Shown in pieces: positions 1 to 64,000 of a DNA stretch of 64,000 bases. The notes beneath the pieces were generated by a model. The model saw nothing but the letters and a program-made list of their open reading frames with translations, had not been told where the DNA came from and did not search any database. The position numbers were made by a program, and so were the translations under genes. The stretch's first letter is position 1; every line of letters begins with the position of its first letter. The stretch is from Sphaerisporangium sp. TRM90804. GTDB lineage: Bacteria; Actinomycetota; Actinomycetes; Streptosporangiales; Streptosporangiaceae. The stretch is from NCBI RefSeq assembly GCF_029846175.1, contig NZ_JARWAC010000007.1:1-64000 (forward strand), given 5' to 3'.

Positions 1-138
1 ATTGCGCAACACCCGATGCCCCACACCGCCCACCGCGCGACCCGCCCCGATCACCGCCACCGAACGCGGAGCGAACAGGCCGGACAGCGAGCCGCCGCGC
101 AGCGGCACATCACATTCCTCATCCAGAAGTCTCGTCAT
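1..138 (-). CDS. CoA-binding domain protein, 5' end only (acetyltransferase / acyl-CoA synthetase type)
   Basis: Only the first 46 codons lie in the window; the gene runs off the left edge. Reading on the minus strand from ATG at 138, the protein contains LFAPRSVAVIGAGR followed by GGVGHRVLRN. This is the typical start of the Rossmann-like CoA-binding domain found in ADP-forming acyl-CoA synthetases and in the GNAT-fused protein acetyltransferases of actinobacteria. The usual ASR is GAGR here. Which of the two families it belongs to cannot be told from the fragment. It is transcribed the same way as the nitroreductase gene at 316-1323, 177 bp upstream, and could be read from the same transcript. 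Confidence 0.6.
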   Translation of the reverse strand, partial: MTRLLDEECDVPLRGGSLSGLFAPRSVAVIGAGRAVGGVGHRVLRN

Positions 139-315
139 GCGTCCAAGGCTGCTCCGTCGGGCACCGCCGCCCACAGGGTCCAAGTCCCCCTGCCATGAGG
201 ACTCTCGGCCCTGAACCGATCTCTGCGGGTCCGCGCCCGCGTCCCCGGCCACGGCGTGCGCGAGTACCGCGGACGAGGCGTCCACGGGCGGCACCGCGCC
301 GGACCGCCGGCCGGC

Positions 316-1323
316 TCAGCTCTCTTCCAGCACCTCGGACACCGGGCGGCGGACGCCGGCGACCTCGTCCTGGTCCTCGTTTCCGACCAGGCCCAGCCTC
401 ATGATCATCTGGGGGGACGCGCCTGAGCACACGTACCGCCTGAGGAACCGGCGCAGCTCGGGGAACTCCAGCGCCTGCGTGTGGAAGGCCGCCCGGACGC
501 CGTGGGCGGACGCGTGTAGCAGGACACGCTGCAGCCCCTGACCCGCGGCCAGCCAGTCCTCCCGGGAATCGCCCGTCGTGGTCAGCACGGCCACGAGCCC
601 GGTCGAGGTGGACCCGCTCTGGTCCGCCTCCGCGCCGCGGGGATTGCCCCAGGCGTAACCGCGCTGTTCGAAGTGCTGCGGGAACGTGCGCCTCGGCTCG
701 CCGGTGTCGCCCCGGCCGGGCACACCGTCCCGGCGCGCGCTGCCGGCCGGACTGCTCCAGCGGATCATCTCCAAGCTCATCCCACGGTCCTCGCCCTGCA
801 CGGCCTGGGCGGCGTTGGTCATCGCCGAGAGCACCCGCACGGCGCTCTCGCTCCTGACCGGTGTCAGGCACGCCCCCTCGGTACTCGCCTGGGCCACCAA
901 GGCGTCGACCAGATCCTCGGGGAGGGGGGTGCCGGTGAATCCGGCGCGATGGGTCCGCCGCTTCCTGATCTGCCCGTAGAGGAGCCGGGAGTGCTCATCG
1001 GCCTCGCCCGCCGCGCGCAGGCGGACCGTCGCCAGCAGCAGCGGCCGGTCCGGATCCGGGAGCACCCGGACCTCGGGCTCGTAGCCGAGTTCGCGCAGCG
1101 CGATCCGTACGTCGAAGAGAGCGGCCCCACCGCTGATCAGCATCTGCCGGCCGCCCTCGTCGGCCAGGCGCAGTCTCCTGTCGGGGTTGGCGCGCAGGCT
1201 GATCTCGTCGCCGGACACGGCGAAGGCCCAGGGCTGGGTGTTGTGCACGGAGGGAGCCCAGACCGCGGCCTCGACGGCCGTACGCGCCGCGCGAGCGATC
1301 TCGTCAGACGTCCGGGTGCTCAT
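316..1323 (-). CDS. Acg-family FMN-binding nitroreductase-like protein
   Basis: 335 residues, the usual length of the Acg (Rv2032-like) branch of the nitroreductase superfamily. Near the N terminus it has AVWAPSVHNTQPWAF, the family's hallmark flavin-site motif, and the C-terminal half carries a second degenerate nitroreductase domain (RFLRRYVCSGASPQMIMRLG). Family members bind FMN. In mycobacteria the archetype belongs to the hypoxia/DosR response and its enzymatic role is unsettled, so no substrate is claimed here. The ATG start has AAGGGAAG about 5 nt upstream. I saw no convincing DosR box in the upstream 130 bp. It lies in the same direction as the CoA-binding gene at the left edge. Confidence 0.85.
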   Translation of the reverse strand: MSTRTSDEIARAARTAVEAAVWAPSVHNTQPWAFAVSGDEISLRANPDRRLRLADEGGRQMLISGGAALFDVRIALRELGYEPEVRVLPDPDRPLLLATVRLRAAGEADEHSRLLYGQIRKRRTHRAGFTGTPLPEDLVDALVAQASTEGACLTPVRSESAVRVLSAMTNAAQAVQGEDRGMSLEMIRWSSPAGSARRDGVPGRGDTGEPRRTFPQHFEQRGYAWGNPRGAEADQSGSTSTGLVAVLTTTGDSREDWLAAGQGLQRVLLHASAHGVRAAFHTQALEFPELRRFLRRYVCSGASPQMIMRLGLVGNEDQDEVAGVRRPVSEVLEES

Positions 1324-1484
1324 GGTCTTCCCTTCCGCTGGGCATCCTCGGCACCATCGTGCTCCGGACCGCCCCGGCCGGGCAGCGCTGAAGGTCCTGA
1401 GTTCCGTAGGCTTTCGGCGGTTTCCGAGGGTTCGCTTCGCCGGGCTTTCGGCACACCGTGCCCGGTGCGCTCAGCCCGTTGTAC

Positions 1485-1617
1485 AGGGGCCAGTTACTCG
1501 TGCACGGGATGGGCTTCTCCCGGGACCTGAGGACGCTGGCCGTGGTCTCCATCGCGTCCAACTCGGTCACCCTCATCGACACGGCCACCAACAGGACCAA
1601 GGGAGTGGTGTACACAC
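1485..1617 (+). pseudogene. YVTN-type beta-propeller gene fragment
   Basis: About 43 codons read like one blade and a half of a YVTN-family beta-propeller protein: HGMGFSRDLRTLAVVS, then ASNSVTLIDTATNRTKG and VVYT. The expected continuation of the next blade is absent. The frame goes into a Pro/Arg-rich stretch and no other frame restores propeller sequence before the APC permease gene. I take it as the relic of a degraded gene. It sits in the 536-bp gap between the divergent nitroreductase and permease genes. It could still be translated in a 102-codon frame, but nothing supports a working product. Confidence 0.5.
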
Positions 1618-1762
1618 CCCGGCCGGCTCCGAAGCGCCGGTGCTCGTGCAGACGAGGCCTTTGGGCTCGCCGGTCGCCGCGGCCCGGCGCCCGGCCCGCC
1701 GGGCCTCGCCGTCCTGACCGCCGCCATGGCGGCCCCGGGCGCGTGACACGGCGCGCGGATTA

Positions 1763-1779
1763 TTGACGTTTTCTTGACG
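1763..1779 (+). promoter_or_regulatory. tandem TTGACG elements upstream of the permease
   Basis: TTGACG occurs twice (1763-1768 and 1774-1779), 11 bp apart, about one helical turn, in the small AT-rich patch before the permease gene. Either could be a -35 element. No clear -10 is seen at the right distance, so this is only a weak promoter candidate. Confidence 0.3.
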
Positions 1780-1859
1780 CCCCGGCCTCGCTGAAGTCCG
1801 CTTCGACCTGAGTAGTGTGCTCCTGGCCTTTACGGAAACTTGGGGTTGGGGGGTGGCCG

Positions 1860-3782
1860 GTGGCCGGAGTGGATCAGAGCGCCGCCGGGGAGCGGGTGCT
1901 GCGGACGTGGCTGCTGAAGGGCCTGCACCGTCCGGGCGCCGGCACCGGCCCGCATCACGAGGAGCCGCCCGCGCACCAGCATTCCTGGTGGCAGGTGATG
2001 TGCCTGACCGGCGTCGACTACTTCTCGACCCTGGGCTACCAGCCCGGCATCGCCGCCCTGGCCGCCGGAACGCTCAGCCCGGTGGCCACGGTGCTGCTGG
2101 TGGCGCTCACCCTGTTCGGCGCCCTGCCGACCTACCGGGCGGTCGCCAAGGAGAGCCCGCACGGCCTGGGGTCGCTGTCGATGCTGGAGCGCCTGCTGCC
2201 CGGCTGGCGCGGCAAGCTGCTGGTGCTGTTCCTGCTCGGGTTCGTGGCGACGGCGTTCATCGTCACCATCACCCTGTCGGCCGCCGACGCCACCGCCCAC
2301 CTGCTGCACAACCCGTTCGTCCCCGACATGTTCGAGAACTGGCAGGTGCCGGTCACGCTGGCGCTGATCGCGGCGCTGGGCGGGGTGTTCCTGGCCGGGT
2401 TCGCCGAGGCCATCTCGGTCGCCGTCGTCCTGGTGGCCGTCTACCTGTGCCTGAACGTCGTCGTGATCGGCGTGGCCCTGCAACGGGTGCTCGCCGAGCC
2501 GGCGCTCGTCACCGACTGGCGGGAGGCGCTGACCACGCAGCACTCCAGCCCCATAGCGATGATCGCCCTGTCGCTGTTCGTGATGCCCAAGCTCGCCCTG
2601 GGGTTGTCGGGCTTTGAGACCGGTGTGGCGGTGATGCCGCTGGTCAAGGGCGACCTCGCGCAGCGGATCAAGGGCGCGCGCGCACTGCTGACCACCGCGG
2701 CGATCATCATGAGCGTCTTTCTGATCACTTCCAGCTTCGCCACGACCGTGCTCATCCCGGCCGAGGAGTTCGCCGAGGGCGGCGCGGCCAACGGCCGCGC
2801 GCTGGCCTACCTCGCCCACGTCCACCTCGGCGACTGGTTCGGCACCGCCTACGACCTGTCCACCATCGGCATCCTGTGGTTCGCCGGAGCCTCCGCGCTG
2901 GCCGGCCTGCTCAACATCGTGCCGCGTTACCTCCCCCGTTACGGCATGGCTCCCGACTGGTCGCGCGCGGCCCGCCCGATGGTCCTGGTGTTCACCGCCG
3001 TCTCATTCGCCATCACCCTGTTCTTCGGCGCGGAGGTCGAGACCCAGGGGGGCGCCTACGCCACCGGCGTGCTGGCGCTGATCCTCTCCGCGGCCGTGGC
3101 GGTCACCCTGTCGGCCTGGGTCAACGGCCGCACGCGCGCGGCGGCCGCTTTCGGCGTCGTCACGCTGATCTTCGCCTACGCCACCGTAGCCAACATCATC
3201 GAACGCCCCGACGGCCTGGTGATCGCGCTGCTGTTCGTGCTGGCCATCGTGACCATCTCCCTCATCTCGCGCGCCACCCGCTCCACCGAGCTGCGGGTCA
3301 CCCGCATCACCCTGGACGACCAGGCCCGCCGCTACGTCAACGAGGTCGGCGAACTGCGGCTGATCGCCAACGAGCCGCACGCGCGCGACTGCAGGGAGTA
3401 CGTCGAGAAGGCGCGCGAGGCCTGGGAGCTGCACCGCCTGCGCACCAAGGAGGGCCTGCTCTTCCTGGAGGTGACCGTCCCGGACGCCTCGGAGTTCGCC
3501 GGGGAGCTCCGGGTCGTCGGGGAGGAGCGCCACGGCTTCCGCATCCTGCGCATGGAGAGCCCGACCGTCGCCAACTCCATCGCGGCACTCCTGCTGCATC
3601 TGCGCGACCAGACGGGCAAGACGCCGCACGTCTACTTCCACTGGGCCGCCGAGGGCAACCCCATCGGCGCGCTGCTGCGCTACCTCGTCTTCGGCGGCGG
3701 CGACATCCCGCCCCTGACCCGCGAGGTGCTGCGCCAGGCCGAGCCGGCCACCGAACGACGTCCCATCGTCCACGTCGGCTGA
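1860..3782 (+). CDS. APC-superfamily permease (amino acid/cation type)
   Basis: About 640 residues, an integral membrane protein. Residues ~40-480 hold roughly twelve hydrophobic segments, including [20 protein letters not shown] at the start of the first helix, the broken-helix region typical of APC permeases. Residues ~490-640 form a soluble C-terminal domain ([32 protein letters not shown]). The long actinobacterial permeases of this type are of unknown substrate. GTG at 1860 is preferred because a G-rich ribosome site (GGGGGG, 1848-1853) lies before it; GTG 1815 (15 codons longer) and GTG 1869 are alternatives. A perfect hairpin follows the stop, so it is probably monocistronic. Confidence 0.8.
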
Positions 3783-3786
3783 CGAA

Positions 3787-3827
3787 CGGGGTGCCGGGCA
3801 GCGGCGGTGCGGCTGCCCGGCACCCCG
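3787..3827. terminator. strong hairpin, terminator between convergent genes
   Basis: A perfect 16-bp stem (CGGGGTGCCGGGCAGC with its complement) around a 9-nt loop begins 4 nt after the permease stop and ends 28 nt before the phospholipase stop on the other strand. There is no T tract, as is usual in high-GC actinobacteria. It can serve both genes. Confidence 0.75.
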
Positions 3828-3854
3828 ATCACCGGGAAGTCGGGGTGGGGACGG

Positions 3855-4376
3855 TCACGACTCGGCGTTCTGGGCGGCGCTCTCGGCCTGCTGACGGATG
3901 CGTTCGATCTGCGCGCCGGTGACGTTGAGGGTGCCGAATTCCTTGACCGCCTGATAGTAGGTCCAGGCGAGGCTGTTACAGGTGCCCCTGGGGATGGCGG
4001 AGTATCCCGCGCAGACCTGCTGCATGTCGAAGTAGAAAGCGCTGTCGACGCGCGGCTTGTTTGCCGGGAACCGGCTCACCGCCTTGTAGTTGCGGTAACC
4101 GAAGTCATGGCGCCGGCAGGGCATTCTGAAGTCGAAGCCGAGCGGCTGGTCGGGGCTGCTCGAGCACAGGTCGGTGGACCAGTCGAAGCCGTAGTCGGCC
4201 CAGGCCCCCTGGTTCTGCCAGGCGGAGCGCCAGGTGGAGGCGCTGGAGGCCGTCGGCTGGGTGAAATCCGAGAGTGCGGCGAGCTTTTGCTCCAGCGTCA
4301 CCGCGTATGCGGGTAGCGTTAATCCGACTAATGTGGCGAGGGAGAGGGCGACGATCGCGAGGACGCGCTTGGCCAT
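3855..4376 (-). CDS. secreted prokaryotic phospholipase A2
   Basis: 173 residues with a signal peptide (MAKRVLAIVALSLATLVG, probably cleaved after AYA at residue 25) and the bacterial/fungal phospholipase A2 domain. The active-site helix CRRHDFGYRNY gives the catalytic His90-Asp91 pair. Cys71, Cys87, Cys125 and Cys137 probably form the two disulfides of the Streptomyces-type enzymes. It would hydrolyse the sn-2 ester of phospholipids outside the cell with Ca2+. The frame stays open 43 codons further upstream, but ATG 4376 has GGCGGAG 4 nt before it and begins a proper signal peptide. It is convergent with the permease gene and has no operon partner. Confidence 0.88.
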   Translation of the reverse strand: MAKRVLAIVALSLATLVGLTLPAYAVTLEQKLAALSDFTQPTASSASTWRSAWQNQGAWADYGFDWSTDLCSSSPDQPLGFDFRMPCRRHDFGYRNYKAVSRFPANKPRVDSAFYFDMQQVCAGYSAIPRGTCNSLAWTYYQAVKEFGTLNVTGAQIERIRQQAESAAQNAES

Positions 4377-5266
4377 GGGGGCTCCGCCTTTGTCCGGGGG
4401 GGTGGCTCGCACGGCAGTGGTCTGCCAATGCACAACGATGAGGCGGAATATTCCGGAGCACCGGATCAGATTTCCATCAAGATCGGGGCTCGGGTTCGCC
4501 GACAATCGCTCTTTACAGGACGACGGGTTTCTGTCGGAGGGTGCCTGTCAATGCGGCGTCACCCGCCGTGGCCGCCGCCCGGGGCGCGGCAGGCCGGCGC
4601 ACGACCATGATCGAAGCCGTGACGAGTGGCGCCGGGGCCGGGGCGGCGGCCGAGGGGCCGCAGACGCCCGGCGCCGCCGACCGTCCGGCCGGCCGCCGTC
4701 ACGCGGGGTGCCGTCCTGGGCGGACGTCCCCGGCGTGGCCCTCCTAGCCGGTAGGAACGGTCTTTCCGGGCATTGGGGTCTATGCAGGCGCGTGTCGGGC
4801 GTGTAAAACCGGGTTAATTGATCTCCAACATATACAAACTCGGAGTGTGATCGTCTGAACAACTTCGGCGCGCCTTCTGTGAGCTGACCAGTGGTCGGTT
4901 CGCGGTGAGGGAGCGGTCCGCCCCGGAACACGGGGCAGGCCCTGCGCCTAGGCCGGCCGGCGCGTCAGCGCCCGGGACCGGCATTGGCATGAATGTTTCA
5001 CCCAGAACGGCAAGACGGAGAGCGGCACCTCTCCGGCTTCCCCCACCCTCGCACCCCCTTCGCAACGAGCGCGGCGGCGCGCGCCTTGCCTGATCGACTC
5101 ATGAGGTCAGGACGACCATGCCTGTTCCCATCGATGGCCGGCTGCGCCATGCCCGAACCCGGGTAGACGCGGCCACCTCTCACTTCGAGGCAGTTCCGAT
5201 GCGCATTTCCCGTCCGGTCCCCCCTTCGCCCTTCCCCTTCCCCTCCCCCGGCACCCGGGGTGCGGC
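4377..5266. other. 890-bp intergenic region with an AT-rich patch
   Basis: No convincing gene on either strand; the open frames here lack coding character and ribosome sites. It holds the upstream region of the phospholipase gene at one end and of the large ThuA gene at the other. At 4800-4860 there is a strikingly AT-rich patch for this genome, with TTAATTGATCTCC followed by ATATACAAA. This could be a promoter or a binding site, but it is more than 400 bp from either start codon. Confidence 0.5.
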
Positions 5267-8200
5267 ATGAGAAGAGCCCTCCTGTCCCTGCTGCTGGTCG
5301 TCAGCGGCCTCTTCATCCCGGCGACCGTCACCGCCGCGTCCGCGGCGTCCGCCGCGTCCGCGACCAGCGGCTCGGCGAAGGCGTCCACCGGCGCCACCGC
5401 CGCCGTGCCGTTCTCGGCGCTCGTCTTCTCCAAGACGGCCGGTTTCCGGCACGACTCCATCCCCGCGGGCATCGCCGCCATCCAGAAGCTCGGCCAGGAC
5501 AACGGCTTCACCGTGGACGCGACCGAGGACTCCGGGGCGTTCACCGAGGCGAACCTGGAGAAGTACCAGGTGGTGGTGTTCCTCTCCACCACCGGTGACG
5601 TGCTGAACGCCGCCCAGCAGACCGCCTTCGAGAACTACATCAAGGGCGGCGGCGGCTACGCGGGCGTCCACGCGGCGGCCGACACCGAGTACGACTGGTC
5701 GTTCTACGGCGAGCTGGTCGGCGCTTACTTCAAGTCGCACCCCGCGACGCAGGACGCCGTCGTCAAGGTCGAGGACCCGGCGCACCCGTCCACAGCGGGG
5801 CTGCCGGCGCGCTGGGCGCGCAACGACGAGTGGTACGACTTCCGCACCAACCCGCGCGCGAACGTGCACGTGCTGACGTCCATGGACGAGACCAGCTACA
5901 CCGGCGGCACGATGGGCGCCGACCACCCCAGCAGCTGGTGCCACAACTACGAGGGCGGCCGGTCCTGGTACACGGCCCTCGGCCACACCCAGGCCTCCTA
6001 CGCCGAGCCGGAGTTCCTGAAGATGCTGCTCGGCGGCGTGCAGACCGCGGCGGGCGTGGTGCCGGCCGACTGCACGGCGAGCCTGGACTCGGCGTTCGAG
6101 AAGGTCACGCTCGACGACAACACCTCCAACCCGATGATGCTGGACGTCGCCGACGACGGCACGGTCGTCTACGTCGACCGCGCCGGCACGATCAAGGCGA
6201 TCCGGCCCGGCGGCGGCGTCGTCACCTCGGGACGGCTGAACGTCTTCACCGCCAACGAGAGCGGCCTGCTCGGCGTGGTGCTCGACCCGGGCTTCGCCAC
6301 CAACCGCTGGGCGTACCTGTTCTACTCGCCGCAGGACAAGGTGGTCGACCGGCTGTCGCGCTTCACCATCGGCGACGACCTGACGCTCGACACCACCAGC
6401 GAGAAGGTGCTGCTGGAGGTGCCGGTGCAGCGGGCCGAGTGCTGCCACCACGGCGGCGGCATGGTGTTCGACAAGGCCACCGGTGATCTGTGGCTGGCCC
6501 TCGGCGACAACACCAACCCGTTCGCCTCCGACGGCTTCACGCCGATCGACGAGCGGACCGGCCGCGAGAGCTGGGACGCCCAGCGCACCTCGGCCAACTC
6601 CAACGACCTGCGCGGCAAGGTGCTGCGCATCCACCCCGAGACGGACGGCACGTACACGGTCCCGGCGGGCAACCTGTACCCGGCTGGCACGGCCGGCACC
6701 CGTCCCGAGATCTACGGCATGGGCTTCCGCAACCCGTTCCGCATCGGCATCGACCCCAAGACGCACAAGCTGCTGGTCGCCGACTACGGGCCGGACGCCG
6801 GCACGCCCAACCCCAACCGCGGCCCGGAGAACACCGTCGAGTGGAACATCCTGAACGCCCCCGGGTTCTACGGATGGCCGTACTGCGTCGGCAACAACAA
6901 GCCGTACATCGACTACGACTTCGCGACTAGCGCCTCCAAGCAGGCGTTCAACTGCGCGGCGCCGAAGAACGACTCGCCGAACAACACCGGCACCGCCGAC
7001 CTGCCGGCGGCCAAGGCGGCGACGGTCTACTACCACTACAGCCCCGACCCCGCCTTCCCCGAGCTGGGCGGCGGCGGCGCGCCGATGGCCGGTCCCGCCT
7101 ACCGGTTCGACCCCGAGCTGGAATCGGACCGCAAGTGGCCCGCCTACTGGGACGGCAAGGCCGTCTTCGGTGAGTGGAACCAGGACAACCTGTACTCGTT
7201 CCAGCTCAGCGCCGACGGCTCACAGCTCGTCGACATCAACACGATGCTGGCGTCCATGAGCTTCAAGAAGCCGATGGACATGAAGTTCGGCGCCGACGGC
7301 GCGCTCTACCTCATCGAGTGGGGCTCCGGCTTCGGCGGCGACAACACCGACTCCGGCGTCTACCGGATCGACTACGTGCAGGGCAACCGCGCGCCGATCG
7401 CCAAGGCGAAGGCCGACAAGACGTCCGGGCCCGCGCCGCTGACCGTCCAGTTCTCCAGCGAGGGCTCGGTGGACCCCGACGGCACCGACCTGACCTACGC
7501 CTGGGACTTCGACGGGGACCAGCAGACCGACTCCACCGAGGCGAACCCCTCGCACACCTACACCGAGAACGGCAACTTCACCGCCGTGCTCACCGTGACC
7601 GACGAGGGCGAGAAGACCGCCACCGCCAGCGTGCCGATCGTGGTCGGCAACACGGCACCGACGGTGAAGATCAACGTCCCGCCGGACGGCGGGCTGTTCG
7701 AGTTCGGCGACCAGGTGAAGTTCGACGTCACCGTCACCGACGTCGAGGACGGCACGATCGACTGCGACAAGGTGCTGATCCGCGCCTTCCTCGGGCACGA
7801 CGAGCACTCCCACCCGCTGGACGAGTACAACGGGTGCACGGGAACCGTGCAGACGACGCTGTCGTCCGGGCACAGTGAGGGCGAGAACGTCTTCTACGTG
7901 CTGGAGGCCACCTACACCGACGAGGGCGGAGCCGGAGGGTCCAAGCCGCTGACCGGCAGGACGCTGCACCTGCTGCAGCCCAAGCACAAGCAGGCCGAGT
8001 TCTACTCCGCCACCGGGCGCGCCCCGGGCGGCACGGGCACCGGCGACCCCGGCGTCCAGGTGGAGACCACCACCGACCCGCAGGGCGGCTTCAACAACAT
8101 CGGCTTCATCGAGGACGGCGACTACTGGACGCACAACCCGGTGAACCTGACGGGCGTCGCGGCCCTGCGCTTCCGCGTGGCCTCCGCCTCCACCGGCGGC

Positions 8201-11017
8201 ACCATCGAGGTGCGCGCGGGCGCGGCGGACGGGACGCTGCTCGGCAGCGTCGAGGTGCCCAACACCGGCGGCTGGCAGTCGTGGGATGACTTCACCGTCA
8301 CCCTGGACGGCGAGGCGCCGCCCAGCGGGCCGCTGTTCTTCGTCGTCCGCAAGCCGGCGGGCAGCGACAACAACGGCTCCCTGATCAACGTCAACTGGAC
8401 CGACTTCATCGGCAAGGGCGTCACCGAGAACCAGCGTCCCGAGGTGACCATCTCGGCGACCCCGGACCGCGGTGTGGCTCCGTTGCAGGTCAGCCTGCAC
8501 GCGGAGGCGACCGACCCCGAGGGCGACACCCCGCTGACGTACAAGTGGAACTTCGGCGTGCAGGGCGCGCCCCAGCCGACCACGCCCGACGCCGCGTACA
8601 CCTTCGAGGCGCCCGGCTCCTACGACGTGACGGTCACCGTGACCGACGCCAAGGGCGCCGTGCGCACCGAGCATGTCCGGATCAACGTGGACAGCCCGAG
8701 CACCTCGTGCCTGTCGGGCAGATCCGACGGCTTCGACGGCGTCACGCTCGACCGCTCGCGGTGGAGCGTGCTGCGGGAGAACCAGGACCTGCGGATGACG
8801 GACGGCCGCCTGCTCCTGCCGACGGCGCTCGCCGACATCTACGGCACCGACAACAACACCCCGATCCCCAACCTGGTGCTCCAGCCGACGCCCGAGGGGG
8901 CCTGGCAGGCGACCACCAAGCTCACGATGGACGCACGGGACGCCTACCAGCAGGCCGGGCTCATCCTGTACGGCGACGACGACAACTACGCCAAGATGGT
9001 CCTGCAGGCCCGTGGCACCGCCGACCCGGCGGCCCGAGTCTTCCAGTTCATCAGGGAGGAAGCCGGCCAGCCCAACGAGGTGGCGCAGTCCAACTCCGCC
9101 AACCTCGGCGCGCAGTACCCGACCACCGTCTACATCCGCCTGGCCAGTGACGGCACGAACCTGACCGCCTCGTACTCGCCCGACGGGACGAACTGGACGG
9201 CGATGCCGCAGCGCGACAAGACCGTCGCGGGCATCGTCAACCCGCGCATCGGCCTGGCCTCGTTCGCCGCCACCGGGAACCGGCCGGTCATCGACGCGAC
9301 GTTCGACTGGTTCCAGATCTCGCCCGACGACTCGGCCGGCCCGGTGACCCCGGACGACGAGTTCGACGGCGCGTCGCTGGACAGCTGCCGCTGGACGACC
9401 GTCGTCCGCCCGGACGCCGCCGCGACCCGGGTGACCGGCGGCAACCTGGAGATCGACACCAGCAAGGGTGACATCTACGGCACCGGCAACTCCGACCCGA
9501 AGAACTTCATCCTGCAGACCCCGCCGGCGGGGGACTGGACCGTCGAGACCAAGATCGACGCTTCGGCGTTCAACGAGGCCTACCAGCAGGGCGGCCTGAT
9601 CGCCTACGGCGGCGACGGCGACTACGTGAAGCTGGACTACGTCACCGACGGGTCCAGCACCCGGCGGGTCGAGTTCCGCAGCGAGATCGGCGACGCGGTG
9701 CAGGACCCGCAGCCGCAGCTCGGCGGCGAGATCAGCCAGGGCGTGTGGTGGCTGCGGCTGACCAAGACCGGCACGACCTACCGCGGCTACGCCTCCTCCG
9801 ACGGCGACGCCTGGACCGAGATCGGCACCGGGCTGGTGAACGCCGCGGTGGCGGACGCCAAGGTCGGCCTGTTCGCCTTCGGTGTGGACCAGGCCGCGTC
9901 CAAGACGGCGAAGTTCGACTTCTTCCACGCCTCGTGGGGGGAGGAGGCCGACACCACGCCGCCGACGGTGAAGGCCGAGACCAGCCCGGCGTCGCCCGAC
10001 GGCGGCGACGGCTGGTTCGTCTCCAGCGTGGCCGTCACCGTCACCGCGTCCGACGAGGGCTCGGGGCTGGCCTCCACCGAGGTCAGCGTGGACGGCGGCG
10101 CGTGGGCGCCGTACACCGACCCGGTGAGCGTGTCCGCCGACGGCGTGCACACGGTCGCGTACCGGGCCGTCGACCAGGCGGGCAACACGACCGACGGCTC
10201 CGTCGAGGTGAAGAAGGACGCCACCGCGCCGCTGACCACGGCGCAGTTCGCCCCGTCCAACGACGACGGCTGGCACGGCGCCACCGTGCCGGTGACGCTG
10301 ACGTCGGCCGACGGCGCCTCGGGCCTGGCGAGCATCGAGTACTCGCTCGACGGCGGCGACTGGAAGCGGTACACCGAGCCGGTGAACATCACCGGCGACG
10401 GTGAGCACACCCTGGCCTACCGGGCCAAGGACAAGGCCGGCAACGTCGAGACCGAGAAGGCGGCGACCGTCAAGATCGACGGCAACAAGCCGACCGTCCT
10501 GGTGGCCGGCATCTCCGACACCCAGATCTACGGCGACAGCCAGGACCTGCGCATCTCGTGGCAGGCCGTGGACAGCACCTCGGGGGTGAAGACGCTGACG
10601 GGCACGCTCGACAACGGCGCCTACTCCTCGGGCCGGTTGCAGGCGCTGTACGAGCTGGCGCTCGGGACGCACGCGCTGTCGGTGACCGCCACCGACCACG
10701 CGGGCAACGTCACCACCGAGCGGGTCACGTTCGGGATCACCACCTCGACCAGGGACATCGGCAACCTGATCGACCGGTTCACCGCCACCGGGCGGCTCCG
10801 CCAGGCGAGCGCCAACAAGCTGCACGCGCAGCTCACCAAGGCGCGCAAGGCGGAGGCGAACGGCAACGACACCAAGACCGTGAAGGAGTTGCAGAAGTTC
10901 CGGACCCTGGCCGCCGACCCGGCCGTGGTCTCGACCGCGGAGATCCGCGACGTGCTGGTGCGCGACACCGACGCGCTGATCGGCAGGATCGAGGGCCCCG
11001 CCAAGAAGAACAAGTGA
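5267..11017 (+). CDS. giant secreted ThuA / sugar dehydrogenase multidomain protein
   Basis: 1916 residues with a signal peptide (residues 1-~25). Domains in order, with approximate residues: ThuA-like glutamine-amidotransferase fold 48-265 (VFSKTAGFRHDSIPAGI, GVHAAADTEYDW); glucose/sorbosone-dehydrogenase six-bladed propeller 277-705 (HHGGGMVFDKATGDLWLALG, GMGFRNPFRIGIDP); PKD 708-795; a beta-sandwich conserved after PKD in such proteins 795-905; CBM6-like carbohydrate-binding 905-1052 (IGFIEDGDYWTHNPVNL); second PKD 1055-1142; two concanavalin-like domains resembling the GH43 C-terminal domain 1155-1357 and 1363-1560 (both with DAYQQAG/NEAYQQGG); three Ig-like repeats 1565-1827; and a FIMAH-type helical domain 1828-1909. 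Probable role is binding and oxidation of sugars outside the cell; the substrate is unknown. Start chosen at ATG 5267 for the signal peptide; the ribosome site is weak. Two hairpins follow the stop. Confidence 0.85.
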   Translation: MRRALLSLLLVVSGLFIPATVTAASAASAASATSGSAKASTGATAAVPFSALVFSKTAGFRHDSIPAGIAAIQKLGQDNGFTVDATEDSGAFTEANLEKYQVVVFLSTTGDVLNAAQQTAFENYIKGGGGYAGVHAAADTEYDWSFYGELVGAYFKSHPATQDAVVKVEDPAHPSTAGLPARWARNDEWYDFRTNPRANVHVLTSMDETSYTGGTMGADHPSSWCHNYEGGRSWYTALGHTQASYAEPEFLKMLLGGVQTAAGVVPADCTASLDSAFEKVTLDDNTSNPMMLDVADDGTVVYVDRAGTIKAIRPGGGVVTSGRLNVFTANESGLLGVVLDPGFATNRWAYLFYSPQDKVVDRLSRFTIGDDLTLDTTSEKVLLEVPVQRAECCHHGGGMVFDKATGDLWLALGDNTNPFASDGFTPIDERTGRESWDAQRTSANSNDLRGKVLRIHPETDGTYTVPAGNLYPAGTAGTRPEIYGMGFRNPFRIGIDPKTHKLLVADYGPDAGTPNPNRGPENTVEWNILNAPGFYGWPYCVGNNKPYIDYDFATSASKQAFNCAAPKNDSPNNTGTADLPAAKAATVYYHYSPDPAFPELGGGGAPMAGPAYRFDPELESDRKWPAYWDGKAVFGEWNQDNLYSFQLSADGSQLVDINTMLASMSFKKPMDMKFGADGALYLIEWGSGFGGDNTDSGVYRIDYVQGNRAPIAKAKADKTSGPAPLTVQFSSEGSVDPDGTDLTYAWDFDGDQQTDSTEANPSHTYTENGNFTAVLTVTDEGEKTATASVPIVVGNTAPTVKINVPPDGGLFEFGDQVKFDVTVTDVEDGTIDCDKVLIRAFLGHDEHSHPLDEYNGCTGTVQTTLSSGHSEGENVFYVLEATYTDEGGAGGSKPLTGRTLHLLQPKHKQAEFYSATGRAPGGTGTGDPGVQVETTTDPQGGFNNIGFIEDGDYWTHNPVNLTGVAALRFRVASASTGGTIEVRAGAADGTLLGSVEVPNTGGWQSWDDFTVTLDGEAPPSGPLFFVVRKPAGSDNNGSLINVNWTDFIGKGVTENQRPEVTISATPDRGVAPLQVSLHAEATDPEGDTPLTYKWNFGVQGAPQPTTPDAAYTFEAPGSYDVTVTVTDAKGAVRTEHVRINVDSPSTSCLSGRSDGFDGVTLDRSRWSVLRENQDLRMTDGRLLLPTALADIYGTDNNTPIPNLVLQPTPEGAWQATTKLTMDARDAYQQAGLILYGDDDNYAKMVLQARGTADPAARVFQFIREEAGQPNEVAQSNSANLGAQYPTTVYIRLASDGTNLTASYSPDGTNWTAMPQRDKTVAGIVNPRIGLASFAATGNRPVIDATFDWFQISPDDSAGPVTPDDEFDGASLDSCRWTTVVRPDAAATRVTGGNLEIDTSKGDIYGTGNSDPKNFILQTPPAGDWTVETKIDASAFNEAYQQGGLIAYGGDGDYVKLDYVTDGSSTRRVEFRSEIGDAVQDPQPQLGGEISQGVWWLRLTKTGTTYRGYASSDGDAWTEIGTGLVNAAVADAKVGLFAFGVDQAASKTAKFDFFHASWGEEADTTPPTVKAETSPASPDGGDGWFVSSVAVTVTASDEGSGLASTEVSVDGGAWAPYTDPVSVSADGVHTVAYRAVDQAGNTTDGSVEVKKDATAPLTTAQFAPSNDDGWHGATVPVTLTSADGASGLASIEYSLDGGDWKRYTEPVNITGDGEHTLAYRAKDKAGNVETEKAATVKIDGNKPTVLVAGISDTQIYGDSQDLRISWQAVDSTSGVKTLTGTLDNGAYSSGRLQALYELALGTHALSVTATDHAGNVTTERVTFGITTSTRDIGNLIDRFTATGRLRQASANKLHAQLTKARKAEANGNDTKTVKELQKFRTLAADPAVVSTAEIRDVLVRDTDALIGRIEGPAKKNK

Positions 11018-11021
11018 GGCC

Positions 11022-11045
11022 GGTCACCGGGCTCGTCCGGTGACC
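11022..11045 (+). terminator. hairpin after the ThuA fusion gene
   Basis: GGTCACCGG pairs with CCGGTGACC over a 6-nt loop, starting 5 nt after the stop codon. No T tract follows. A second, stronger hairpin comes at 11062. Confidence 0.6.
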
Positions 11046-11061
11046 TGAGGAATCGCCCCGT

Positions 11062-11091
11062 GCGGGGACGCGACGCCCGTCGCGTCCCCGC
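11062..11091 (+). terminator. second, stronger hairpin before the nrd promoter
   Basis: GCGGGGACGCGACG and its exact complement form a 13-14 bp stem with almost no loop. Together with the hairpin at 11022 it should insulate the nrd promoter from the 5.7-kb gene upstream. Confidence 0.65.
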
Positions 11092-11186
11092 CACGCGTTT
11101 GCGGGGGGTCTCGCCCCGTCGTCCGTGGGCGGCGCGCCGATCCGGCGGCTCCCGCCGGCCCCCGGACGACTGTGACACTTGTCGCA

Positions 11187-11233
11187 CCACGACATGTTGG
11201 GTGTGACTTTCCACCGCCCGCTATATATGGTGC
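11187..11233 (+). promoter_or_regulatory. paired NrdR-box-like sites over the nrdAB promoter
   Basis: Site 1 (11187-11202, CCACGACATGTTGGGT) and site 2 (11218-11233, CCGCTATATATGGTGC) match about 10-11 and 12 of the 16 positions of the NrdR box (ACACWATATMTWGTGT). They are separated by 15 bp, centre to centre 31 bp, the spacing known for paired NrdR boxes in Streptomyces and E. coli. Site 2 contains TATATAT, the likely -10 element, so a repressor here would block transcription. NrdR is the general ribonucleotide-reductase repressor; its gene is not in the window. Confidence 0.65.
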
Positions 11234-11235
11234 CT

Positions 11236-11425
11236 CGTGCGACCGGTTCGGCCGCTCCGACAGGGGCGGCCGAGGCAAGAGGGAACCCGGTGGGAATCCG
11301 GGGCTGCCCCGCAGCGGTGAGTGGGAACGACCGCCGTCAGGCGCACTGGGCCGAAAGGCCTGGGAAGCGACGGCCAGTAGGCATGAGGAATGCGCCCGCG
11401 AGTCCGAAGACCTGCCGGTCGCGCC
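11236..11425 (+). ncRNA. cobalamin (coenzyme B12) riboswitch
   Basis: The leader contains the ordered conserved elements of a cobalamin aptamer: GGGAACCCGGTGGGAATCC (11280-11298), GGGGCTGCCCCGCAGCGGTGA, GGGAAGCGACGGCCAGTAGG (from 11360), and the B12 box AGTCCGAAGACCTGCC (11401-11416). It lies between the NrdR-like sites and nrdA. In Streptomyces coelicolor the same arrangement controls the class Ia nrdABS operon. When B12 is plentiful the class II enzyme (NrdJ) suffices and nrdAB is switched off; here I infer the same logic from the sequence. The 5' and 3' limits are approximate. Confidence 0.93.
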
Positions 11426-11448
11426 GTGCACGCGCGTGCGCGCACGGC
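11423..11448 (+). terminator. expression-platform hairpin of the riboswitch
   Basis: Directly after the B12 box GCCGTGC pairs with GCACGGC, and after one mismatch the stem continues with three more G-C pairs around a tight loop. There is no T tract and the ribosome site of nrdA is 100 nt further on. Transcription stop by a GC hairpin is therefore likelier than masking of the ribosome site, but this is inference. Confidence 0.5.
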
Positions 11449-11561
11449 TGCTCCGAGGCCGCGCGGGACGGTCGACGGCACCGGTGCGAGGGCTGTGCGG
11501 TCTCCTTGCCGGCGCCTCCTGCGCGTTTTCGGTTCACGGCCGAGTTCGCGAGGAGAGAACA

Positions 11562-13955
11562 GTGACCGTCACCGGGGATGCATCGCCCGATCTCGCCGAG
11601 ATCGGGCGGACGGGCGAGGGGGTGGCCGCGCCGCGCCGCGTCCAGATGCGGGTGCGCAAGCGCGACGGCGCGTTCGAGCCCGTCGACGTCGACAAGATCG
11701 TCCGTGCGATCGAGCGGTGGGCCGGCGGTCTGACCGACGTCGACCCGCTGCGGGTCGCCACCAAGACCGTCAGCGGCCTGTACGACGGGGCGAGCACCGC
11801 GGAGCTGGACCGGCTGTCGATCCAGACCGCCGCCGAGATGATCGGCGAGGAGCCCCAGTACTCGCGCCTGGCCGCGCGGCTGCTGTCCGGCTACATCGGC
11901 AAGGAGGTCCGCGAGCAGGGGGTGGCCTCCTTCAGCCAGTCGATCCGCCTGGGGCACGCCCAGGGCCTCATCGGCGACGCCACCGCCGAGTTCGTCCGTG
12001 CCGACGCCCGCGAGCTGGACGACGCGATCGACCCGGACGCGGACCTGAGGTTCGAGTACTTCGGCCTGCGCACGGTCTACGACCGCTACCTGCTGCGTCA
12101 CCCGTCCACCCGGCTGGTGGTGGAGGCGCCGCAGTACTGGTTGCTCCGCGTGGCGTGCGGGCTGGCCCGCACGCCCGCCGAGGCGATCGGGTTCTACCGG
12201 CTCATGTCGTCGCTGGCCTACCTGCCGAGCTCGCCGACGCTGTTCAACTCCGGCACGCGCCACACCCAGATGTCCTCGTGTTACCTGGTCGACTCGCCCC
12301 GCGACGAGCTGGCCTCCATCTACGAGCGCTACGCGCAGGTCGCCCAGCTCTCGAAGTTCGCCGGCGGGATCGGCATCTCCTGGTCGCGGGTCCGTTCACG
12401 CGGCGCGCTGATCCGCGGCACCAACGGGCACTCCAACGGCATCGTCCCGTGGCTGCGCACCCTGGACGCCTCCGTGGCGGCGGTCAACCAGGGCGGCCGC
12501 CGCAAGGGCGCGGCGTGCGTCTACCTGGAGCCGTGGCATCCGGACGTCGAGGAGTTCCTGGAGCTGCGCGACAACACCGGCGAGGACGCCCGCCGTACCC
12601 ACAACCTCAACCTGGCCAACTGGATCCCCGACGAGTTCATGCGCCGGGTCGAGGCCGACGGCGTGTGGTCGCTGTTCGACCCCGACGAGCTGCCCGAGCT
12701 GCCCGACCTGTGGGGGGAGGCCTTCGACGAGGTGTACCGCGCCGCCGAACGGGCGGGCCGGTACGTCCGCCAGGTCAGGGCGCGCGACCTGTACGCCAGG
12801 ATGATGCGCACCCTCGCGCAGACCGGCAACGGCTGGATGACGTTCAAGGACGCCGCCAACCGCCTGTGCAACCAGGCCGCCGAGCCCGGCGAGGTGGTGC
12901 ATCTGTCCAACCTGTGCACCGAGATCATCGAGGTGTCCAGCGACGGCGAGACCGCCGTCTGCAACCTCGGCTCCGTCAACCTCTCCGCGCACGTGGCCGG
13001 CGGGGACGTCGACTGGGAGAGGCTGCGCGGCACCGTGCGCACCGCGGTCACCTTCCTCGACCGGGTGATCGACGTCAACTACTACCCGAGCGAGCAGGCG
13101 GCGGCGAGCAACCCGCGCTGGCGCCCGGTGGGGCTGGGCGTGATGGGCCTGCAGGACGTGTTCTTCGCGCTGGGCCTGCCGTTCGACTCGCCCGAGGCGA
13201 AGGAGCTGTCCACGCGCATCGCGGAGGAGGTCTACCTGTCGGCGCTGGAGACCTCCGCGAGCCTCGCGGAGGACCACGGCGCCCATCCCGCCTACGAGCG
13301 CACGTGGGCGGCACGCGGGAAGCTCCAGCACGACCTGTGGGGGCAGGACGGCACCCAGACCGAGCGCTGGGCCGTGGTGCGCGAGCGGATCGCCGCGCAC
13401 GGGCTGCGCAACTCGCTGCTGGTCGCCATCGCGCCGACGGCCACCATCGCCTCGATCGCCGGCTGCTACGAGTGCATCGAGCCCCAGGTGTCCAACCTGT
13501 TCAAGCGCGAGACGCTCAGCGGGGAGTTCCTGCAGGTCAACAGCGCGCTGGTGGCCGAGCTCAAGAGGCGCGGACTGTGGACCGAGCCCGTCAGGGCCGC
13601 CGTCAAGCAGGCGGAGGGCTCGGTGCAGGGCATCGCCGAGCTGCCGCAGGACGTGCGGCGGCTGTTCCGCACGGCCTGGGAGCTGCCCCAGCGGGCGCTG
13701 ATCGACATGGCCGCCGCGCGCTCGCCGTACGTCGACCAGAGCCAGTCGCTCAACCTGTTCATGAGCGCCCCGACCATCGAGAAGCTCTCCTCGATGTACC
13801 TCCACGCGTGGAAGTCGGGCCTGAAGACCACCTACTACCTGCGCTCGCGTCCGGCCACGCGCATCCAGCAGGCCACCGTCCCCGTCGTGACCAGGGCGCA
13901 AGAGGCTCTCGCCTGCTCGCTGGAGAACCCCGAGTCCTGCGAGGCCTGCCAGTGA
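11562..13955 (+). CDS. nrdA: class Ia ribonucleoside-diphosphate reductase, large subunit
   Basis: 797 residues. Residues ~30-120 are an ATP-cone allosteric domain (VRKRDGAFEPVDVDKIVRAI); the rest is the ten-stranded barrel. Cysteines line up with the E. coli active site: Cys240 (SSCYLVD) and Cys467 (AVCNLGSVNLS) form the redox pair and Cys452 (NLCTEI) carries the thiyl radical, with Glu454 two residues on. The C terminus ends in CSLENPESCEACQ, giving the thioredoxin-linked cysteine pair. It reduces NDPs to dNDPs with NrdB. Start is GTG 11562, 5 nt after AGGAGAG; a longer open frame upstream only runs through the riboswitch. nrdB follows 26 nt downstream. Control is by B12 riboswitch and probably NrdR. 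Confidence 0.95.
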   Translation: MTVTGDASPDLAEIGRTGEGVAAPRRVQMRVRKRDGAFEPVDVDKIVRAIERWAGGLTDVDPLRVATKTVSGLYDGASTAELDRLSIQTAAEMIGEEPQYSRLAARLLSGYIGKEVREQGVASFSQSIRLGHAQGLIGDATAEFVRADARELDDAIDPDADLRFEYFGLRTVYDRYLLRHPSTRLVVEAPQYWLLRVACGLARTPAEAIGFYRLMSSLAYLPSSPTLFNSGTRHTQMSSCYLVDSPRDELASIYERYAQVAQLSKFAGGIGISWSRVRSRGALIRGTNGHSNGIVPWLRTLDASVAAVNQGGRRKGAACVYLEPWHPDVEEFLELRDNTGEDARRTHNLNLANWIPDEFMRRVEADGVWSLFDPDELPELPDLWGEAFDEVYRAAERAGRYVRQVRARDLYARMMRTLAQTGNGWMTFKDAANRLCNQAAEPGEVVHLSNLCTEIIEVSSDGETAVCNLGSVNLSAHVAGGDVDWERLRGTVRTAVTFLDRVIDVNYYPSEQAAASNPRWRPVGLGVMGLQDVFFALGLPFDSPEAKELSTRIAEEVYLSALETSASLAEDHGAHPAYERTWAARGKLQHDLWGQDGTQTERWAVVRERIAAHGLRNSLLVAIAPTATIASIAGCYECIEPQVSNLFKRETLSGEFLQVNSALVAELKRRGLWTEPVRAAVKQAEGSVQGIAELPQDVRRLFRTAWELPQRALIDMAAARSPYVDQSQSLNLFMSAPTIEKLSSMYLHAWKSGLKTTYYLRSRPATRIQQATVPVVTRAQEALACSLENPESCEACQ

Positions 13956-13981
13956 GCGGCACCGACCGCGAGGAGAACCCG

Positions 13982-14977
13982 ATGCTGCTCGACCCGGGCA
14001 TGAGCCTGACGCTGCGGCCGATGCGCTACCCGCTCTTCTTCGACCGCTACCGTGACGCGATCAAGAACACCTGGACCGTCGAGGAGGTGGACCTGCACTC
14101 CGACCTCAAGGACCTGTCGAGACTGTCGGGAGCCGAGCGCCATCTGGTCGGCCGGCTGGTCGCCTTCTTCGCCACCGGCGACACGATCGTGGCCAACAAC
14201 CTGGTGCTCAACCTCTACCAGCACGTCAACGCCCCCGAGGCGCGGCTGTACCTGTCGCGGCAGCTCTTCGAAGAGGCCGTGCACGTGCAGTTCTACCTGA
14301 ACCTGCTCGACACCTACGTCCCCGACGAGCAGGAGCGGTTCGCGGCGTTCGCCGCGGTGGAGAACATCCCCTCCATCCGGCGCAAGGCGGAGTTCTGCTT
14401 CCGCTGGATCGACTCGCTGGGCGAGCTGCGCCGGCTGGAGACGCGCCGGGACCGGCGGGCCTTCCTGCTCAACCTGATCTGCTTCGCCGCCTGCATCGAA
14501 GGGCTCTTCTTCTACGGCGCCTTCGCCTACGTCTACTTCCTGCGCTCCCGGGGCCTGCTCAACGGGCTGGCCTCCGGCACGAACTGGGTCTTCCGCGACG
14601 AGTCCATGCACATGGCCTTCGCCTTCGACGTGGTCGGCGTCGTGCGTCAGGAGGAGCCGGACCTGTTCGACGAGGAGCTGACCGCGCAGGTCAGGCTGAT
14701 GCTCGCCGAGGCGGTGGACTGCGAGGCGCAGTTCGCCGAGGATCTGCTGGAGAACGGCGTGCCGGGCATGTCGGCCGCGGACATGCGGACCTACCTGGAA
14801 CACGTGGCCGACCGCAGGCTTGCCCAGCTCGGCATCGAGCCGCTCTACGGCGCGAAGAACCCGTTCGCCTTCATGGACCTGCAGGACGTGCAGGAACTGT
14901 CGAACTTCTTCGAGCGCCGCGTCTCGGCCTACCAGATGGGCGTGAGCGGCTCGGTCACCTTCGACGCCGACTTCTGA
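13982..14977 (+). CDS. nrdB: class Ia ribonucleotide reductase, radical-bearing small subunit
   Basis: 331 residues. The di-iron/tyrosyl-radical residues can be followed against E. coli R2. FEEAVHVQFY gives iron ligands Glu98 and His101 and the radical Tyr105; CIEGLFFYG supplies a Glu ligand; ESMHMAF supplies the last Glu/His pair. Presence of the tyrosine argues for an ordinary Tyr-radical enzyme rather than the Phe-type class Ic. It is translated from ATG 13982 with GAGGAGAA before it and is co-transcribed with nrdA. In Streptomyces the operon has a third gene, nrdS (AraC-like regulator); here it is missing and modA lies convergently instead. Confidence 0.95.
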   Translation: MLLDPGMSLTLRPMRYPLFFDRYRDAIKNTWTVEEVDLHSDLKDLSRLSGAERHLVGRLVAFFATGDTIVANNLVLNLYQHVNAPEARLYLSRQLFEEAVHVQFYLNLLDTYVPDEQERFAAFAAVENIPSIRRKAEFCFRWIDSLGELRRLETRRDRRAFLLNLICFAACIEGLFFYGAFAYVYFLRSRGLLNGLASGTNWVFRDESMHMAFAFDVVGVVRQEEPDLFDEELTAQVRLMLAEAVDCEAQFAEDLLENGVPGMSAADMRTYLEHVADRRLAQLGIEPLYGAKNPFAFMDLQDVQELSNFFERRVSAYQMGVSGSVTFDADF

Positions 14978-15072
14978 CGCGGCCCGCCCCGGCCCCCGTG
15001 GCCGCCCGGCCCCGCGCCCGCCCCGGGCCGGGGCCCCCGGCGGCCGGGGCGCCGGCGGGGGCCGCCCGCGGC
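14978..15072. terminator. 95-bp G+C block between convergent nrdB and modA
   Basis: Almost pure G and C. CGGCCCCCG (14990-14998) pairs with CGGGGGCCG (15056-15064), and several smaller CCCCGG/CCGGGG hairpins lie inside. It probably stops transcription from both sides. Confidence 0.55.
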
Positions 15073-15876
15073 TCAGGGGGCCTGGAAGCCGGCCCCGGTG
15101 AGCGCGTCCCTGCCCCGCTGGGACAGCACCAGGTCGACGAACCCCCTGGCCGCGCCGGGGGCGGGCGCCTGGGACAGCGGGGCGATCGGGTAGTCGTTGA
15201 CGGCCTTCGCGGCCTCGGGGAAGTCGATGCCCGAGACCTCGCCGCCGGAGGCGAGGACGTCGGTCCGGTAGACGAGGGCGGCGTCCACCTCGCCGAGCTC
15301 GACCTTGGTGAGGGTGGCCTTGACGTCCTGTTCCAGGGTGACGGGGGTGACCCGGACCCCGGCCGCGCGCAGGGCCTCGGCGGCGGCGGCGCCGCAGGGG
15401 ACCTGCTCGGCGCACAGCGCGACCTTGACCTTCGGGTCGGCCAGATCGGCCAGGTCGTCGACCCGGGCGGGGTTGCCGGCCGGGACGGCGATCTGCAGCG
15501 TGTTGCGGGCGAACGTGACCGGGCCGGCCGCCAGAGAGGCGTCGGTGACGATCTTCATCGTGGCGGGGCTGGCCGCGGCGAAGACGTCGGCGGGGGCGCC
15601 CTGGACGATCTGCTGGGCCAGGGTGGAGCTGGAGCCGAAGTTGAAGCGCACCGTCGTGCCCGGGTGCGCGGCCTCGAAGGCCGTGCCCAGCTCGGTGAAC
15701 ACGCCGGTCAGCGACGCGGCGGCGAACACCGTCAGCGTCGTGGCCTCGCCCGGGGACGCCGGCGAGGCCGGGGAGGCGGCGGGCTCGGCCGGCCCGCAGC
15801 CCGCCAGGCCGGCCAGGGCGAGCGGGAGCACGAGGGCCCACCGGGAGAGGTGAAACGTCATCACGAGGCACACCAT
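15073..15876 (-). CDS. modA: molybdate ABC transporter substrate-binding lipoprotein
   Basis: About 267 residues. A lipoprotein signal with lipobox LAGC precedes the type II periplasmic-binding fold: LTVFAAASLTGVFTELG, NFGSSSTLAQQI, ADVFAAASPATM, VTFARNTLQIAVP and ALVYRTDVLASG are all typical of ModA, which binds molybdate or tungstate through Ser/Tyr side chains and backbone. The partner genes modB and modC are not next to it, so either they lie elsewhere or the gene is an orphan. Starts at ATG 15876 (GAGGG immediately before) and ATG 15861 (better signal-peptide start, poorer ribosome site) are both possible. ATAC-GAGG-GTAT, an inverted repeat at 15875-15886, overlaps the start and could be an operator. 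Confidence 0.88.
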   Translation of the reverse strand: MVCLVMTFHLSRWALVLPLALAGLAGCGPAEPAASPASPASPGEATTLTVFAAASLTGVFTELGTAFEAAHPGTTVRFNFGSSSTLAQQIVQGAPADVFAAASPATMKIVTDASLAAGPVTFARNTLQIAVPAGNPARVDDLADLADPKVKVALCAEQVPCGAAAAEALRAAGVRVTPVTLEQDVKATLTKVELGEVDAALVYRTDVLASGGEVSGIDFPEAAKAVNDYPIAPLSQAPAPGAARGFVDLVLSQRGRDALTGAGFQAP

Positions 15877-15963
15877 ACCCTCGTATATGCCGCCCCGAAG
15901 AGCGTAATGCCATGGCAATCGCGGCTCGCTGCCTGACCAGGCCGTCGTATCTGAGAGACGGCG

Positions 15964-16131
15964 TCACGCGCGCACGCGCCGGGCGACGTCGCGCAGCGCG
16001 ACGGCCAGCCGGTCGACGTCGTCCGCGGACGTGAACAGGACGCGGGTCACCCGGACGCGGTCCCCTCTGGTGACGCCTCCGCGCCGGACGGTGAAGACGC
16101 GGTGGTCCATCAGGTGGGTGATGCGTTCACC
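15964..16131 (-). pseudogene. 3' remnant of a class V aminotransferase-like gene
   Basis: The frame SGERITHLMDHRVF, VRVTRVLFTSADDVDRL, AVALRDVARRVRA, stop, reads as the C-terminal end of a PLP-dependent class V aminotransferase / cysteine-desulfurase-like protein, where the sequence R-x-T-x-x-x-x-T-x-x-D-V-D-R-L is common. The frame upstream overlaps the cation transporter gene and has no aminotransferase sequence. I therefore take it for a relic left after a deletion or rearrangement fused it to the transporter end. Assignment from about 50 codons only. Confidence 0.5.
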
Positions 16132-16822
16132 GCTGTTCTCCCCGGCCGGTCCGGCAGCGGTCGCCGGCCGCCGGGTTGGCGGCGCCGTGCGGGGTCGCGG
16201 GGGCGCAGCAGGCGTCGCCGCGCCAGGCTTCGCGGCCCTCCTTGACGGCCACGGCGGCGATGACGAGAGCGGCGATCGGGTCGGCCCACGACCAGCCGAA
16301 CAGGCTGTTGAGCGCGAGCCCCGCCAGCAGGACCGCCGACAGGTAGGTGCACAGCAACGTCTGCTTGGAGTCGGCGACCGCCGAGGCCGAGCCGAGCTCG
16401 CGACCGGCGCGGCGCTGCGCGTGGGACAGGAACGGCATCACCGCCAGGGAGAGGGCGGCCAGGACGAGGCCGGGGGTGGAGTGCTGGGCCTGGCCGGCCC
16501 CCAGGAGGGCGCGGGCGGCGTCGAAGGAGACGTAGGCGGCCAGGGCGAAGAAGGAGATCGCGATGACCCGCAGGGCGGTCCTCTCGCGCCGTTCGTGGTC
16601 GATGGCGGAGAACTGCCAGGCGACGGCGGCCGCCGAGGCGACCTCGACGACGGAGTCCAGGCCGAAGCCGATGAGCGCCGCGGAGGAGGCCATGGCGCCG
16701 GCGGTGAGGGCGACGCCCGCTTCGACGACGTTGTAGGTGATGGTCGCGGCGACCAGCAGCCGGATCCGGCGGGCCAGCGTCGCCCGCCGGGCCGGGGAGA
16801 CGGGCGGGCTGAGCGCGACCAT
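16127..16822 (-). CDS. cation-diffusion-facilitator family metal efflux transporter
   Basis: 231 residues, about six membrane helices. The CDF features are in place: an aspartate in GFGLDSVVEVASA on helix 2 and ALVIAAVAVKEGREAWRG near the end of the membrane part, with a Cys-containing tail (DACCAPATPH). It should export a divalent cation using the proton gradient. Metal choice is not fixed by sequence, but the upstream regulator looks like a Cd/Pb sensor. ATG 16822 overlaps the regulator's stop (TGATG), so the two are translationally coupled. It lacks the long cytoplasmic C-terminal domain of many CDFs and is nearer the short CDF branch found with ArsR-type genes. Confidence 0.85.
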   Translation of the reverse strand: MVALSPPVSPARRATLARRIRLLVAATITYNVVEAGVALTAGAMASSAALIGFGLDSVVEVASAAAVAWQFSAIDHERRERTALRVIAISFFALAAYVSFDAARALLGAGQAQHSTPGLVLAALSLAVMPFLSHAQRRAGRELGSASAVADSKQTLLCTYLSAVLLAGLALNSLFGWSWADPIAALVIAAVAVKEGREAWRGDACCAPATPHGAANPAAGDRCRTGRGEQR

Positions 16823-17157
16823 CAGCAGCAGCCCTTGGTTTCGGCGTCCACGCAGGTGCGGTCGGCGGCCACCGCGACCACGGCGGTGCGCAGGTCGTCG
16901 AGGGCGTGCCCGAGCCGGGCGTCGGCCAGCTCGTACCGCGTGCGCCGCCCGACCGGCACCGCGACCACCAGCCCGCAGTCGCGCAGGCACGCCAGATGGT
17001 TGGACAGCCGCGTGCGCGAGACGCCCAGCAGGTCGGCCAGGTCGGCCGGGTGCGCGGGGGCCTGCCGCAAGGCGAGCAGGATGCGGCAGCGGACGGGGTC
17101 GGCCAGCGCACGCCCGAACCGGGCCAGCACGTCGATCTCGGGGGCGATCGTCAACAT
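16822..17157 (-). CDS. CmtR-like ArsR-family metal sensor and repressor
   Basis: 111 residues with the ArsR winged helix (VRCRILLALR, DLLGVSRTRLSNHLACLRDCG). The recognition helix carries Cys-x3-Cys (ACLRDC) and the C-terminal tail carries DRTCVDAETKGCC. This is the metal-site pattern of Mycobacterium tuberculosis CmtR, which senses Cd(II)/Pb(II) with Cys57, Cys61 and Cys102. Start ATG 17157 is preferred over an upstream in-frame ATG (17172) because GGTGG precedes it and the family starts here. It probably represses its own operon with the CDF transporter through the palindromes at 17178-17205, releasing DNA on metal binding. Confidence 0.85.
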   Translation of the reverse strand: MLTIAPEIDVLARFGRALADPVRCRILLALRQAPAHPADLADLLGVSRTRLSNHLACLRDCGLVVAVPVGRRTRYELADARLGHALDDLRTAVVAVAADRTCVDAETKGCC

Positions 17158-17177
17158 GCCACCACGGTACACACTAG

Positions 17178-17205
17178 CCTGAATTCAGGAAAGCCTGAAC
17201 TCAGA
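17178..17205. promoter_or_regulatory. tandem CCTGAATTCAGG operators of the metal sensor
   Basis: A perfect 12-bp palindrome CCTGAATTCAGG (17178-17189) and a close copy CCTGAACTCAGA (17194-17205) lie 16 bp apart, 21 bp upstream of the sensor's start codon. They are the obvious binding site for the ArsR/CmtR dimer. Confidence 0.65.
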
Positions 17206-17295
17206 GGGCGGGCGGCGTCCGGGGTGTCCGGCCCGCTGGCGGCGTGGACGCCGCCACGGCCGCCCGGAGCCGTCGGGAGAACGGCCGTCGGGCAC

Positions 17296-17874
17296 CTAGC
17301 CGGTCAGCACCGACTGGACGGACTTCGTCACCATGTCGGCGGCGTCGTGCGACGGCAGGCGTCCCGCGCGCACCTCACCCGCCGCGCCGTGCAGGATGTA
17401 GTGCACGACGCTGACCAGCCAGCTGGTGGGCAGGTCGGTGCGGAAGACGCCCTGGTCCTGCCCTCGGCGGACGAGCTCGGTCATGCGCCGGACGGGGTCG
17501 GCGTGCAGTTCCCTCACCCGTCCCGCGGGCAGGACCCCCTCGGCGGCCGTCAGCAACGCCGCGGACTCGGCCACGAGCTGCCAGCTCGACGCCAGCAGGC
17601 GGGTCATGACCTCCCGGGCGTCTCCCGTCTGGTCGATGGACGACAGGACCCGCTCACCGGCGCGCAACGCGTCGACGAACGCGGCCTCCACCAGCTCGGC
17701 CCGGGTGCGGAAGTGCCCGTACAGCGTCATCCGCCCGACACCGGCGGCCCGCGCGATGTCGTCCGTGGTGGCGTTCGGGTCCGAGCTCAGCAGCTCGCGC
17801 GCCGCGGACACGATGCGGGCGATGTTGCGCTCGGCGTCGGCGCGGCGCCGTGAGCCGGCGGAGGAGACAGCCAT
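17296..17874 (-). CDS. TetR/AcrR-family repressor
   Basis: 192 residues. The N-terminal helix-turn-helix is clear (TTDDIARAAGVGRMTLYGHF); the C-terminal ligand-binding part (residues ~70-190) is variable, as in all TetR proteins. It is divergent from the MFS exporter gene at 17966, with two TACG-type palindromes in the 91-bp gap. It most likely represses both itself and the exporter until an exported compound binds. The ligand is unknown. Confidence 0.88.
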   Translation of the reverse strand: MAVSSAGSRRRADAERNIARIVSAARELLSSDPNATTDDIARAAGVGRMTLYGHFRTRAELVEAAFVDALRAGERVLSSIDQTGDAREVMTRLLASSWQLVAESAALLTAAEGVLPAGRVRELHADPVRRMTELVRRGQDQGVFRTDLPTSWLVSVVHYILHGAAGEVRAGRLPSHDAADMVTKSVQSVLTG

Positions 17875-17887
17875 GCCGCCACCCTAA

Positions 17888-17945
17888 CCCGTATGAGCAT
17901 GTACGGGTTATAGTGGCGGGCACATCTCGTACATGAGAGTACGAG
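17888..17945. promoter_or_regulatory. two TetR-type operators between tetR and MFS gene
   Basis: Operator 1: CCCGTA-N8-TACGGG (17888-17907), extended by AA/TT on the outside. Operator 2: CTCGTA-N8-TACGAG (17926-17945). They share the core CGTA-N8-TACG, and their centres are 38 bp apart. Operator 1 lies 13 bp from the repressor start, operator 2 about 20 bp from the exporter start. Confidence 0.75.
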
Positions 17946-17965
17946 TTAGCGGCTCGGAGGACTCC

Positions 17966-19375
17966 ATGACCCGACCCTCGGCACGGCAGACGGCACCCCC
18001 GGCGCCCCATCCGGCACGGTGGCGCATCCTCGGCTTTCTCGGGGTGGCGCAGCTCATGCTGATCCTCGACGTCACCGTCGTCGCCATCGCGCTGCCGCAC
18101 ATCGGCACCGACCTCGGGCTCGGCCGTGAGGCGCTGACCTGGACGGTCAGCGCCTACACCCTCACCTTCGGCGGGCTGATGCTGCTCGGCGGCCGGATCA
18201 CCGACCTGCTGGGCGCCAAGCGGGTGGTGCTCGCCGGGCTCGTCCTGTTCACCGCCGCGTCACTGGTCACCGGGCTCGCCGGATCCGCGGGCACGCTGGT
18301 GGGCGGCCGCGTCGCGCAGGGGGTGGCGGCGGCACTCCTGTCGCCCGCGGCCCTGTCGCTGGTGGTCACGCTGTTCGACGGAGAGGAGCGGAACAAGGCC
18401 CTGGGTGTCTGGTCCGCGCTCGGCGGCGGCGGGGCCGCCCTCGGCGTCCTGCTCGGCGGGCTGCTCACCGCCGGCCCCGGGTGGCCGTGGGTCTTCTACG
18501 TCAACGTGCCCATCGGCCTGGTGATCGCCGTGCTGCTCGCCGCCCTCCTGCCGGCCGGGTCGCCCGCGCCCGCCGGCCGGCCCCGGCTCGACGTTCTCGG
18601 CGCGATCCTGGTGACGGCCTCCTCCGCGTCGCTGATCTACGCGTTCATCGCCGCCGGTGACAGAGGATGGCTCACCGCGCTCACCGGGGCGCTCGTCCTG
18701 GCGGCGGCCGTGGGTTACGCGCTGTTCGTCCTGTGGCAGAGGCGGGCGCGGTCGCCGCTGATGGACGTCCGGCTGCTGGCCCGCCGGCCCGTGGCCACCG
18801 GCGCCTTCCTCATCCTGATGGCGACGGCGCTGATGATCGCGGTGTTCTTCCTGGGCACCTTCTACTTCCAGCACGCTCAGGGATACGGCGCGCTGCACAC
18901 GGGGGTGCTGTTCCTGCCGGTGGCGCTGGCGACGATGCTCGGCGCCAACCTGACCGGACGCGTGCTCGGCCGATGGGGCGGACGCCGGCTGGCCGTCGCG
19001 GGTCTGACGGTCTCGGCGATCGGCATGGCCATCCCGGCGGTGTCGATCAGCCCGCTCAGCGTGGTGGCCGGCGTGGCGGTCGCGGCGGCCGGCGCCGGCG
19101 CGATGTTCGTCATCGCCTCGGCGACCGCACTCGGCCAGGTCGCCCCGCACGAGGCCGGCGTCGCCTCCGGCATCGTGAGCACCTTCCACGAGTTCGGCGC
19201 CTCCATCGGAGCCGCCGTCGTGTCGAGCGTCGCGGCCGCGAGCCTGGCCGGAACCACGTTGACCGGCTTCACCAGCGGCTTCACCGTGGCGGCGCTCGCC
19301 GCCCTCGCCGCCGCCGTCGCCGCCGCCCTGGTGACCCCCCGACGATCGGAGCGGCGCGCGCAAGCCCTCTCCTAG
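17966..19375 (+). CDS. MFS drug/metabolite exporter, DHA2-like
   Basis: 469 residues with about fourteen membrane helices. Motif D1 (LDVTVVAIALPHI), motif A (GGRITDLLGAKRVV) and motif B (RVAQGVAAALLSPAALSLV) identify a proton-driven DHA2-type exporter of the EmrB/QacA kind. Start ATG 17966 follows CGGAGG by 5 nt; a start 33 nt upstream would overlap the operator. It forms a regulated pair with the divergent TetR gene. Substrate unknown. Confidence 0.88.
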   Translation: MTRPSARQTAPPAPHPARWRILGFLGVAQLMLILDVTVVAIALPHIGTDLGLGREALTWTVSAYTLTFGGLMLLGGRITDLLGAKRVVLAGLVLFTAASLVTGLAGSAGTLVGGRVAQGVAAALLSPAALSLVVTLFDGEERNKALGVWSALGGGGAALGVLLGGLLTAGPGWPWVFYVNVPIGLVIAVLLAALLPAGSPAPAGRPRLDVLGAILVTASSASLIYAFIAAGDRGWLTALTGALVLAAAVGYALFVLWQRRARSPLMDVRLLARRPVATGAFLILMATALMIAVFFLGTFYFQHAQGYGALHTGVLFLPVALATMLGANLTGRVLGRWGGRRLAVAGLTVSAIGMAIPAVSISPLSVVAGVAVAAAGAGAMFVIASATALGQVAPHEAGVASGIVSTFHEFGASIGAAVVSSVAAASLAGTTLTGFTSGFTVAALAALAAAVAAALVTPRRSERRAQALS

Positions 19376-19471
19376 TCCCGCCGTCGCGCAGGTGGACGAG
19401 ATACCGGTACCCCTGTGGCGGTGAAGTGCGCGTTGGCCGGTCATGGCGCCGCATGGGATGATTGCGGCGCC

Positions 19472-20035
19472 ATGCCAGCCATGATCCCCCTTCGCGCCCT
19501 CAGGGCGGCCGTGTTCGCGGTGGTCTCCGTCATGCTGGGCGTGTGCGCGCACACGCTCGCGGGCGGGTCGGTCTCGGGGCTCGCGGTGCTGGCGGCGTGG
19601 GGGACGTCCTTCCTACCCGCGTGGCTTCTCGCCGGGCGCGAACGCTCCGCGGCGGTGATCGCGCCGTCGCTGGCGCTCGCGCAGGCGGCACTGCACCTGC
19701 TGTTCTCGCTCGCGCACGCCGTCGAGCCGGTCGTGGCGCACGACCCGGGGCACGTCCACTCCGGGCTGGTGCCCGGTCTCGGCATGCTCCTCACCCACGC
19801 GTGGGCCGTCGGGATGACGGCCCTTTGGCTGTCGCGGGGCGAAGCGGCGCTCTGGTCGCTGCTGCGACGGCTGGCCGTCCGGCTGTTCATCGCGTTCGCC
19901 GTCCACCTCGACCCCGCCCGGGCCGCGATCGTCGTCCCCCCGGCCGAGCGTCGTGTCATCCCGCGCCTGCCGCTGCTCGTCCACGAGATGCGCCGGCGCG
20001 GCCCTCCCGGTGGTGTCCGCACCGTCTCCGCCTGA
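19472..20035 (+). CDS. small membrane protein of a copper-linked operon
   Basis: 187 residues with four or five hydrophobic segments (AVFAVVSVMLGVCAHTLAGG; LAQAALHLLFSLAHAVE; MLLTHAWAVGMTALWLSRG) and a basic cytoplasmic tail. Histidines sit in or near the membrane segments (His in CAHTL, LHLLFSLAH, HDPGHVHSG, LLTHAW), which could bind metal. I do not recognise a named family. It precedes the copper chaperone and DyP peroxidase genes in the same direction, so a part in copper supply or heme/peroxidase function is suggested by context only. ATG 19472 gives a sensible N terminus; an earlier start would be 19 codons longer. Confidence 0.7.
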   Translation: MPAMIPLRALRAAVFAVVSVMLGVCAHTLAGGSVSGLAVLAAWGTSFLPAWLLAGRERSAAVIAPSLALAQAALHLLFSLAHAVEPVVAHDPGHVHSGLVPGLGMLLTHAWAVGMTALWLSRGEAALWSLLRRLAVRLFIAFAVHLDPARAAIVVPPAERRVIPRLPLLVHEMRRRGPPGGVRTVSA

Positions 20036-20143
20036 TCCAGCGCGGCGGCGCGGTGCGCGCGATTCCCTCCCCCACCCCGTGACCGCGGGGTGCCGCCGGC
20101 GTGCGCGCCGGCCCGAATCCGTGCCACACCAGAAGGGCTTCTC

Positions 20144-20692
20144 ATGTTCTCCCGTGTCATCGTCGTGCTCGTAGGCCTGGCGGCGCTCACCGCGTGCGCG
20201 TCCGGGGAAACCACCTCCTCCCCGGCGGCGGCGCCCACCGTGGCCGCCTCCGCGCCGGCCTCGCCGTCCGCACCCGCGCCGGCGCTCGTCATCACCGATC
20301 CCTGGGTGAAGACCGCGGAAAAGGGGATGTCGGCCGCCTTCGGCACCCTGGTCAACAACACCGACGCCGACCTCACGATCGTCTCCGGGGCCACCCCGGT
20401 GTCGGCCGTGGTCGAGCTGCACGAGGTCGTGCAGGCCGACGGCAAGATGGTCATGCAGCCCAAGAAGGGCGGCTTCGTCATCCCGGCCCGCGGCTCACAC
20501 GTGCTGGAGCCCGGTGGCGACCACATCATGCTCATGAAGGTCACCGAAGCGGTGAAGGCGGGCGCCGAGGTCCCGTTCACGCTGACGCTCAAGGACGGCG
20601 CCACCTTCGAGTTCACCGCCCTCGGCAAGGACTTCGCCGGCGGCAACGAGGACTACCAGCCGGAGATGGACATGGGCGGCGAGAATGGCTGA
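20144..20692 (+). CDS. PCu(A)C-type periplasmic copper chaperone lipoprotein
   Basis: 182 residues. A lipobox (LTAC, Cys17) is followed by an Ala/Pro/Ser linker and the PCu(A)C domain. The Cu(I) ligands are visible: His in VVELHEVV, Met in GKMVMQ, and His/Met in GGDHIMLM, the H-M-x(n)-H-x-M pattern. Such proteins carry Cu(I) outside the membrane to cytochrome oxidase or other copper proteins; the Streptomyces homologue is called ECuC. The start ATG 20144 has AGAAGGG upstream. The stop overlaps the next start by 8 nt, so it is coupled to the DyP peroxidase gene. Confidence 0.9.
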   Translation: MFSRVIVVLVGLAALTACASGETTSSPAAAPTVAASAPASPSAPAPALVITDPWVKTAEKGMSAAFGTLVNNTDADLTIVSGATPVSAVVELHEVVQADGKMVMQPKKGGFVIPARGSHVLEPGGDHIMLMKVTEAVKAGAEVPFTLTLKDGATFEFTALGKDFAGGNEDYQPEMDMGGENG

Positions 20693-21893
20693 CCGGCCGG
20701 CCGAGGTGCCGCGGCCGGAGCCCGCTCCCGGGCTCCGGCTGTCGCGCAGAGGACTGTTCACCGGAGGCGCCGCCGTCGCGGTGGGTGTGGTCGCGACCGG
20801 GACCGCGGCGGCGGACGCCGTCCGCCGGGGTGACGCGCCCGTCACGGACGGCACCGCCGTCGAGCCGTTCCACGGCCCCCGGCAGGCCGGCGTCGCCACC
20901 CCACCGCAGGCGCACGCCGTGTTCGCCGGGTTCGACCTGCGCGACGGGGTCGACCGTGAGGGGGTGTCCCGGCTGATGCGGCTGCTCACCGACGACGCCC
21001 GCCGGCTCACCCAGGGCCGGCCCGCACTGGCCGACACCGAACCCCAGCTCGCGGCCCTGCCCGCCCGGCTGACCGTCACGTTCGGCTTCGGCTCCGGCCT
21101 TTACGCCGCGGCCGGAGCCGGCGGACGGCCCGCGGCGTTGCCGGCGTTCACGGTCGACAGGCTGGAACGCCGGTGGAGCGGCGGCGACCTGCTGGTGCAG
21201 ATCTGCGCGGACGACCCGCTGACCGTCGCCCACACGCTGCGCATGATCGTCAAGGACACACGGTCGTTCGCGACCGTCCGCTGGAGCCAGCGCGGCTTCC
21301 GGCAGGCCGCGCACTCCCGCAAGCCCGGCCTGACCCAGCGCAACGTGCTGGGCCAGCTCGACGGGACCGCCAACCCCGCGCCCGGGACGCCGGAGTTCGA
21401 CCGGGCCGTGTGGGCGCCCGACGGCGGCACCACGCTCGTGCTGCGAAGGATCCGCGTCAACATGGAGACGTGGGACGCCGCCGACGCCGTGGCCAAGGAG
21501 TTCACCATCGGCCGGCGGCTCGGCGACGGCGCCCCGCTCACCGGGCGGACGGAACGCGACGAGCCCGACTTCGCCCGGCTCGGCGCCGCGGGGTTCCCGG
21601 TGATCTCCGAGTTCGCCCACATCAGGCGCGCCCGCGTCGACGACCCGGCCGTGCGCATCCTTCGTCGTGTCTACAACTACGACGAAGGGGTCACCCGCGA
21701 CGGCGTCGCGGACACCGGGCTGCTGTTCGCCTCCTACCAGGCCGACGTCGCCCGCCAGTTCGTGCCCATCCAACGGCGCCTGGCCGAGGCCGACCTGCTG
21801 AACGAGTGGACGACGCCGGTCGGCTCGGCCGTGTTCACCATCCCGCCGGGGTGCGGCCCGGACGGCTGGATCGGGGAGGGCGTGCTGGCCTGA
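20685..21893 (+). CDS. Tat-exported DyP-type heme peroxidase (DtpA/EfeB type)
   Basis: 402 residues. A twin-arginine signal SRRGLFTGG (residues 20-28) leads to the two ferredoxin-like halves of a dye-decolourising peroxidase. The GxxDG motif is GQLDG with the distal Asp226; the proximal heme ligand is His312 in EFAHIRRAR; the distal Arg is in the NYDEG region (LRRVYNYDEG). In Streptomyces lividans the homologous DtpA is encoded next to a PCu(A)C chaperone and is needed for maturation of the copper oxidase GlxA; the gene order here is the same except that no sco gene is present. It acts outside the cell after folding in the cytoplasm with heme. Confidence 0.9.
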   Translation: MADRPAEVPRPEPAPGLRLSRRGLFTGGAAVAVGVVATGTAAADAVRRGDAPVTDGTAVEPFHGPRQAGVATPPQAHAVFAGFDLRDGVDREGVSRLMRLLTDDARRLTQGRPALADTEPQLAALPARLTVTFGFGSGLYAAAGAGGRPAALPAFTVDRLERRWSGGDLLVQICADDPLTVAHTLRMIVKDTRSFATVRWSQRGFRQAAHSRKPGLTQRNVLGQLDGTANPAPGTPEFDRAVWAPDGGTTLVLRRIRVNMETWDAADAVAKEFTIGRRLGDGAPLTGRTERDEPDFARLGAAGFPVISEFAHIRRARVDDPAVRILRRVYNYDEGVTRDGVADTGLLFASYQADVARQFVPIQRRLAEADLLNEWTTPVGSAVFTIPPGCGPDGWIGEGVLA

Positions 21894-21895
21894 CC

Positions 21896-21926
21896 CACAG
21901 GCCCACAGGCCCACAGGCCCACACGC
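21896..21926 (+). repeat. short tandem repeat, 8-bp unit
   Basis: CCCACAGG is repeated almost four times directly after the DyP peroxidase stop codon. It is a simple repeat likely to vary in copy number, with no function seen. Confidence 0.6.
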
Positions 21927-21977
21927 CTGAACGACCCGGCCGGCGGCATCGGCGGCCGCGTCGAGGCGGTGCGTCGC

Positions 21978-23078
21978 TCAGCCTGGCGACGCGGCGATCT
22001 CGACGCGGTCGCTCTCGCGGCCGGACAGGAAGGAGGCCAGCGCGCTCCCCTGCTCGGCCACGGCGGTGCGGTCGGCCCGGGAGAAGGGGCGCAGCGGCCT
22101 GACGGTCACGGCGCCGGTCTCGACGGTCCAGGTGGCGGCGACGCGGCCGTCCACCAGGACGACGCGGGCGCCGGCGACCGACAGGCCGCGGTGGGCGTCG
22201 TCGATGACGCGGGTGCGGTCGTGGTAGCCGAGGATCGTGTTGTCGAACGCCGGGAGGAACCGCACCGGGGCGGGGGTGGCGGGGTCGGGGCGCGGGGCGC
22301 CGGGGAGGTCGAGCAGTTCGCGGCCTCGTTCGTCGCGGAAGGCGACCAGCTCCTCGCGTATGGCCGCCACCGCGGCCGGCAGTCCGGCCAGGCCGCACCA
22401 GGCGCGCAGGTCGGCCGTGGCGGCGGGGCCGAACGCGGCCAGGTAGCGCCGCACCAGCGCCTGGCCGACCGGGTCGGATCCGTCCGGGGACGGCGGGTCG
22501 ATCTCGCGTCCCAGCCAGGAGGAGAGCGGGGCGTTGCGCACTCCCCCTCTCGTGCGCCACAGCCCGCGCGGCGGCAGCTGCGCCGTCGGGACGAGGGCGG
22601 CGATCAGCATCTCGCCCAGCGCCCGAGGCCCGGGCGCCGGCCAGCGATCGGCCAGTGCCCGGGCCAGCTCGGGCATCGAGCGGGGCCGGCCGTCGGCCAG
22701 CACCGCCCGGCCCGCCGCCGCGAGCTCGTCGAGGTCCACCCCGGCCAGTTCACGGCGGTAGGTGCCGAGCACCCGCTGGCGCAGCATGGGGTCGTGGCGG
22801 GCACGCCAGGCCACGACGTCGTCGGCGGTGAGCAGGTGGACGGTGCGGCGCATCAGGTGGGTGCGCACCACGCCTCGCCCGGTCAGCAGGGCGTCCAGCG
22901 CCGCCGGGTCGAACGCGCGCAGCCGCGACCAGAGGCCGACGAACGGTTCCTGCGGTTCCTGCGCCTGCAGGCCGCACAGGTGCGCGACGGCGTCCTGGAC
23001 CGGCAGGTCGGAGCGGTCGAGCAGCAGCTGCCGGGCGAGCGTCGCGCGGTTCAGCGCCCGGGTGTCGAGAACGGTCAT
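21978..23078 (-). CDS. winged-helix protein of the AlkZ-like (HTH_42) family
   Basis: 366 residues. The N-terminal part contains HLCGLQAQEPQEPF, corresponding to the Q-x-Q motif that in AlkZ, a DNA glycosylase that unhooks interstrand cross-links, is the catalytic motif. LLTADDVVAWRARHDP and FLPAFDNTILGYHDRTRVI are further family blocks. The Streptomyces AlkZ protects against azinomycin; most family members have no assigned lesion. Start ATG 23078. Convergent with the peroxidase operon and divergent from the reductase at 23436, without operon partners. Confidence 0.82.
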   Translation of the reverse strand: MTVLDTRALNRATLARQLLLDRSDLPVQDAVAHLCGLQAQEPQEPFVGLWSRLRAFDPAALDALLTGRGVVRTHLMRRTVHLLTADDVVAWRARHDPMLRQRVLGTYRRELAGVDLDELAAAGRAVLADGRPRSMPELARALADRWPAPGPRALGEMLIAALVPTAQLPPRGLWRTRGGVRNAPLSSWLGREIDPPSPDGSDPVGQALVRRYLAAFGPAATADLRAWCGLAGLPAAVAAIREELVAFRDERGRELLDLPGAPRPDPATPAPVRFLPAFDNTILGYHDRTRVIDDAHRGLSVAGARVVLVDGRVAATWTVETGAVTVRPLRPFSRADRTAVAEQGSALASFLSGRESDRVEIAASPG

Positions 23079-23435
23079 CGGCTCCCGCCGCGTCGCGCTC
23101 GCCGGCCGATCACCGGCGCGCGTCTGTGGTCGTTGACTGGCACCCGACCACGGTCGCAGCAGAAGAGGCCAGGAAGTGGCCGCTTCTGGGAGCGATGCGG
23201 GTCTCCCGCCGAAGACTTCGGCGCGACCGTCGTCTCTCGCACCGGAGAGAGTGAGGCCGCGACGACCCACAGCCGAAGCGGGAAACCGCGACCATCTCAC
23301 GCACCGGAGCGGGAGGCCCGCGACGCCGGCGCCGCGACCGGTTCGGACGCGACGCCGCGTCCCGGGCCGAGGAGCGCGGCGAACGCCGGCCGTGCGGTGA
23401 GGAATCACCGGGCGCGGGCGCGGGTTACCCCGACC
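23079..23435. other. 357-bp divergent intergenic region with palindromes
   Basis: It separates the AlkZ-like gene and the NADP-binding gene. It holds a 17-bp palindrome centred at 23215 (CGCCGAAG-A-CTTCGGCG, 23207-23223), a hairpin CTCTC-N6-GAGAG just after it, and an imperfect direct repeat around GCACCGGAG (near 23240 and 23300). No gene is seen. The palindrome could be an operator for either gene. Confidence 0.45.
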
Positions 23436-24116
23436 ATGACCACAATCGCTTTCATCGGCAGCGGCAACATCGGCGGCACCCTGGCCCGGCTGTCCGTCGC
23501 GGCCGGCCACGACGTCGTGCTGAGCAACTCGCGCGGCCCGGAGACGTTGAAGGACCTGGTCGCCGAGCTCGGGCCGAAGGCCCGCGCGGCGACGGCGGCC
23601 GAGGCCGCCGCGGCGGGAGACCTGGTGGTCGTCAGCGTCCCGCTGCGCGCCTACCGCGACGTCCCGGTGGAGCCGCTCGCCGGCAAGCCGGTGCTGGACA
23701 CCAACAACTACTACCCCGACCGCGACGGTACCTTCCCCGAGCTGGAGGACGCGTCGGCCACGTCCAGCGGGCTGCTGCAGCGGCACCTGCCGGCGTCCAA
23801 GGTCGTCAAGGTCTTCAACAACATCTACTCCGTCCACCTGCTGAGCCTGCCCCGCCCCGCCGGCGCCCCCGACCGCAGCGCCCTTCCGATCGCCGGCGAC
23901 GACGCCTCCGCCAAGGCCACCGCCACCGCGTACCTCGACGCGATCGGCTACGACGCCGTGGACGCGGGCACACTGGCCGACAGCTGGCGCTTCCAGCCCG
24001 GCACCCCCGCGTACGGCGGCCTCTACGGCGGCGACGCCGAGCACTTCTGGGAGTCCCCGGGCGTCCCCGCCGGCGCCACCGCCCTCCGCGCGGCCCTGGA
24101 GGAGGCCAAGCGGTGA
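23436..24116 (+). CDS. NADP-binding oxidoreductase, F420:NADP reductase-like
   Basis: 226 residues with an N-terminal Rossmann fold: IAFIGSGNIGGTLARL is the nucleotide-binding loop and VVLSNSRGPETL is the NADP-specific region (SNSRG, as in F420-dependent NADP reductases). LVVVSVPLRAY and VVKVFNNIYSVHL are typical of the family. Many actinobacterial members move hydride between F420H2 and NADP, but the close relatives include plain NADP-binding proteins, so the F420 link is only probable. ATG 23436; TTACCC lies about 6 nt before it and the ribosome site is poor. Confidence 0.8.
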   Translation: MTTIAFIGSGNIGGTLARLSVAAGHDVVLSNSRGPETLKDLVAELGPKARAATAAEAAAAGDLVVVSVPLRAYRDVPVEPLAGKPVLDTNNYYPDRDGTFPELEDASATSSGLLQRHLPASKVVKVFNNIYSVHLLSLPRPAGAPDRSALPIAGDDASAKATATAYLDAIGYDAVDAGTLADSWRFQPGTPAYGGLYGGDAEHFWESPGVPAGATALRAALEEAKR

Positions 24117-24182
24117 GAGCACCGGGCCGGCGAACGGGCCGATGAGCGCGCGGGCCTCTCGGCCGCTGTGGCGGCGATTTTT

Positions 24183-24198
24183 TGGACTTGACAGTCCA
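24183..24198. promoter_or_regulatory. TGGACT-N4-AGTCCA operator with T-rich flanks
   Basis: A perfect inverted repeat, TGGACT and AGTCCA around TGAC, sits inside runs of T, and its centre reads as a -35 box (TTGACA). TetR-family repressors often bind such sites over their own promoters. No tetR gene lies next to it; the nearest downstream gene is the aldo/keto reductase, 162 bp away. A 7-bp hairpin (GGCGGGG/CCCCGCC, near 24285-24306) lies between the two. Confidence 0.55.
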
Positions 24199-24359
24199 TT
24201 TTTGGCTGCGCAAGCTGTGGAGCGCACGGCCGGGGAGGCGGGGGATCCCTCGCCCGCCGGCGACGAAACACTGGTTCGCGAGTGCGGCGGGGATGCGACC
24301 CCGCCGAGGACGACGAAGGTCTCACCGCCCGCGAGCCGCATCTGAACGGAGTACCGGTC

Positions 24360-25469
24360 ATGGCTCTGGACCACTACTACCTGCTCGGACGCTCCGGGCT
24401 GCGCGTCAGCCGGCTGGCGCTGGGCACGATGAACTTCGGCACCGGCGGTTTCCACGCCGCGTACGGCAAGACCGAGGAGGAGGCCCGCCCCGTCTTCCGC
24501 CGCTACATCGAGGCGGGCGGGAACCTCGTCGACACCGCGGACTTCTACACCGCCGGCGAGAGCGAGACCATCCTCGGCAACCTCGTCGCCGAGGCCAAGG
24601 CGCGCGAGCGGGTGGTGCTCACCACCAAGTTCACCAACAGCGTCGACCCCGGGGACCCGAACGCGGGCGGCAACGGCCGCAAGCACATGATCCGGGCGGT
24701 CGAGGCGTCGCTGCGCCGGCTGCGCACCGACTACATCGACCTGTTCCTGCTGCACACGTGGGACCGGATCACCCCCGTCGAGGAGGTCGTGCGCACCTTC
24801 GACGACCTCACCAGAGCCGGGAAGATCCGCTACGCGGGGCTGTCGGACGTGCCGGCCTGGTACGCGGCGCGGGCGCAGACCTACGCCGAGGCCCACTCCC
24901 TCGTCCCGATGGTGACCCTGCAGCTGCCCTACTCCCTGCTCGACCGGTCGATCGAGCTGGAGCACGTCGCGATGGCGGGCACCCTGGGGCTCGGCCTCAC
25001 CGCGTGGAGCCCGCTCGGCGGCGGCTTCCTCACCGGCAAGTACCGCGACACCGGCCAGGGCGTGGCCGGGGAGGGCAGGCTCACCGGCGCGGGCTCGCCC
25101 GGACAATCCTGGACCGACCGGGAATGGCGCCTGCTGGCGGTGCTCGAGAGCGTCGCCGGCGAGCTCGGCGTGTCCATGGCCCAGGTCGCGGTCAACTGGG
25201 TCGCCACCCAGCCCGGGGTCGCCTCGGCGATCGTCGGGGCGAGCAGCGTGGCCCAGCTCGACACCAGCCTGGCCGCGCTCGACTTCGAGCTGCCGGTCGA
25301 CCTGCGCGCGCGGCTCGACGAGGCGAGTTCGGTGCCGCCTCCGTCGGTCTACCGGATGTTCACCCCCGCCTACCAGAGCTGGCTGGTCAGCCCCGGCGTC
25401 AAGGTCGGCGACAAGCCCGCCGAGTACGCCCCGCCCGTACGGAACTGGGCACCCGCCGGCACCGGCTGA
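24360..25469 (+). CDS. aldo/keto reductase
   Basis: 369 residues, a TIM-barrel NADPH-dependent carbonyl reductase. The catalytic tetrad can be read: Asp and Tyr in VDTADFYTAGESE, Lys in VVLTTKFTN, His in DLFLLHTWD. The C-terminal cofactor part is ASAIVGASSVAQLDTSLAALD. It resembles the YajO/YhdN type, which has broad carbonyl substrates. ATG 24360 has CGGAG 11 nt upstream. The gene stands alone behind the palindrome at 24183 and is convergent with the SDR gene. Confidence 0.88.
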   Translation: MALDHYYLLGRSGLRVSRLALGTMNFGTGGFHAAYGKTEEEARPVFRRYIEAGGNLVDTADFYTAGESETILGNLVAEAKARERVVLTTKFTNSVDPGDPNAGGNGRKHMIRAVEASLRRLRTDYIDLFLLHTWDRITPVEEVVRTFDDLTRAGKIRYAGLSDVPAWYAARAQTYAEAHSLVPMVTLQLPYSLLDRSIELEHVAMAGTLGLGLTAWSPLGGGFLTGKYRDTGQGVAGEGRLTGAGSPGQSWTDREWRLLAVLESVAGELGVSMAQVAVNWVATQPGVASAIVGASSVAQLDTSLAALDFELPVDLRARLDEASSVPPPSVYRMFTPAYQSWLVSPGVKVGDKPAEYAPPVRNWAPAGTG

Positions 25470-25538
25470 CGAACCGCCCGTCCACCGCGGCGGCACGCCG
25501 GCCGCTCCTCACCGGGCCGCGGCTTCGCCCGGGACGCG

Positions 25539-26222
25539 TCAGTAGGTCGCCCGCCCGCCGCTGATGTCGTAGACGGCGCCGGTGGAGAAGCTGACCCGGT
25601 CGGAGGCCAGCCAGGCGATCAGCTCGGCGACCTCCTCCGGCTGTCCGACGCGGCGCATCGGGATGAGGCCCGTGATGTGCGCCAGCGCTTCGGGGCTGGT
25701 CGCGGCGTTCATCGGGGTCTCGATCACGGCCGGGGCGATGGCGTTGACCAGCACCCCGCTGGTGGCCAGCTCCTTGCCGAGGGACTTGGTCAGGCCGATG
25801 ACGGCGGCCTTGGAGGCGGAGTAGGGCGCCATGTTCGGGTTGCCGTCCTTGCCGGCCATGCTGGCGAGGTTGACGACGCGGCCCCAGCCGCGCTCGCGCA
25901 TGCCGGGGACGAACGCGCGGCAGGTGTGGAAGGTGCCGTGCACGTTCACCTCGAAGGTCCGCCGCCAGCCGTCCGGCGCGACCTCCCAGAGCGGGGCGTT
26001 GGGGCCGACGATCCCGGCGGAGTTGACCAGGATGTCGACCGGGCCGACGCGCTCCGCGGCGGCGGTCACGGCGTCGGCGTCGGCGACGTCCACGACCAGG
26101 TCGGCCCCTGGGGCGACGTCCAGGGTGATCACCCTGACGCCGTCGGCTGCCAGGCGGACGGCGGCGGCCCTGCCCAGGCCGCTGACGCCTCCGGTGATGA
26201 CGGCGGTGCGGGAGGAGGTCAC
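25539..26222 (-). CDS. short-chain dehydrogenase/reductase (sugar or sugar-acid type)
   Basis: 227 residues. The cofactor loop is TGGVSGLGRA (TGxxxGxG), with NSAGIVG for the NNAG motif and the catalytic Ser (NLASMAGKDG) and Tyr-x3-Lys (YSASK). The Asp at the end of beta-2 (ITLDVAPG) points to NAD rather than NADP. It starts with GTG 26222, 21 nt after the stop of the dehydratase gene and with AAAGGG before it, so the two form an operon. Together with the dehydratase it suggests oxidation of a sugar or hydroxy-acid intermediate. Confidence 0.85.
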   Translation of the reverse strand: MTSSRTAVITGGVSGLGRAAAVRLAADGVRVITLDVAPGADLVVDVADADAVTAAAERVGPVDILVNSAGIVGPNAPLWEVAPDGWRRTFEVNVHGTFHTCRAFVPGMRERGWGRVVNLASMAGKDGNPNMAPYSASKAAVIGLTKSLGKELATSGVLVNAIAPAVIETPMNAATSPEALAHITGLIPMRRVGQPEEVAELIAWLASDRVSFSTGAVYDISGGRATY

Positions 26223-26243
26223 GATGCCCTTTCCGTGCCCGGG

Positions 26244-27959
26244 TCAGTGGGATTCACGCGGCACCTCGTCGCCGCTGGAGCCCGCGAGGAAGTCCAGATC
26301 GGCCCCGGTGTTCGCCTGGCCGACCGTGTCGACGTACAGGCGCTCCCACCCGCGCGACGGCCGGGCGAAGGCCTCGGTCATCGCCGGGGACGGCAGGCGC
26401 GCGGCCAGCTCGCCGGCGGGGACGTCGACGTCGAGCCGCCGGTTCTCCACGTCGAGGACGATCATGTCGCCGGTGCGGACCAGGGCGAGCGGCCCGCCGG
26501 CTGCGGCCTCGGGCGCGACGTGCAGCACGACGGTGCCGTAGGCGGTGCCGCTCATCCGGCCGTCGCAGATGCGCACCATGTCGCGGACGCCCTGGGCGAG
26601 CAGCCGGGGCGGCAGCGGCAGGTTGGCGACCTCGGGCATGCCGGGGTAGCCCTTGGGCCCGCAGCCGCGCAGGATCAGCACCGAGTCGGCGGTGACGTCC
26701 AGGGCGGGATCGTCCAGGCGGGCGTGCAGGTCTTCGACGGAGTCGAAGACGACGGCGGGCCCGCGGTGCCTGAGCAGGTGCGGCGAGGCGGCGGCGGGCT
26801 TGATCACGGCGCCGCCGGGGGCGAGGTTGCCGTACAGCACCGCGATCCCGGCGTCCTCCCGAAGCGGCTTCTCGCGGGGGCGGATGACCTCGCGGTCGTA
26901 GGTCTTGGCGTCGTCCAGGCCGTCGACCAGGGGGCGGCCGGTGACGGTGATGGCGTCCGGGTCGAGCAGGTCGCGCACCTCGCGCAGCACCGCGTGCAGG
27001 CCGCCGGCCCGGTACAGGTCGTCCATGAGGAACCGGCCGGCGGGCTGCAGGTCGACCAGCAGCGGCACGCCGGAGCCGGTGCGGTCGAAGTCGTCCAGGG
27101 TCAGCTCCACGCCCAGCCGCCCGGCGATGGCCAGCAGGTGGACGACCGCGTTGGTGGAGCCGCCGATGGCGGCGAGCGCGACGACGGCGTTGAGGAACGA
27201 GCCGCGGGACAGGACGGTGCTGGGGCGCCGCCCGACGGCGATCATCTCGACGGCGAGCCGGCCGGTCTCGTGGGCGCCCTCCAGCAGGCGGCTGTCGGGG
27301 GCCGGGGTGCCGGCCAGGCCGGGCATGGTCATGCCGAGCACCTCGGCCAGCAGGCCCATGGTGGAGGCGGTGCCCATCGTGTTGCAGTGGCCCTTGCTGC
27401 GGATCATCGAGGACTCCGAGCGCAGGAACTCCGCCGCGCTGAGCGTGCCGGCGCGCACCTCCTCGCTCAGCTTCCACACGTCGGTGCCGCAGCCGAGCGG
27501 CACGCCGCGGAAGGTGCCGGTGAGCATGGGCCCGCCGGGGACGACGACGGCGGGCATGTCGACGGAGGCGGCGGCCATGAGCAGGGCGGGGATGGTCTTG
27601 TCGCAGCCGCCGAGCAGCACCACGCCGTCGATCGGGTTGGCGCGCAGCATCTCCTCGGTGGCCATCGCGGCCATGTTGCGCCACAGCATCGCCGTGGGCC
27701 GGACCTGGGTCTCGCCGAGCGAGACCACCGGCAGGTTCAGCGGGACGCCGCCCGCCTCCCAGATGCCCTGTTTGACGCTCTCGGCGACCTCGTCCAGGTG
27801 GGCGTTGCAGGGGGTCAGGTCGGAGGCGGTGTTGGCGATCGCGATGTGCGGCCGGCCGTCGAAGGCGCCAGACGGCAGCCCGCGCCGCATCCACGCCCGG
27901 TGGATGTAGGCGTTGCGATCGGCGCCGGCGTACCACTGAGCGCTACGGCTCGTCCCCAT
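26244..27959 (-). CDS. IlvD/Edd-family sugar-acid dehydratase
   Basis: 571 residues, the full length of the family. Conserved blocks are ANTASDLTPCNAHL and VVLLGGCDKTIPALLMAAAS, which with GHCNTMGTAST supply three Fe-S cluster cysteines, and CDGRMSGTAYGTVVLH near the C terminus. Members with this C-terminal form and with neighbours of this kind act on aldonic acids such as arabinonate or xylonate rather than on the valine pathway. The context (SDR behind it, zinc dehydrogenase in front) fits a non-phosphorylative pentose or sugar-acid route. Start ATG 27959 is preferred (N terminus MGTSRSAQWYAG); ATG 27977 is possible. Confidence 0.88.
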   Translation of the reverse strand: MGTSRSAQWYAGADRNAYIHRAWMRRGLPSGAFDGRPHIAIANTASDLTPCNAHLDEVAESVKQGIWEAGGVPLNLPVVSLGETQVRPTAMLWRNMAAMATEEMLRANPIDGVVLLGGCDKTIPALLMAAASVDMPAVVVPGGPMLTGTFRGVPLGCGTDVWKLSEEVRAGTLSAAEFLRSESSMIRSKGHCNTMGTASTMGLLAEVLGMTMPGLAGTPAPDSRLLEGAHETGRLAVEMIAVGRRPSTVLSRGSFLNAVVALAAIGGSTNAVVHLLAIAGRLGVELTLDDFDRTGSGVPLLVDLQPAGRFLMDDLYRAGGLHAVLREVRDLLDPDAITVTGRPLVDGLDDAKTYDREVIRPREKPLREDAGIAVLYGNLAPGGAVIKPAAASPHLLRHRGPAVVFDSVEDLHARLDDPALDVTADSVLILRGCGPKGYPGMPEVANLPLPPRLLAQGVRDMVRICDGRMSGTAYGTVVLHVAPEAAAGGPLALVRTGDMIVLDVENRRLDVDVPAGELAARLPSPAMTEAFARPSRGWERLYVDTVGQANTGADLDFLAGSSGDEVPRESH

Positions 27960-28040
27960 GGAGCGACTCTTTCCCATCAGTGAACGTGGACTGCAAGCCG
28001 TGGAACTCCCGGCGAGACCACTCATACCTCACTTTTCACC

Positions 28041-28063
28041 GAACCTCCAGGTGAGGGAGGTTC
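28041..28063. promoter_or_regulatory. GAACCTCC-N7-GGAGGTTC operator candidate
   Basis: A perfect 8-bp inverted repeat with a 7-nt spacer lies between the divergent dehydratase and dehydrogenase genes. CCTCACTTTTCACC just beside it and GGTGAG within the spacer form a second, overlapping symmetry. It is the best candidate for a shared operator of the sugar-acid cluster; no regulator gene is adjacent. Confidence 0.5.
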
Positions 28064-28084
28064 TCGTTCGCCGCGGCGGTGGTC

Positions 28085-28097
28085 TAACGTTCGCACC
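28085..28097 (+). promoter_or_regulatory. leaderless promoter (-10 TAACGT, 7 nt before ATG)
   Basis: TAACGT (28085-28090) is followed by exactly 7 nt and then ATG 28098, the standard geometry of actinobacterial leaderless transcripts, whose first base is the A of the start codon. This supports translation of the short frame that begins there. Confidence 0.5.
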
Positions 28098-28214
28098 ATG
28101 CCTCGGTCGACGCCTCGCGCGCTGGGTTCGCCTCCCCGGGCCCGGCCCGCCGCCGGCCCGCTCGGCCCGCGACCCGGCGGGGGCGCCGTCCGGCACGCCT
28201 TCGAGACGCGGTAG
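28098..28214 (+). CDS. 38-codon leaderless upstream ORF coupled to the dehydrogenase
   Basis: ATG 28098 opens a 38-codon frame ending TAG at 28212-28214, whose last base is the first base of the dehydrogenase GTG (TAGTG overlap). The product is Pro/Arg/Ala-rich and I recognise no family. It could be a leader peptide that carries ribosomes to the dehydrogenase start, which has no ribosome site of its own. It could also be an N-terminal relic. Support is positional, not homology. Confidence 0.4.
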   Translation: MPRSTPRALGSPPRARPAAGPLGPRPGGGAVRHAFETR

Positions 28215-29227
28215 TGCGCGCGCTCGTCGTGACCGGCCCGGGCGAGGCCGGGGTGCGGGAGGTCGAGCCGCCCGTCCCCGCTCCCGGGGAGGTCGTCGTG
28301 GACGTGGAGCGGGTCGGCGTGTGCGGCACCGACGTGGAGCTGTTCACCGGCGAGATGAGCTACCTGCGCACCGGCCGCTCCCGGTACCCGCTGCGTCCCG
28401 GCCACGAGTGGTGCGGCACGGTCGCGGAGCTGGGCGAGGGCGTCGATCCCTCGTGGGCGGGGCGGCGCGTCACGGGCGACACCATGCTCGGCTGCGGGCG
28501 TTGCGACCGCTGCCGCGCCGGCCGCCACCACGTGTGCGCCGACGTGGCCGAGATCGGCATCAGCCGCGGCCGTCCCGGGGCGCTGGCCGAACGGCTCGCC
28601 GTGCCGGCCACGGCCCTGCACGCGCTGCCCGGCGCGGTCGACGCCACGCTCGGCGCGCTGGCCGAGCCGGGCGGCAACGCCCTGCGGGCCGTACACGCGG
28701 CCGGGCTGGAGCCGGGCGGACGGCTGCTGGTGCTGGGCACCGGCACCATCGGACTGCTGACGGCGCTGTTCGCGAGGGCGGGCGGGGCCGAGGTCCACCT
28801 GATGGGCCGCGACGACGCCACCCTGCGCCTGGCCGGGCGCCTCGGTTTCGGCGACGCATGGACGCGGCCGTCGCTGCCCGCGCTGCCATGGCACGCCGTC
28901 GTGGACGCCTCCAACGCGGCCGAGTTGCCCGCGCTCGCCCTCGACCTCGTCGAGCCCGCCGGGCGCGTGGTCTACATCGGCCTGGCCGGCGCGCCGAGCA
29001 CCCTCGACACCCGCGAGCTGGCGCTCAAGGACGTCACCGCCGTCGGCGTCCTCGGCGGTTCGGCCGGCCTGGCCGGGGCCGTCGCCGCCTATGCCGGCGG
29101 CTCGGTCGACGCCCGCCCGCTCGTGGCCGCCACGGTCGGCCTGGCCGAGACCGCCGACGTCCTGGCGGGACGCCGGCCGCGCGGCGCCGGGCCGGGCCCG
29201 AAGATCCACATCGACCCGCGCCGATAA
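28214..29227 (+). CDS. zinc-dependent alcohol/polyol dehydrogenase (MDR family)
   Basis: 337 residues. Catalytic zinc ligands: Cys in RVGVCGTDVELF and His-Glu in RPGHEW. The structural zinc loop is present (GCGRCDRCRAGRHHVC). The NAD(P) loop is VLGTGTIGLL. Relatives act on threonine, sorbitol, xylitol or galactitol; I cannot choose. It is divergent from the dehydratase/SDR operon and probably part of the same sugar-acid pathway. GTG 28214 overlaps the stop of the short upstream frame, and no separate ribosome site is seen. Confidence 0.88.
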   Translation: MRALVVTGPGEAGVREVEPPVPAPGEVVVDVERVGVCGTDVELFTGEMSYLRTGRSRYPLRPGHEWCGTVAELGEGVDPSWAGRRVTGDTMLGCGRCDRCRAGRHHVCADVAEIGISRGRPGALAERLAVPATALHALPGAVDATLGALAEPGGNALRAVHAAGLEPGGRLLVLGTGTIGLLTALFARAGGAEVHLMGRDDATLRLAGRLGFGDAWTRPSLPALPWHAVVDASNAAELPALALDLVEPAGRVVYIGLAGAPSTLDTRELALKDVTAVGVLGGSAGLAGAVAAYAGGSVDARPLVAATVGLAETADVLAGRRPRGAGPGPKIHIDPRR

Positions 29228-29374
29228 GGCCGGGGCATCGGCGCGCCGGCCGACGCCACCTCGCTCTCATATAACCGATTGCCGGGATAAGCGGTGAGAA
29301 GTGGGTAAATTCCGGCCAGACCTGAATCGCGGACAAATGACGTAGTGGAAAAATTACCAGTCGGGGGGGATTTC

Positions 29375-29932
29375 ATGCGCGGGCGATTCCTGCCACTCAT
29401 CGTCGCGACCTCGGTGTCGCTCGTCTTCTACGCGGCGGCGGCCACGCCGGCGATGTCGGAAAGCCGGTCCGACGGCGACGGGCGGCAGGTGGAGGACGCC
29501 ACACACGGCTCCACCGGCGTTTCCTTCCGCATACTCCCCGCGCCCGGCGGCGGCTCTGAACCGGCGGGAAAAGAGCCCGCGGGACAGGCTGAAGCCGGCG
29601 GCGCGCACGGCTTGGACATGGAAATCGCGTGGGACGCCCGCACCACCGTCGAAAGCGGCCGCGGGGTATTCGTCCCGGATCACGAGAATGGAGCTGCCGG
29701 CTCCGGAACAGAGGGGGTGCGGCCGGAGTCGGGAAAGGCGCCCGCCGAGGGCACGGGCCGGGAGAGCACACTCGACCGGCCGGGGCCGCCCGCGTCCGGC
29801 CGGCTGCCCTTCACCGGGGCCGAAGCGCGGGCTCTCCTGGCCGGGGCGGCGGGCGGGCTCTCGGCCGTGATCCTCGGCGCCCTGCTCATACGGCTGTCCG
29901 CCCGGCGCGGGACGCGGCCCGCGTCACGCTGA
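29375..29932 (+). CDS. sortase-anchored surface protein (LPFTG signal)
   Basis: 185 residues. A signal peptide (MRGRFLPLIVATSVSLVF) is followed by a low-complexity Gly/Glu/Pro-rich body without known domains. The C-terminal sorting signal is complete: LPFTG, a hydrophobic helix (LLAGAAGGLSAVILGALLI) and a basic tail (RLSARRG). Sortase would cut after Thr and attach the protein to peptidoglycan. Start ATG 29375 follows GGGGGGG by 5 nt; a GTG 30 nt upstream is less good. No sortase gene lies in the window. AT-richer sequence at 29270-29345 probably holds its promoter. Confidence 0.75.
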   Translation: MRGRFLPLIVATSVSLVFYAAAATPAMSESRSDGDGRQVEDATHGSTGVSFRILPAPGGGSEPAGKEPAGQAEAGGAHGLDMEIAWDARTTVESGRGVFVPDHENGAAGSGTEGVRPESGKAPAEGTGRESTLDRPGPPASGRLPFTGAEARALLAGAAGGLSAVILGALLIRLSARRGTRPASR

Positions 29933-29961
29933 CGAACACCGGCGCCCCGCCCGCCTCGAAC

Positions 29962-29979
29962 AATCCCGTGGACGGGATT
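29962..29979. terminator. AATCCCGT/ACGGGATT hairpin between convergent genes
   Basis: An 8-bp stem with a 2-nt loop, with AT pairs at its base, lies between the sortase-anchored protein gene and the ROK gene. Confidence 0.5.
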
Positions 29980-30010
29980 CTCGTGGTGGCCCGCGCGGCG
30001 GGACGAGCGG

Positions 30011-31240
30011 TCAGACGGAGTAGACGTGGTCGCTGATGAGGCGGGCGGCGCCCACGACGCCGGCGGTGTCGTCGAGTTCGGAGAGCACGATGGGCAGGTT
30101 GCCGGTGGCCAGCGGCAGCGACCGGCGGTAGACGACGCTCCTGATCTCCGCGAGCAGTACGTGGCCCAGCCGGGCGACCCCGCCCGCGATGATCACCAGC
30201 CCGGGGTTGAAGAAGCTGACCAGCCCCGCCAGCACCTGGCCGACGCGGCGCCCGCCGTCCCTGATGAGCTGGATCGCCGCGGAGTCGCCCTGGGCGGCGG
30301 CCGCGGCGACGTCCTCGGCCGACAGCGTGCCGGCGACCGCCAGCCGTTCCGCCAGGTACGGCGAGGCGCCCGAGCGCGCCACGGCCTGCGCCTGGCGGGC
30401 CAGGGCCGCGCCGCTGAAATAGGCCTCCAGGCAGCCGGTGTTGCCGCACCCGCACAGCGAACCGAGCCGGTCGACGCGGATGTGCCCGATGTCTCCCGCG
30501 CTGCCCGACACGCCACGGTAGATCTTGCCGTCGACCACGATGCCGCAGCCGATGCCCGTGCCGATCTTTATGAGCAGGAAGTCGTCCACCTGGCGGGCCA
30601 GCCCGGCGTGCAGCTCCCCGAGCGCCATGATGTTGACGTCGTTGTCGAGCATGGCCGGGCAGTCGAGCTCCCGGCTGATCGTCTCGCGCATGGGGTACCG
30701 GTCCCAGCCCGGCATGATCGGCGGCACCACCGGCACCCCCTCGGCGAAGCTCACCGGCCCGGGCACGCCGATCCCGGCGCCGTGCAGCTGCGTGAACAAC
30801 CCCTGCCGGCGCAGCTTCGCGGCCAGGACGAGCACGCGGCCGAGCACGTGCGCCGGGCCGGACCTGATGTCGCACGGCTCGCTGACGTGGCCGAGCACGC
30901 GCAGCTCGCCGTCGGTGACCGCTACGTCGACCGAGGTCGCCCCGATGTCGATGCCGGCGAATCGGGTGTCGCGCGAGACCCGCACCATGCCCGAGCGGCG
31001 GCCGCCCCGGGAGGCCGCGAGACCGTCGGACTCGGCCAGCCCCAGCCCGACGAGCCGGTTGAGTGCGGCGTTGAGCCTCGAACGCGACATCGGCCGCGGA
31101 TCGACGGACACGGCGCCCGACGGCGCCGGGAGGGCGGGCGCCGCGGTGAGGTCGGCCAGCTCGGCCCGCGAGCGGGGCCCGTCGCGCATCAGGCGGAGCA
31201 GCGCGGCCTGATGCGAGTCCTCCGGCCGATTGGTCTGCAC
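30011..31240 (-). CDS. ROK-family transcriptional regulator
   Basis: 409 residues. The N-terminal part (1-~85) is a winged helix; residues ~95-400 are the ROK sugar-kinase-like fold with FAGIDIGATSVDVAVTD, GVPGPVS and the zinc site GHIRVDR...CGCGNTGCLE. The kinase Asp is present in MLDNDVNIMALGE, but ROK regulators of the NagC/Mlc/XylR type normally use the site to sense sugars. It is divergent from the PQQ-type dehydrogenase gene at 31691, and direct and inverted repeats lie in the 450-bp gap, so it probably controls that gene and the following ThuA gene. Confidence 0.88.
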   Translation of the reverse strand: MQTNRPEDSHQAALLRLMRDGPRSRAELADLTAAPALPAPSGAVSVDPRPMSRSRLNAALNRLVGLGLAESDGLAASRGGRRSGMVRVSRDTRFAGIDIGATSVDVAVTDGELRVLGHVSEPCDIRSGPAHVLGRVLVLAAKLRRQGLFTQLHGAGIGVPGPVSFAEGVPVVPPIMPGWDRYPMRETISRELDCPAMLDNDVNIMALGELHAGLARQVDDFLLIKIGTGIGCGIVVDGKIYRGVSGSAGDIGHIRVDRLGSLCGCGNTGCLEAYFSGAALARQAQAVARSGASPYLAERLAVAGTLSAEDVAAAAAQGDSAAIQLIRDGGRRVGQVLAGLVSFFNPGLVIIAGGVARLGHVLLAEIRSVVYRRSLPLATGNLPIVLSELDDTAGVVGAARLISDHVYSV

Positions 31241-31690
31241 CTAGCACTCCTCGAGTCAGCGCTTGCTCGGTGTAGGCGTCCGGGCGGAACGTACCGCGCG
31301 CTCCCGCCGTTCCGGGCTCCGCGCCCCATCTCAGGCGAACGTTCCAGCGGTCCGCCGCTTCTCCGCGCGGCGGGAGTTTCGACCATCGACGCCGGACTTT
31401 CGACTAAGGACGACGAAAGCCATCGCAGCCTGACCGTAACATCTAGACAGTCTTTACGTAACATTCTAGGCTCACACCAGAACCTGCCAGGCTGTCAGCG
31501 AAAGTTCAGGAGGTGGGCCCACTGGGTGGATGACAACCTCTGACCCGCACCTGTTGACTGATTCACCTACAGCGGTACACAGTTTGTCCGAGTGACGACA
31601 CCGGTGGGATTTCCGCACCCCGCCGCGTCGTTGGCGTGATCGGCGCACGCCTGTCTTGACTTGTACGACAGGAAGCGAGATCGACCGATC
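31241..31690. promoter_or_regulatory. regulatory gap between ROK gene and dehydrogenase gene
   Basis: GTAACATCTAGA (31436-31447) and GTAACATTCTAGG (31458-31470) form a direct repeat of 22-bp period; GTAA (31436) also pairs with TTAC (31454-31457). Upstream, CTTTCG (31397-31402) and CGAAAG (31414-31419) make an inverted repeat with an 11-nt spacer. These are operator candidates for the ROK protein. No gene is seen in the 450 bp. Confidence 0.45.
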
Positions 31691-34510
31691 ATGTTTCGAA
31701 AACTTGCCTTGTGCGTCGCCGTGCTCGCGACCGCTTTCAGTCTCGCCCCCCCGGCACAGGCCGTGCCGAAAGCCGCGGCGCTCGCGGCGCCCGGCTACAC
31801 CCAGGTGACACTGGCCAAGGGCGTGGCGGAGACCGGTGAGCCGATGGGCCTGACCGTCCTGCCGAACCGGGGAGTCCTGCACACCTCACGCGACGGCGTG
31901 ATCCGCTACACCGACGTGCTCGGCAACACCAAGGTGGCGCTCACCATCCCGGTGTACACCAGCGACGAAGAGGGCCTGCAGAGCATCAAGGCTGACCCGA
32001 ACTTCGCGTCGAACCGGTGGGTGTACGTCTACTACGCCCCGCCGCTGTCGACCCCGGGCGGCGGCGCGCCGGCCACCGGGACGCCGGCCCAGTTCGCCCC
32101 GTTCAACGGCGTGAACCGGCTGGCCCGGTACACGGTCAACGCCGACCACACCCTCAACGCGGCCTCCCAGGTCACCATCCTGGACGTCCCCACCAGCCGC
32201 GGCATGTGCTGCCACGTCGGCGGCGACATCGACTTCGACGCGGCCGGCAACCTGTACCTGTCGACCGGCGACGACACGAACCCGTTCGACTCCGGCGGCT
32301 ACACGCCGATCGACGAGCGGACCGACCGCAACCCGGCCTTCGACGCGCAGCGCACCTCCGGCAACACCAACGACCTGCGCGGCAAGGTGCTGCGGATCAA
32401 GCCGAGCGCGGCGGGCGGCTACACGATCCCGTCGGGCAACATGTTCCCGGCCGGCACGGCGAACACCCGGCCCGAGATCTACGCGATGGGGTTCCGCAAC
32501 CCGTTCCGCATGAGCGTGGACAAGGCCACCGGCGCCGTCTACCTCGGTGACTACGGGCCCGACTCCGGCACCGCCAGCCCCACCCGCGGCCCGGCCGCGT
32601 CGGTCTCGTTCGAGCGCATCACCCAGCCCGGCTTCTACGGCTGGCCGTACTGCTCGCAGTTCAACGTGCCCTACGTCGACTTCACCTTCCCCTCCGGGCC
32701 CTCGGGCTCCGCGTTCAACTGCACCGGCGGCCCGGTGAACAACTCGCGCAACAACACCGGCCTCACGCAGCTGCCGCCCTCGCGCGCGGCCTGGCTGCCG
32801 TACGGGGCCGGCCAGGACCGGTCGGAGCTGTGCTGCGGCAGCCTGTCGCCGATGGGCGGCGTGGTCTACAACTACGACGCCGCGCTCGCCTCGGACGTGA
32901 AGTTCCCGGCGTCGATGAGCGGCAGGGTGTTCCTCGGCGAGTTCGGCCGGCGCTGGATCAAGACGGCCACCGTGGCCTCCGGCGGTGGGGTGGGCACGAT
33001 CGAAGCCTTCCCGGCCTACACCGGCACCCAGGTCATGGACATGGAGTTCGGGCCGGACGGCGCGCTGTACGTGCTCGACTACGGCACCGGCTGGTTCGGC
33101 GGCGACGCCAACTCGGCCGTGTACAGGATCGAGTACAACACGGGCACGGGCCGGGCCCCGATCCCGGTGATCAACGCCACCCCGAGGGCAGGCAACGCGC
33201 CGCTCGCCGTGCAGTTCAGCTCGGCCGGGACCAACGACCCGGACGGCGACCCGATCACGTACGCGTGGGACTTCACCTCCAACGGCAGCACCGACTCGAC
33301 CGCGGCCAACCCGTCGTTCACCTACACGGCCAACGGCACGTACACGGCGACGCTGACGGTGAGCGACAACACCGGTCGCAGCGCCACGGCGAGCATCAGC
33401 GTCAGCGTGGGGCAACCGACGGTCACCCTCAACCTGCCGCTCAACGGGCGGGTGTTCAGCTTCGGCGACGCGATCCCGTTCCAGATCAGCGTCACCGACC
33501 CGAACGCCTCGACGATCGACTGCAGCAGAGTGAAGATCACCTACATCCTCGGCCACGACAGCCACGGCCACGCGCTGTCCAGCGCGACCGGCTGCTCGGG
33601 CACCATCCAGACCACCGTGGACGGTGAGCACGACGCCAACGCGAACATCTTCGGCGTCTTCGACGCCGAGTACACCCCGGTCGGGTCGAGCACGGCCGTC
33701 CACGCGCCGCAGGCCGTCCTGCAGCCGCGGATCCGCCAGGCCGAGCACTACAGCGCACAGCAGGGGGTGACGGTCGTCGCCAAGCCGTCGGCCAACGGCG
33801 GCAACGCGGTCGGGTACATCGAGAACGGGGACTGGATCTCGTTCACGCCGTACAACCTGAGCGGGGTCACCTCGTTCAGCGCGCGGGTCGCGTCGGGCGG
33901 CGCCGGCGGCACGCTGACGTTGCGGGCCGGTTCCGCGACCGGGACGGTGATCGGCTCGGCCACGGTCGCGCCGACCGGCGGCTGGGAGACCTGGGCCAAC
34001 GTCACCGGCACCGTGACGCCGCCGTCCGGGACGACGAACCTGTTCCTGGTGTTCACCGGCGGCACGGGTTCGCTGTTCGACATCGACGCCTTCACGCTGA
34101 CCAGCGGCGGGCCGCCGGCCTCGACGAACCTGGCGCTGAACAAGACGGCGACGGCGTCCAGCGTGGAGTCCGCCGCCTTCCCGGCCTCGGCCGCGGTGGA
34201 CTCCTCGGCGACGACCCGGTGGGCCAGCGCGTTCACCGACCCGCAGTGGATCCAGGTCGACCTGGGCGCCACCTACACGATCAACCGGGTGCGCCTGGTC
34301 TGGGAGGCGGCCTACGGGTCGGCGTACCAGATCCAGACCTCGCCCAACGGGAGCACCTGGACGACGGCCCGCTCCGTCACCGGCGGCAACGGCGGTGAGG
34401 ACGACAACACCGGCCTGAACGCCTCCACCAGATACGTACGCATCTACGGCACCACCCGGGCCACGGCGTGGGGCTACTCACTGTTCACCTTCGAGGTCTA
34501 CGGAAGCTGA
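31691..34510 (+). CDS. secreted PQQ-type sugar dehydrogenase with PKD, CBM6 and CBM32-like domains
   Basis: 939 residues with a signal peptide (MFRKLALCVAVLATAF, cut near AQA). Residues ~35-485 form the glucose/sorbosone-dehydrogenase propeller (CCHVGGDIDFDAAGNLYLSTG, AMGFRNPFRMSVD). A PKD domain at ~495-580 is followed by a beta-sandwich. A CBM6-like domain is at ~680-810 (VGYIENGDWISFTPYNL). The last ~125 residues are an F5/8C (discoidin, CBM32-like) sugar-binding domain. It parallels residues 277-1052 of the 1916-residue protein at 5267 but has the discoidin end instead. Start ATG 31691 is preferred for the signal peptide. The ThuA gene follows after a hairpin. Confidence 0.88.
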   Translation: MFRKLALCVAVLATAFSLAPPAQAVPKAAALAAPGYTQVTLAKGVAETGEPMGLTVLPNRGVLHTSRDGVIRYTDVLGNTKVALTIPVYTSDEEGLQSIKADPNFASNRWVYVYYAPPLSTPGGGAPATGTPAQFAPFNGVNRLARYTVNADHTLNAASQVTILDVPTSRGMCCHVGGDIDFDAAGNLYLSTGDDTNPFDSGGYTPIDERTDRNPAFDAQRTSGNTNDLRGKVLRIKPSAAGGYTIPSGNMFPAGTANTRPEIYAMGFRNPFRMSVDKATGAVYLGDYGPDSGTASPTRGPAASVSFERITQPGFYGWPYCSQFNVPYVDFTFPSGPSGSAFNCTGGPVNNSRNNTGLTQLPPSRAAWLPYGAGQDRSELCCGSLSPMGGVVYNYDAALASDVKFPASMSGRVFLGEFGRRWIKTATVASGGGVGTIEAFPAYTGTQVMDMEFGPDGALYVLDYGTGWFGGDANSAVYRIEYNTGTGRAPIPVINATPRAGNAPLAVQFSSAGTNDPDGDPITYAWDFTSNGSTDSTAANPSFTYTANGTYTATLTVSDNTGRSATASISVSVGQPTVTLNLPLNGRVFSFGDAIPFQISVTDPNASTIDCSRVKITYILGHDSHGHALSSATGCSGTIQTTVDGEHDANANIFGVFDAEYTPVGSSTAVHAPQAVLQPRIRQAEHYSAQQGVTVVAKPSANGGNAVGYIENGDWISFTPYNLSGVTSFSARVASGGAGGTLTLRAGSATGTVIGSATVAPTGGWETWANVTGTVTPPSGTTNLFLVFTGGTGSLFDIDAFTLTSGGPPASTNLALNKTATASSVESAAFPASAAVDSSATTRWASAFTDPQWIQVDLGATYTINRVRLVWEAAYGSAYQIQTSPNGSTWTTARSVTGGNGGEDDNTGLNASTRYVRIYGTTRATAWGYSLFTFEVYGS

Positions 34511-34522
34511 CCACCCCGGCGG
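34133..34522 (+). repeat. direct repeat copy A (discoidin-domain module)
   Basis: About 390 bp covering the 3' discoidin module of the dehydrogenase gene and 12 bp beyond its stop. It matches 35949-36338 with only scattered differences. Positions 34236-34429 (194 bp) are identical to 36052-36245. Confidence 0.9.
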
Positions 34523-34542
34523 ACTCGAAGCACCGCGAGATC

Positions 34543-34567
34543 GGGCGCCCGTGCCACACGGGCGCCC
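34543..34567 (+). terminator. hairpin between dehydrogenase and ThuA genes
   Basis: GGGCGCCCGTG pairs with CACGGGCGCCC over a 3-nt loop, 32 nt after the stop and 56 nt before the next start. It may end or attenuate transcription, so the ThuA gene could be expressed at a lower level. Confidence 0.6.
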
Positions 34568-34622
34568 CTCCCCCCTCGCCGTGCCGCCCGAGTCGCCGGT
34601 GCCCACCACGACCGGAGGATCC

Positions 34623-36326
34623 ATGCGCAGACTCTTCACAGGCATGGGCGCCGCCATCGCCCTCATCGCCTGCTCGCTCTTCCCGACGCCGGCCGAAGCC
34701 GCCGACGCGCCCTACGACGTCCTCGTGTTCTCCAAGACCGCCGGGTTCCGGCACGACTCCATCCCGACCGGCATCCAGGCCATCCGCGACCTGGGCGCGG
34801 CCAACAGCTTCACCGTCACCGCGACCGAGGACGCGAACGCGTTCACCACGGCCAACCTCGCGCAGTACGAGACGGTCGTCTTCCTCAGCACCACCGGCGA
34901 CGTGCTCAACGCGACCCAGCAGACGGCGTTCGAGTCCTACATCCGCGGTGGCGGCGGCTACGTGGGCGTCCACGCCGCCGCCGACACAGAGTACGACTGG
35001 CCGTTCTACGGCCAGGTCGCCGGAGCGTACTTCGCCAGTCACCCGGCGATCCAGCAGGTGAACTCCAGGACCGAGAACCGGGCCCACCCCGCGACGGCGC
35101 ACCTGCCGCAGACCTGGACCCGCACCGACGAGCTGTACAACTACCGGACGAACCCGCGCACCTCGGCCCGGGTGCTCGCGACGCTCGACGAGTCCTCCTA
35201 CTCCGGCGGCTCGATGGGCGCCGACCACCCGATCACCTGGTGCAAGACCATCGACGCCGGGCGCTCGTTCTACACCGGCTTCGGCCACACCCAGTCGTCC
35301 TTCGCGGAGGCCGGCTTCCGCGCCCAGCTGCTGGGCGGCCTGCGGTACACGTCGAAGCGGGCCGACGCCGACTGCCGGCCGGAGACCGGGTACACCACGC
35401 TCTACAACGGCTCCACGGCCGGCTGGGCGCAGGCCGGGCCGGGCAGCTTCACCAACTCCGACGCCACGCTGTCGTCCGTCGGCGGCATGGGCCTGTTCTG
35501 GCACAACGCCAAGCAGTTCACCTCCTACTCGCTGAAGGCCGACTGGAGGCTCACCGGCGACAGCAACTCCGGCATCTTCGTCGGCTTCCCCAACCCGGGC
35601 AACGACCCGGCGGTCGCGGTGAACCAGGGGTACGAGATCCAGATCGACGCCACGGACGCGGCCGACCGCACCACGGGCGCGATCTACACGTTCAAGTCGG
35701 CGGACATCGCCGCGCGTGACGCCGCGCTCAACCCGCCCGGGGAGTGGAACACCTACGAGATCCTCGTCGAGGGCCAGCGCCTCCGGGTGTACCTCAACGG
35801 CACGCTGATCAACGACTTCACCAACACCGACCCGAACCGCAACCTCGACGGGTACATCGGCATCCAGAACCACGGGAGCGGCGACCAGGCGGCGTTCCGC
35901 AACATCCGGATCAAGGAGGGCGGCTCGCAGCCGCCGCTGTCCAACATCGCGCTGAACAAGCCGGCGACGGCGTCCAGCGTGGAGTCCGGCGCCTTCCCGG
36001 CCTCGGCCGCGGTGGACTCCTCGGCGACGACCCGGTGGTCGAGCGCCTTCTCCGACCCGCAGTGGATCCAGGTCGACCTGGGCGCCACCTACACGATCAA
36101 CCGGGTGCGCCTGGTCTGGGAGGCGGCCTACGGGTCGGCGTACCAGATCCAGACCTCGCCCAACGGGAGCACCTGGACGACGGCCCGCTCCGTCACCGGC
36201 GGCAACGGCGGTGAGGACGACAACACCGGCCTGAACGCCTCCACCCGGTATGTGCGCATCTACGGCACCACCCGGGGCACGCCGTGGGGCTACTCACTGT
36301 TCACCTTCGAGGTCTACGGAAGCTGA
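34623..36326 (+). CDS. secreted ThuA protein with DUF1080-like and discoidin domains
   Basis: 567 residues with a signal peptide (MRRLFTGMGAAIALIACSLF). Residues ~30-250 are a ThuA domain very like that of the protein at 5267 (VFSKTAGFRHDSIPTGI, GVHAAADTEYDW). Residues ~260-440 are a DUF1080 / 3-keto-disaccharide-hydrolase-type concanavalin fold (SGIFVGFPNPG, YEIQIDATD). Residues ~445-567 are the discoidin domain almost identical to that of the preceding gene. ThuA is linked to 3-keto-disaccharide metabolism in rhizobia, and DUF1080 enzymes cleave 3-keto-glycosides, so processing of oxidised sugars outside the cell is a reasonable guess. ATG 34623 follows GGAGG by 4 nt. Confidence 0.87.
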   Translation: MRRLFTGMGAAIALIACSLFPTPAEAADAPYDVLVFSKTAGFRHDSIPTGIQAIRDLGAANSFTVTATEDANAFTTANLAQYETVVFLSTTGDVLNATQQTAFESYIRGGGGYVGVHAAADTEYDWPFYGQVAGAYFASHPAIQQVNSRTENRAHPATAHLPQTWTRTDELYNYRTNPRTSARVLATLDESSYSGGSMGADHPITWCKTIDAGRSFYTGFGHTQSSFAEAGFRAQLLGGLRYTSKRADADCRPETGYTTLYNGSTAGWAQAGPGSFTNSDATLSSVGGMGLFWHNAKQFTSYSLKADWRLTGDSNSGIFVGFPNPGNDPAVAVNQGYEIQIDATDAADRTTGAIYTFKSADIAARDAALNPPGEWNTYEILVEGQRLRVYLNGTLINDFTNTDPNRNLDGYIGIQNHGSGDQAAFRNIRIKEGGSQPPLSNIALNKPATASSVESGAFPASAAVDSSATTRWSSAFSDPQWIQVDLGATYTINRVRLVWEAAYGSAYQIQTSPNGSTWTTARSVTGGNGGEDDNTGLNASTRYVRIYGTTRGTPWGYSLFTFEVYGS

Positions 36327-36338
36327 CCACCCCGGCGG
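35949..36338 (+). repeat. direct repeat copy B (discoidin-domain module)
   Basis: Second copy of the 390-bp module, offset 1816 bp from the first and ending 12 bp past the stop of the ThuA gene at the same relative position. This points to a recent duplication or gene conversion. Confidence 0.9.
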
Positions 36339-36367
36339 GCCGGGGGCCTCGTGCCCCCGGCCCGCCG
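36333..36367 (+). terminator. terminator after the ThuA gene
   Basis: GGCGGGCCGGGGGC and its exact complement form a 14-15 bp stem with a 5-nt loop, starting 7 nt after the stop codon. Confidence 0.75.
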
Positions 36368-36532
36368 TCGGCGCCGGGCTCGGGTGGGCGCGGTCGCCGA
36401 CGCCCCGGATCGACGACACGACATTCCTCTGTCGCGGCGCGGTAAGCGTCACAAACCTGGACGAATACCGTCGAAGTGGATATCTTCAACGCCGTAGTAG
36501 ATCACGGGGGCAGAGGGCGAGAGGAGCACTCG

Positions 36533-37216
36533 ATGGCCCGCAGGACGGCGAGCCTCCCGGCGGCACGTCCTCGGCCGGACGCCTCCAAACCCAAAGCGAC
36601 GCGCTACGTCGTCGCGGTGCTGGCCGGCGCCCTCGTCGCGGGACCGGTCGGGTACCTCGTCGGCCGCCCCGACGCCGACCAGGCCGCCATCGCCGAGATG
36701 CAGGAGGCGGACGCCAAACGGGACGTCCAGCAGATCGGCGAGCTGACCACCTTGGTTCGCAAGAACGCGACCGACCTGAACGCCGTTCTGAGCGGTCTCG
36801 CCGACGCGTTCCCGAAGGACCAGCCGGCGGACGCCGGCCCGGTCGCACCGGCGCGGATCGGCGAGTGGCAGAAGGCCATGGAAAGGGTCGCGGAAAGTCA
36901 TTCGAACTCGCCGTCGGGGATGACCGCCACCAACGTGGCGCGCGGCGGCTTCCGGAGCGCGGTGAGCGCCCTGGCCGTAGCCGTCGACACCTATGCAGCC
37001 GCCGCCGAGAGCCCCGCCGGCTCTCGGAAGACCCTTCTCGGGCTCGCCGAACGGCAGCGTTCGACCGCTGTGGCCATGTGGGCCGTGGCGGCGACCCAGC
37101 TGGACCAGATCAACATCCACGCCGGCAACGGCCACCAGCATGTCTATCTGACGGGCGAAGCCGGCGAGGGCGCCATCACCGCCGACGAGGTACCCGAGGG
37201 CCACCCCACCCACTGA
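36533..37216 (+). CDS. single-pass membrane protein of unknown function
   Basis: 227 residues. A basic N terminus is followed by one membrane helix at ~31-50 (YVVAVLAGALVAGPVGYLVG) and a mainly helical outer part, with QIGELTTLVRKNATDLNAVL likely coiled. HAGNGHQHVY near the C terminus is His-rich. I do not recognise the family. ATG 36533 follows GAGGAG by 6 nt. It is convergent with the flavin monooxygenase gene and seems to be on its own. Confidence 0.75.
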   Translation: MARRTASLPAARPRPDASKPKATRYVVAVLAGALVAGPVGYLVGRPDADQAAIAEMQEADAKRDVQQIGELTTLVRKNATDLNAVLSGLADAFPKDQPADAGPVAPARIGEWQKAMERVAESHSNSPSGMTATNVARGGFRSAVSALAVAVDTYAAAAESPAGSRKTLLGLAERQRSTAVAMWAVAATQLDQINIHAGNGHQHVYLTGEAGEGAITADEVPEGHPTH

Positions 37217-37263
37217 CCCACCCTCATGTCAGACGGCGGGCATCCCCTTCGTGACGGCGCGGA

Positions 37264-38454
37264 TCAGCGCGAGGCGTACTCGGGCAGGTCGGAGTCGGTC
37301 GCGAGCGACCTGGTGCCGCTGACCAGCAGTCGCTGGAACAGGCGGGTGCCGAACAGGGTGTTGCGCGACCGAAGGCCGAGGGCGGTGGCGGGGGCGAGGA
37401 ACCTGCCGGGGTTGGCGCCGCGCTGCCAGCGGGCGGCGTAGGGGCGCATGCGGTTCTCGTAGGCGGCGAAGCCGGCGTCGTGGTCGCCGCCGGCGGCGGC
37501 GAGTTCGCCGGCCAGCACGTAGGCGCCGACGACGCCCGTGCCCACGCCCATCCCGCCGAGCATCGTCCCCCAGGCGGCGTCGCCGAGCAGCGCGACGCGG
37601 CCGGACGACCAGGCGGGGACGCGGACCCGGCTGATCGCGTCGAAGTACAGCTCGGGGGCGTCGCGCAGACCGGCGAGCAGATGCGGCACGTGCCAGCGGA
37701 GGCCGGTGAACGCGGCGGCGATGAGCCCCTTCTGCCGTTCGAGGTCGTCCCAGCCGTAGTCGAGCCGCGGCGAGGCGAACACCGCGAAGACGTCCGCCCA
37801 CTCGGGGTCGCGCCCGTCCGCGGAGACGCCGATCATCCGCCCGGGCACGTTGTACTGCCGGGGCGTGGCGTCCACCCCCAGCGAGTTGGGCAGCCGCCAG
37901 CCGGCCACGTAGTAGCCGAGGTGGCGCACGTAACGCTCCTCGGGCCCGAAGGCGATGCGCCGCACCCCGGAGTGCAGCCCGTCGGCGCCGATCAGCAGGT
38001 CGAACGTGCGCGGGCCGTGGCGGCCGAACTCCACCCGGATCCCGTCGGCGGCCTCCTCCGCACCGGTGATCACGTCGCCGAACAGGTACTCCGCGCGCTC
38101 CGCGCCACGCTCGTAGAGCACCCGGGACAGGTCGCGGCGGAGGACCTCGACGTCCCCTCCGGCGAACTCGGCGGGCAGCTCGAAGATCTGACGGCCGTGC
38201 TCGTCCACGCAGCGCATGGCGCCGCCGTCGGTCCGCAGCGCGCGCAGGTCGTCGAGGACGCCCATCTTCGCCAGCACATCCAGGTGCGTGGGGCCGCGGA
38301 AGTCGACCGCGAACCCGGAGGCGCGCAGCCGCGGCGCCATCTCGACGACGGTGGCGCCGGCCCCGTACCGGGACAGCCAGTACGCCAGGGCGGGCCCCGC
38401 CACCCCGGCGCCGGAGACCAGGACCCGCAGGCCGCGTAGCGCGGAAGTGATCAC
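37264..38454 (-). CDS. FAD-dependent monooxygenase (TetX/PHBH-like)
   Basis: 396 residues. The FAD fold is clear: VLVSGAGVAGPALAYWLSRYG (GxGxxG), DLLIGADGLHSGVRR (the DG motif that touches both FAD and NAD(P)H) and RVALLGDAAWGTMLGGMGVGTG (GD motif). Group A aromatic hydroxylases of this sort hydroxylate phenols, polyketides or antibiotics. The gene is divergent from a TetR gene, and a perfect 21-bp palindrome in between indicates inducible control. The signal for substrate is lacking; an antibiotic or aromatic compound is a guess. Confidence 0.87.
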   Translation of the reverse strand: MITSALRGLRVLVSGAGVAGPALAYWLSRYGAGATVVEMAPRLRASGFAVDFRGPTHLDVLAKMGVLDDLRALRTDGGAMRCVDEHGRQIFELPAEFAGGDVEVLRRDLSRVLYERGAERAEYLFGDVITGAEEAADGIRVEFGRHGPRTFDLLIGADGLHSGVRRIAFGPEERYVRHLGYYVAGWRLPNSLGVDATPRQYNVPGRMIGVSADGRDPEWADVFAVFASPRLDYGWDDLERQKGLIAAAFTGLRWHVPHLLAGLRDAPELYFDAISRVRVPAWSSGRVALLGDAAWGTMLGGMGVGTGVVGAYVLAGELAAAGGDHDAGFAAYENRMRPYAARWQRGANPGRFLAPATALGLRSRNTLFGTRLFQRLLVSGTRSLATDSDLPEYASR

Positions 38455-38483
38455 AGCGCCCTCTCTCGTTTCTCGGAACCAAA

Positions 38484-38504
38484 ACTGTGTCCAACGGACA
38501 CAGT
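38484..38504. promoter_or_regulatory. perfect 21-bp TetR operator
   Basis: ACTGTGTCC and GGACACAGT are separated by 3 nt (AAC) and are perfect complements. The site lies 30 bp upstream of the monooxygenase start and 43 bp upstream of the TetR start. Confidence 0.8.
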
Positions 38505-38546
38505 GTACGATAGACGCAGTTCTAGCTCGTGTGCAAGGGAGTCCCG

Positions 38547-39260
38547 ATGGCGGCCGAGACGACGGCGATCACGCTGTTGTGGGGCCATCGGCCGGCCCCG
38601 AAGCGCGGCCCGAAGCCGACGCTGACCCTGGACACGATCGCGGCCGCCGGCATCGAGCTCGCCGACGCCGACGGGCTGGCGGCCGTGACGATGCAACGCG
38701 TGGCCGAGCGGCTCGGCGTCACGAAGATGGCCCTGTACCGCTACGTGCCCGGCAAGGTGGAACTGGTCGCCCTGATGACCGATCTCGCCATGGGCGAGCC
38801 GCCACCGCCGGCCGAGGCCACCGGCTGGCGTCCGAGGCTCGACACCTGGGCACGGCGACTGCTCGACCGGTTCCGTGCACACCCGTGGGCGCTGGAGGCG
38901 ACCGTCGGCCCGCGCGCGATCGGCCCCAACGAGTTCGGCTGGATGGAACAGGCCACCGCCGCACTGACCGGCACCGGCCTGACCGGCTCGCAGATCCTCG
39001 ACGTGGCCGCCACCCTCACCGGCCACGTACGAATGATCGCCCAGCAGACCGCCGCGACCCCCACCGGCGCCCCCGAACAGGCGATGAGCGAAGCCATCGG
39101 CGCCCTGCTATTCAGCCACCAGGCCCGTTTCCCCACCCTGTCCGCGGCCATGTCCGACCCCTCCGGCCGAGACCAGGCCCTCGACTTCGGCCTCCGCTGC
39201 ATCCTCGACGGCGTAGAACCACTACTCGCCCCAACACCCGCGCTGACAGAGGGAATCTGA
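38547..39260 (+). CDS. TetR-family repressor with TetR_C-type effector domain
   Basis: 237 residues. Helix-turn-helix MQRVAERLGVTKMALYRYV follows GRxP-like KRGPKPTLTLDTI; the C-terminal part resembles the TetR_C domain of tetracycline-type repressors (ATAALTGTGLTGSQILDVAATLTGHV). ATG 38547 has AAGGGAG 5 nt upstream. It is divergent from the flavin monooxygenase. With TetX-like enzymes as neighbours this pair recalls inducible antibiotic-modifying systems, but the ligand is unknown. Confidence 0.87.
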   Translation: MAAETTAITLLWGHRPAPKRGPKPTLTLDTIAAAGIELADADGLAAVTMQRVAERLGVTKMALYRYVPGKVELVALMTDLAMGEPPPPAEATGWRPRLDTWARRLLDRFRAHPWALEATVGPRAIGPNEFGWMEQATAALTGTGLTGSQILDVAATLTGHVRMIAQQTAATPTGAPEQAMSEAIGALLFSHQARFPTLSAAMSDPSGRDQALDFGLRCILDGVEPLLAPTPALTEGI

Positions 39261-39329
39261 GGCTCCAAGCCACCGTGTGCCCGCAGTCGGCCAGCTTCGT
39301 CTGAGACGATGACAGCTCAGGGGGTGACC

Positions 39330-40031
39330 ATGGCCATCGATCGGTTCACGACACCGCTGTACGGCATAGCCGAAGCGGCCGGATACCTCGCCGTGCCCTC
39401 CTCGACGTTCACCACATGGGCCTTCGGCTATCAGCGCCGCCAACGTGATGGACGCACCATCCACGGTGAACCGGTGATCACCGCCGCACGACCCGGTCGG
39501 CCTAACGAGGCCGCGGTGCCGTTCATCGGGCTGGCCGAAGGGTACGCACTCGCGGCATTCCGGCAAGCAGGGGTACCGCTCCAACGCATCAGACCAGCGA
39601 TCGACGCCCTCCAACGCGAGCTCGGCCTCGCACACGCCCTCGCCAGCAGGCGCCTGTTCACCGACGGCGCGGAGGTCTTGTACGACTATGCCGAGCACGC
39701 CGGCGACGACTCCACCCGCGAACTCGTGGTCGTCCGCAACAACCAGCGAGTGTTCTCCGAGATCGTCGCCGACTACCTTCGCAGGGTCGACTTCGCCCCC
39801 GACGGATACGCCCAGGTCATCACCCTTCCCCAATACCGGGCCGCCACCGTGACGGTCGACGCCGCCCACGCCTTCGGCCGCCCCCGCTTCGCCGACGGCG
39901 GCGCCAAGCTCGAAGACGTCATCGACTTGTTCCAAGCCGGCGAACCCGTAGACGTGGTAGCCGGAGAGTTCGGACTCAGCAGGGAAGCGGTCGAGGACGT
40001 CCTCCGTGTCGCCACCCGAACAGCCGCGTAA
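39330..40031 (+). CDS. VapB45-like DUF433 antitoxin
   Basis: 233 residues. The N-terminal part has a DNA-binding helix-turn-helix look (LYGIAEAAGYLAVPSSTFTTWAFGY); the C-terminal ~60 residues form a DUF433 domain (PRFADGGAKLEDVIDLFQAGEPVDVVAGEFGLSR), which contacts DNA or the toxin. Size and order match VapB45 (Rv2018) of M. tuberculosis. ATG 39330, with CAGGGGG 6 nt upstream, is preferred over ATG 39309. It overlaps the toxin gene by 26 nt, so the two are co-translated and probably autoregulated. Confidence 0.8.
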   Translation: MAIDRFTTPLYGIAEAAGYLAVPSSTFTTWAFGYQRRQRDGRTIHGEPVITAARPGRPNEAAVPFIGLAEGYALAAFRQAGVPLQRIRPAIDALQRELGLAHALASRRLFTDGAEVLYDYAEHAGDDSTRELVVVRNNQRVFSEIVADYLRRVDFAPDGYAQVITLPQYRAATVTVDAAHAFGRPRFADGGAKLEDVIDLFQAGEPVDVVAGEFGLSREAVEDVLRVATRTAA

Positions 40032-40422
40032 GTTCTTCGTCGACCGCAGCCTGGGCCGCATAGCCGTCCCCGCACTGCTCCGCGCCGCCGGATGGGTCCT
40101 GATCACCCTGGCCGAACACTACGGTATCCCCGCCGACGAGCGGATCGACGACACCCGCTGGATCGAGGACACCGCCAAACAGGGCTGGGTCGTGCTGATG
40201 AAGGATAAACGCATTCGCTACCGGCGAGCCGAGATCCAGGCCATCATCGAACATCAGGCCCGCTGCTTCGTCATCACCCGCGGTGACCTGACCTCCGCCG
40301 CCTACGCCGACCGCTTCATCGCGAACAGACAAGCCATCTTCGCGGCCTCCAGCACAGAGGGCCCCTACATCCACACCGTCCACGCCGACCGACTGGAGCG
40401 TCTGTACCCACCACGCGCATGA
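40006..40422 (+). CDS. VapC45-like PIN-type toxin
   Basis: 138 residues, the same length as M. tuberculosis VapC45 (Rv2019). The PIN-like (DUF5615/VapC45) acid residues appear in FFVDRSLG, RIDDTRWIEDTAKQGWVVLMKDKRIR and RADRL-like end; the first Asp of a PIN active site is the one in FFVDRS. It would be an Mg2+-dependent RNase held by the antitoxin; its RNA target is unknown. It starts with GTG 40006 inside the antitoxin gene, after GAGGA. Confidence 0.78.
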   Translation: MSPPEQPRKFFVDRSLGRIAVPALLRAAGWVLITLAEHYGIPADERIDDTRWIEDTAKQGWVVLMKDKRIRYRRAEIQAIIEHQARCFVITRGDLTSAAYADRFIANRQAIFAASSTEGPYIHTVHADRLERLYPPRA

Positions 40423-40587
40423 AGCAGCCCCAGTGCATCCTGAGCAGCGGCGCCGCTGCGGCCGGGAGGTGGGGATTCATCTGGTGTGTCTACTACGCGT
40501 GCTTTCTGAGGTCAGTCTCTATTGTCATGATCCGTTGGGGGATGGAGACTTGGGGCTTGACCGTTGCCGCCGACAGAGGGAAATCGT

Positions 40588-41844
40588 GTGCGTGGGCTGC
40601 GTGTAGGGCTGGTCGTATCCGTCGTTTCGATGTTCGTGGGTGCTGGGGCCGCGGTGCCCGCGGTCGCGGGGGTCGCGGGGTGTGTGGACACGTCGGTGGG
40701 GCTCACCGTCGAGGAGCAGCGGCTCGCGCGGGACGTGCCGCAGGAGATCCTGCGGCGGGCCGGGTTCGACTCGGTGGCCTCCGGTTTCTTGCGCGACCTG
40801 TGCCGGGCGCACTCGTACCGCGGTGCGGAGCGGGTGGTCGCGGAGCATGGGCAGCGGCTGTGGCGGCGGGCGGTGGACCGGGCGCAGGGGCGTGGGGCTC
40901 CGGGCGGGGACCTGAGCCGGGACGACGATCGGCCGCTGTACTGGGCGCGGCTGGGGATGACCGGGGCGCTGCGGCAGTGGCGGCCCGGGTTCGAGCTCTC
41001 CGACGCCGCGCGTGAGAAGCTGCTCGACGGGCTGGAGCGCGCCTCGCGCGGTCAGGACACCATCCGCCTGCAGGGCGACGGCAAGCGGGTGAAGCGGGTG
41101 CTGGTCACCGGCTTCGACCCGTTCACGCTCGACCGGGACATCCGGATAAGCAACCCGTCCGGGGCGACCGCGCTGGCGCTCGACGGCACGACCGTTCGGA
41201 CGGACGCGGGGCTGGTCAAGATCGAGACCGCCGTGTTCCCGGTCCGCTGGGGCGACTTCGCGGACGGCATGGTGGAACGGGCGCTGCGCCCGCACCTGCC
41301 GCGGGCCGACCTGTTCACGACGGTCAGCCAGGGGCGGGTCGGCCGGATCGACATCGAGCGGTACAACGGGGCCTGGCGAGGCGGCTTCCCGGACAACGAG
41401 AACCTGTCGTCGACCGGGCTGATCCCGGTGTCCGACCCCGGCAGCCAGCCTCAGTGGACGGTCACCACGCTCCCGTACCAGGACATCGTGGCCGCCCCGA
41501 CGGGCCGTTTCCCGGTGTACGACAACACCCAGGTGACCGAGATCCCGGCGGGCGCGACCGATCCCGTGGTGCGGCCGGACGGCCCCACCGAGGGCTCCGC
41601 CGCGCGCAGCGGCGGCGGCGGCGACTACCTGTCCAACGAGATCGCGTACCGCGCGACGCTGCTGCGCGACCGGCTCGACCTGGACATCCCCGGCGGCCAT
41701 GTCCACACCCCGGTCCTGCAGTTCGGCGCCTCCAACACCGACCCGGCGACGGGCACGGTCACCGATCCCGAGTTCGTAAGGAACCGGGTGGACATCATCG
41801 ACCAGGTCCGCTCGATCGTCCTCGTGGCGGCCGAGGCTTCCTGA
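40588..41844 (+). CDS. secreted pyroglutamyl-peptidase-like protein with Ser in place of catalytic Cys
   Basis: 418 residues. A signal peptide (MRGLRVGLVVSVVSMFVG) is followed by ~140 residues of helical sequence without known domain and then a peptidase C15 (Pcp) fold: VLVTGFDPFTLD and NPSG at the start, DIERYNGA with Glu257, and GGHVHTP with His373. The nucleophile motif, normally CN in (A)GxxxCNxxxY, reads GDYLSNEIAYR, so Ser349 stands where Cys is expected. It may be a serine variant, a different peptidase or an inactive protein. GTG 40588 is chosen because GAGGG lies 7 nt before it and the signal peptide begins here. Intracellular Pcp has no signal peptide, so export is unusual. Confidence 0.78.
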   Translation: MRGLRVGLVVSVVSMFVGAGAAVPAVAGVAGCVDTSVGLTVEEQRLARDVPQEILRRAGFDSVASGFLRDLCRAHSYRGAERVVAEHGQRLWRRAVDRAQGRGAPGGDLSRDDDRPLYWARLGMTGALRQWRPGFELSDAAREKLLDGLERASRGQDTIRLQGDGKRVKRVLVTGFDPFTLDRDIRISNPSGATALALDGTTVRTDAGLVKIETAVFPVRWGDFADGMVERALRPHLPRADLFTTVSQGRVGRIDIERYNGAWRGGFPDNENLSSTGLIPVSDPGSQPQWTVTTLPYQDIVAAPTGRFPVYDNTQVTEIPAGATDPVVRPDGPTEGSAARSGGGGDYLSNEIAYRATLLRDRLDLDIPGGHVHTPVLQFGASNTDPATGTVTDPEFVRNRVDIIDQVRSIVLVAAEAS

Positions 41845-41850
41845 GCGCGT

Positions 41851-41879
41851 CCGCCGGTCCGGGCTCCCCGGACCGGCGG
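41851..41879 (+). terminator. terminator after the Pcp-like gene
   Basis: CCGCCGGTCCGGG pairs with CCCGGACCGGCGG over a 3-nt loop, 6 nt after the stop codon. Confidence 0.75.
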
Positions 41880-41991
41880 CCCGTGGTGAGCCGGGGGCTC
41901 GGCCGGACGCCGAGATCAGGGCCGGCCTGCGACGCGCGGATCATGCATCGGGGCGTCGGAGGGAAGTCGTCGTCCGTTAACCGTTGATCGC

Positions 41992-41997
41992 TACACT
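41992..41997 (+). promoter_or_regulatory. -10 element TACACT of the sulfatase gene
   Basis: TACACT lies 30 nt before the start codon, after GTTAACC sequence. No good -35 is seen, which is common in actinobacteria. Confidence 0.4.
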
Positions 41998-42027
41998 CCG
42001 CCCGACGTCCTCATCGAAGCGGAGCCC

Positions 42028-43698
42028 ATGGACCTCGACTCTCCCTCCCGCCGTGCCCTCCTCGCCGCCGGCGGCGGGCTTCTCACCTCGGCGGTCCTCG
42101 GCGGCTCCGGGCGGGCGGAGGCGGGCGGGGCCACCGGCCGGCCGAACTTCGTGATCGTCCTGGCGGACGACCTCGGCTGGGGCGAGGTGGGCTGTTACGG
42201 GCAGAAGCTGATCGCGACGCCGAACGTCGACCGGCTGGCCGCGCAGGGCATGCGGTTCACCAGCGCCTACGCCGGCGGCCCGCTGTGCGCGCCGTCGCGG
42301 GCGTCCCTGCTCACCGGGCTGCACGCGGGGCACTCCAGCGTGCGCGAGAACCCGGAGGGCGGGCCGCAGCGCTCCCTGAGCGCGCGCGACGTCACCTTCG
42401 GCTCGCTGCTGAGGCTCGCCGGGTACCGCACGGCGCTCTTCGGCAAGTGGGGGTTCGGGCCGGAGGCGCCGTTCCAGCCGTCGCACCCGAACGCCCGGGG
42501 GTTCGACGAGTTCCTCGGGTACATCACCCACAAGCACGCGCACCAGTACTGGCCGGCGTACCTGTGGCACAACCAGACCACTGTGGCGCTGAACCGCGCC
42601 CACTACGCGCCCGACCTCTTCCTGGATCACGCGAAGCGGTTCATCAGGGACAGCGCCGGCAGCGGCCGGCCGTTCCTGCTCTACCTGCCCACCACGCTGC
42701 CGCACTCGCCGAGCGACGTCCCCGGGCACGCGGGCCGCTACGCGAACAAGCCGTGGAGCCGGGCCAACCGCGGGCATGCCGCCCAGGTCACCCGGCTCGA
42801 CCACCATGTCGGTCAGATCGTGCGCACGCTGCGCGAGGCCGGGGTCGCCGACTCCACGGTGCTGCTGTTCACCGGGGACAACGGCCCGCATCGGGAGAAG
42901 GGCGTCACCCCGCGGCTGTTCGACTCCAACGGCCCGTACCGCGCCGACAAGCGGGACGTGTACGAGGGCGGCATCAGGGTCCCGATGGTCGCCTGGTCGC
43001 CGTCCCTGATCGGGCCGGGCCAGGTGCTCGACGACCCGGTGACGTTCTGGGACCTGCTGCCGACGCTCGCCGACCTGGCCGGGGTGCCCGTCCCCGACCA
43101 CCTCGACGGACGGTCGATGCGCGGCCTGCTGGACGGGTCGGGCGGCTACGAGGGCCACGAGTACCTGCTGTGGAACCGCCCGAGGAAGGTGCAGGCCATC
43201 CGGCAGGGCGACTGGAAGGCGGTGCGCTTCGCGCCGGGGATCGCCGGAGCCGGGCCGCGGGGGCGGTTCGAGCTCTACGACCTGGGCGAGGACGAAGGCG
43301 AGTCCACCGACCTCGCGGCGGCGCGCCCGGAGGTCGCGGCCCGCCTGGACGCCCTGATCGACGCCTCCATCGGCCCCAACCCGACCCTGCCGTACGGCAT
43401 GCTCGTCTCGGGCGAGCCGGACGCGTCCGCGGGGAGGCAGCACCGGGTCGTGGTCACCCTACACAACGGCTCGGCGGTGTCCTGGGACGACCTGCGCGTC
43501 GACCTGGAGACCCCCGCGGGCCGGCGGGTGAGCGGCGGTCGCCACCCTTCCGCCCTCCCCCCGGCCACCTCCGTGAAGGTGGTGTTCACCGTCACCCCGG
43601 CCGAAGCCGGCACCGCGGCCAAGCCCCTGACGTCCACGGCCCGCTTCACCGCGGACGGCAGGAAGGTGCGTTTCCGGGCCCGGCAGGCCGGCCTCTGA
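42028..43698 (+). CDS. Tat-exported arylsulfatase-type sulfatase
   Basis: 556 residues. The twin-arginine signal is SRRALLAAGGG. The sulfatase fold shows FVIVLADDLGWGEVGCYG (metal-binding Asp pair), and the formylglycine motif CAPSRASLLTG with Cys87, modified by a formylglycine-generating enzyme before export. Further metal-site blocks are HSPSDVPGHAGRY and FTGDNGPH. Residues ~460-556 look like an Ig-type C-terminal domain (VVVTLHNGSAVSWDDLRVDL). It would hydrolyse sulfate esters outside the cell, perhaps of sulfated glycans; the substrate is unknown. No sulfatase-activating gene is nearby. Confidence 0.9.
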   Translation: MDLDSPSRRALLAAGGGLLTSAVLGGSGRAEAGGATGRPNFVIVLADDLGWGEVGCYGQKLIATPNVDRLAAQGMRFTSAYAGGPLCAPSRASLLTGLHAGHSSVRENPEGGPQRSLSARDVTFGSLLRLAGYRTALFGKWGFGPEAPFQPSHPNARGFDEFLGYITHKHAHQYWPAYLWHNQTTVALNRAHYAPDLFLDHAKRFIRDSAGSGRPFLLYLPTTLPHSPSDVPGHAGRYANKPWSRANRGHAAQVTRLDHHVGQIVRTLREAGVADSTVLLFTGDNGPHREKGVTPRLFDSNGPYRADKRDVYEGGIRVPMVAWSPSLIGPGQVLDDPVTFWDLLPTLADLAGVPVPDHLDGRSMRGLLDGSGGYEGHEYLLWNRPRKVQAIRQGDWKAVRFAPGIAGAGPRGRFELYDLGEDEGESTDLAAARPEVAARLDALIDASIGPNPTLPYGMLVSGEPDASAGRQHRVVVTLHNGSAVSWDDLRVDLETPAGRRVSGGRHPSALPPATSVKVVFTVTPAEAGTAAKPLTSTARFTADGRKVRFRARQAGL

Positions 43699-43755
43699 TC
43701 CGCCGACGGCGCTGGTCCCTTGGCGGCGGAGCGGCGGCGTTGGGAGAATTCAGCC

Positions 43756-44505
43756 ATGGACCTCCACATCACGACACTGGCCGAGCGCCCCGAACTCGCG
43801 CCCGAGCTGTGGCGGATGCCCGACACCTGGCCCGTCTTCATGAAGGAGGACCCGGCCGCCGACCTCTACTACCCGGTGGCGGCGACCCGGTACGCCGAGT
43901 ACACGCTGGTCGCCACCGACCCGGCCGACCCCGGTGTCCTGGTGGCACGTGCCTTCTCCGTGCCCTTCGTGCTCGGCGGTGACGAACTGCCCGACGACGG
44001 CTGGGACGGCGTGCTGTGGCGGGCGACCGTCGCGCGGCGATCGCCCGTGCGACGGTCGCCCGACGCGATCTCGGCGCTGGAGATCACGATCAGGTCCGAC
44101 CTGCTGGGCAAGGGCCTGTCGGCCGTCATGCTGCGCGCCCTGCGCGCCCGGGCCGCCCGGCTGGGCTTCCGCGAGCTGCTCGCCCCCGTCCGTCCCAGCG
44201 GCAAGCACCTGCGGCCCCGCGACACGATGGCCGGCTACGCGGCGCTGCGCCGGGACGACGGCCTGCCGGTCGACCCGTGGCTGCGCGTGCACGCGCGCGC
44301 CGGCGGGGTGATCGAGAAGGTCGCGCCGCGATCGATGGTCGTGGCCGGCACCCTCGCCGAGTGGCGGCGATGGACCGGCCTGCCCTTCGACACGACGGGG
44401 GACGTGGAGGTCCCGGGCGCGCTGGTGCCCGTCCACTGCGACGCCGAGCACGACCACGCGGTCTACGTCGAGCCCAACGTCTGGGTGCGTCACCCCGTGG
44501 GCTGA
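43756..44505 (+). CDS. GNAT-fold N-acetyltransferase-like protein
   Basis: 249 residues. A divergent GNAT fold can be seen: EITIRSDLLGKGLSAVMLRALRARA fits the acetyl-CoA loop (R/Q-x-x-G-x-G/A appears as SDLLGKGLS), and RELLAPVRPSGKHLRP follows. The C-terminal 60 residues are specific to this actinobacterial subgroup. Substrate unknown. ATG 43756 has GGGAG 9 nt upstream. It follows the sulfatase gene by 57 bp and may share its transcript. Confidence 0.7.
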   Translation: MDLHITTLAERPELAPELWRMPDTWPVFMKEDPAADLYYPVAATRYAEYTLVATDPADPGVLVARAFSVPFVLGGDELPDDGWDGVLWRATVARRSPVRRSPDAISALEITIRSDLLGKGLSAVMLRALRARAARLGFRELLAPVRPSGKHLRPRDTMAGYAALRRDDGLPVDPWLRVHARAGGVIEKVAPRSMVVAGTLAEWRRWTGLPFDTTGDVEVPGALVPVHCDAEHDHAVYVEPNVWVRHPVG

Positions 44506-44657
44506 CGCCGGACTCCGCGCGCCGGCTTCGGGTGCCGGGCGACGGCGACTCGGCGCGCCGGGCTCCAGGTGCCGGGCTCCGGGCCGCGTAGGGCACGCGC
44601 CGGGCCGCGTCCAGGGAGGCGGGGGGTGCGCACCGGTTTCGCGGCGCCGGAGGGGCT

Positions 44658-45332
44658 TCAGTTGCCGTGGCTGTGGGGGGGCACGGTGGGGCCCTCGCTG
44701 GCCTGTACCAGGACGAAGCCTCGGCCGCTGAACGCCAGTTGCACGGCTTCGCCGCTGCCCCGGCCGATCAGGGCTCCCAGCTTGGCGGTGCGGTTGACGC
44801 CCACCTGGAGCGCGGCGTCCCAGCAGACCGCCGCCTGGGCGTCCGCGAACGTCGGGGCGCTGGCGGTGTCCAGCACGACGGGCGTGCCGTGCGCGGTGAT
44901 CGCGACCCAGCCGGTGCCGCGGATGGTGGTGTTGAACAGGCCGCCGGTCGCCATGCCCGCGCCCTGCACGCGCTGGATGTCCCAGGTGAGCTGGGGGTCG
45001 AAGGCCAGCAGGTTGGCCCCGTTGACCGTGAGGGCCTCGTTCTCCAGGTAGAAGAGATGGACGTCGTCGGCCTCGTGCGCCAGGAACAGGGCGCCCTCGC
45101 CCCGTACGCGCATCAGCGGCGCGCCCTCGCCGGTCACCATCTTCTTGAGCAGCCGCCCGACGCCGCCCGAGCCCTCGTAGTCGAACTCCATCTTGCCCTG
45201 GAAGGCCACCATGGAGCCCTGCCTGGCGAGCACCTCACCCCGCAGGTGGACCCGCAGCATCTTGGAGTTCTGCATGACGAAGTGCCCGGGCAGCTGACCG
45301 GAGTCGAGGTTGGCGAAGAAGGAACTGCGCAT
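44658..45332 (-). CDS. AIM24-family beta-barrel protein
   Basis: 224 residues made almost wholly of beta strands, with LRVHLRGEVLARQGSMVAFQGKMEFDYEG, LTVNGANLLAFDPQLTWD and GLFNTTIRGTGWVAITAHGTPV, the repeated blocks of the AIM24 (DUF124/TRAP-like) family. The biochemical role in bacteria is unknown; the eukaryotic namesake is mitochondrial. The start ATG 45332 has GAGAGG 7 nt upstream, and an in-frame ATG 33 nt earlier is less likely. It stands alone. Confidence 0.87.
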   Translation of the reverse strand: MRSSFFANLDSGQLPGHFVMQNSKMLRVHLRGEVLARQGSMVAFQGKMEFDYEGSGGVGRLLKKMVTGEGAPLMRVRGEGALFLAHEADDVHLFYLENEALTVNGANLLAFDPQLTWDIQRVQGAGMATGGLFNTTIRGTGWVAITAHGTPVVLDTASAPTFADAQAAVCWDAALQVGVNRTAKLGALIGRGSGEAVQLAFSGRGFVLVQASEGPTVPPHSHGN

Positions 45333-45675
45333 GGGACGGCCTCTCGACGGTGAAAGAACGGACAACCAGCGTGACGAACGAGGACGGCCGCGAGGTTCCG
45401 CGTCACCGACCGGCGGTCGCGCGCCGGTGGTCAGACCGTACTGGGCCCGGTGGGCGCGCTCGGTGATTTTCCCCGTTTCGGGGGATCTGCCCGGGGGCGT
45501 TCAATGAGGGAAGCCCATGCCCACCCCCTGGGACGGCCGCCCGTCGAGGATGTCGAGGCCGTCGAGCCACTCCGCGGGAGCCCACGCATCCCGCTGGGGG
45601 ACGGCCGCCCCGGAGCACCGGCCTGGCCGGTAAACCAGATGCCCGGCGGGCCGGCGCCCCGCTACCGTCGCCCGC
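45333..45675. promoter_or_regulatory. divergent region with a leaderless promoter for the phosphotransferase gene
   Basis: The 343-bp gap has no gene that I can support. At its right end TACCGT (45663-45668) is followed by 7 nt and ATG 45676, the leaderless -10 geometry. No Shine-Dalgarno sequence precedes that ATG, in agreement. Confidence 0.5.
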
Positions 45676-46686
45676 ATGAGAGATCGGCCCGACGACCTGC
45701 GGGAGCCCGAACTCCGCCGCGCCCTGCACGCGTGGCTGATCGACGCCGTCGAGGTGGCGCACGCCCCGGTGGGGTTCGGCGACCACCACTGGACCGCCAC
45801 CGGCGCCGACGGCCGGCGCTGGTTCCTCACCGCCGCCGACCTCACCGGCAAGCCCCGGCACGGAGCCGACGCCGACGCCGCCTGCCAGGGCCTGCGCGGT
45901 GCCATGGACACCGCCGCCGCCCTGCGGCACGGCGGCCTGGACTTCGTCATCGCTCCCCTGACCACCCCCCGGGGCGAGACCGTACGCAGGGTCGGCGCCC
46001 GCTACGCCCTCAGCGTCTTCCCCTTCGTCGACGGCGCCCCCGGAGAGTTCGGCCGGAAACCCTCGCCGGGCGAACGCGGCCGGATGCTGGATCTCCTGGC
46101 CCGGCTCCACCGCACCGCGCCCCCGGAGTCCACCCCCGCCCACCGGCCCGAACTCCCCACGCGCCCCCACCTCGACCACATGCTGACCGCCACCGGCCGG
46201 CCCTGGGAGGGCGGCCCCTACGCCGAGCCCGCCCGCGCCCTGGTGGCCGAGCACGCCGCCGCGCTGCGCCTGCGGCTGCGCCGGTTCGACGACCACATCC
46301 GGCATCTCGAAGCCGGCGGATCCCGTCCCGTCGTCACCCACGGCGAACCCCACCCCGGCAACGTGGTCCGATCCGCCGGCCGCCCCCTGCTGGTCGACTG
46401 GGACACCGTCGCCCTGGCACCTCCCGAGCGCGACCTGTGGCTGGTGGCCGAGGACGCCGCCGACCTGGCCCGCTACGCCGACGCCACCGGCCACGCCCCC
46501 GACCCTGTCGTCCTCGCGCTCTACCGCCTGCGCTGGGCCCTGGACGACGTGGCGGCCTTCGTCGACTACTTCCGCTCCCCGCACGCCCACACCCCCGACG
46601 CCGAGCTCTCCTGGGAGAGCCTCGCCGCCACCCTGCGATGGCTGGCCGCGGACCACGCCGGTGACGAGACGGCGGCGCCGGCGTGA
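45676..46686 (+). CDS. aminoglycoside-phosphotransferase-fold kinase
   Basis: 336 residues. The APH fold is given by the catalytic loop VVTHGEPHPGNVV and the metal-binding LLVDWDTVALAPPERDLW. The closest described group by these motifs is spectinomycin/macrolide-type phosphotransferases (HGEPHPGN rather than HGDLHPGN), though most environmental members have unknown substrates. It probably starts as a leaderless mRNA. A very strong hairpin follows 96 nt after the stop. Confidence 0.85.
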   Translation: MRDRPDDLREPELRRALHAWLIDAVEVAHAPVGFGDHHWTATGADGRRWFLTAADLTGKPRHGADADAACQGLRGAMDTAAALRHGGLDFVIAPLTTPRGETVRRVGARYALSVFPFVDGAPGEFGRKPSPGERGRMLDLLARLHRTAPPESTPAHRPELPTRPHLDHMLTATGRPWEGGPYAEPARALVAEHAAALRLRLRRFDDHIRHLEAGGSRPVVTHGEPHPGNVVRSAGRPLLVDWDTVALAPPERDLWLVAEDAADLARYADATGHAPDPVVLALYRLRWALDDVAAFVDYFRSPHAHTPDAELSWESLAATLRWLAADHAGDETAAPA

Positions 46687-46781
46687 GCCGCCGGTCTCCT
46701 ACCGCAGCCGCTGACGTCTCTCATGGACAAGAAGGACGCCACCGGCACCCGTCCTGATCCGCTTCCCGCGCGAGCGACCGC

Positions 46782-46813
46782 AGAGCCCCGCCACGCCCAC
46801 GTGGCGGGGCTCT
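46782..46813. terminator. strong bidirectional terminator
   Basis: AGAGCCCCGCCACG and its complement form a perfect 14-bp stem with a 4-nt loop between the convergent phosphotransferase and NlpC/P60-like genes. Confidence 0.8.
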
Positions 46814-46855
46814 CGGGTCGCGTCGGCCGGTCCGGGTCGCCGGCCGATCGCGGGG

Positions 46856-47908
46856 TCAGCGGATCGCGAGCGGGCGGTAGGGCAGGAAGCCGGTCGCGGG
46901 GGACAGGCCGTGCGAGACGCGCAGGCGGTCGGTTCCGTAGCCGCGACGCTGCTGGTAGGCCCAGTACGAGGTGCGCTTCGCGTCGGCCCAGCGGTCGAAG
47001 ATGACCACCTGCCGCCCGGAGGCCGGGCCGGTGGCCCTGATGACCAGGTCACCGGCCCGCAGCGCCGCGACCGTGATGGGCCTGGTGTGACGGGCCGAGA
47101 CCAGGCCGCGCGAGTCGGGGCCCGGGCCGCCGAGCCGCAGCGCCATCGCGGCGTAACCCGAGCCGTCGGTCCGGTAACCGCCGTGCCTGCCGGTCTGGCT
47201 GTACGGCACGCGCTTGGCGCCGCCCGGGTTCCACGTGCGGGCGCGGGCGATCACCTCGGCCGGCGTCAGGCCGGCGACCGGCCACAGCGCGTCGACGATC
47301 AGCCGGCCGTCGCCGGCCTGCGGCTGGTACCGCTCGGGGTACTTCGAGACCTGCACCCGCTGGCAGACCTCCCCCACCGGCGCCGACCGCCACGAGCCGT
47401 CCGGGTACCTGCGCTCCATCTTGTCGAGGAAGGCGCCGGTCGCCCAGGCCACGTCCAGCCGCCGGGCGGCGGTGCCCCAGCTCGCGCGCTGCTGGAACAC
47501 GCCCAGGCTGTCGTGGTCGAGCTCCTTGTCGATGTTCCGCACGCCGGTCTCGACGATGGCCGTGGTCACGGCGACCACCGCGGCCTCCCGTGGCATCGCG
47601 CGGGCGCGGACGGCCGCGACCACCGCCCGGGCGCAGCTGACGCGGTAGCCGTCCAGGTAGCCGCGCAGCTTCATCGTGAGCCGGGTGTCGAGCCGGGCCG
47701 CCAGGCCGGCGTCGCCCGCGGTCACCCCGCCGGCCGCGCAGGGCGCGGTCGAGACGGCGGCCCGCGCGGGCGAGCCGGGAGCGGTCACCACCATCGCGGC
47801 CGCGAGCAGGAGCACCGCCCCGGTCGCGGCGGGCCGGGCCGCCGCGTCCCGGAGTGGCCTGCCGGGCCGGGGCGCCGCGGCGGCGTCCGGGCGTGGTCGG
47901 GTGCGCAC
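46856..47908 (-). CDS. secreted lysozyme-like protein with an inactive NlpC/P60-like domain
   Basis: 350 residues. A signal/anchor helix lies at ~30-50. Residues ~85-210 resemble the lysozyme-like (lytic transglycosylase) fold seen in actinobacterial wall enzymes: AIVETGVRNIDKELDHDSLGVFQQRASWGT, with Glu120 as the possible acid. Residues 214-350 are the NlpC/P60-like domain shared with the two neighbouring genes, but the Cys position is Gly249 (RTDGSGY) and the His position is Gln300 (GRQVVIFDRW), so no thiol hydrolysis is expected from it. GTG 47908 overlaps the stop of the upstream gene (TAGTG), so the genes are coupled. A wall-binding role for the dead domain and cutting by the first domain is my inference. 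Confidence 0.72.
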   Translation of the reverse strand: MRTRPRPDAAAAPRPGRPLRDAAARPAATGAVLLLAAAMVVTAPGSPARAAVSTAPCAAGGVTAGDAGLAARLDTRLTMKLRGYLDGYRVSCARAVVAAVRARAMPREAAVVAVTTAIVETGVRNIDKELDHDSLGVFQQRASWGTAARRLDVAWATGAFLDKMERRYPDGSWRSAPVGEVCQRVQVSKYPERYQPQAGDGRLIVDALWPVAGLTPAEVIARARTWNPGGAKRVPYSQTGRHGGYRTDGSGYAAMALRLGGPGPDSRGLVSARHTRPITVAALRAGDLVIRATGPASGRQVVIFDRWADAKRTSYWAYQQRRGYGTDRLRVSHGLSPATGFLPYRPLAIR

Positions 47909-48945
47909 TAGCGGATCCTGCTGGGACGGTAGGCACGGAACTGGGTGCCCGTGGTGAGCCCGTGCTTGACCACGCGGTAGTCGGTGCCGTAGCCGGCGCG
48001 CTGCTGGTAGGCCCAGTAGGAGGTGCGGGCGGTGTCGGCCCACTTGTCGAAGATGACGACGGCGCGCGCGGTGTTGCCGCCCACCGGGTCGATCACCAGG
48101 TCGCCCTGGAGCAGCTCGGCCATCTTGATCGGACGGCCGTGCGCGCTGGACGCCAGGGCGGTGGTGAGCGGCCCGGGCTTGGCCAGGCCCAGCGTCATGG
48201 AGACGTAACCCGACCCGTCGGCCCGGTAGCCGCCGTACTTCTTCGCCTGGCTGTAGGGGACCCGCTTCGCGGTGCCCGGGTTCCACGTCTTGGCCCGGGC
48301 GATCACCTGGGCGCGGGTGACCGTCGGCGGCGGCACCGGCGCGTCCTCACGGATGTTCAGCGCCCGGTACGCCTTGTACTCGCTGCCCGACGACAGGCCG
48401 TAGGTGCGCGTCCGGTAGTCGGTGCCGTAGCCGCCGCGCTGCTCGTAGGCGTAGTAGGAGCTGTGCGCGGAGTTGGCCCACTTGTCGAAGATGACGACAT
48501 GGCGGGTGGTGTTGGAGCCGATCGCGTCGATCACCAGGTCGCCCCTGCGCAGCTCCGACATCTGGATGCGCCGGGTGTAGGTGCTCTTGGCGAGCCCGAC
48601 GGTGATCGGGCCCGGCTTGCCCAGGCCCAGGGCCATGGAGACGTAGCCGGAGCAGTCGGTGCGGTAGCCGCCGTGCGTCTTGGTCTGGCTGTAGGGGATC
48701 CGCTTGGCGGTCCCTGGGTTCCACGTCTTCGCCTTCGCGATCATCTGCGAGCGGGTGATCGGCGCGGCCGCCGCGGCCTGCGGAACCGCCGAGTGACCGG
48801 CGGTCGCCACCGCCGCCGCCGGGGGGCCGGCGTCGGGGGACGCCGCGTGGGCGGACACCGCGGGCACGAGGCCGCCCACGCAGGTGACCACGGTGACGAG
48901 CGCGAGGTGTCCCGCCGTGATCCTGATGCTTCGGTCCGAGGGCAT
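47908..48945 (-). CDS. secreted protein with one intact and one inactive NlpC/P60-like domain
   Basis: 345 residues. Signal peptide residues 1-~35 (ITAGHLALVTVVTCVGGLVP). Domain 1 (~62-200) keeps Cys98 (RTDCSGYVSMAL) and His149 (TTRHVVIFDKW), the thiol-peptidase pair, in the order DCSGY, RRGDLVI, HVVIF of NlpC/P60-like enzymes. Domain 2 (~208-345) has Gly244 (RADGSGY) and Ala295 (TARAVVIFDKW) in the same places. This makes a tandem of active and dead copies of about 137 residues each. It probably cuts peptide cross-bridges in peptidoglycan or a related amide. ATG 48945 follows AAGGAGA by 6 nt. It is followed directly by the lysozyme-like gene and is divergent from the membrane regulator. Confidence 0.78.
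   Translation of the reverse strand: MPSDRSIRITAGHLALVTVVTCVGGLVPAVSAHAASPDAGPPAAAVATAGHSAVPQAAAAAPITRSQMIAKAKTWNPGTAKRIPYSQTKTHGGYRTDCSGYVSMALGLGKPGPITVGLAKSTYTRRIQMSELRRGDLVIDAIGSNTTRHVVIFDKWANSAHSSYYAYEQRGGYGTDYRTRTYGLSSGSEYKAYRALNIREDAPVPPPTVTRAQVIARAKTWNPGTAKRVPYSQAKKYGGYRADGSGYVSMTLGLAKPGPLTTALASSAHGRPIKMAELLQGDLVIDPVGGNTARAVVIFDKWADTARTSYWAYQQRAGYGTDYRVVKHGLTTGTQFRAYRPSRIR
47980..48129 (-). repeat. 150-bp exact inverted repeat, left arm
   Basis: This stretch in the second domain of the tandem NlpC/P60-like gene is the exact reverse complement of 50054-50203 in the divergent membrane-regulator gene; I compared all 150 positions. The flanks differ, so the identity ends sharply. Confidence 0.92.
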
Positions 48946-49040
48946 GTGCTCTCCTTGTCCTGCCGTTGATCGTTCGGTTTGGCCGGCCGGGCACACACGC
49001 TGACAGGAAATTTCCGAAACTCATCGTGCTATTGGTGAAG

Positions 49041-49059
49041 TTGGGACAATAGCTCCCAA
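49041..49059. promoter_or_regulatory. TTGGGA-N7-TCCCAA operator candidate
   Basis: An inverted repeat lies in the 133-bp gap between the divergent tandem-domain gene and the HTH membrane-protein gene. A further GTTGGGAC half-site lies near 49100 inside the start of the HTH gene. This is a fitting place for the HTH protein to regulate both genes. Confidence 0.5.
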
Positions 49060-49078
49060 GGTGACGACATGACCTGCG

Positions 49079-50290
49079 ATGACTCAGACCGCTGAGACAA
49101 GGTTGGGACGAACCACCGTGGCGAACGGAACCGAGAACCCGGGCCGGAGCCGGCGGCTGCGCCCGCTGTCCGACGATCTGCCCGAGCCGACCCGGGTGCT
49201 CCTGCGGGAGCTGCGCGCCCTCAAGGAGCGGGCCGGCTTCGACCTGCGGGCGTTGGAGCAGGCGACCCACGCGAGCCGCTCGTCCTGGGGGCGATGGCTC
49301 GCCGGCGAGACGTGGATCCCGCTGGACGCGGTGGAAGGGCTCGCCCGGCTGTGCCGGGCGGACACGCACCGGTTCCGCGAACTGTGGGAGGCGGCGGAGC
49401 ACGCGCGCCGCTCGGCGGGGTTCGCCGAGAGCGCCGAGCCCTCGCCGGACCCCGAGGGCGAGGAGATCCCGCGGCGTCCCGCCGAGGGCACCGGCCCCCT
49501 TCCGCGAGCCGGCGTCACCCCTCCCGGGGGAGCCGCCGAAAGCGGTGGAGCCGGGCATCCGCCGGCCCTCCCGGCCACGGGCGCTGCTCACCCCGCCGCC
49601 CCGGAGCCGGGCGACACGGCGCCGCGCGGGCCGGCCGAGCACGGGCCCGCCGAGCACGGACCGGCCGAGCGCCTGCGCCGGCGGTTCGCCGTCGGCGCGA
49701 CAGTGGGCCTGGTCGTGGGCATGGCGTGCGGCGCCGTGCTCACCGGCTCGGCCATGGTCGGCGGCGCGAGCGACGACGCGGGCGGCGACGCGCGCCCGTC
49801 CGCCGGCGCGAGCGCGGCGGGCCGTGGCACGCAGACGGCCGCGCCGGCGCCGGCGCCGGTCACCCCGCGCGCGGCGGTGATCGCCCGGGCCGGCACCTGG
49901 CGGCCGGCCACCGCGCGGCGCGTGCCCTACAGCCAGCTCAAGACGCGCGGCGGCTACCGGACCGACGGCTCGGGCTACGCGTCCATGGCGCTCGGGCTCC
50001 CCCGGCCTGGCCCGAACACCATCAACCTGGCCTCGGCCGCCTACAGCCGTCGCATCAAGATGGCCGAGCTGCTCCAGGGCGACCTGGTGATCGACCCGGT
50101 GGGCGGCAACACCGCGCGCGCCGTCGTCATCTTCGACAAGTGGGCCGACACCGCCCGCACCTCCTACTGGGCCTACCAGCAGCGCGCCGGCTACGGCACC
50201 GACCACCGCGTCGTCAGGCACGGGCTGGCCCCGGGTGACCAGTTCCGCGCCTACCGCCCGGTCAACATCCGCGACGCCACCGGCGGCTGA
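49079..50290 (+). CDS. membrane-spanning HTH protein with inactive NlpC/P60-like outer domain
   Basis: 403 residues. Residues ~38-105 are an XRE-type helix-turn-helix of the actinobacterial kind (LLRELRALKERAGFDLRALEQATHASRSSWGRWLAG). A long Pro/Gly/Ala linker with GPAEH repeats leads to one membrane helix at ~203-226 (FAVGATVGLVVGMACGAVL) and then the NlpC/P60-like domain (262-400), outside the cell by the positive-inside rule. Gly297 (RTDGSGY) and Ala348 (TARAVVIF) replace Cys and His. The layout suggests a one-component sensor that reads the wall with a dead hydrolase domain and acts on DNA from the membrane. ATG 49079 has a poor ribosome site; GTG at codon 14 is an alternative. Divergent from the related secreted genes. 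Confidence 0.78.
   Translation: MTQTAETRLGRTTVANGTENPGRSRRLRPLSDDLPEPTRVLLRELRALKERAGFDLRALEQATHASRSSWGRWLAGETWIPLDAVEGLARLCRADTHRFRELWEAAEHARRSAGFAESAEPSPDPEGEEIPRRPAEGTGPLPRAGVTPPGGAAESGGAGHPPALPATGAAHPAAPEPGDTAPRGPAEHGPAEHGPAERLRRRFAVGATVGLVVGMACGAVLTGSAMVGGASDDAGGDARPSAGASAAGRGTQTAAPAPAPVTPRAAVIARAGTWRPATARRVPYSQLKTRGGYRTDGSGYASMALGLPRPGPNTINLASAAYSRRIKMAELLQGDLVIDPVGGNTARAVVIFDKWADTARTSYWAYQQRAGYGTDHRVVRHGLAPGDQFRAYRPVNIRDATGG
50054..50203 (+). repeat. 150-bp exact inverted repeat, right arm
   Basis: Exact reverse complement of 47980-48129. It encodes from IKMAELLQGDLVIDPVGG to AYQQRAGYGTD in the outer domain. The 1.9 kb between the arms holds the 5' parts of both genes, so recombination between arms would invert the segment and exchange the short 3' ends of the two genes. 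Confidence 0.92.
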
Positions 50291-50378
50291 CCGCGCCGCC
50301 GGTCCGCGTCATCTCGCATGTCGCCATGTCGCCATGTCGCCATGTCGTCACCGCGTCACCGCGTCACCGCGTGGTGCG

Positions 50379-51833
50379 TCATGACGTCACGCGGAATGTG
50401 GCGTCGGCGCGGCCGGTCGCGTCGCTGATCGGGTCGAGCCGGAGCAGGTAGTCGTAGTGCCGGATGTGGCGGTCGGGGTAGTTGTACGACTGGAACGACG
50501 TCCACGAGGAGTCGGCGAGGCCGGCGACCTGACGGAACGTCGCGTCGGCCGCGAAGGTGGCGGTGCCGTCGTCCGCCGCCAGCACGAAGTCGAACCCGTA
50601 GTGCCGCAGGTAGTAGCCGGGGTAGTTCACCGACGCGAACGACACGTACCCGGAGGCGTTCGCCAGGCCGGGCACCAGCCGGAACTGCGCGTCCTGCGCC
50701 GGGCTGACGTTCGCGTCGATGCGCACGTCCAGGTTCGCGTGCCGCACGTACCGGTTCTGGTGGGTGTACGCCTGGATGCGGTTGACCGGCGCGGTGTTCC
50801 CCCAGCGGCCGAGCACGCGGGTCTCCTCCGCGGCGGTCAGGTTGAGGATGGAGCCGTGGCGCTTGAGGTTGGTTCCCATGCTGTAGTCGGAGCGCGTACG
50901 GAAGTTGCGCGTGCTGCCCAGGTTGGTCGAGGTGATGGGCATGTAGCCGCGGCCGGTGGCGTGCTGGTCGAGCCACAGGGCCCACTCGTTCTGCCCGTTG
51001 AACTGCGCCCACATCGGGCCTTCCACGACGTTGCCGCCGCCGGTGCCGTTGGAGATGCCCATGTGCGACAGGTTGCCGAGGGTCGTCCAGGACCCCAGGA
51101 TCGAGTTGCTCGCCTCGATCGTGATGTGGCCGTCGGCCGACGCCCGGTAGTACCGGTACCCACCGACGCTGTTGGGCACTTCGATGATCTGCGTGTCGAT
51201 GAGGCCCTGGCTGCCGCCGCGCTCGATGTAGAGCTGCGGTGCGGTGAAGCTGCGGAAGTCGCTGGTGCGCACGTACCAGATGCGGTGCTTGGTCACGCCG
51301 TTGCGGGCCGAGTTCGTAGCCCAGTACAGGACGTAGTCGCCGGTCGCGGAGTTGTATATCGCCTCGGGCGCCCAGGCGTTGCCGGCGCCGGGGATGCCGC
51401 CCGCGACGTTGATCAGCCACGGGGCCGACCAGTTCACCAGGTCGCGGGACTCCCACACGACGAGCGAGGTGCTGCCGCGGTTCGCGGCGTCGTTCCAGGA
51501 CGTGCCGCTGGCGATTCGCAGGTCGGTCGCGACGATCCAGTACCGGTCGCCGGCGGGAGACCGGATGAGGGCGGGGTCGCGGACTCCCCGCGTGCCCAGC
51601 GTGGACCGCAGGACCACCCCGCCGTTGTTCAGCTCCGTCCAGCGCAACCCGTCGTCGCTGTGGGCGAGGTAGATCTGTTCTCCGTTCGCCGATTCCCCGG
51701 TGAAGTGCGCCATCAGGTAACCCGTGAACGGTTCGAGCGCGGCCGCCTGCTTCTGGCTCACCACCGACAACGACGCGAACAGCAGGCAGGCGGCGGCGAG
51801 CACCGCGCCCACCCGGGAAAGAACTCTCGGCAT
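50379..51833 (-). CDS. secreted GH43-like arabinosidase with AbfB (CBM42) domain
   Basis: 484 residues with a signal peptide (MPRVLSRVGAVLAAACLLF). Residues ~35-335 are a five-bladed propeller of the GH43 type: VRDPALIRSPAGDRYWIVATDL carries a likely catalytic Asp and VVEGPMWAQFNGQNEW the likely acid Glu. Residues ~340-484 form an AbfB arabinose-binding beta-trefoil (NRYVRHANLDVRIDANVS, YLRHYGFDFVLA, HIRHYDYLLRLDP: three H-x-R/RHY repeats). It probably removes arabinose side chains from arabinoxylan or arabinan. A LacI-type palindrome lies 95 bp upstream. It is next to, but divergent from, the CE15-like gene. Confidence 0.85.
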   Translation of the reverse strand: MPRVLSRVGAVLAAACLLFASLSVVSQKQAAALEPFTGYLMAHFTGESANGEQIYLAHSDDGLRWTELNNGGVVLRSTLGTRGVRDPALIRSPAGDRYWIVATDLRIASGTSWNDAANRGSTSLVVWESRDLVNWSAPWLINVAGGIPGAGNAWAPEAIYNSATGDYVLYWATNSARNGVTKHRIWYVRTSDFRSFTAPQLYIERGGSQGLIDTQIIEVPNSVGGYRYYRASADGHITIEASNSILGSWTTLGNLSHMGISNGTGGGNVVEGPMWAQFNGQNEWALWLDQHATGRGYMPITSTNLGSTRNFRTRSDYSMGTNLKRHGSILNLTAAEETRVLGRWGNTAPVNRIQAYTHQNRYVRHANLDVRIDANVSPAQDAQFRLVPGLANASGYVSFASVNYPGYYLRHYGFDFVLAADDGTATFAADATFRQVAGLADSSWTSFQSYNYPDRHIRHYDYLLRLDPISDATGRADATFRVTS

Positions 51834-51927
51834 GCGCTTCTCCTTCGATGAGTGGGCATGGTCAGGCGGATGATCGTCATCCGCGTCGAACGTCCGAGGG
51901 CCATTGACGCGTCAGGTCCGCCCCACC

Positions 51928-51941
51928 TGTTAGCGCTAACA
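51928..51941. promoter_or_regulatory. LacI-type operator TGTTAGCGCTAACA
   Basis: A perfect 14-bp palindrome with the central CG typical of LacI-family operators, 95 bp upstream of the GH43-like gene. TGACGCGTCA (51905-51914) is a second perfect palindrome beside it. No lacI gene is in the window. Confidence 0.7.
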
Positions 51942-52771
51942 CTCAGCGCGCCGGAAGCGCTCGATTATGTGGTCATCTGGACGCGGATCCACGAGGTCAG
52001 TTCTACGGACAGACGAGATGTTACGTCGGCGTTAATAGTGTGATCGCGCACAAAGGGGCGGTCAATACCCGATGCGGAGCCCACGCGTCGCGAATCCTTT
52101 CTCCCATGCGGCCGAGGATCACCCTGAATTGCGCGTCACCAGGCGCCGCGAGGCGTGAGGACGCGAAAGGCCACGTCGTGATGCCCTCATGACGGCGAAT
52201 GCGGTGACCGGCCGCCTTCCGGCCGGACAACCGCGTCCACGCGGAATTCAGGCGAACCGCCCCCGCGCGAAACATGTCAAGCCGCTTGTCGAAACTTTTC
52301 GGCATCGGGGAAGCGGGGTACGGGGCTGACCTGCGGATATTCACTCCACGATTCCGCACTTCCCGGCGGAACGAAGGCCGCTGGCCGCGATTGAGGCGTT
52401 CCAGAGGCGCCAATCCGAAACATTTCGGTACTTTTCATACCTTGTACAGCTGAACGTTTCAGTGGTCGCGGCGCCCCCCAATGGGCGCTTGGCGGTGACG
52501 CCGCAGTTGAGGACCGACATGGGTGCGCGGGCGCCGGCCCAGGGCGACGGCCCTCTCTTGACGTGACAGCGCGGTGTCAGGTTTGCTCCGCCGCACTGAC
52601 AGCCTCCGCGAATCGTGAGAAGCACCTCTGTTCGGCGTTCCGCGCCGGCGTCAACGCGCGTAACGCCCCTGACCCGCACCGTCGTCCCGTCTGCGCGAAG
52701 CCCCGGTCACAAGCGGCGCATCGATCGTCCGCGCTCCGGCTTCCGTCGCCTCATCCGGAAGGAGAGTCTCA
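51942..52771. promoter_or_regulatory. long regulatory gap with GAAA/TTTC palindromes before the CE15-like gene
   Basis: 830 bp without a supportable gene. Palindromes: CGAAACTTTTCG (52290-52301), CCGAAACATTTCGG (52415-52428), CTGAACGTTTCAG (52450-52462), and TGACA-N6-TGTCA (52564-52579), which directly overlaps a possible -35 TTGACG (52558-52563). The GTCGAAACTTTTCG word at 52288-52301 occurs again at 59763-59776 before the sugar-transporter operon. Similar CGAAA/TTTCG palindromes are known in front of Streptomyces xylanase genes. Confidence 0.65.
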
Positions 52772-54517
52772 GTGATCATCAGCTCCGACCGCTCCAAGGT
52801 CCGTTCCAGGGTCGTCGCGCTGGCGGTGGCGGCGGCGCTCTCGGCCGCCGGAGCGGTGACGCTCTCGGCCGGAGCGGTGACGGCGGTGGCCGCCGCGCCC
52901 GGTGTCGAGGACGAAGGCGCCGACTGCCCGGTGCCGGCGCTGCCGGACGCCGGCTCTCTGCCCACGAACGCCCGCCTGCCCGACCCGTTCAGGAAGCTGG
53001 ACGGCACGCGCATCACCACCAAGGCCGAGTGGCGGTGCCGCCGCACGGAGATCAGGAAGCTGTCGGAGAAGTTCGTGTACGGCGAGAAGCCGCCGAAGCC
53101 GTCGAGCGTCACCGGGACGGTGTCCAGCAGCAACATCACCGTGAACGTCTCGCACAACGGCAGGAGCTCCAGCTTCTCGGCCAGTGTCCAGCTTCCCAGC
53201 GGCACCGGGCCGTTCCCGGCCGTGGTGGTGCTGGGCGGGTTCGGCGCCGACGCGGCCGCCATCCGCGCGGCCGGCGCCGCGACCATCAGCTACGACCCGT
53301 ACGCGGTCGGGCGCGAGGGCACGCCGCGCAACAACAAACAAGGCGCGTTCTACACCATCTACGGCTCCTCCAGCAGCACCGGCCTGCTGGCCGCCTGGGC
53401 GTGGGGGGTCAGCCGCATCATCGACGTGATCGAGCAGTCGGGCGGCGACTTCCTGCGCGGCGACGCCACCGGCGTCACCGGATGCTCGCGGTTCGGCAAG
53501 GGCGCGTTCGTGGTGGGCGCGTTCGACCAGCGCATCGCGCTGACCATGCCGATCGAGTCCGGCAGCGCTGGCGTCCCGATCTTCCGCGGCATTCCCGGGG
53601 AGGGCGCGCAGAGCCTGTCCAGCGCCTACGGCGAGCAGCCGTGGCTGGGTGACGCGTTCGGCTCGTTCACCAGCAGCCCGAACCGGCTCCCGGTCGACAA
53701 CCACGAGACCGTCGCGATGATCGCCCCGCGCGGCCTGTTCATCATGGACAACCCGCACATCGCCAACCTCGGCCCCCGGTCGGCCAGCGTCGCGGCCCTG
53801 GCCGGGGCGGAGGTCTACAAGGCGCTCGGCGCGGGAGACAACATCACCTACTGGTCCGACGTCCAGGACGGCAGCCACTGCGCCAACCGGGCCGAATGGC
53901 GCACCCCGCTGCAGCAGAACATCAGGAAGCACCTGCTGAAGACGGGCAACGACCCCGGCGCGATGCGCATCTCCTCCCGGGCGAGCGGCAACCTGGCCGA
54001 GTGGAGAGACTGGACGACGCCGACCCTCAGCGGGGGCACCACGTCTCCGACCCCGTCCGTCACCCCGTCGGTCACCCCGACCGTCACGCCCACGGTGACC
54101 CCGACCCCGACCGTCACGCCCACCGTGACGCCGACGCCCTCGACGTCGTTCCGGCTGCGTAACGAGGGGGCCGGCCGATGTGTCGACTCGCCCAACAGCG
54201 CCAGCTCCAACGGCACCCAGTTCCAGATCTACGACTGCCACACCAACGCCAACCAGCGGTTCACCTACACCTCCGGACGGCAGTTGCAGATCCTCGGCAA
54301 GTGCCTGGACGCCCCCACCAACGCCGGATCGGGCACTCGCGTGCAGCTGTGGGACTGCCACACCAACACCAACCAGCAGTGGGCCTTCACCAGCAGCGGC
54401 ACCGTCACCAACGGGGCCGGCAACCTGTGCCTGGCGGTGAACGGCACCGCCAACTCCAGCGCCGTTACCATCGCCACCTGCAACGGCCAGGCCACCCAGA
54501 GGTGGACCAGGGCGTAA
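52772..54517 (+). CDS. secreted CE15-type glucuronoyl methylesterase with ricin-type lectin domain
   Basis: 581 residues with a signal peptide (to about residue 42). Residues ~55-410 are an alpha/beta hydrolase of carbohydrate esterase family 15: VTGCSRFGKGAFVVGAFDQRIAL gives nucleophile Ser239 in the family's GCSRxGKG motif, PIESGSAG gives Glu262, and QDGSHCANR gives His369. Such enzymes cut the ester between lignin and the 4-O-methyl-glucuronate side chains of xylan. A repeated Pro-Thr-Val linker (430-455) leads to a ricin-B/CBM13 trefoil (455-581) with three QxW-type repeats (NQRFTY, NQQWAF, TQRWTR). GTG 52772 follows AAGGAGAG. Probably controlled by the palindromes upstream. Confidence 0.9.
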   Translation: MIISSDRSKVRSRVVALAVAAALSAAGAVTLSAGAVTAVAAAPGVEDEGADCPVPALPDAGSLPTNARLPDPFRKLDGTRITTKAEWRCRRTEIRKLSEKFVYGEKPPKPSSVTGTVSSSNITVNVSHNGRSSSFSASVQLPSGTGPFPAVVVLGGFGADAAAIRAAGAATISYDPYAVGREGTPRNNKQGAFYTIYGSSSSTGLLAAWAWGVSRIIDVIEQSGGDFLRGDATGVTGCSRFGKGAFVVGAFDQRIALTMPIESGSAGVPIFRGIPGEGAQSLSSAYGEQPWLGDAFGSFTSSPNRLPVDNHETVAMIAPRGLFIMDNPHIANLGPRSASVAALAGAEVYKALGAGDNITYWSDVQDGSHCANRAEWRTPLQQNIRKHLLKTGNDPGAMRISSRASGNLAEWRDWTTPTLSGGTTSPTPSVTPSVTPTVTPTVTPTPTVTPTVTPTPSTSFRLRNEGAGRCVDSPNSASSNGTQFQIYDCHTNANQRFTYTSGRQLQILGKCLDAPTNAGSGTRVQLWDCHTNTNQQWAFTSSGTVTNGAGNLCLAVNGTANSSAVTIATCNGQATQRWTRA

Positions 54518-54532
54518 CCCGCACAGGCGGGA

Positions 54533-54576
54533 CCCCTTCCGGCACCCGCCCACCCCAAGGCGGGTGCCGGAAGGGG
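54533..54576. terminator. 18-bp perfect stem between convergent genes
   Basis: CCCCTTCCGGCACCCGCC pairs without mismatch with 54559-54576 over an 8-nt loop, ending directly at the stop codon of the DUF4097 gene. A strong terminator for both strands. Confidence 0.85.
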
Positions 54577-54577
54577 G

Positions 54578-55417
54578 TCAGCCGCGGCGGATGACGATGT
54601 CGCCGTCGGAGGTCCGCGCGCGCACCTCGGCGGTCTCGCCGGACCGGCCGGGGGCGTCGCAGGGCTCCAGCGAGACGCGCACGCGGCCGTAGTCGGTCCG
54701 CACGTCCAGGTAGGCGGCGGTGCCCTGGCGGATGCCGGCCTCGACCTCGCCCGAGGCGGTCTCGAGCACGTGCGAGCCGCGCACCACCTCGCCGACGCGG
54801 ACGTCGCCCGTCGCGGTCGTGGCATGGACGCCCGCCAGGGCGCGGACGACGGTGATGTCGCCGTGGGCCGTTCTCAGCCGCAGGTCGCCGGTGGCCTCGC
54901 CGAGGGCGATGTCGCCGTGGGCGGTCTTGATCACCGCGGCGCCGTCGATCTCGCCGATGCGGATTCCGCCGTTCCCGGTGGTGATGTCGGCGTGCCCGGC
55001 CGACATCACCGTGATGTCGCCGTCGCCGGTGTTCGACCGCAGCTTGCCCACATGGTCGAGCCAGATGTCGCCGTCCGCGGTGTCGAACCTGGACTCGCCG
55101 AGGCGTCCCTCACAGCGGAAGTCCCCCGTCGTCCTGGCGTCGACGCGGGAGCCCGCCGGCAGCTCGACGTGCACCCTGGTCGAGCCGCCCCACCGGAACC
55201 ACGAGCGGCCCGTGGGCTTGGGTGTCCGCACCAGCAGCCGGCCCTGGGCGTACTCCACCTGGGTCTCCGCGGCGCTGCGCACGTCGGTGTCGCTGGACTC
55301 GTCCATCGGATGGATCTCCACGACGGTGTCGGCGCGGTCGCTCGCGTGGATGCGGACGTCGGCGGCCGTGAGATCGAGGGTGGCGAGGATCGGTTCCGGG
55401 GTGTCGAAGGTCGGCAT
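54578..55417 (-). CDS. DUF4097-family beta-helix protein
   Basis: 279 residues. A run of about ten short strands with the repeating pattern TADGDIWLDHVG, NTGDGDITVMSA, TTGNGGIRIGEI, KTAHGDIALGEA, RTAHGDITVV, TTATGDVRVGEV makes a right-handed beta-helix as in DUF4097/putative adhesin proteins. No signal peptide is present, so it is probably cytoplasmic. Function unknown. It lies 104 bp downstream of a HicB-like gene in the same direction; this pair is common in actinobacteria and may be co-regulated. The repeat block at 55461-55520 lies between them. Confidence 0.82.
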   Translation of the reverse strand: MPTFDTPEPILATLDLTAADVRIHASDRADTVVEIHPMDESSDTDVRSAAETQVEYAQGRLLVRTPKPTGRSWFRWGGSTRVHVELPAGSRVDARTTGDFRCEGRLGESRFDTADGDIWLDHVGKLRSNTGDGDITVMSAGHADITTGNGGIRIGEIDGAAVIKTAHGDIALGEATGDLRLRTAHGDITVVRALAGVHATTATGDVRVGEVVRGSHVLETASGEVEAGIRQGTAAYLDVRTDYGRVRVSLEPCDAPGRSGETAEVRARTSDGDIVIRRG

Positions 55418-55460
55418 GGCGGTGCCTCACGATGGGGTGGCGGATGTCCCCGCCGCCGGG

Positions 55461-55520
55461 ACGGGTGACGGGACGCCGGGACGGGTGACGGGACGGCGGG
55501 ACGGGTGACGGGACGGCGGG
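55461..55520 (-). repeat. three 20-bp tandem repeats
   Basis: Unit ACGGGTGACGGGACGGCGGG occurs three times in direct succession, the first copy with one change, exactly filling the space before the HicB-like gene's stop codon. It is probably a variable-number repeat in the spacer of the two-gene operon. Confidence 0.85.
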
Positions 55521-55521
55521 G

Positions 55522-56112
55522 CTAGCTCACCCAGCCGGTGTAGTGGCGCTCGCCCCGCGCCTCGCCGCGCCGGTCGTTCGGCGGGGCGCCGTGCCGGGTG
55601 GCAGCGCCGCCCTGGTCGCCGAGGTCCAGCGCCGCGGCCACCGAGCGGACGAGCCAGGCGTTCACCGAGAGCCCTTCGCGGCCGGCCGCCTCCTCGATGC
55701 GCGGCTTGAGGTGATCGGGAACGCGGAGCGAGATGCGCGCCGTGCCGCCCTCGTCGGACTCCTGCGCGGTCTCCGGGACGGGCGGCCGGACGCCCATCGC
55801 GACCTCCACGGCGCCGGCCAGCGCGGTGCGCAGGCTCCTGTTGGGCGCCTCTACGGACCCGCGGTCGGCGGGCGCCGGCGTGACGACGAAGTCGGGATCG
55901 CGCCCGCGCAGCCGGATGTCGACCGAGCCCGGCGCGAGGTCGCGGGTGATCTCGCCCGCCGCGGCCGACAGCGCCTCAAGCAGGGTGAGCCGGACGGCGG
56001 ATTCGAGCGGGCCGGTGAGGCGCTCGGCGAGCGCGCGGGAGTCGGCGCCGCCCGCCTCGGCGGCGACCGCCAGCTCGCGGCGGACGTTGTCGACGTACGG
56101 CGTCAGATCCAT
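55522..56112 (-). CDS. HicB/Arc-like DNA-binding protein
   Basis: 196 residues. The N-terminal ~110 residues have no named domain. The C-terminal part, ARISLRVPDHLKPRIEEAAGREGLSVNAWLVRSVAAAL, is a ribbon-helix-helix of the HicB/Arc type. Proteins of this form are often annotated as HicB-family antitoxins, but no HicA toxin is adjacent; the partner in the operon is DUF4097, so plain autoregulation of the two genes is more likely. Its likely operators are the GGCGTCAT repeats at 56120-56174. Confidence 0.78.
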   Translation of the reverse strand: MDLTPYVDNVRRELAVAAEAGGADSRALAERLTGPLESAVRLTLLEALSAAAGEITRDLAPGSVDIRLRGRDPDFVVTPAPADRGSVEAPNRSLRTALAGAVEVAMGVRPPVPETAQESDEGGTARISLRVPDHLKPRIEEAAGREGLSVNAWLVRSVAAALDLGDQGGAATRHGAPPNDRRGEARGERHYTGWVS

Positions 56113-56119
56113 GACACCA

Positions 56120-56174
56120 CTATGGCGTCATGATGACGTCATGGCAAGCCATTGGCGTCATCTCATGGCGTCAC
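56120..56174. promoter_or_regulatory. ATGGCGTCAT repeats upstream of the HicB-like gene
   Basis: TGGCGTCAT occurs at about 56123, 56152 and 56166, and inverted as ATGACGTCA near 56132; the first pair makes an imperfect palindrome around ATGATGACGTCAT. Ribbon-helix-helix proteins bind such short repeated sites. The block also overlaps the 3' end of the channel gene. Confidence 0.5.
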
Positions 56175-57034
56175 ACCGATGATCCGCCAGCCGGTGGCCC
56201 GCCCAGGCGCGCGGGCTCGCTGATGGGATGCCCGTTGTGCCCGTTGTGCTCGCCGTTCCGCGGCGCCTGCATCGCCTCGATCTTCGCGTTCAGCCGGGCC
56301 AGCTCCTCCAGCACGGCGCCGAGCTGGTTCTCGGTCCGCCGCTCCTCCTCTGAGGTGCTCTGGCCGTCCATCGCGTTGACCACCACGGCGATGAACAGGT
56401 TGAGCACCACGAAGCTCGACATCAGGATGTAGCCGACGAAGAAGACCCACGCCCACGGCATCTCGGCCATCACCGTCGCGGCGATGTCGGGCCAGGCCTC
56501 GCCCGTCATGATCTGGAACAGGGTGAACAGCGACGTCGGCAGCTCGTCGAAGTGGTCGGGGGCGACCTCCCCGAACAGCTGGGTGGCCAGCACGGCGCTG
56601 ATGTACATCACCAGCACCAGCAGGCCGATGATGGACGCCATGCCGGGGATGGCCGCCAGCAGGGCGTTGACGACCTTGCGCATGCTGGGAACGGCCGAGA
56701 TCAGCCGGAGCGCGCGCAGGATGCGCAGTGCCCGCAGCACCGACGCCGGGCCCGAGGCGGGCACCAGCGCGACGGCCACGATGACCGTGTCGAACCAGTT
56801 CCACGGATCCCTGAAGAACGCGGCGCGGTAGGCGTACAGGCGGGCGGCCAGCTCGACGACGAAGACGCCCAGCACGATCCGGTCGAGGACGTGCAGCGGC
56901 CCGCCGATTCGCTCCATGAGGTAGGAGGAGGTCTCGAAGCCGATCGTGACCGCGTTGAAGACGATGACGGCGACGATGAACCGCTGGAAGGCCCGGGTTT
57001 CGAGGAAGGAACGCACTTGTTCGCGTCCTGGCAC
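56171..57034 (-). CDS. voltage-gated cation channel, NaChBac-like
   Basis: 287 residues, the size of bacterial single-repeat sodium channels. Six membrane segments: the voltage sensor S4 has Arg every third residue (SVLRALRILRALRLIS, Arg101/104/107/110). The pore loop reads TLFQIMTGEAWPDI, with Glu179 in the place of the selectivity-filter Glu of NaChBac (TLESW). The C-terminal ~40 residues (ENQLGAVLEELARLNAKIEAM) form a coiled coil for tetramer assembly. The filter TGEAW differs from classic TLESW, so Na+ selectivity is not certain. Start is GTG 57034. Confidence 0.87.
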   Translation of the reverse strand: MPGREQVRSFLETRAFQRFIVAVIVFNAVTIGFETSSYLMERIGGPLHVLDRIVLGVFVVELAARLYAYRAAFFRDPWNWFDTVIVAVALVPASGPASVLRALRILRALRLISAVPSMRKVVNALLAAIPGMASIIGLLVLVMYISAVLATQLFGEVAPDHFDELPTSLFTLFQIMTGEAWPDIAATVMAEMPWAWVFFVGYILMSSFVVLNLFIAVVVNAMDGQSTSEEERRTENQLGAVLEELARLNAKIEAMQAPRNGEHNGHNGHPISEPARLGGPPAGGSSV

Positions 57035-57330
57035 GTGGTCAGCTCCTGAGGGTGGCGAGACTGCGACAACGATGATCGTAAACAGGCCGGACGACAGCGG
57101 ATGACACTCCTGACGACCGGCACCCGGCCGGCGGTCGACGCGTCGCCTCGGGCGTAGGCGCCCCGATCGCCGCGCGCGCCGTCCGGTAGCGTGGCGGCGA
57201 TACGACCTTGAACGGCGTCCGGGTTCCCCCAGGCGTCCGGTGACGCGCCTGGGAAGGGCAAGGTGGTGGTGCCCATGTCGTCGGACTCCGGCAGCGGCGA
57301 GGGCCGCCGGGCGCGAACAGGGCCGGCGCG

Positions 57331-58695
57331 GTGAGCATCGCGCTCGGCCTGCTGGCCGTCCTGGTGCTCACGCTCGCCACCGGCTACTTCGTCGCCCAGG
57401 AGTTCGCCTACGTCACCGCCGACCGCCTCACCCTGGCCCAGCAGGCCGCCGCCGGCGACAGGAAGGCCGCCAGAGCCGTCGAGGTGATGGAGCGGTTGTC
57501 GTTCATGCTCTCGGGCGCCCAGCTCGGCATCACCGTCACCGCTCTGGTCGTCGGCTTCATCGCCAAGCCCGCCCTGGCCGAGCTGGTCGCCCCGGGCCTG
57601 AGCGCGGTCGGCCTCAGCGGCGGCGCGGTGGACACCGTCGCCCTGGCGATCGGCTTCGCCATCGCGACGGTCGTCCAGATGGTGCTGGGCGAGCTGGCGC
57701 CCAAGAACCTCGCCCTGGCCCGGCCGGAGCCGCTGGCCCGGGCGCTGGCCTCGTCCACCCTGATCTACCTGACGATCGCCGGGCCAGTCATCAAGCTCTT
57801 CGACTCGGCGGCCAACAGGCTGCTGCGGGCGGTCGGCATCGAGCCGGTGGAGGAGCTGCACCACGGCGCCACGCTGGAGGAGCTCGGGCACATCATCGGC
57901 GAGTCCGAGGCCCACGGCCACCTGCCGGGCGACCAGGCCGACCTGCTGGAGCGGGCGCTGGCGTTCTCCGAGCACACCGCCGAGGAGGTCATGGTCGCGC
58001 GGGCGCACGTCATCGCCGTCAGCGGCTCGGCCCTGGTGCCTGAGCTGGACGAGATCATCGCCCGCCACGGCCACACCCACTATCCGGTGCTCGGCGGCGA
58101 CGGGGTGGACGACCTGGTCGGCGTGGTGAGCCTGCGCGAGCTGGCCGCCCTCCCGCAGGACCAGGCCGCAGGCACGCGGGTCGCCGACGTCGCCCGCGAC
58201 GTGCTGGTGGTGCCGTTCTCGACGTCGCTGCCCGACCTGGTGGCGCAGATGCACGCGCGCGGTCAGGAGGTCGCCTGCGTCCTGGACGAGCACGGCGGCC
58301 TGAGCGGGCTCATCACCTGGGAGGACGTCGCCGAGGAACTGGTCGGGGAGATCACCGACGAGAACGATCTGGAGATCCCCGCCGTGGTCAGCGCCGGCGA
58401 CGACTGGGAGATCGACGCGGAGCTGCGGGTCGACGAGGTCGCCCTGGAGACCGGGCTGGTGCTTCCCGACGAGGACGACTACGACACCGTGAGCGGCCTC
58501 GTGCTCGACCGCCTGGGCCGGTTCGCCGTCCCCGGCGACGTGGTCACGGCCGAGCTGGTGCCCTCGATAGCGGAGCACGCGCCCACCCACGTCGAGATCG
58601 AGGTGCTGACCCTCGACCGGCACGTCCCCGAACGGGTGCGGCTGCACCCGCTGCACCGCGCCCACGGGCACACCGGCGAAGGGGAGGACACGTGA
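57331..58695 (+). CDS. CNNM/CorC-type membrane protein with CBS domains (first of two)
   Basis: 454 residues. A DUF21 transmembrane domain (~1-185: TGYFVAQEFAYVTADR, SGAQLGITVTALVVGF, VLGELAPKNLALARPE) is followed by two CBS domains (~205-330: MVARAHVIAVSG, HTHYPVLGG, ACVLDEHGGLSGLITWEDVAEELVG) and a CorC/HlyC C-terminal domain (~345-435). The family is linked to Mg2+ or Co2+ efflux (MpfA, CorB) and was once called hemolysin C-like. It overlaps the following gene by 4 nt (GTGA), so the two are co-translated and may form a hetero-oligomer. Confidence 0.88.
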   Translation: MSIALGLLAVLVLTLATGYFVAQEFAYVTADRLTLAQQAAAGDRKAARAVEVMERLSFMLSGAQLGITVTALVVGFIAKPALAELVAPGLSAVGLSGGAVDTVALAIGFAIATVVQMVLGELAPKNLALARPEPLARALASSTLIYLTIAGPVIKLFDSAANRLLRAVGIEPVEELHHGATLEELGHIIGESEAHGHLPGDQADLLERALAFSEHTAEEVMVARAHVIAVSGSALVPELDEIIARHGHTHYPVLGGDGVDDLVGVVSLRELAALPQDQAAGTRVADVARDVLVVPFSTSLPDLVAQMHARGQEVACVLDEHGGLSGLITWEDVAEELVGEITDENDLEIPAVVSAGDDWEIDAELRVDEVALETGLVLPDEDDYDTVSGLVLDRLGRFAVPGDVVTAELVPSIAEHAPTHVEIEVLTLDRHVPERVRLHPLHRAHGHTGEGEDT

Positions 58696-59708
58696 GCCTG
58701 CCGCTGGGCCTCGCCCTCACCATCCTGCTGCTGGTCGGCAACGGCTTCTTCGTCGCCTCGGAGTTCGCGCTGGTCGCCGCCAAACGGCACCGGCTGGAGA
58801 AGGCCGCCGCGCACGGCAGCCGCGCCGCCGCCACGGCGGTGAAGGGCATCCGTGAGCTGTCGCTGATGCTCGCCGGGGCCCAGCTCGGCATCACCCTGTG
58901 CTCGCTGGGCCTGGGTGTGGTGTCCGAGCCGCTGATCGCCGGCACCCTGGCCCCGCTGTTCCACACGTTCGGGCTGCCCGACGCCGCCGCGCACGCGGTC
59001 GCCTTCGTGATCGCGCTGGGCGTCGTGACGTTCCTGCACATGGTCATCGGCGAGATGGCGCCCAAGTCGTGGGCGATCGCCCACCCCGAACGCTCGGCGA
59101 TGATCCTGGCGCCGGCGTTCCGCGGCTTCACCGTGGCGGTGCGGCCGATCCTGCGGGCGCTCAACGGCGTCAGCAACCTGCTGCTGCGCCTGCTGCGGGT
59201 GCGGCCGCGCGACGAGATCTCCAACCCGCGCACCCCCGCCCAACTGCGGCGCCTGGTTGAGGAGTCGCGCCGCCTGGGCCTCATCGACACCGCCGACCAC
59301 GCCGTGCTCACCCAGGCGCTGCGCGCCCCCGCCGCCGAGATCACCCCGCTCGTCACCCCGGCCGGCGAGATCGTCGGCGTCTCCGCCGCGGACTCCCCCC
59401 AGGACGTGATCGACGTCTGCGCCCGCACCGGGCGCACCCGCCTGGTCGTCCTGGACGACGCCGGCGCCCCCGCCGGAGTCGTGCACGTGCGCGACGCCTA
59501 CCTCGCCCGCCGTCGCGGCGCCCGCTCCCGCGCGGGCGAGCTCGCCTACCGCCTGCCCGAGCTGCCCGTCACCGTCTCGGTCTCCCAGGCCGTGGCCGAG
59601 CTGCGCGCCGCCTCCAGCCAACTGGCCGTCGTCCGCGCGGAAGACGGCACGCTCGCCGGCCTGGTGAGCCTCGACGCCCTGCTCAGCACGCTGCTCATCC
59701 CGGCCTAG
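58692..59708 (+). CDS. CNNM/CorC-type membrane protein (second of two)
   Basis: 338 residues. DUF21 domain (~1-180: NGFFVASEFALVAAKRHRLE, LAGAQLGITLCSLGLGVVSEP, VIGEMAPKSWAIAHPER) and two CBS domains (~200-335), but no C-terminal CorC/HlyC domain, unlike its neighbour. Its CBS region is also degenerate. The shortened form next to a full-length paralogue is a common actinobacterial arrangement. GTG 58692 with GGGGAGG before it. Confidence 0.87.
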   Translation: MSLPLGLALTILLLVGNGFFVASEFALVAAKRHRLEKAAAHGSRAAATAVKGIRELSLMLAGAQLGITLCSLGLGVVSEPLIAGTLAPLFHTFGLPDAAAHAVAFVIALGVVTFLHMVIGEMAPKSWAIAHPERSAMILAPAFRGFTVAVRPILRALNGVSNLLLRLLRVRPRDEISNPRTPAQLRRLVEESRRLGLIDTADHAVLTQALRAPAAEITPLVTPAGEIVGVSAADSPQDVIDVCARTGRTRLVVLDDAGAPAGVVHVRDAYLARRRGARSRAGELAYRLPELPVTVSVSQAVAELRAASSQLAVVRAEDGTLAGLVSLDALLSTLLIPA

Positions 59709-60063
59709 AGAGGCGGCGTCCCGCCCGAAGGCGCGGTGCCGGGTGCGACGCCAAGGGAAGGCGTCGAAACTTTTCGCAACCCCGGACCGGGCCGTCGGGA
59801 CCGCGTGGACGTGAAACTTTCACCCGGTCAACCTCGCGAAACACGCCTACCAGGACGGGGATCAGACGATCGCCGGATGCCTGACACGCTCTTGACACGC
59901 CTGTATGGGGAGCTTAGTTTCCGCGATGTCGAGGAGAAAGATCGAAAGTTTCGGAGGCGCCACGATCATGCTCTCTGCTGACAGTGGGGGATGACGCCGT
60001 CGTCGGCCGACGGGCCGGCATGAGCGAACGGCGGGCACCGCGGCCTTGGCCGGAGGCACGAGG
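59709..60063. promoter_or_regulatory. promoter and three palindromic operators of the sugar-transporter operon
   Basis: No gene. Operators: CGAAACTTTTCG (59765-59776), GTGAAACTTTCAC (59811-59823), CGAAAGTTTCG (59943-59953). Promoter: TTGACA (59892-59897), 17 nt, TAGTTT (59915-59920), a good housekeeping-type promoter that would start near 59927, so the third operator lies just inside the transcript where a repressor would block elongation. The first operator is identical to one before the CE15-like gene. Confidence 0.72.
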
Positions 60064-61050
60064 ATGAGCGCCACCCTCGACGCGCCGCCCGGCTCGCGCA
60101 ACCCGGGCGAGGCCGAGCCGGAGCCCCGCCGGCCGAAGCGCACCGCCGGCCCCACCTGGCGTCAGGCGCTGCGGCGCGACTGGCAGCTGTACTCGCTCGC
60201 CATCCTCCCGCTGCTGTTCTTCCTGGTGTTCCGGTATCTGCCGATGCTCGGCAACATCATCGCCTTCCGCAAGTTCGAGCCCGGCGGCAGCGTGCTGGGC
60301 GAGGAGTGGTCGGGCCTGCGTTACGTGCGGCTGTTCTGGAACGACCCATCGTTCTGGCACGTGTTCCGCAACACCCTGATCCTCGGCTCGCTGACGCTGC
60401 TGTTCTGCTTCCCGATGCCGATCGCGCTCGCGCTGCTGATCAACGAGGTCCGGCACCGGCGCGTCAAGCGGTTCGTCCAGTCGGTGTCCTACCTGCCGCA
60501 CTTCCTGTCGATGGTGGTCGTGGCCGGCCTGGTCATCGAACTGCTGTCGGTGGACGGGCCGGTGAACCAGATCCGGCGCGCGCTGGGCGACGACCCCATC
60601 GCCTTCATGCAGGAGGCGGACTGGTTCCGGATGGTCTACGTCTCCTCGGAGATGTGGCAGACCGTCGGCTGGGGGACGATCCTGTACCTGGCCGCGCTGA
60701 CGACCATCGACAACCAGCTGTACGAGGCGGCTCGCATCGACGGCGCGGGACGATGGCGGCAGATCTGGCACGTGACACTGCCCGGCATCCGGCCGACCGC
60801 GGTCACCCTGCTGATCCTCAACATCGGCGCGTTCATGGCGGTCGGGTTCGAGAAGGTCCTGCTGCTCTACAACCCCCTCACGTACCCGACCGCGGACGTG
60901 ATCTCCACGTACCTGTACCGCATGGGCGTGGTCTCCAACAACTTCAGCTACGCCGCGGCGATCGGACTGTTCGAGGCCCTGATCGGGCTCACGCTGGTCC
61001 TCACGGCGAACCAGATCTCCCGTCGCGCAGTGGGGACGAGTCTGTGGTGA
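60064..61050 (+). CDS. sugar ABC transporter permease, LplB-type
   Basis: 328 residues with six membrane helices. The EAA loop that docks to the ATPase reads YEAARIDGAGRWRQIWHVTLPGI. The form with RYLPMLGNIIAFRKFEPGG near the start belongs to the LplB/UTA-1 branch of CUT1 permeases, which in Paenibacillus take up aldouronates released from glucuronoxylan. ATG 60064 follows GGAGG by 7 nt. No ATPase gene is in the operon, so a shared MsiK-like ATPase is expected. It overlaps the second permease by 4 nt. Confidence 0.9.
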   Translation: MSATLDAPPGSRNPGEAEPEPRRPKRTAGPTWRQALRRDWQLYSLAILPLLFFLVFRYLPMLGNIIAFRKFEPGGSVLGEEWSGLRYVRLFWNDPSFWHVFRNTLILGSLTLLFCFPMPIALALLINEVRHRRVKRFVQSVSYLPHFLSMVVVAGLVIELLSVDGPVNQIRRALGDDPIAFMQEADWFRMVYVSSEMWQTVGWGTILYLAALTTIDNQLYEAARIDGAGRWRQIWHVTLPGIRPTAVTLLILNIGAFMAVGFEKVLLLYNPLTYPTADVISTYLYRMGVVSNNFSYAAAIGLFEALIGLTLVLTANQISRRAVGTSLW

Positions 61051-61952
61051 CAGCGCTCAGCGGTGACCAGCCCGTGACGGTGAAGGCGGACACGAGCCGG
61101 GGCTACCGCGTGTTCCGGGTGCTCAACGCCGTGATCCTGACCGGCGTCGTGGTCATCACCCTGTACCCCTTCCTCAACATCGTCGCCCGCTCGTTCAGCG
61201 ACGAGACCGCCATCCGGTCGGGGCAGGTCAACCTCCTGCCCCGCGGCTTCACCCTGAGCACGTACGCGTACGTGTCCGCCGACCCGACGTTCTGGATCAA
61301 CTACCGCAACACCATCGTGTACACGGTCGTGGCCACGGTGATCGCGATGGTCCTGACCACCTGCTACGCCTACGTGCTGTCCAAGAAGCACCTCAGGGGC
61401 CGCAAGTTCCTGATCGGCGTCGCGGTCTTCACGATGTTCTTCTCCGGCGGCCTCATCCCCAACTACGTCCTGATCACCAGCCTCGGGCTGAAGGACAGCA
61501 TCTGGGCCGTCGTGCTGCCGAACGCCGTCAACGTCTTCAACCTGCTGATCATGAAGGCGTTCTTCGAGGGGCTTCCGGTCGAGCTTGAGGAGGCCGCCGC
61601 GATCGACGGCATGAGCACCTACGGCATCCTGCTCCGGATCGTGCTGCCGCTGTCGAAGGCGGTGATCGCGACGATGGTGCTGTTCTACGCCGTCGCGTTC
61701 TGGAACTCGTGGTTCACCGCCTTCCTCTACATGAGCCAGTCCGACCTCTTCCCGGTGACGGTGTTCCTGCGGAACCTGATCGCCGGCGCCACCACCGCGA
61801 CGTCCGTCGGCGCCGACGCCACCGACATGACGGCCGCCGCCAACATCAAGTCGGTGACGATGGTGCTCACCATGCTCCCGATCATCGGGATCTACCCCTT
61901 CGTCCAGCGCTACTTCGTCTCGGGGGTGCTGATCGGCGCGGTCAAGGGTTAG
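61047..61952 (+). CDS. sugar ABC transporter permease, YtcP-type
   Basis: 301 residues, six membrane helices. The EAA loop is LEEAAAIDGMSTYGILLRIVLPLSKAV, and the N-terminal ITLYPFLNIVARSFSDETAI and LPRGFTLSTYAY are typical of the YtcP half of LplB/YtcP pairs. GTG 61047 overlaps the stop of the first permease (GTGA); GTG 61044 is equally possible. Second membrane component of the operon. Confidence 0.9.
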   Translation: MTALSGDQPVTVKADTSRGYRVFRVLNAVILTGVVVITLYPFLNIVARSFSDETAIRSGQVNLLPRGFTLSTYAYVSADPTFWINYRNTIVYTVVATVIAMVLTTCYAYVLSKKHLRGRKFLIGVAVFTMFFSGGLIPNYVLITSLGLKDSIWAVVLPNAVNVFNLLIMKAFFEGLPVELEEAAAIDGMSTYGILLRIVLPLSKAVIATMVLFYAVAFWNSWFTAFLYMSQSDLFPVTVFLRNLIAGATTATSVGADATDMTAAANIKSVTMVLTMLPIIGIYPFVQRYFVSGVLIGAVKG

Positions 61953-62008
61953 GCACCGCCGCCCGCCTCAGACGCTCCGCACGACCCGTTCCGAGGGAAA
62001 GGACTCTC

Positions 62009-63652
62009 ATGTACGAGATGAACCGGCGTCAGGCGCTGGTGGCCATAGGCGCGTTCGTCGCACTGGCCGGATGCGGCAGTGACGAGCCCAAGAAGCAGGG
62101 TGAGAGCTCGACGGCGAACCGGGCCGGCGCGATGCCGAACTACGGCGTCGGCACGCAGTTCAAGGCGACCGCGCCGCTCACCTTCAGCGTCCTGTACAAC
62201 AACCACCCCTTCTACCCGATGAAGAAGGACTGGCTGTTCTGGTCGGAGCTGACGAAGCGGACCAACGTGACGTTCCAGCCGAGCGTGGTGCCGCTCAGCG
62301 ACTACGAGAACAAGCGCAGCCTGGTGATCGGCGCCGGCGACGCCCCGCTCATCATCCCCAAGACCTACCCTGCCCAGGAGACGCCCTTCGTCGCCTCCGG
62401 CACGATCCTGCCGGTCAGCGACTACATGGACCTGATGCCGAACTTCTCGGACAAGGTCGCCAAGTGGAACCTCAAGGCGGAACTGGACACGCTGCGGCAG
62501 GCGGACGGCCGCTTCTACCTGCTCCCGGGCATCCACCAGGACCACTGGGTGGACTACTCCCTGGCGGTGCGCGCGGACGTCCTGGAGGACCTCGGGCTGG
62601 ACGTGCCCGAGACCTGGGACGAGCTGACCACCGTGCTCAGGGCGATGAAGAAGAAGTACCCGGACCTGTATCCCATGACCGACCGGTGGGGGGTCCCCAC
62701 CCCCGGCGGCAACCTGCTGAACATCCTCGGCACGGCCTACGGGGCCCCGGGCGGCTGGGGCTACCGCAACGGCGCCGTCTGGGACGCGTCCACCCAGAAG
62801 TTCCTGTTCACCGGCGCGACGCCCCAGCAGAAGCAGGTGCTGCAGTACCTGCGCACGCTGGTGGAGGAGAAGCTCCTCGACCCGGAGAGCTTCACGCAGC
62901 CCGACGACCAGGCGATCCAGAAGATCGTCTCCGGCAAGTCCTTCGTGATCAGCTCCAACGCGCAGACGCTGGTCAACGAGTACCGGCCGCCGCTGGCGAA
63001 GGAGAACCCGAAGGCCAGGCTCGTCAAGATCCCCTGGCTCATCGGGCCGCTCGGGCCGATCAAGTCCACCGCGGAGATGACCCGCCTGGAGAACGGCATC
63101 ATGATCTCCAAGAAGGCCCTCGACAGCCCGAACTTCGTCGCGATGATGCAGTTCGTCGACTGGCTCTGGTACTCCGACGCGGGCCAGGTGTTCGCCAAGT
63201 GGGGCGTCGAAGGCGTCACCCACACCAAGGAGGGGAACAAGTTCAAGCTGGCGTCGGACGTCGACTACGTCGGGCTCAACCCCGGGGCGCCCAAGCACCT
63301 GCAGAAGGACTTCGGCTTCGGCAACGGCGTGTTCGCCTACGGCGGGCCCACCGAGCTTCTCCAGTCGACCTTCTCCGAGGAGGAGCTGGAGTTCCAGAAG
63401 GTGATGAACGCCAGGTCGGCCACGCCGGTGGCGCCGCCGCGCCCGCTCACCGACGAGGAGCGCGAGCAGGCGACGCTGTGGGAGACGCCGCTGAAGGACC
63501 ACGTCACCCAGAACACGCTCAAGTTCGTGCTCGGCCAGCGCGACCTCGGCGAGTGGGACGCCTACGTCAAGGAGCTGGAGGGGCAGAACATGACGTCCTA
63601 CATCAACCTGCTGAACACCGCCTACGAGCGGTACAAGAAGGAGCACGGCTGA
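62009..63652 (+). CDS. extracellular sugar-binding lipoprotein, YtcQ-type
   Basis: 547 residues, a large solute-binding protein. Lipobox LAGC (MNRRQALVAIGAFVALAGCG, possibly with a Tat-like RR). The body has LTFSVLYNNHPFYP, WLFWSELTKRTNV, RADVLEDLGLDVPETWDEL and NFVAMMQFVDWLWYSDAGQ, as in the YtcQ/LipO family partnered with LplB/YtcP. It would bind a fairly large oligosaccharide. Relatives bind aldouronates or rhamnogalacturonan pieces; the choice of aldouronate here rests on the regulatory link to the CE15-like gene. ATG 62009 with GGGAAAGGA upstream; ATG 62018 is possible. Confidence 0.9.
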   Translation: MYEMNRRQALVAIGAFVALAGCGSDEPKKQGESSTANRAGAMPNYGVGTQFKATAPLTFSVLYNNHPFYPMKKDWLFWSELTKRTNVTFQPSVVPLSDYENKRSLVIGAGDAPLIIPKTYPAQETPFVASGTILPVSDYMDLMPNFSDKVAKWNLKAELDTLRQADGRFYLLPGIHQDHWVDYSLAVRADVLEDLGLDVPETWDELTTVLRAMKKKYPDLYPMTDRWGVPTPGGNLLNILGTAYGAPGGWGYRNGAVWDASTQKFLFTGATPQQKQVLQYLRTLVEEKLLDPESFTQPDDQAIQKIVSGKSFVISSNAQTLVNEYRPPLAKENPKARLVKIPWLIGPLGPIKSTAEMTRLENGIMISKKALDSPNFVAMMQFVDWLWYSDAGQVFAKWGVEGVTHTKEGNKFKLASDVDYVGLNPGAPKHLQKDFGFGNGVFAYGGPTELLQSTFSEEELEFQKVMNARSATPVAPPRPLTDEEREQATLWETPLKDHVTQNTLKFVLGQRDLGEWDAYVKELEGQNMTSYINLLNTAYERYKKEHG

Positions 63653-63689
63653 CCGGCCCGGGGCCGGCCGGATGCGACAGGAGGCCGGT

Positions 63690-64000
63690 GTGGTGAGCGA
63701 CGCCACGGCGGAGCGCCGGTTCGGCGAGGGGCCCCTTTCCCGCGTCTCCGCGTTCGTCTACACCCTGCTCGTGGTCGAGTTCCTCCTGCTGGCCGCCGCC
63801 TCGCCCGGCCTGGCCGGGCTCGTCCTGCTGGAACGCGACGCCGCCAACGTGCCGCTGGCGGCGGTGTGCCTGCTGCCGGCCGGGCCCGCGCTGTCGGCCG
63901 CGTTGTACGCGTTGCACCACCGCCGGCTGGATCTCACCGATCTTCATCCCGCGGCGGCGTTCTGGCGCGGCTACAAGGCCAACGCCGCCGGGGTGCTGAA
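63690..64000 (+). CDS. DUF624/YesL-family membrane protein, 5' part
   Basis: The first 103 codons are in the window; the frame is still open at the right edge. Hydrophobic helices FVYTLLVVEFLLLAAASPGL and PLAAVCLLPAGPALSAALYAL with DLHPAAAFWRGYKANAAGVL are typical of DUF624 (YesL), which is regularly encoded with LplB/YtcP/YtcQ transporters of plant cell-wall oligosaccharides. Its role is unknown. GTG 63690 or 63693, both after CAGGAGG. It is the fourth gene of the operon. Confidence 0.8.
   Translation, partial: MVSDATAERRFGEGPLSRVSAFVYTLLVVEFLLLAAASPGLAGLVLLERDAANVPLAAVCLLPAGPALSAALYALHHRRLDLTDLHPAAAFWRGYKANAAGVL

Follow-up and report, generated by a model that had tools for sequence, protein, structure and literature searches.

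How bacteria monitor the condition of their wall is, in our judgement, still little understood. In BlaR1 and MecR1, the sensor domain is related to the enzymes or targets for which the protein responds. These systems rely on protease signalling and on acylation by the ligand, and their sensor belongs to a domain family distinct from that of the putative sensor described below. RodZ consists of an HTH, one membrane helix and an outer domain. In Clostridium thermocellum (SigI/RsgI systems), transmembrane anti-sigma factors control cellulosome genes upon substrate detection, and the outer sensor can be enzyme-like (GH10, S1C peptidase-like) (PMC12203970).

Among NlpC/P60 proteins, RipD (Rv1566c) from Mycobacterium tuberculosis is non-catalytic and binds peptidoglycan (PMC12067865). 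The mycobacterial endopeptidases RipA and RipB have a Cys-His-Glu triad (PMC6628586, PMC12067865) and carry a pro-domain before the catalytic domain; a paired dead sensor is not described in the accessible text of these sources. In RipA, the muropeptide is contacted by Asp382 and Ser384, which flank the catalytic Cys, and by Gln431 just before the His; Asp382 contacts the gamma-D-Glu (PMC6628586).

The window (the whole stretch of 64,000 nucleotides from Sphaerisporangium sp. TRM90804 that was analysed) contains three neighbouring genes with NlpC/P60-like domains. Copies with catalytic residues are called live, those devoid of them dead.

46856..47908, minus strand: gene A, lysozyme-like N-terminal part and dead NlpC/P60 domain, GTG start at 47908
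46859..47269, minus strand: dead NlpC/P60 domain of gene A (Gly249, Gln300, Gln)
47908..48945, minus strand: gene B, 345 aa, secreted-looking, with a live and, after it, a dead NlpC/P60 domain
48349..48759, minus strand: live NlpC/P60 domain of gene B (Cys98, His149, Glu168)
47911..48321, minus strand: dead NlpC/P60 domain of gene B (Gly244, Ala295, Gln)
49118..50290, plus strand: gene C, HTH_31, one membrane helix and dead NlpC/P60 domain; the ORF is open from ATG 49079
49178..49411, plus strand: helix-turn-helix region of gene C (HTH_31 match)
49685..49741, plus strand: the one membrane helix predicted in gene C (19 residues with a mean hydropathy of 2.14), preceded by Arg-rich residues
49862..50272, plus strand: dead NlpC/P60 domain of gene C, putative outer sensor (Gly297, Ala348, Gln)

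The initial annotation had reported four copies of one domain of ~137 residues within 3.4 kb. This observation is confirmed and greatly exceeds chance expectation. Its reading frames and residue numbers stand, including Gly249/Gln300 of gene A, which are counted from the GTG at 47908. This GTG overlaps the stop codon of gene B (TAGTG), so that genes A and B probably form one operon. The product of gene B has an N-terminal hydrophobic stretch and matches Pfam NLPC_P60 with 28 bits (cut-off 23). The N-terminal part of gene A matches PHROGs (tape measure, E 6.3e-15; endolysin, E 5.9e-7), and a sequence search with this lysozyme-like part gave no PDB match (E up to 10). The third architecture, a dead copy on a putatively DNA-binding membrane protein, was confirmed: gene C matches Pfam HTH_31 with 40 bits, and hydropathy places a membrane helix between the HTH and the dead domain. 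For gene C, the GTG at 49118 is more likely the start than the ATG at 49079 because two Planobispora orthologs have an ATG at the aligned position.

Compared with the live copy of gene B, the three dead domains show 55-64% identity. That the domain is NlpC/P60-like was proposed from motif order. This holds for the live copies, which matched PF00877 in 17/17 cases in a profile search; the dead domain alone matched no Pfam family in any of 12 copies (E up to 1). Its NlpC/P60 nature is argued from similarity to the live copy and from a predicted model, which has the papain-like NlpC/P60 fold. The model of the live domain, built from 17 sequences, was poor (pLDDT 51.8) and was not used. Against PDB sequences, the live profile gave a weak best match to Spr (E 0.063). 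Intimin, matched with a mixed profile (PDB, E 0.0064), was judged unrelated.

Cys and His had been noted as lost together in three of the four copies (Gly with Ala or Gln). This is correct, and Glu is lost as well: Gln stands in its place, at position -2 relative to the Arg of YEQR/YQQR. Of the four copies, only the live one combines the catalytic Cys and His with a third polar residue; the three dead ones have neither Cys nor His. Cys, His and Glu of the live copy fit the RipA triad. The comparison of residue states covered 137 columns and 113 domains in all, among them 61 close live relatives and 37 dead ones. Cys, His and Glu are present in 61/61 close live homologs; Gly, a residue other than His, and Gln in 37/37 dead ones. 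Of the 137 columns, just two, 36 (C/G) and 106 (E/Q), are conserved within both groups yet differ between them. Column 87 holds His in all live copies counted; the dead copies never have His there and vary (E, M, Q, A), so that the pocket need not keep one ligand. A Gln at the Glu position occurs in one of 76 Cys/His copies, a distant one. Asp35 and Ser37 are kept in all 113 domains, live and dead. By comparison with RipA they are presumed contact residues, and their conservation points to possible peptidoglycan binding by the dead domain. With presumed catalytic residues lost and the fold, according to the model, kept, the dead copies resemble the RipD type. RipD, however, retains Glu, whereas the dead copies here have lost each of the three presumed triad residues.

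What is widespread in the system is the HTH-membrane protein carrying a dead domain. Sensor and live gene are head to head in all 26 loci that hold both (Sphaerisporangium, Planobispora, Actinomadura/Spirillospora and Actinoallomurus), although these loci are related, 17 being from one genus-level group, and thus are not independent counts. HTH_31 was found in 26/26 sensors scanned. At an identity of at least 64%, this HTH subtype occurs in 8 of 150 family genomes, always as a sensor with a dead domain. A single sensor with full flank lacks a live neighbor (Actinoallomurus soli), and its HTH part is in shifted frames.

The divergent region between genes B and C contains these elements:

49041..49048, plus strand: TTGGGACA box of the divergent promoter, conserved among paired loci
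49071..49077, plus strand: GACCTGC element between the boxes
49094..49110, plus strand: GAGACA-AGG-TTGGGACG, second box pair

The 26 paired regions contain 63 copies of GGGACA on the sensor strand, against a mean of 5.9 and at most 13 over 200 shuffles; the opposite strand has 6. TTGGGACA is found in 14 of these regions (shuffle mean 0.2, maximum 2). Upstream of 35 unpaired live genes, TTGGGACA is absent (0/35), and the GGGACA counts are 11 for the matching strand and 6 for the opposite one. The conserved promoter element is the direct GGGACA repeat; the inverted repeat TTGGGA-N7-TCCCAA (49041-49059) was considered as an operator and rejected, being present only in the window's region (1/26 regions). 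The repeats indirectly support DNA binding and target control by the HTH of gene C, but they may be bound by some other regulator. One regulon pattern matched 24 times in the window's own genome, its reversed control 43 times. The most promising additional site (C77) falls at a coding-region start and was put down to chance. A strict pattern had no match in 6 genomes, where it also missed the known promoters and is of little informative value. GGGACANNGGGACA had 12 matches in 12 genomes (one a non-carrier), 4 of them in known promoters, against 5 for the control. Given these results, we claim no regulon beyond the locus.

Gene C has DNA-binding domain, membrane helix and sensor in a single chain, the layout of a one-component regulator. 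We consider it rather probable that gene C is a one-component transmembrane regulator with a pseudo-enzyme sensor, the twin of its target hydrolase. The intracellular HTH would bind the GGGACA repeats in the promoter shared with gene B, and the membrane helix would connect it to the outer, inactive NlpC/P60 sensor. As the presumed contact residues are kept and the three presumed catalytic residues are lost, this sensor should hold the peptidoglycan peptide cut by the live enzyme without cutting it; its ligand is probably peptidoglycan peptides. Binding of the ligand, or of the secreted enzyme, would alter DNA binding and adjust transcription of gene B, of its probable operon partner gene A and also of gene C. 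That a membrane protein of these soil actinomycetes bears a triad-stripped copy of the wall-cutting enzyme encoded divergently next to it suggests that the cell senses its wall through a dead copy of the enzyme under its control. RsgI is similar in being a transmembrane regulator but acts via a sigma factor and proteolysis, whereas gene C has its own DNA-binding domain and, as putative sensor, the dead copy of a neighboring enzyme. For RipD, the accessible account describes no HTH or membrane-regulator part, while gene C joins the dead domain to an HTH and a membrane helix and faces a live copy. This is a new place for a non-catalytic NlpC/P60 domain; among the matches listed from the open-access literature, no report of one on a DNA-binding membrane protein was found. 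Live enzyme and dead twin form a matched pair with fixed differences at two catalytic positions and a lost His, which makes the question of the ligand directly testable.

Gene C might instead be a RodZ-like membrane scaffold, whose HTH binds a protein and whose dead domain ties the wall machinery to peptidoglycan, the repeats serving another regulator. RodZ shares the layout, and the pattern searches found no regulon beyond the locus. The head-to-head pairing in 26/26 loci and the strong enrichment of GGGACA where the HTH partner is present, but not before unpaired live genes, make this unlikely. We also see only a small chance that control is exerted at the protein level, the dead domains acting as inhibitors or partners of the live domain by pairing with it and restraining it, both inside the gene B protein and, through gene C, from the membrane. 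The fusion of a live and a dead copy in gene B would fit, as would the live neighbor of all 26 intact sensors, but live proteins from Actinomadura and Actinoallomurus loci have no dead copy, and the HTH and promoter repeats are left unexplained. That the dead copies are functionless, decaying duplicates is strongly disfavored and very improbable: one sensor pair has a dN/dS of 0.999, Sphaerisporangium perillae and Actinomadura livida carry fragments, and the Actinoallomurus soli sensor is frame-shifted, but the median dN/dS of the sensors' dead domains is 0.395 (229 pairs), near the 0.333 of live ones, Gly and Gln are fixed in 37/37 dead copies, and frames are open across four groups of genera.

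The modelled fold of the dead domain and a dN/dS well under 1 agree with the view that the dead copies are kept as a fold; the interpretation in the initial annotation was partly supported. A tree of 113 domains with the live or dead state mapped, proposed there as a check, requires 2 changes for the dead rows, and one dead clade, with a single old origin, is not rejected. Three independent losses of the triad were set aside on this result, although compatible with the tree, and are probably not the origin of the three dead domains. Genes B and C share an identical tract:

47980..48129, minus strand: 150-base tract, gene B side
50054..50203, plus strand: 150-base tract, gene C side, same bases

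We read these tracts, from their identity, as gene conversion, by which copies exchange sequence in the window's lineage. It is tempting to speculate, though we hold this tentatively, that the locus is a self-referring wall sensor, in which a transcription factor would sample stem peptides of peptidoglycan, hydrolase and triad-stripped twin sharing one ligand pocket. Gene conversion would keep this pocket alike in the regulator, the hydrolase and the lysozyme-like partner. The dead domain is present also on the gene B enzyme and on the lysozyme-like gene A in the Sphaerisporangium/Planobispora lineage, where it would probably anchor the enzymes to the wall. The four domains of 46856-50290 are the only strong matches found in the genome (8.3 Mb, 86 contigs); two further matches are weak (E 0.18 and 0.75).

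We lean towards reading gene C as a transmembrane regulator of the one-component type, which would sense through a pseudo-enzyme domain and control the divergent hydrolase operon of genes B and A:

46856-47908, minus strand: gene A, lysozyme-like part joined to the third NlpC/P60-type domain
47908-48945, minus strand: gene B, secreted-looking, with two NlpC/P60-type domains
open from 49079, likely start GTG 49118, plus strand: gene C, in which HTH_31 is combined with a single membrane helix and the fourth NlpC/P60-type domain

The stop codon of gene B and the start codon of gene A overlap (TAGTG). The four copies of one domain in three genes that the initial annotation had described are confirmed, two being in gene B and one each in genes A and C. 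No further strong copy was found in the 8.3-Mb, high-GC actinomycete genome, two extra matches having E-values of 0.18 and 0.75. Beside the cluster, ARAGORN calls a tRNA-Met (45846-45937, minus strand) within ORF 45676-46686, which appears kinase-like by eye; this call is probably false.

Domain matches in the window and in 80 loci fetched for comparison (L-numbers below) were aligned over 137 columns; 113 of the 118 were retained for counts. All 76 copies with an intact active site (live copies) have Cys36 and His87, and 75 have Glu106. The sole exception at column 106 is a distant Cys/His copy (L136:2529-4196), in which Gln replaces Glu. The other 37 (dead copies) invariably have Gly36 and Gln106, and column 87 is E (17), M (7), Q (7) or A (6), never His. 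The coordinated loss of Cys and His noticed initially holds for all 37 dead copies, and a third residue has changed with them, Glu106 to Gln. Setting the 61 close live copies (those scoring at least 130) against the 37 dead copies singles out columns 36 and 106: no other column of the 137 differs between the two groups while being at least 85% conserved within each. Asp35 and Ser37 occur in all 113 domains, live and dead, and Arg86 in all 37 dead copies. In RipA from M. tuberculosis the triad is Cys383-His432-Glu444, and Asp382, Ser384 and Gln431 belong to the residues in contact with the muropeptide (PMC6628586). Its conservation and position suggest Glu106 as the third member of the triad. 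By these counts and the RipA residues, the presumed triad is gone entirely from the dead copies, while presumed ligand contacts are retained. In the alignment of sensors (HTH-membrane proteins with a dead domain), the dead domain of those from Actinomadura/Spirillospora (L065, L075-L090) has two additional conserved Cys residues (SYC and C(R/H)P), possibly a disulphide; this pair is not present in the other genera aligned.

In the proposed mechanism, a gene C type protein would sense through its pseudo-enzyme domain and regulate the divergent hydrolase operon, and the sensor would bind a peptidoglycan stem peptide. This is the most likely ligand, because RipA cleaves between D-Glu and diaminopimelate and its dead relative RipD binds peptidoglycan (PMC12067865). 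The logic resembles that of RsgI, a regulator that may have an enzyme-like domain as its outer sensor (PMC12203970). Unlike RsgI, gene C has its DNA-binding part in the same chain as the sensor, which is itself a twin of the enzyme encoded next to it. Among the matches listed from the open-access literature, none described an HTH membrane regulator that carries an NlpC/P60 pseudo-enzyme.

Dead copies of any kind occur in 30 loci, of which 26 carry an HTH-dead-domain protein and a live gene, and these are head to head in every case. Of the remaining four, L067 lies at a contig end, L091 is a truncated pair, L137 is a fragment and L093 belongs to Actinoallomurus soli. The Actinoallomurus soli sensor matches as three pieces in two frames, and the frame shifts may be sequencing errors of the draft genome. 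The 12.4-kb locus L176 around it contains no live copy; the pair may have lost its two halves together. In Actinomadura livida (L091 / L181), the two domains abut head to head, and both N-terminal halves and the promoter are absent. Either the inverted copies have recombined with loss of the DNA between them, or the assembly is wrong here.

The divergent promoter of the window has these short elements:

49041-49048: TTGGGACA box
49071-49077: GACCTGC
49094-49110: GAGACA-AGG-TTGGGACG

In the 26 divergent regions together, the sensor strand has 63 copies of GGGACA (mean 5.9, maximum 13 in 200 shuffles) and the opposite strand has 6. TTGGGACA is present in 14 of the 26 (shuffle mean 0.2, maximum 2). 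These counts are inflated because the genomes are related. A frequent layout, with many variants, is GGGACA-N2-GGGACR, CTGACCTGC and GGGACA-N2-GGGACA in that order; copies of GGGACA are most often spaced by 63 or 8 bases. The 460-base stretches upstream of 35 unpaired live genes lack TTGGGACA, and they have 11 copies of GGGACA on one strand and 6 on the other. Pattern searches of genomes found no regulon beyond the locus.

The domain profile matches in at least 17 of 150 family, 52 of 297 order and 50 of 394 class genomes; cut-offs differ, genome sets overlap and part of the first-look candidates was scored. Five unpaired live copies (L070, L072, L098, L101, L112) have an additional C-terminal stretch of 103-105 residues. 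A dead-copy scan of one genome per species, which may leave out records close to that of the window, gave 26 loci, all from Sphaerisporangium, Planobispora, Actinomadura, Spirillospora or Actinoallomurus. The HTH subtype reaches at least 64% identity in 8 of the 150 family genomes, always as a dead-domain sensor; six weaker matches there (38-45%) belong to open frames that are 780-913 aa long.

The HTH form of the dead domain occurs in all four groups of genera (Sphaerisporangium, Planobispora, Actinomadura/Spirillospora, Actinoallomurus). Among the fetched loci, double-domain and lysozyme forms occur only in Sphaerisporangium/Planobispora. The dead state was mapped on a tree, as initially proposed. 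With the three catalytic columns removed before tree building, the dead copies require two changes. Forcing them all into one clade gives a tree that scores better than the free one by 1.75 log units, and a single clade is not rejected (p 0.517). Many forks are unresolved because the domain sequence is short. The simplest history would be one triad loss on the HTH protein, followed by spread to genes B and A.

The initial annotation had named dN/dS near 1 as the sign of relaxed selection on dead copies. By the Nei-Gojobori method, with values made rough by GC bias, the dead-domain median is 0.395 (229 pairs, one reaching the highest value, 0.999) for 22 sequences from Actinomadura, Actinoallomurus and relatives, one of them at a contig end with no HTH seen (L067). 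Live partners have 0.333 (209 pairs); in the 208 common pairs, the values are 0.378 (dead) and 0.333 (live). Sphaerisporangium/Planobispora ranges are 0.23-0.47 (HTH form), 0.19-0.51 (gene B dead copy), 0.24-0.60 (gene A dead copy) and 0.17-0.51 (live copy). The median and these ranges, though rough, are not near 1.

The dead domains of gene B (47980-48129) and gene C (50054-50203) have 150 identical bases in common; outside this tract, most 30-base steps are 63-87% identical. Within each of two Planobispora genomes (L063, L064), DNA identity among the three dead domains is about 98% and the live copy stands apart (76-80%), while dead-domain orthologues differ by 12-14% between the two species. 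The dead copies look like a case of concerted evolution, because their identity within a genome exceeds that of orthologues between species, and in Planobispora this looks like gene conversion across the inverted gene pair.
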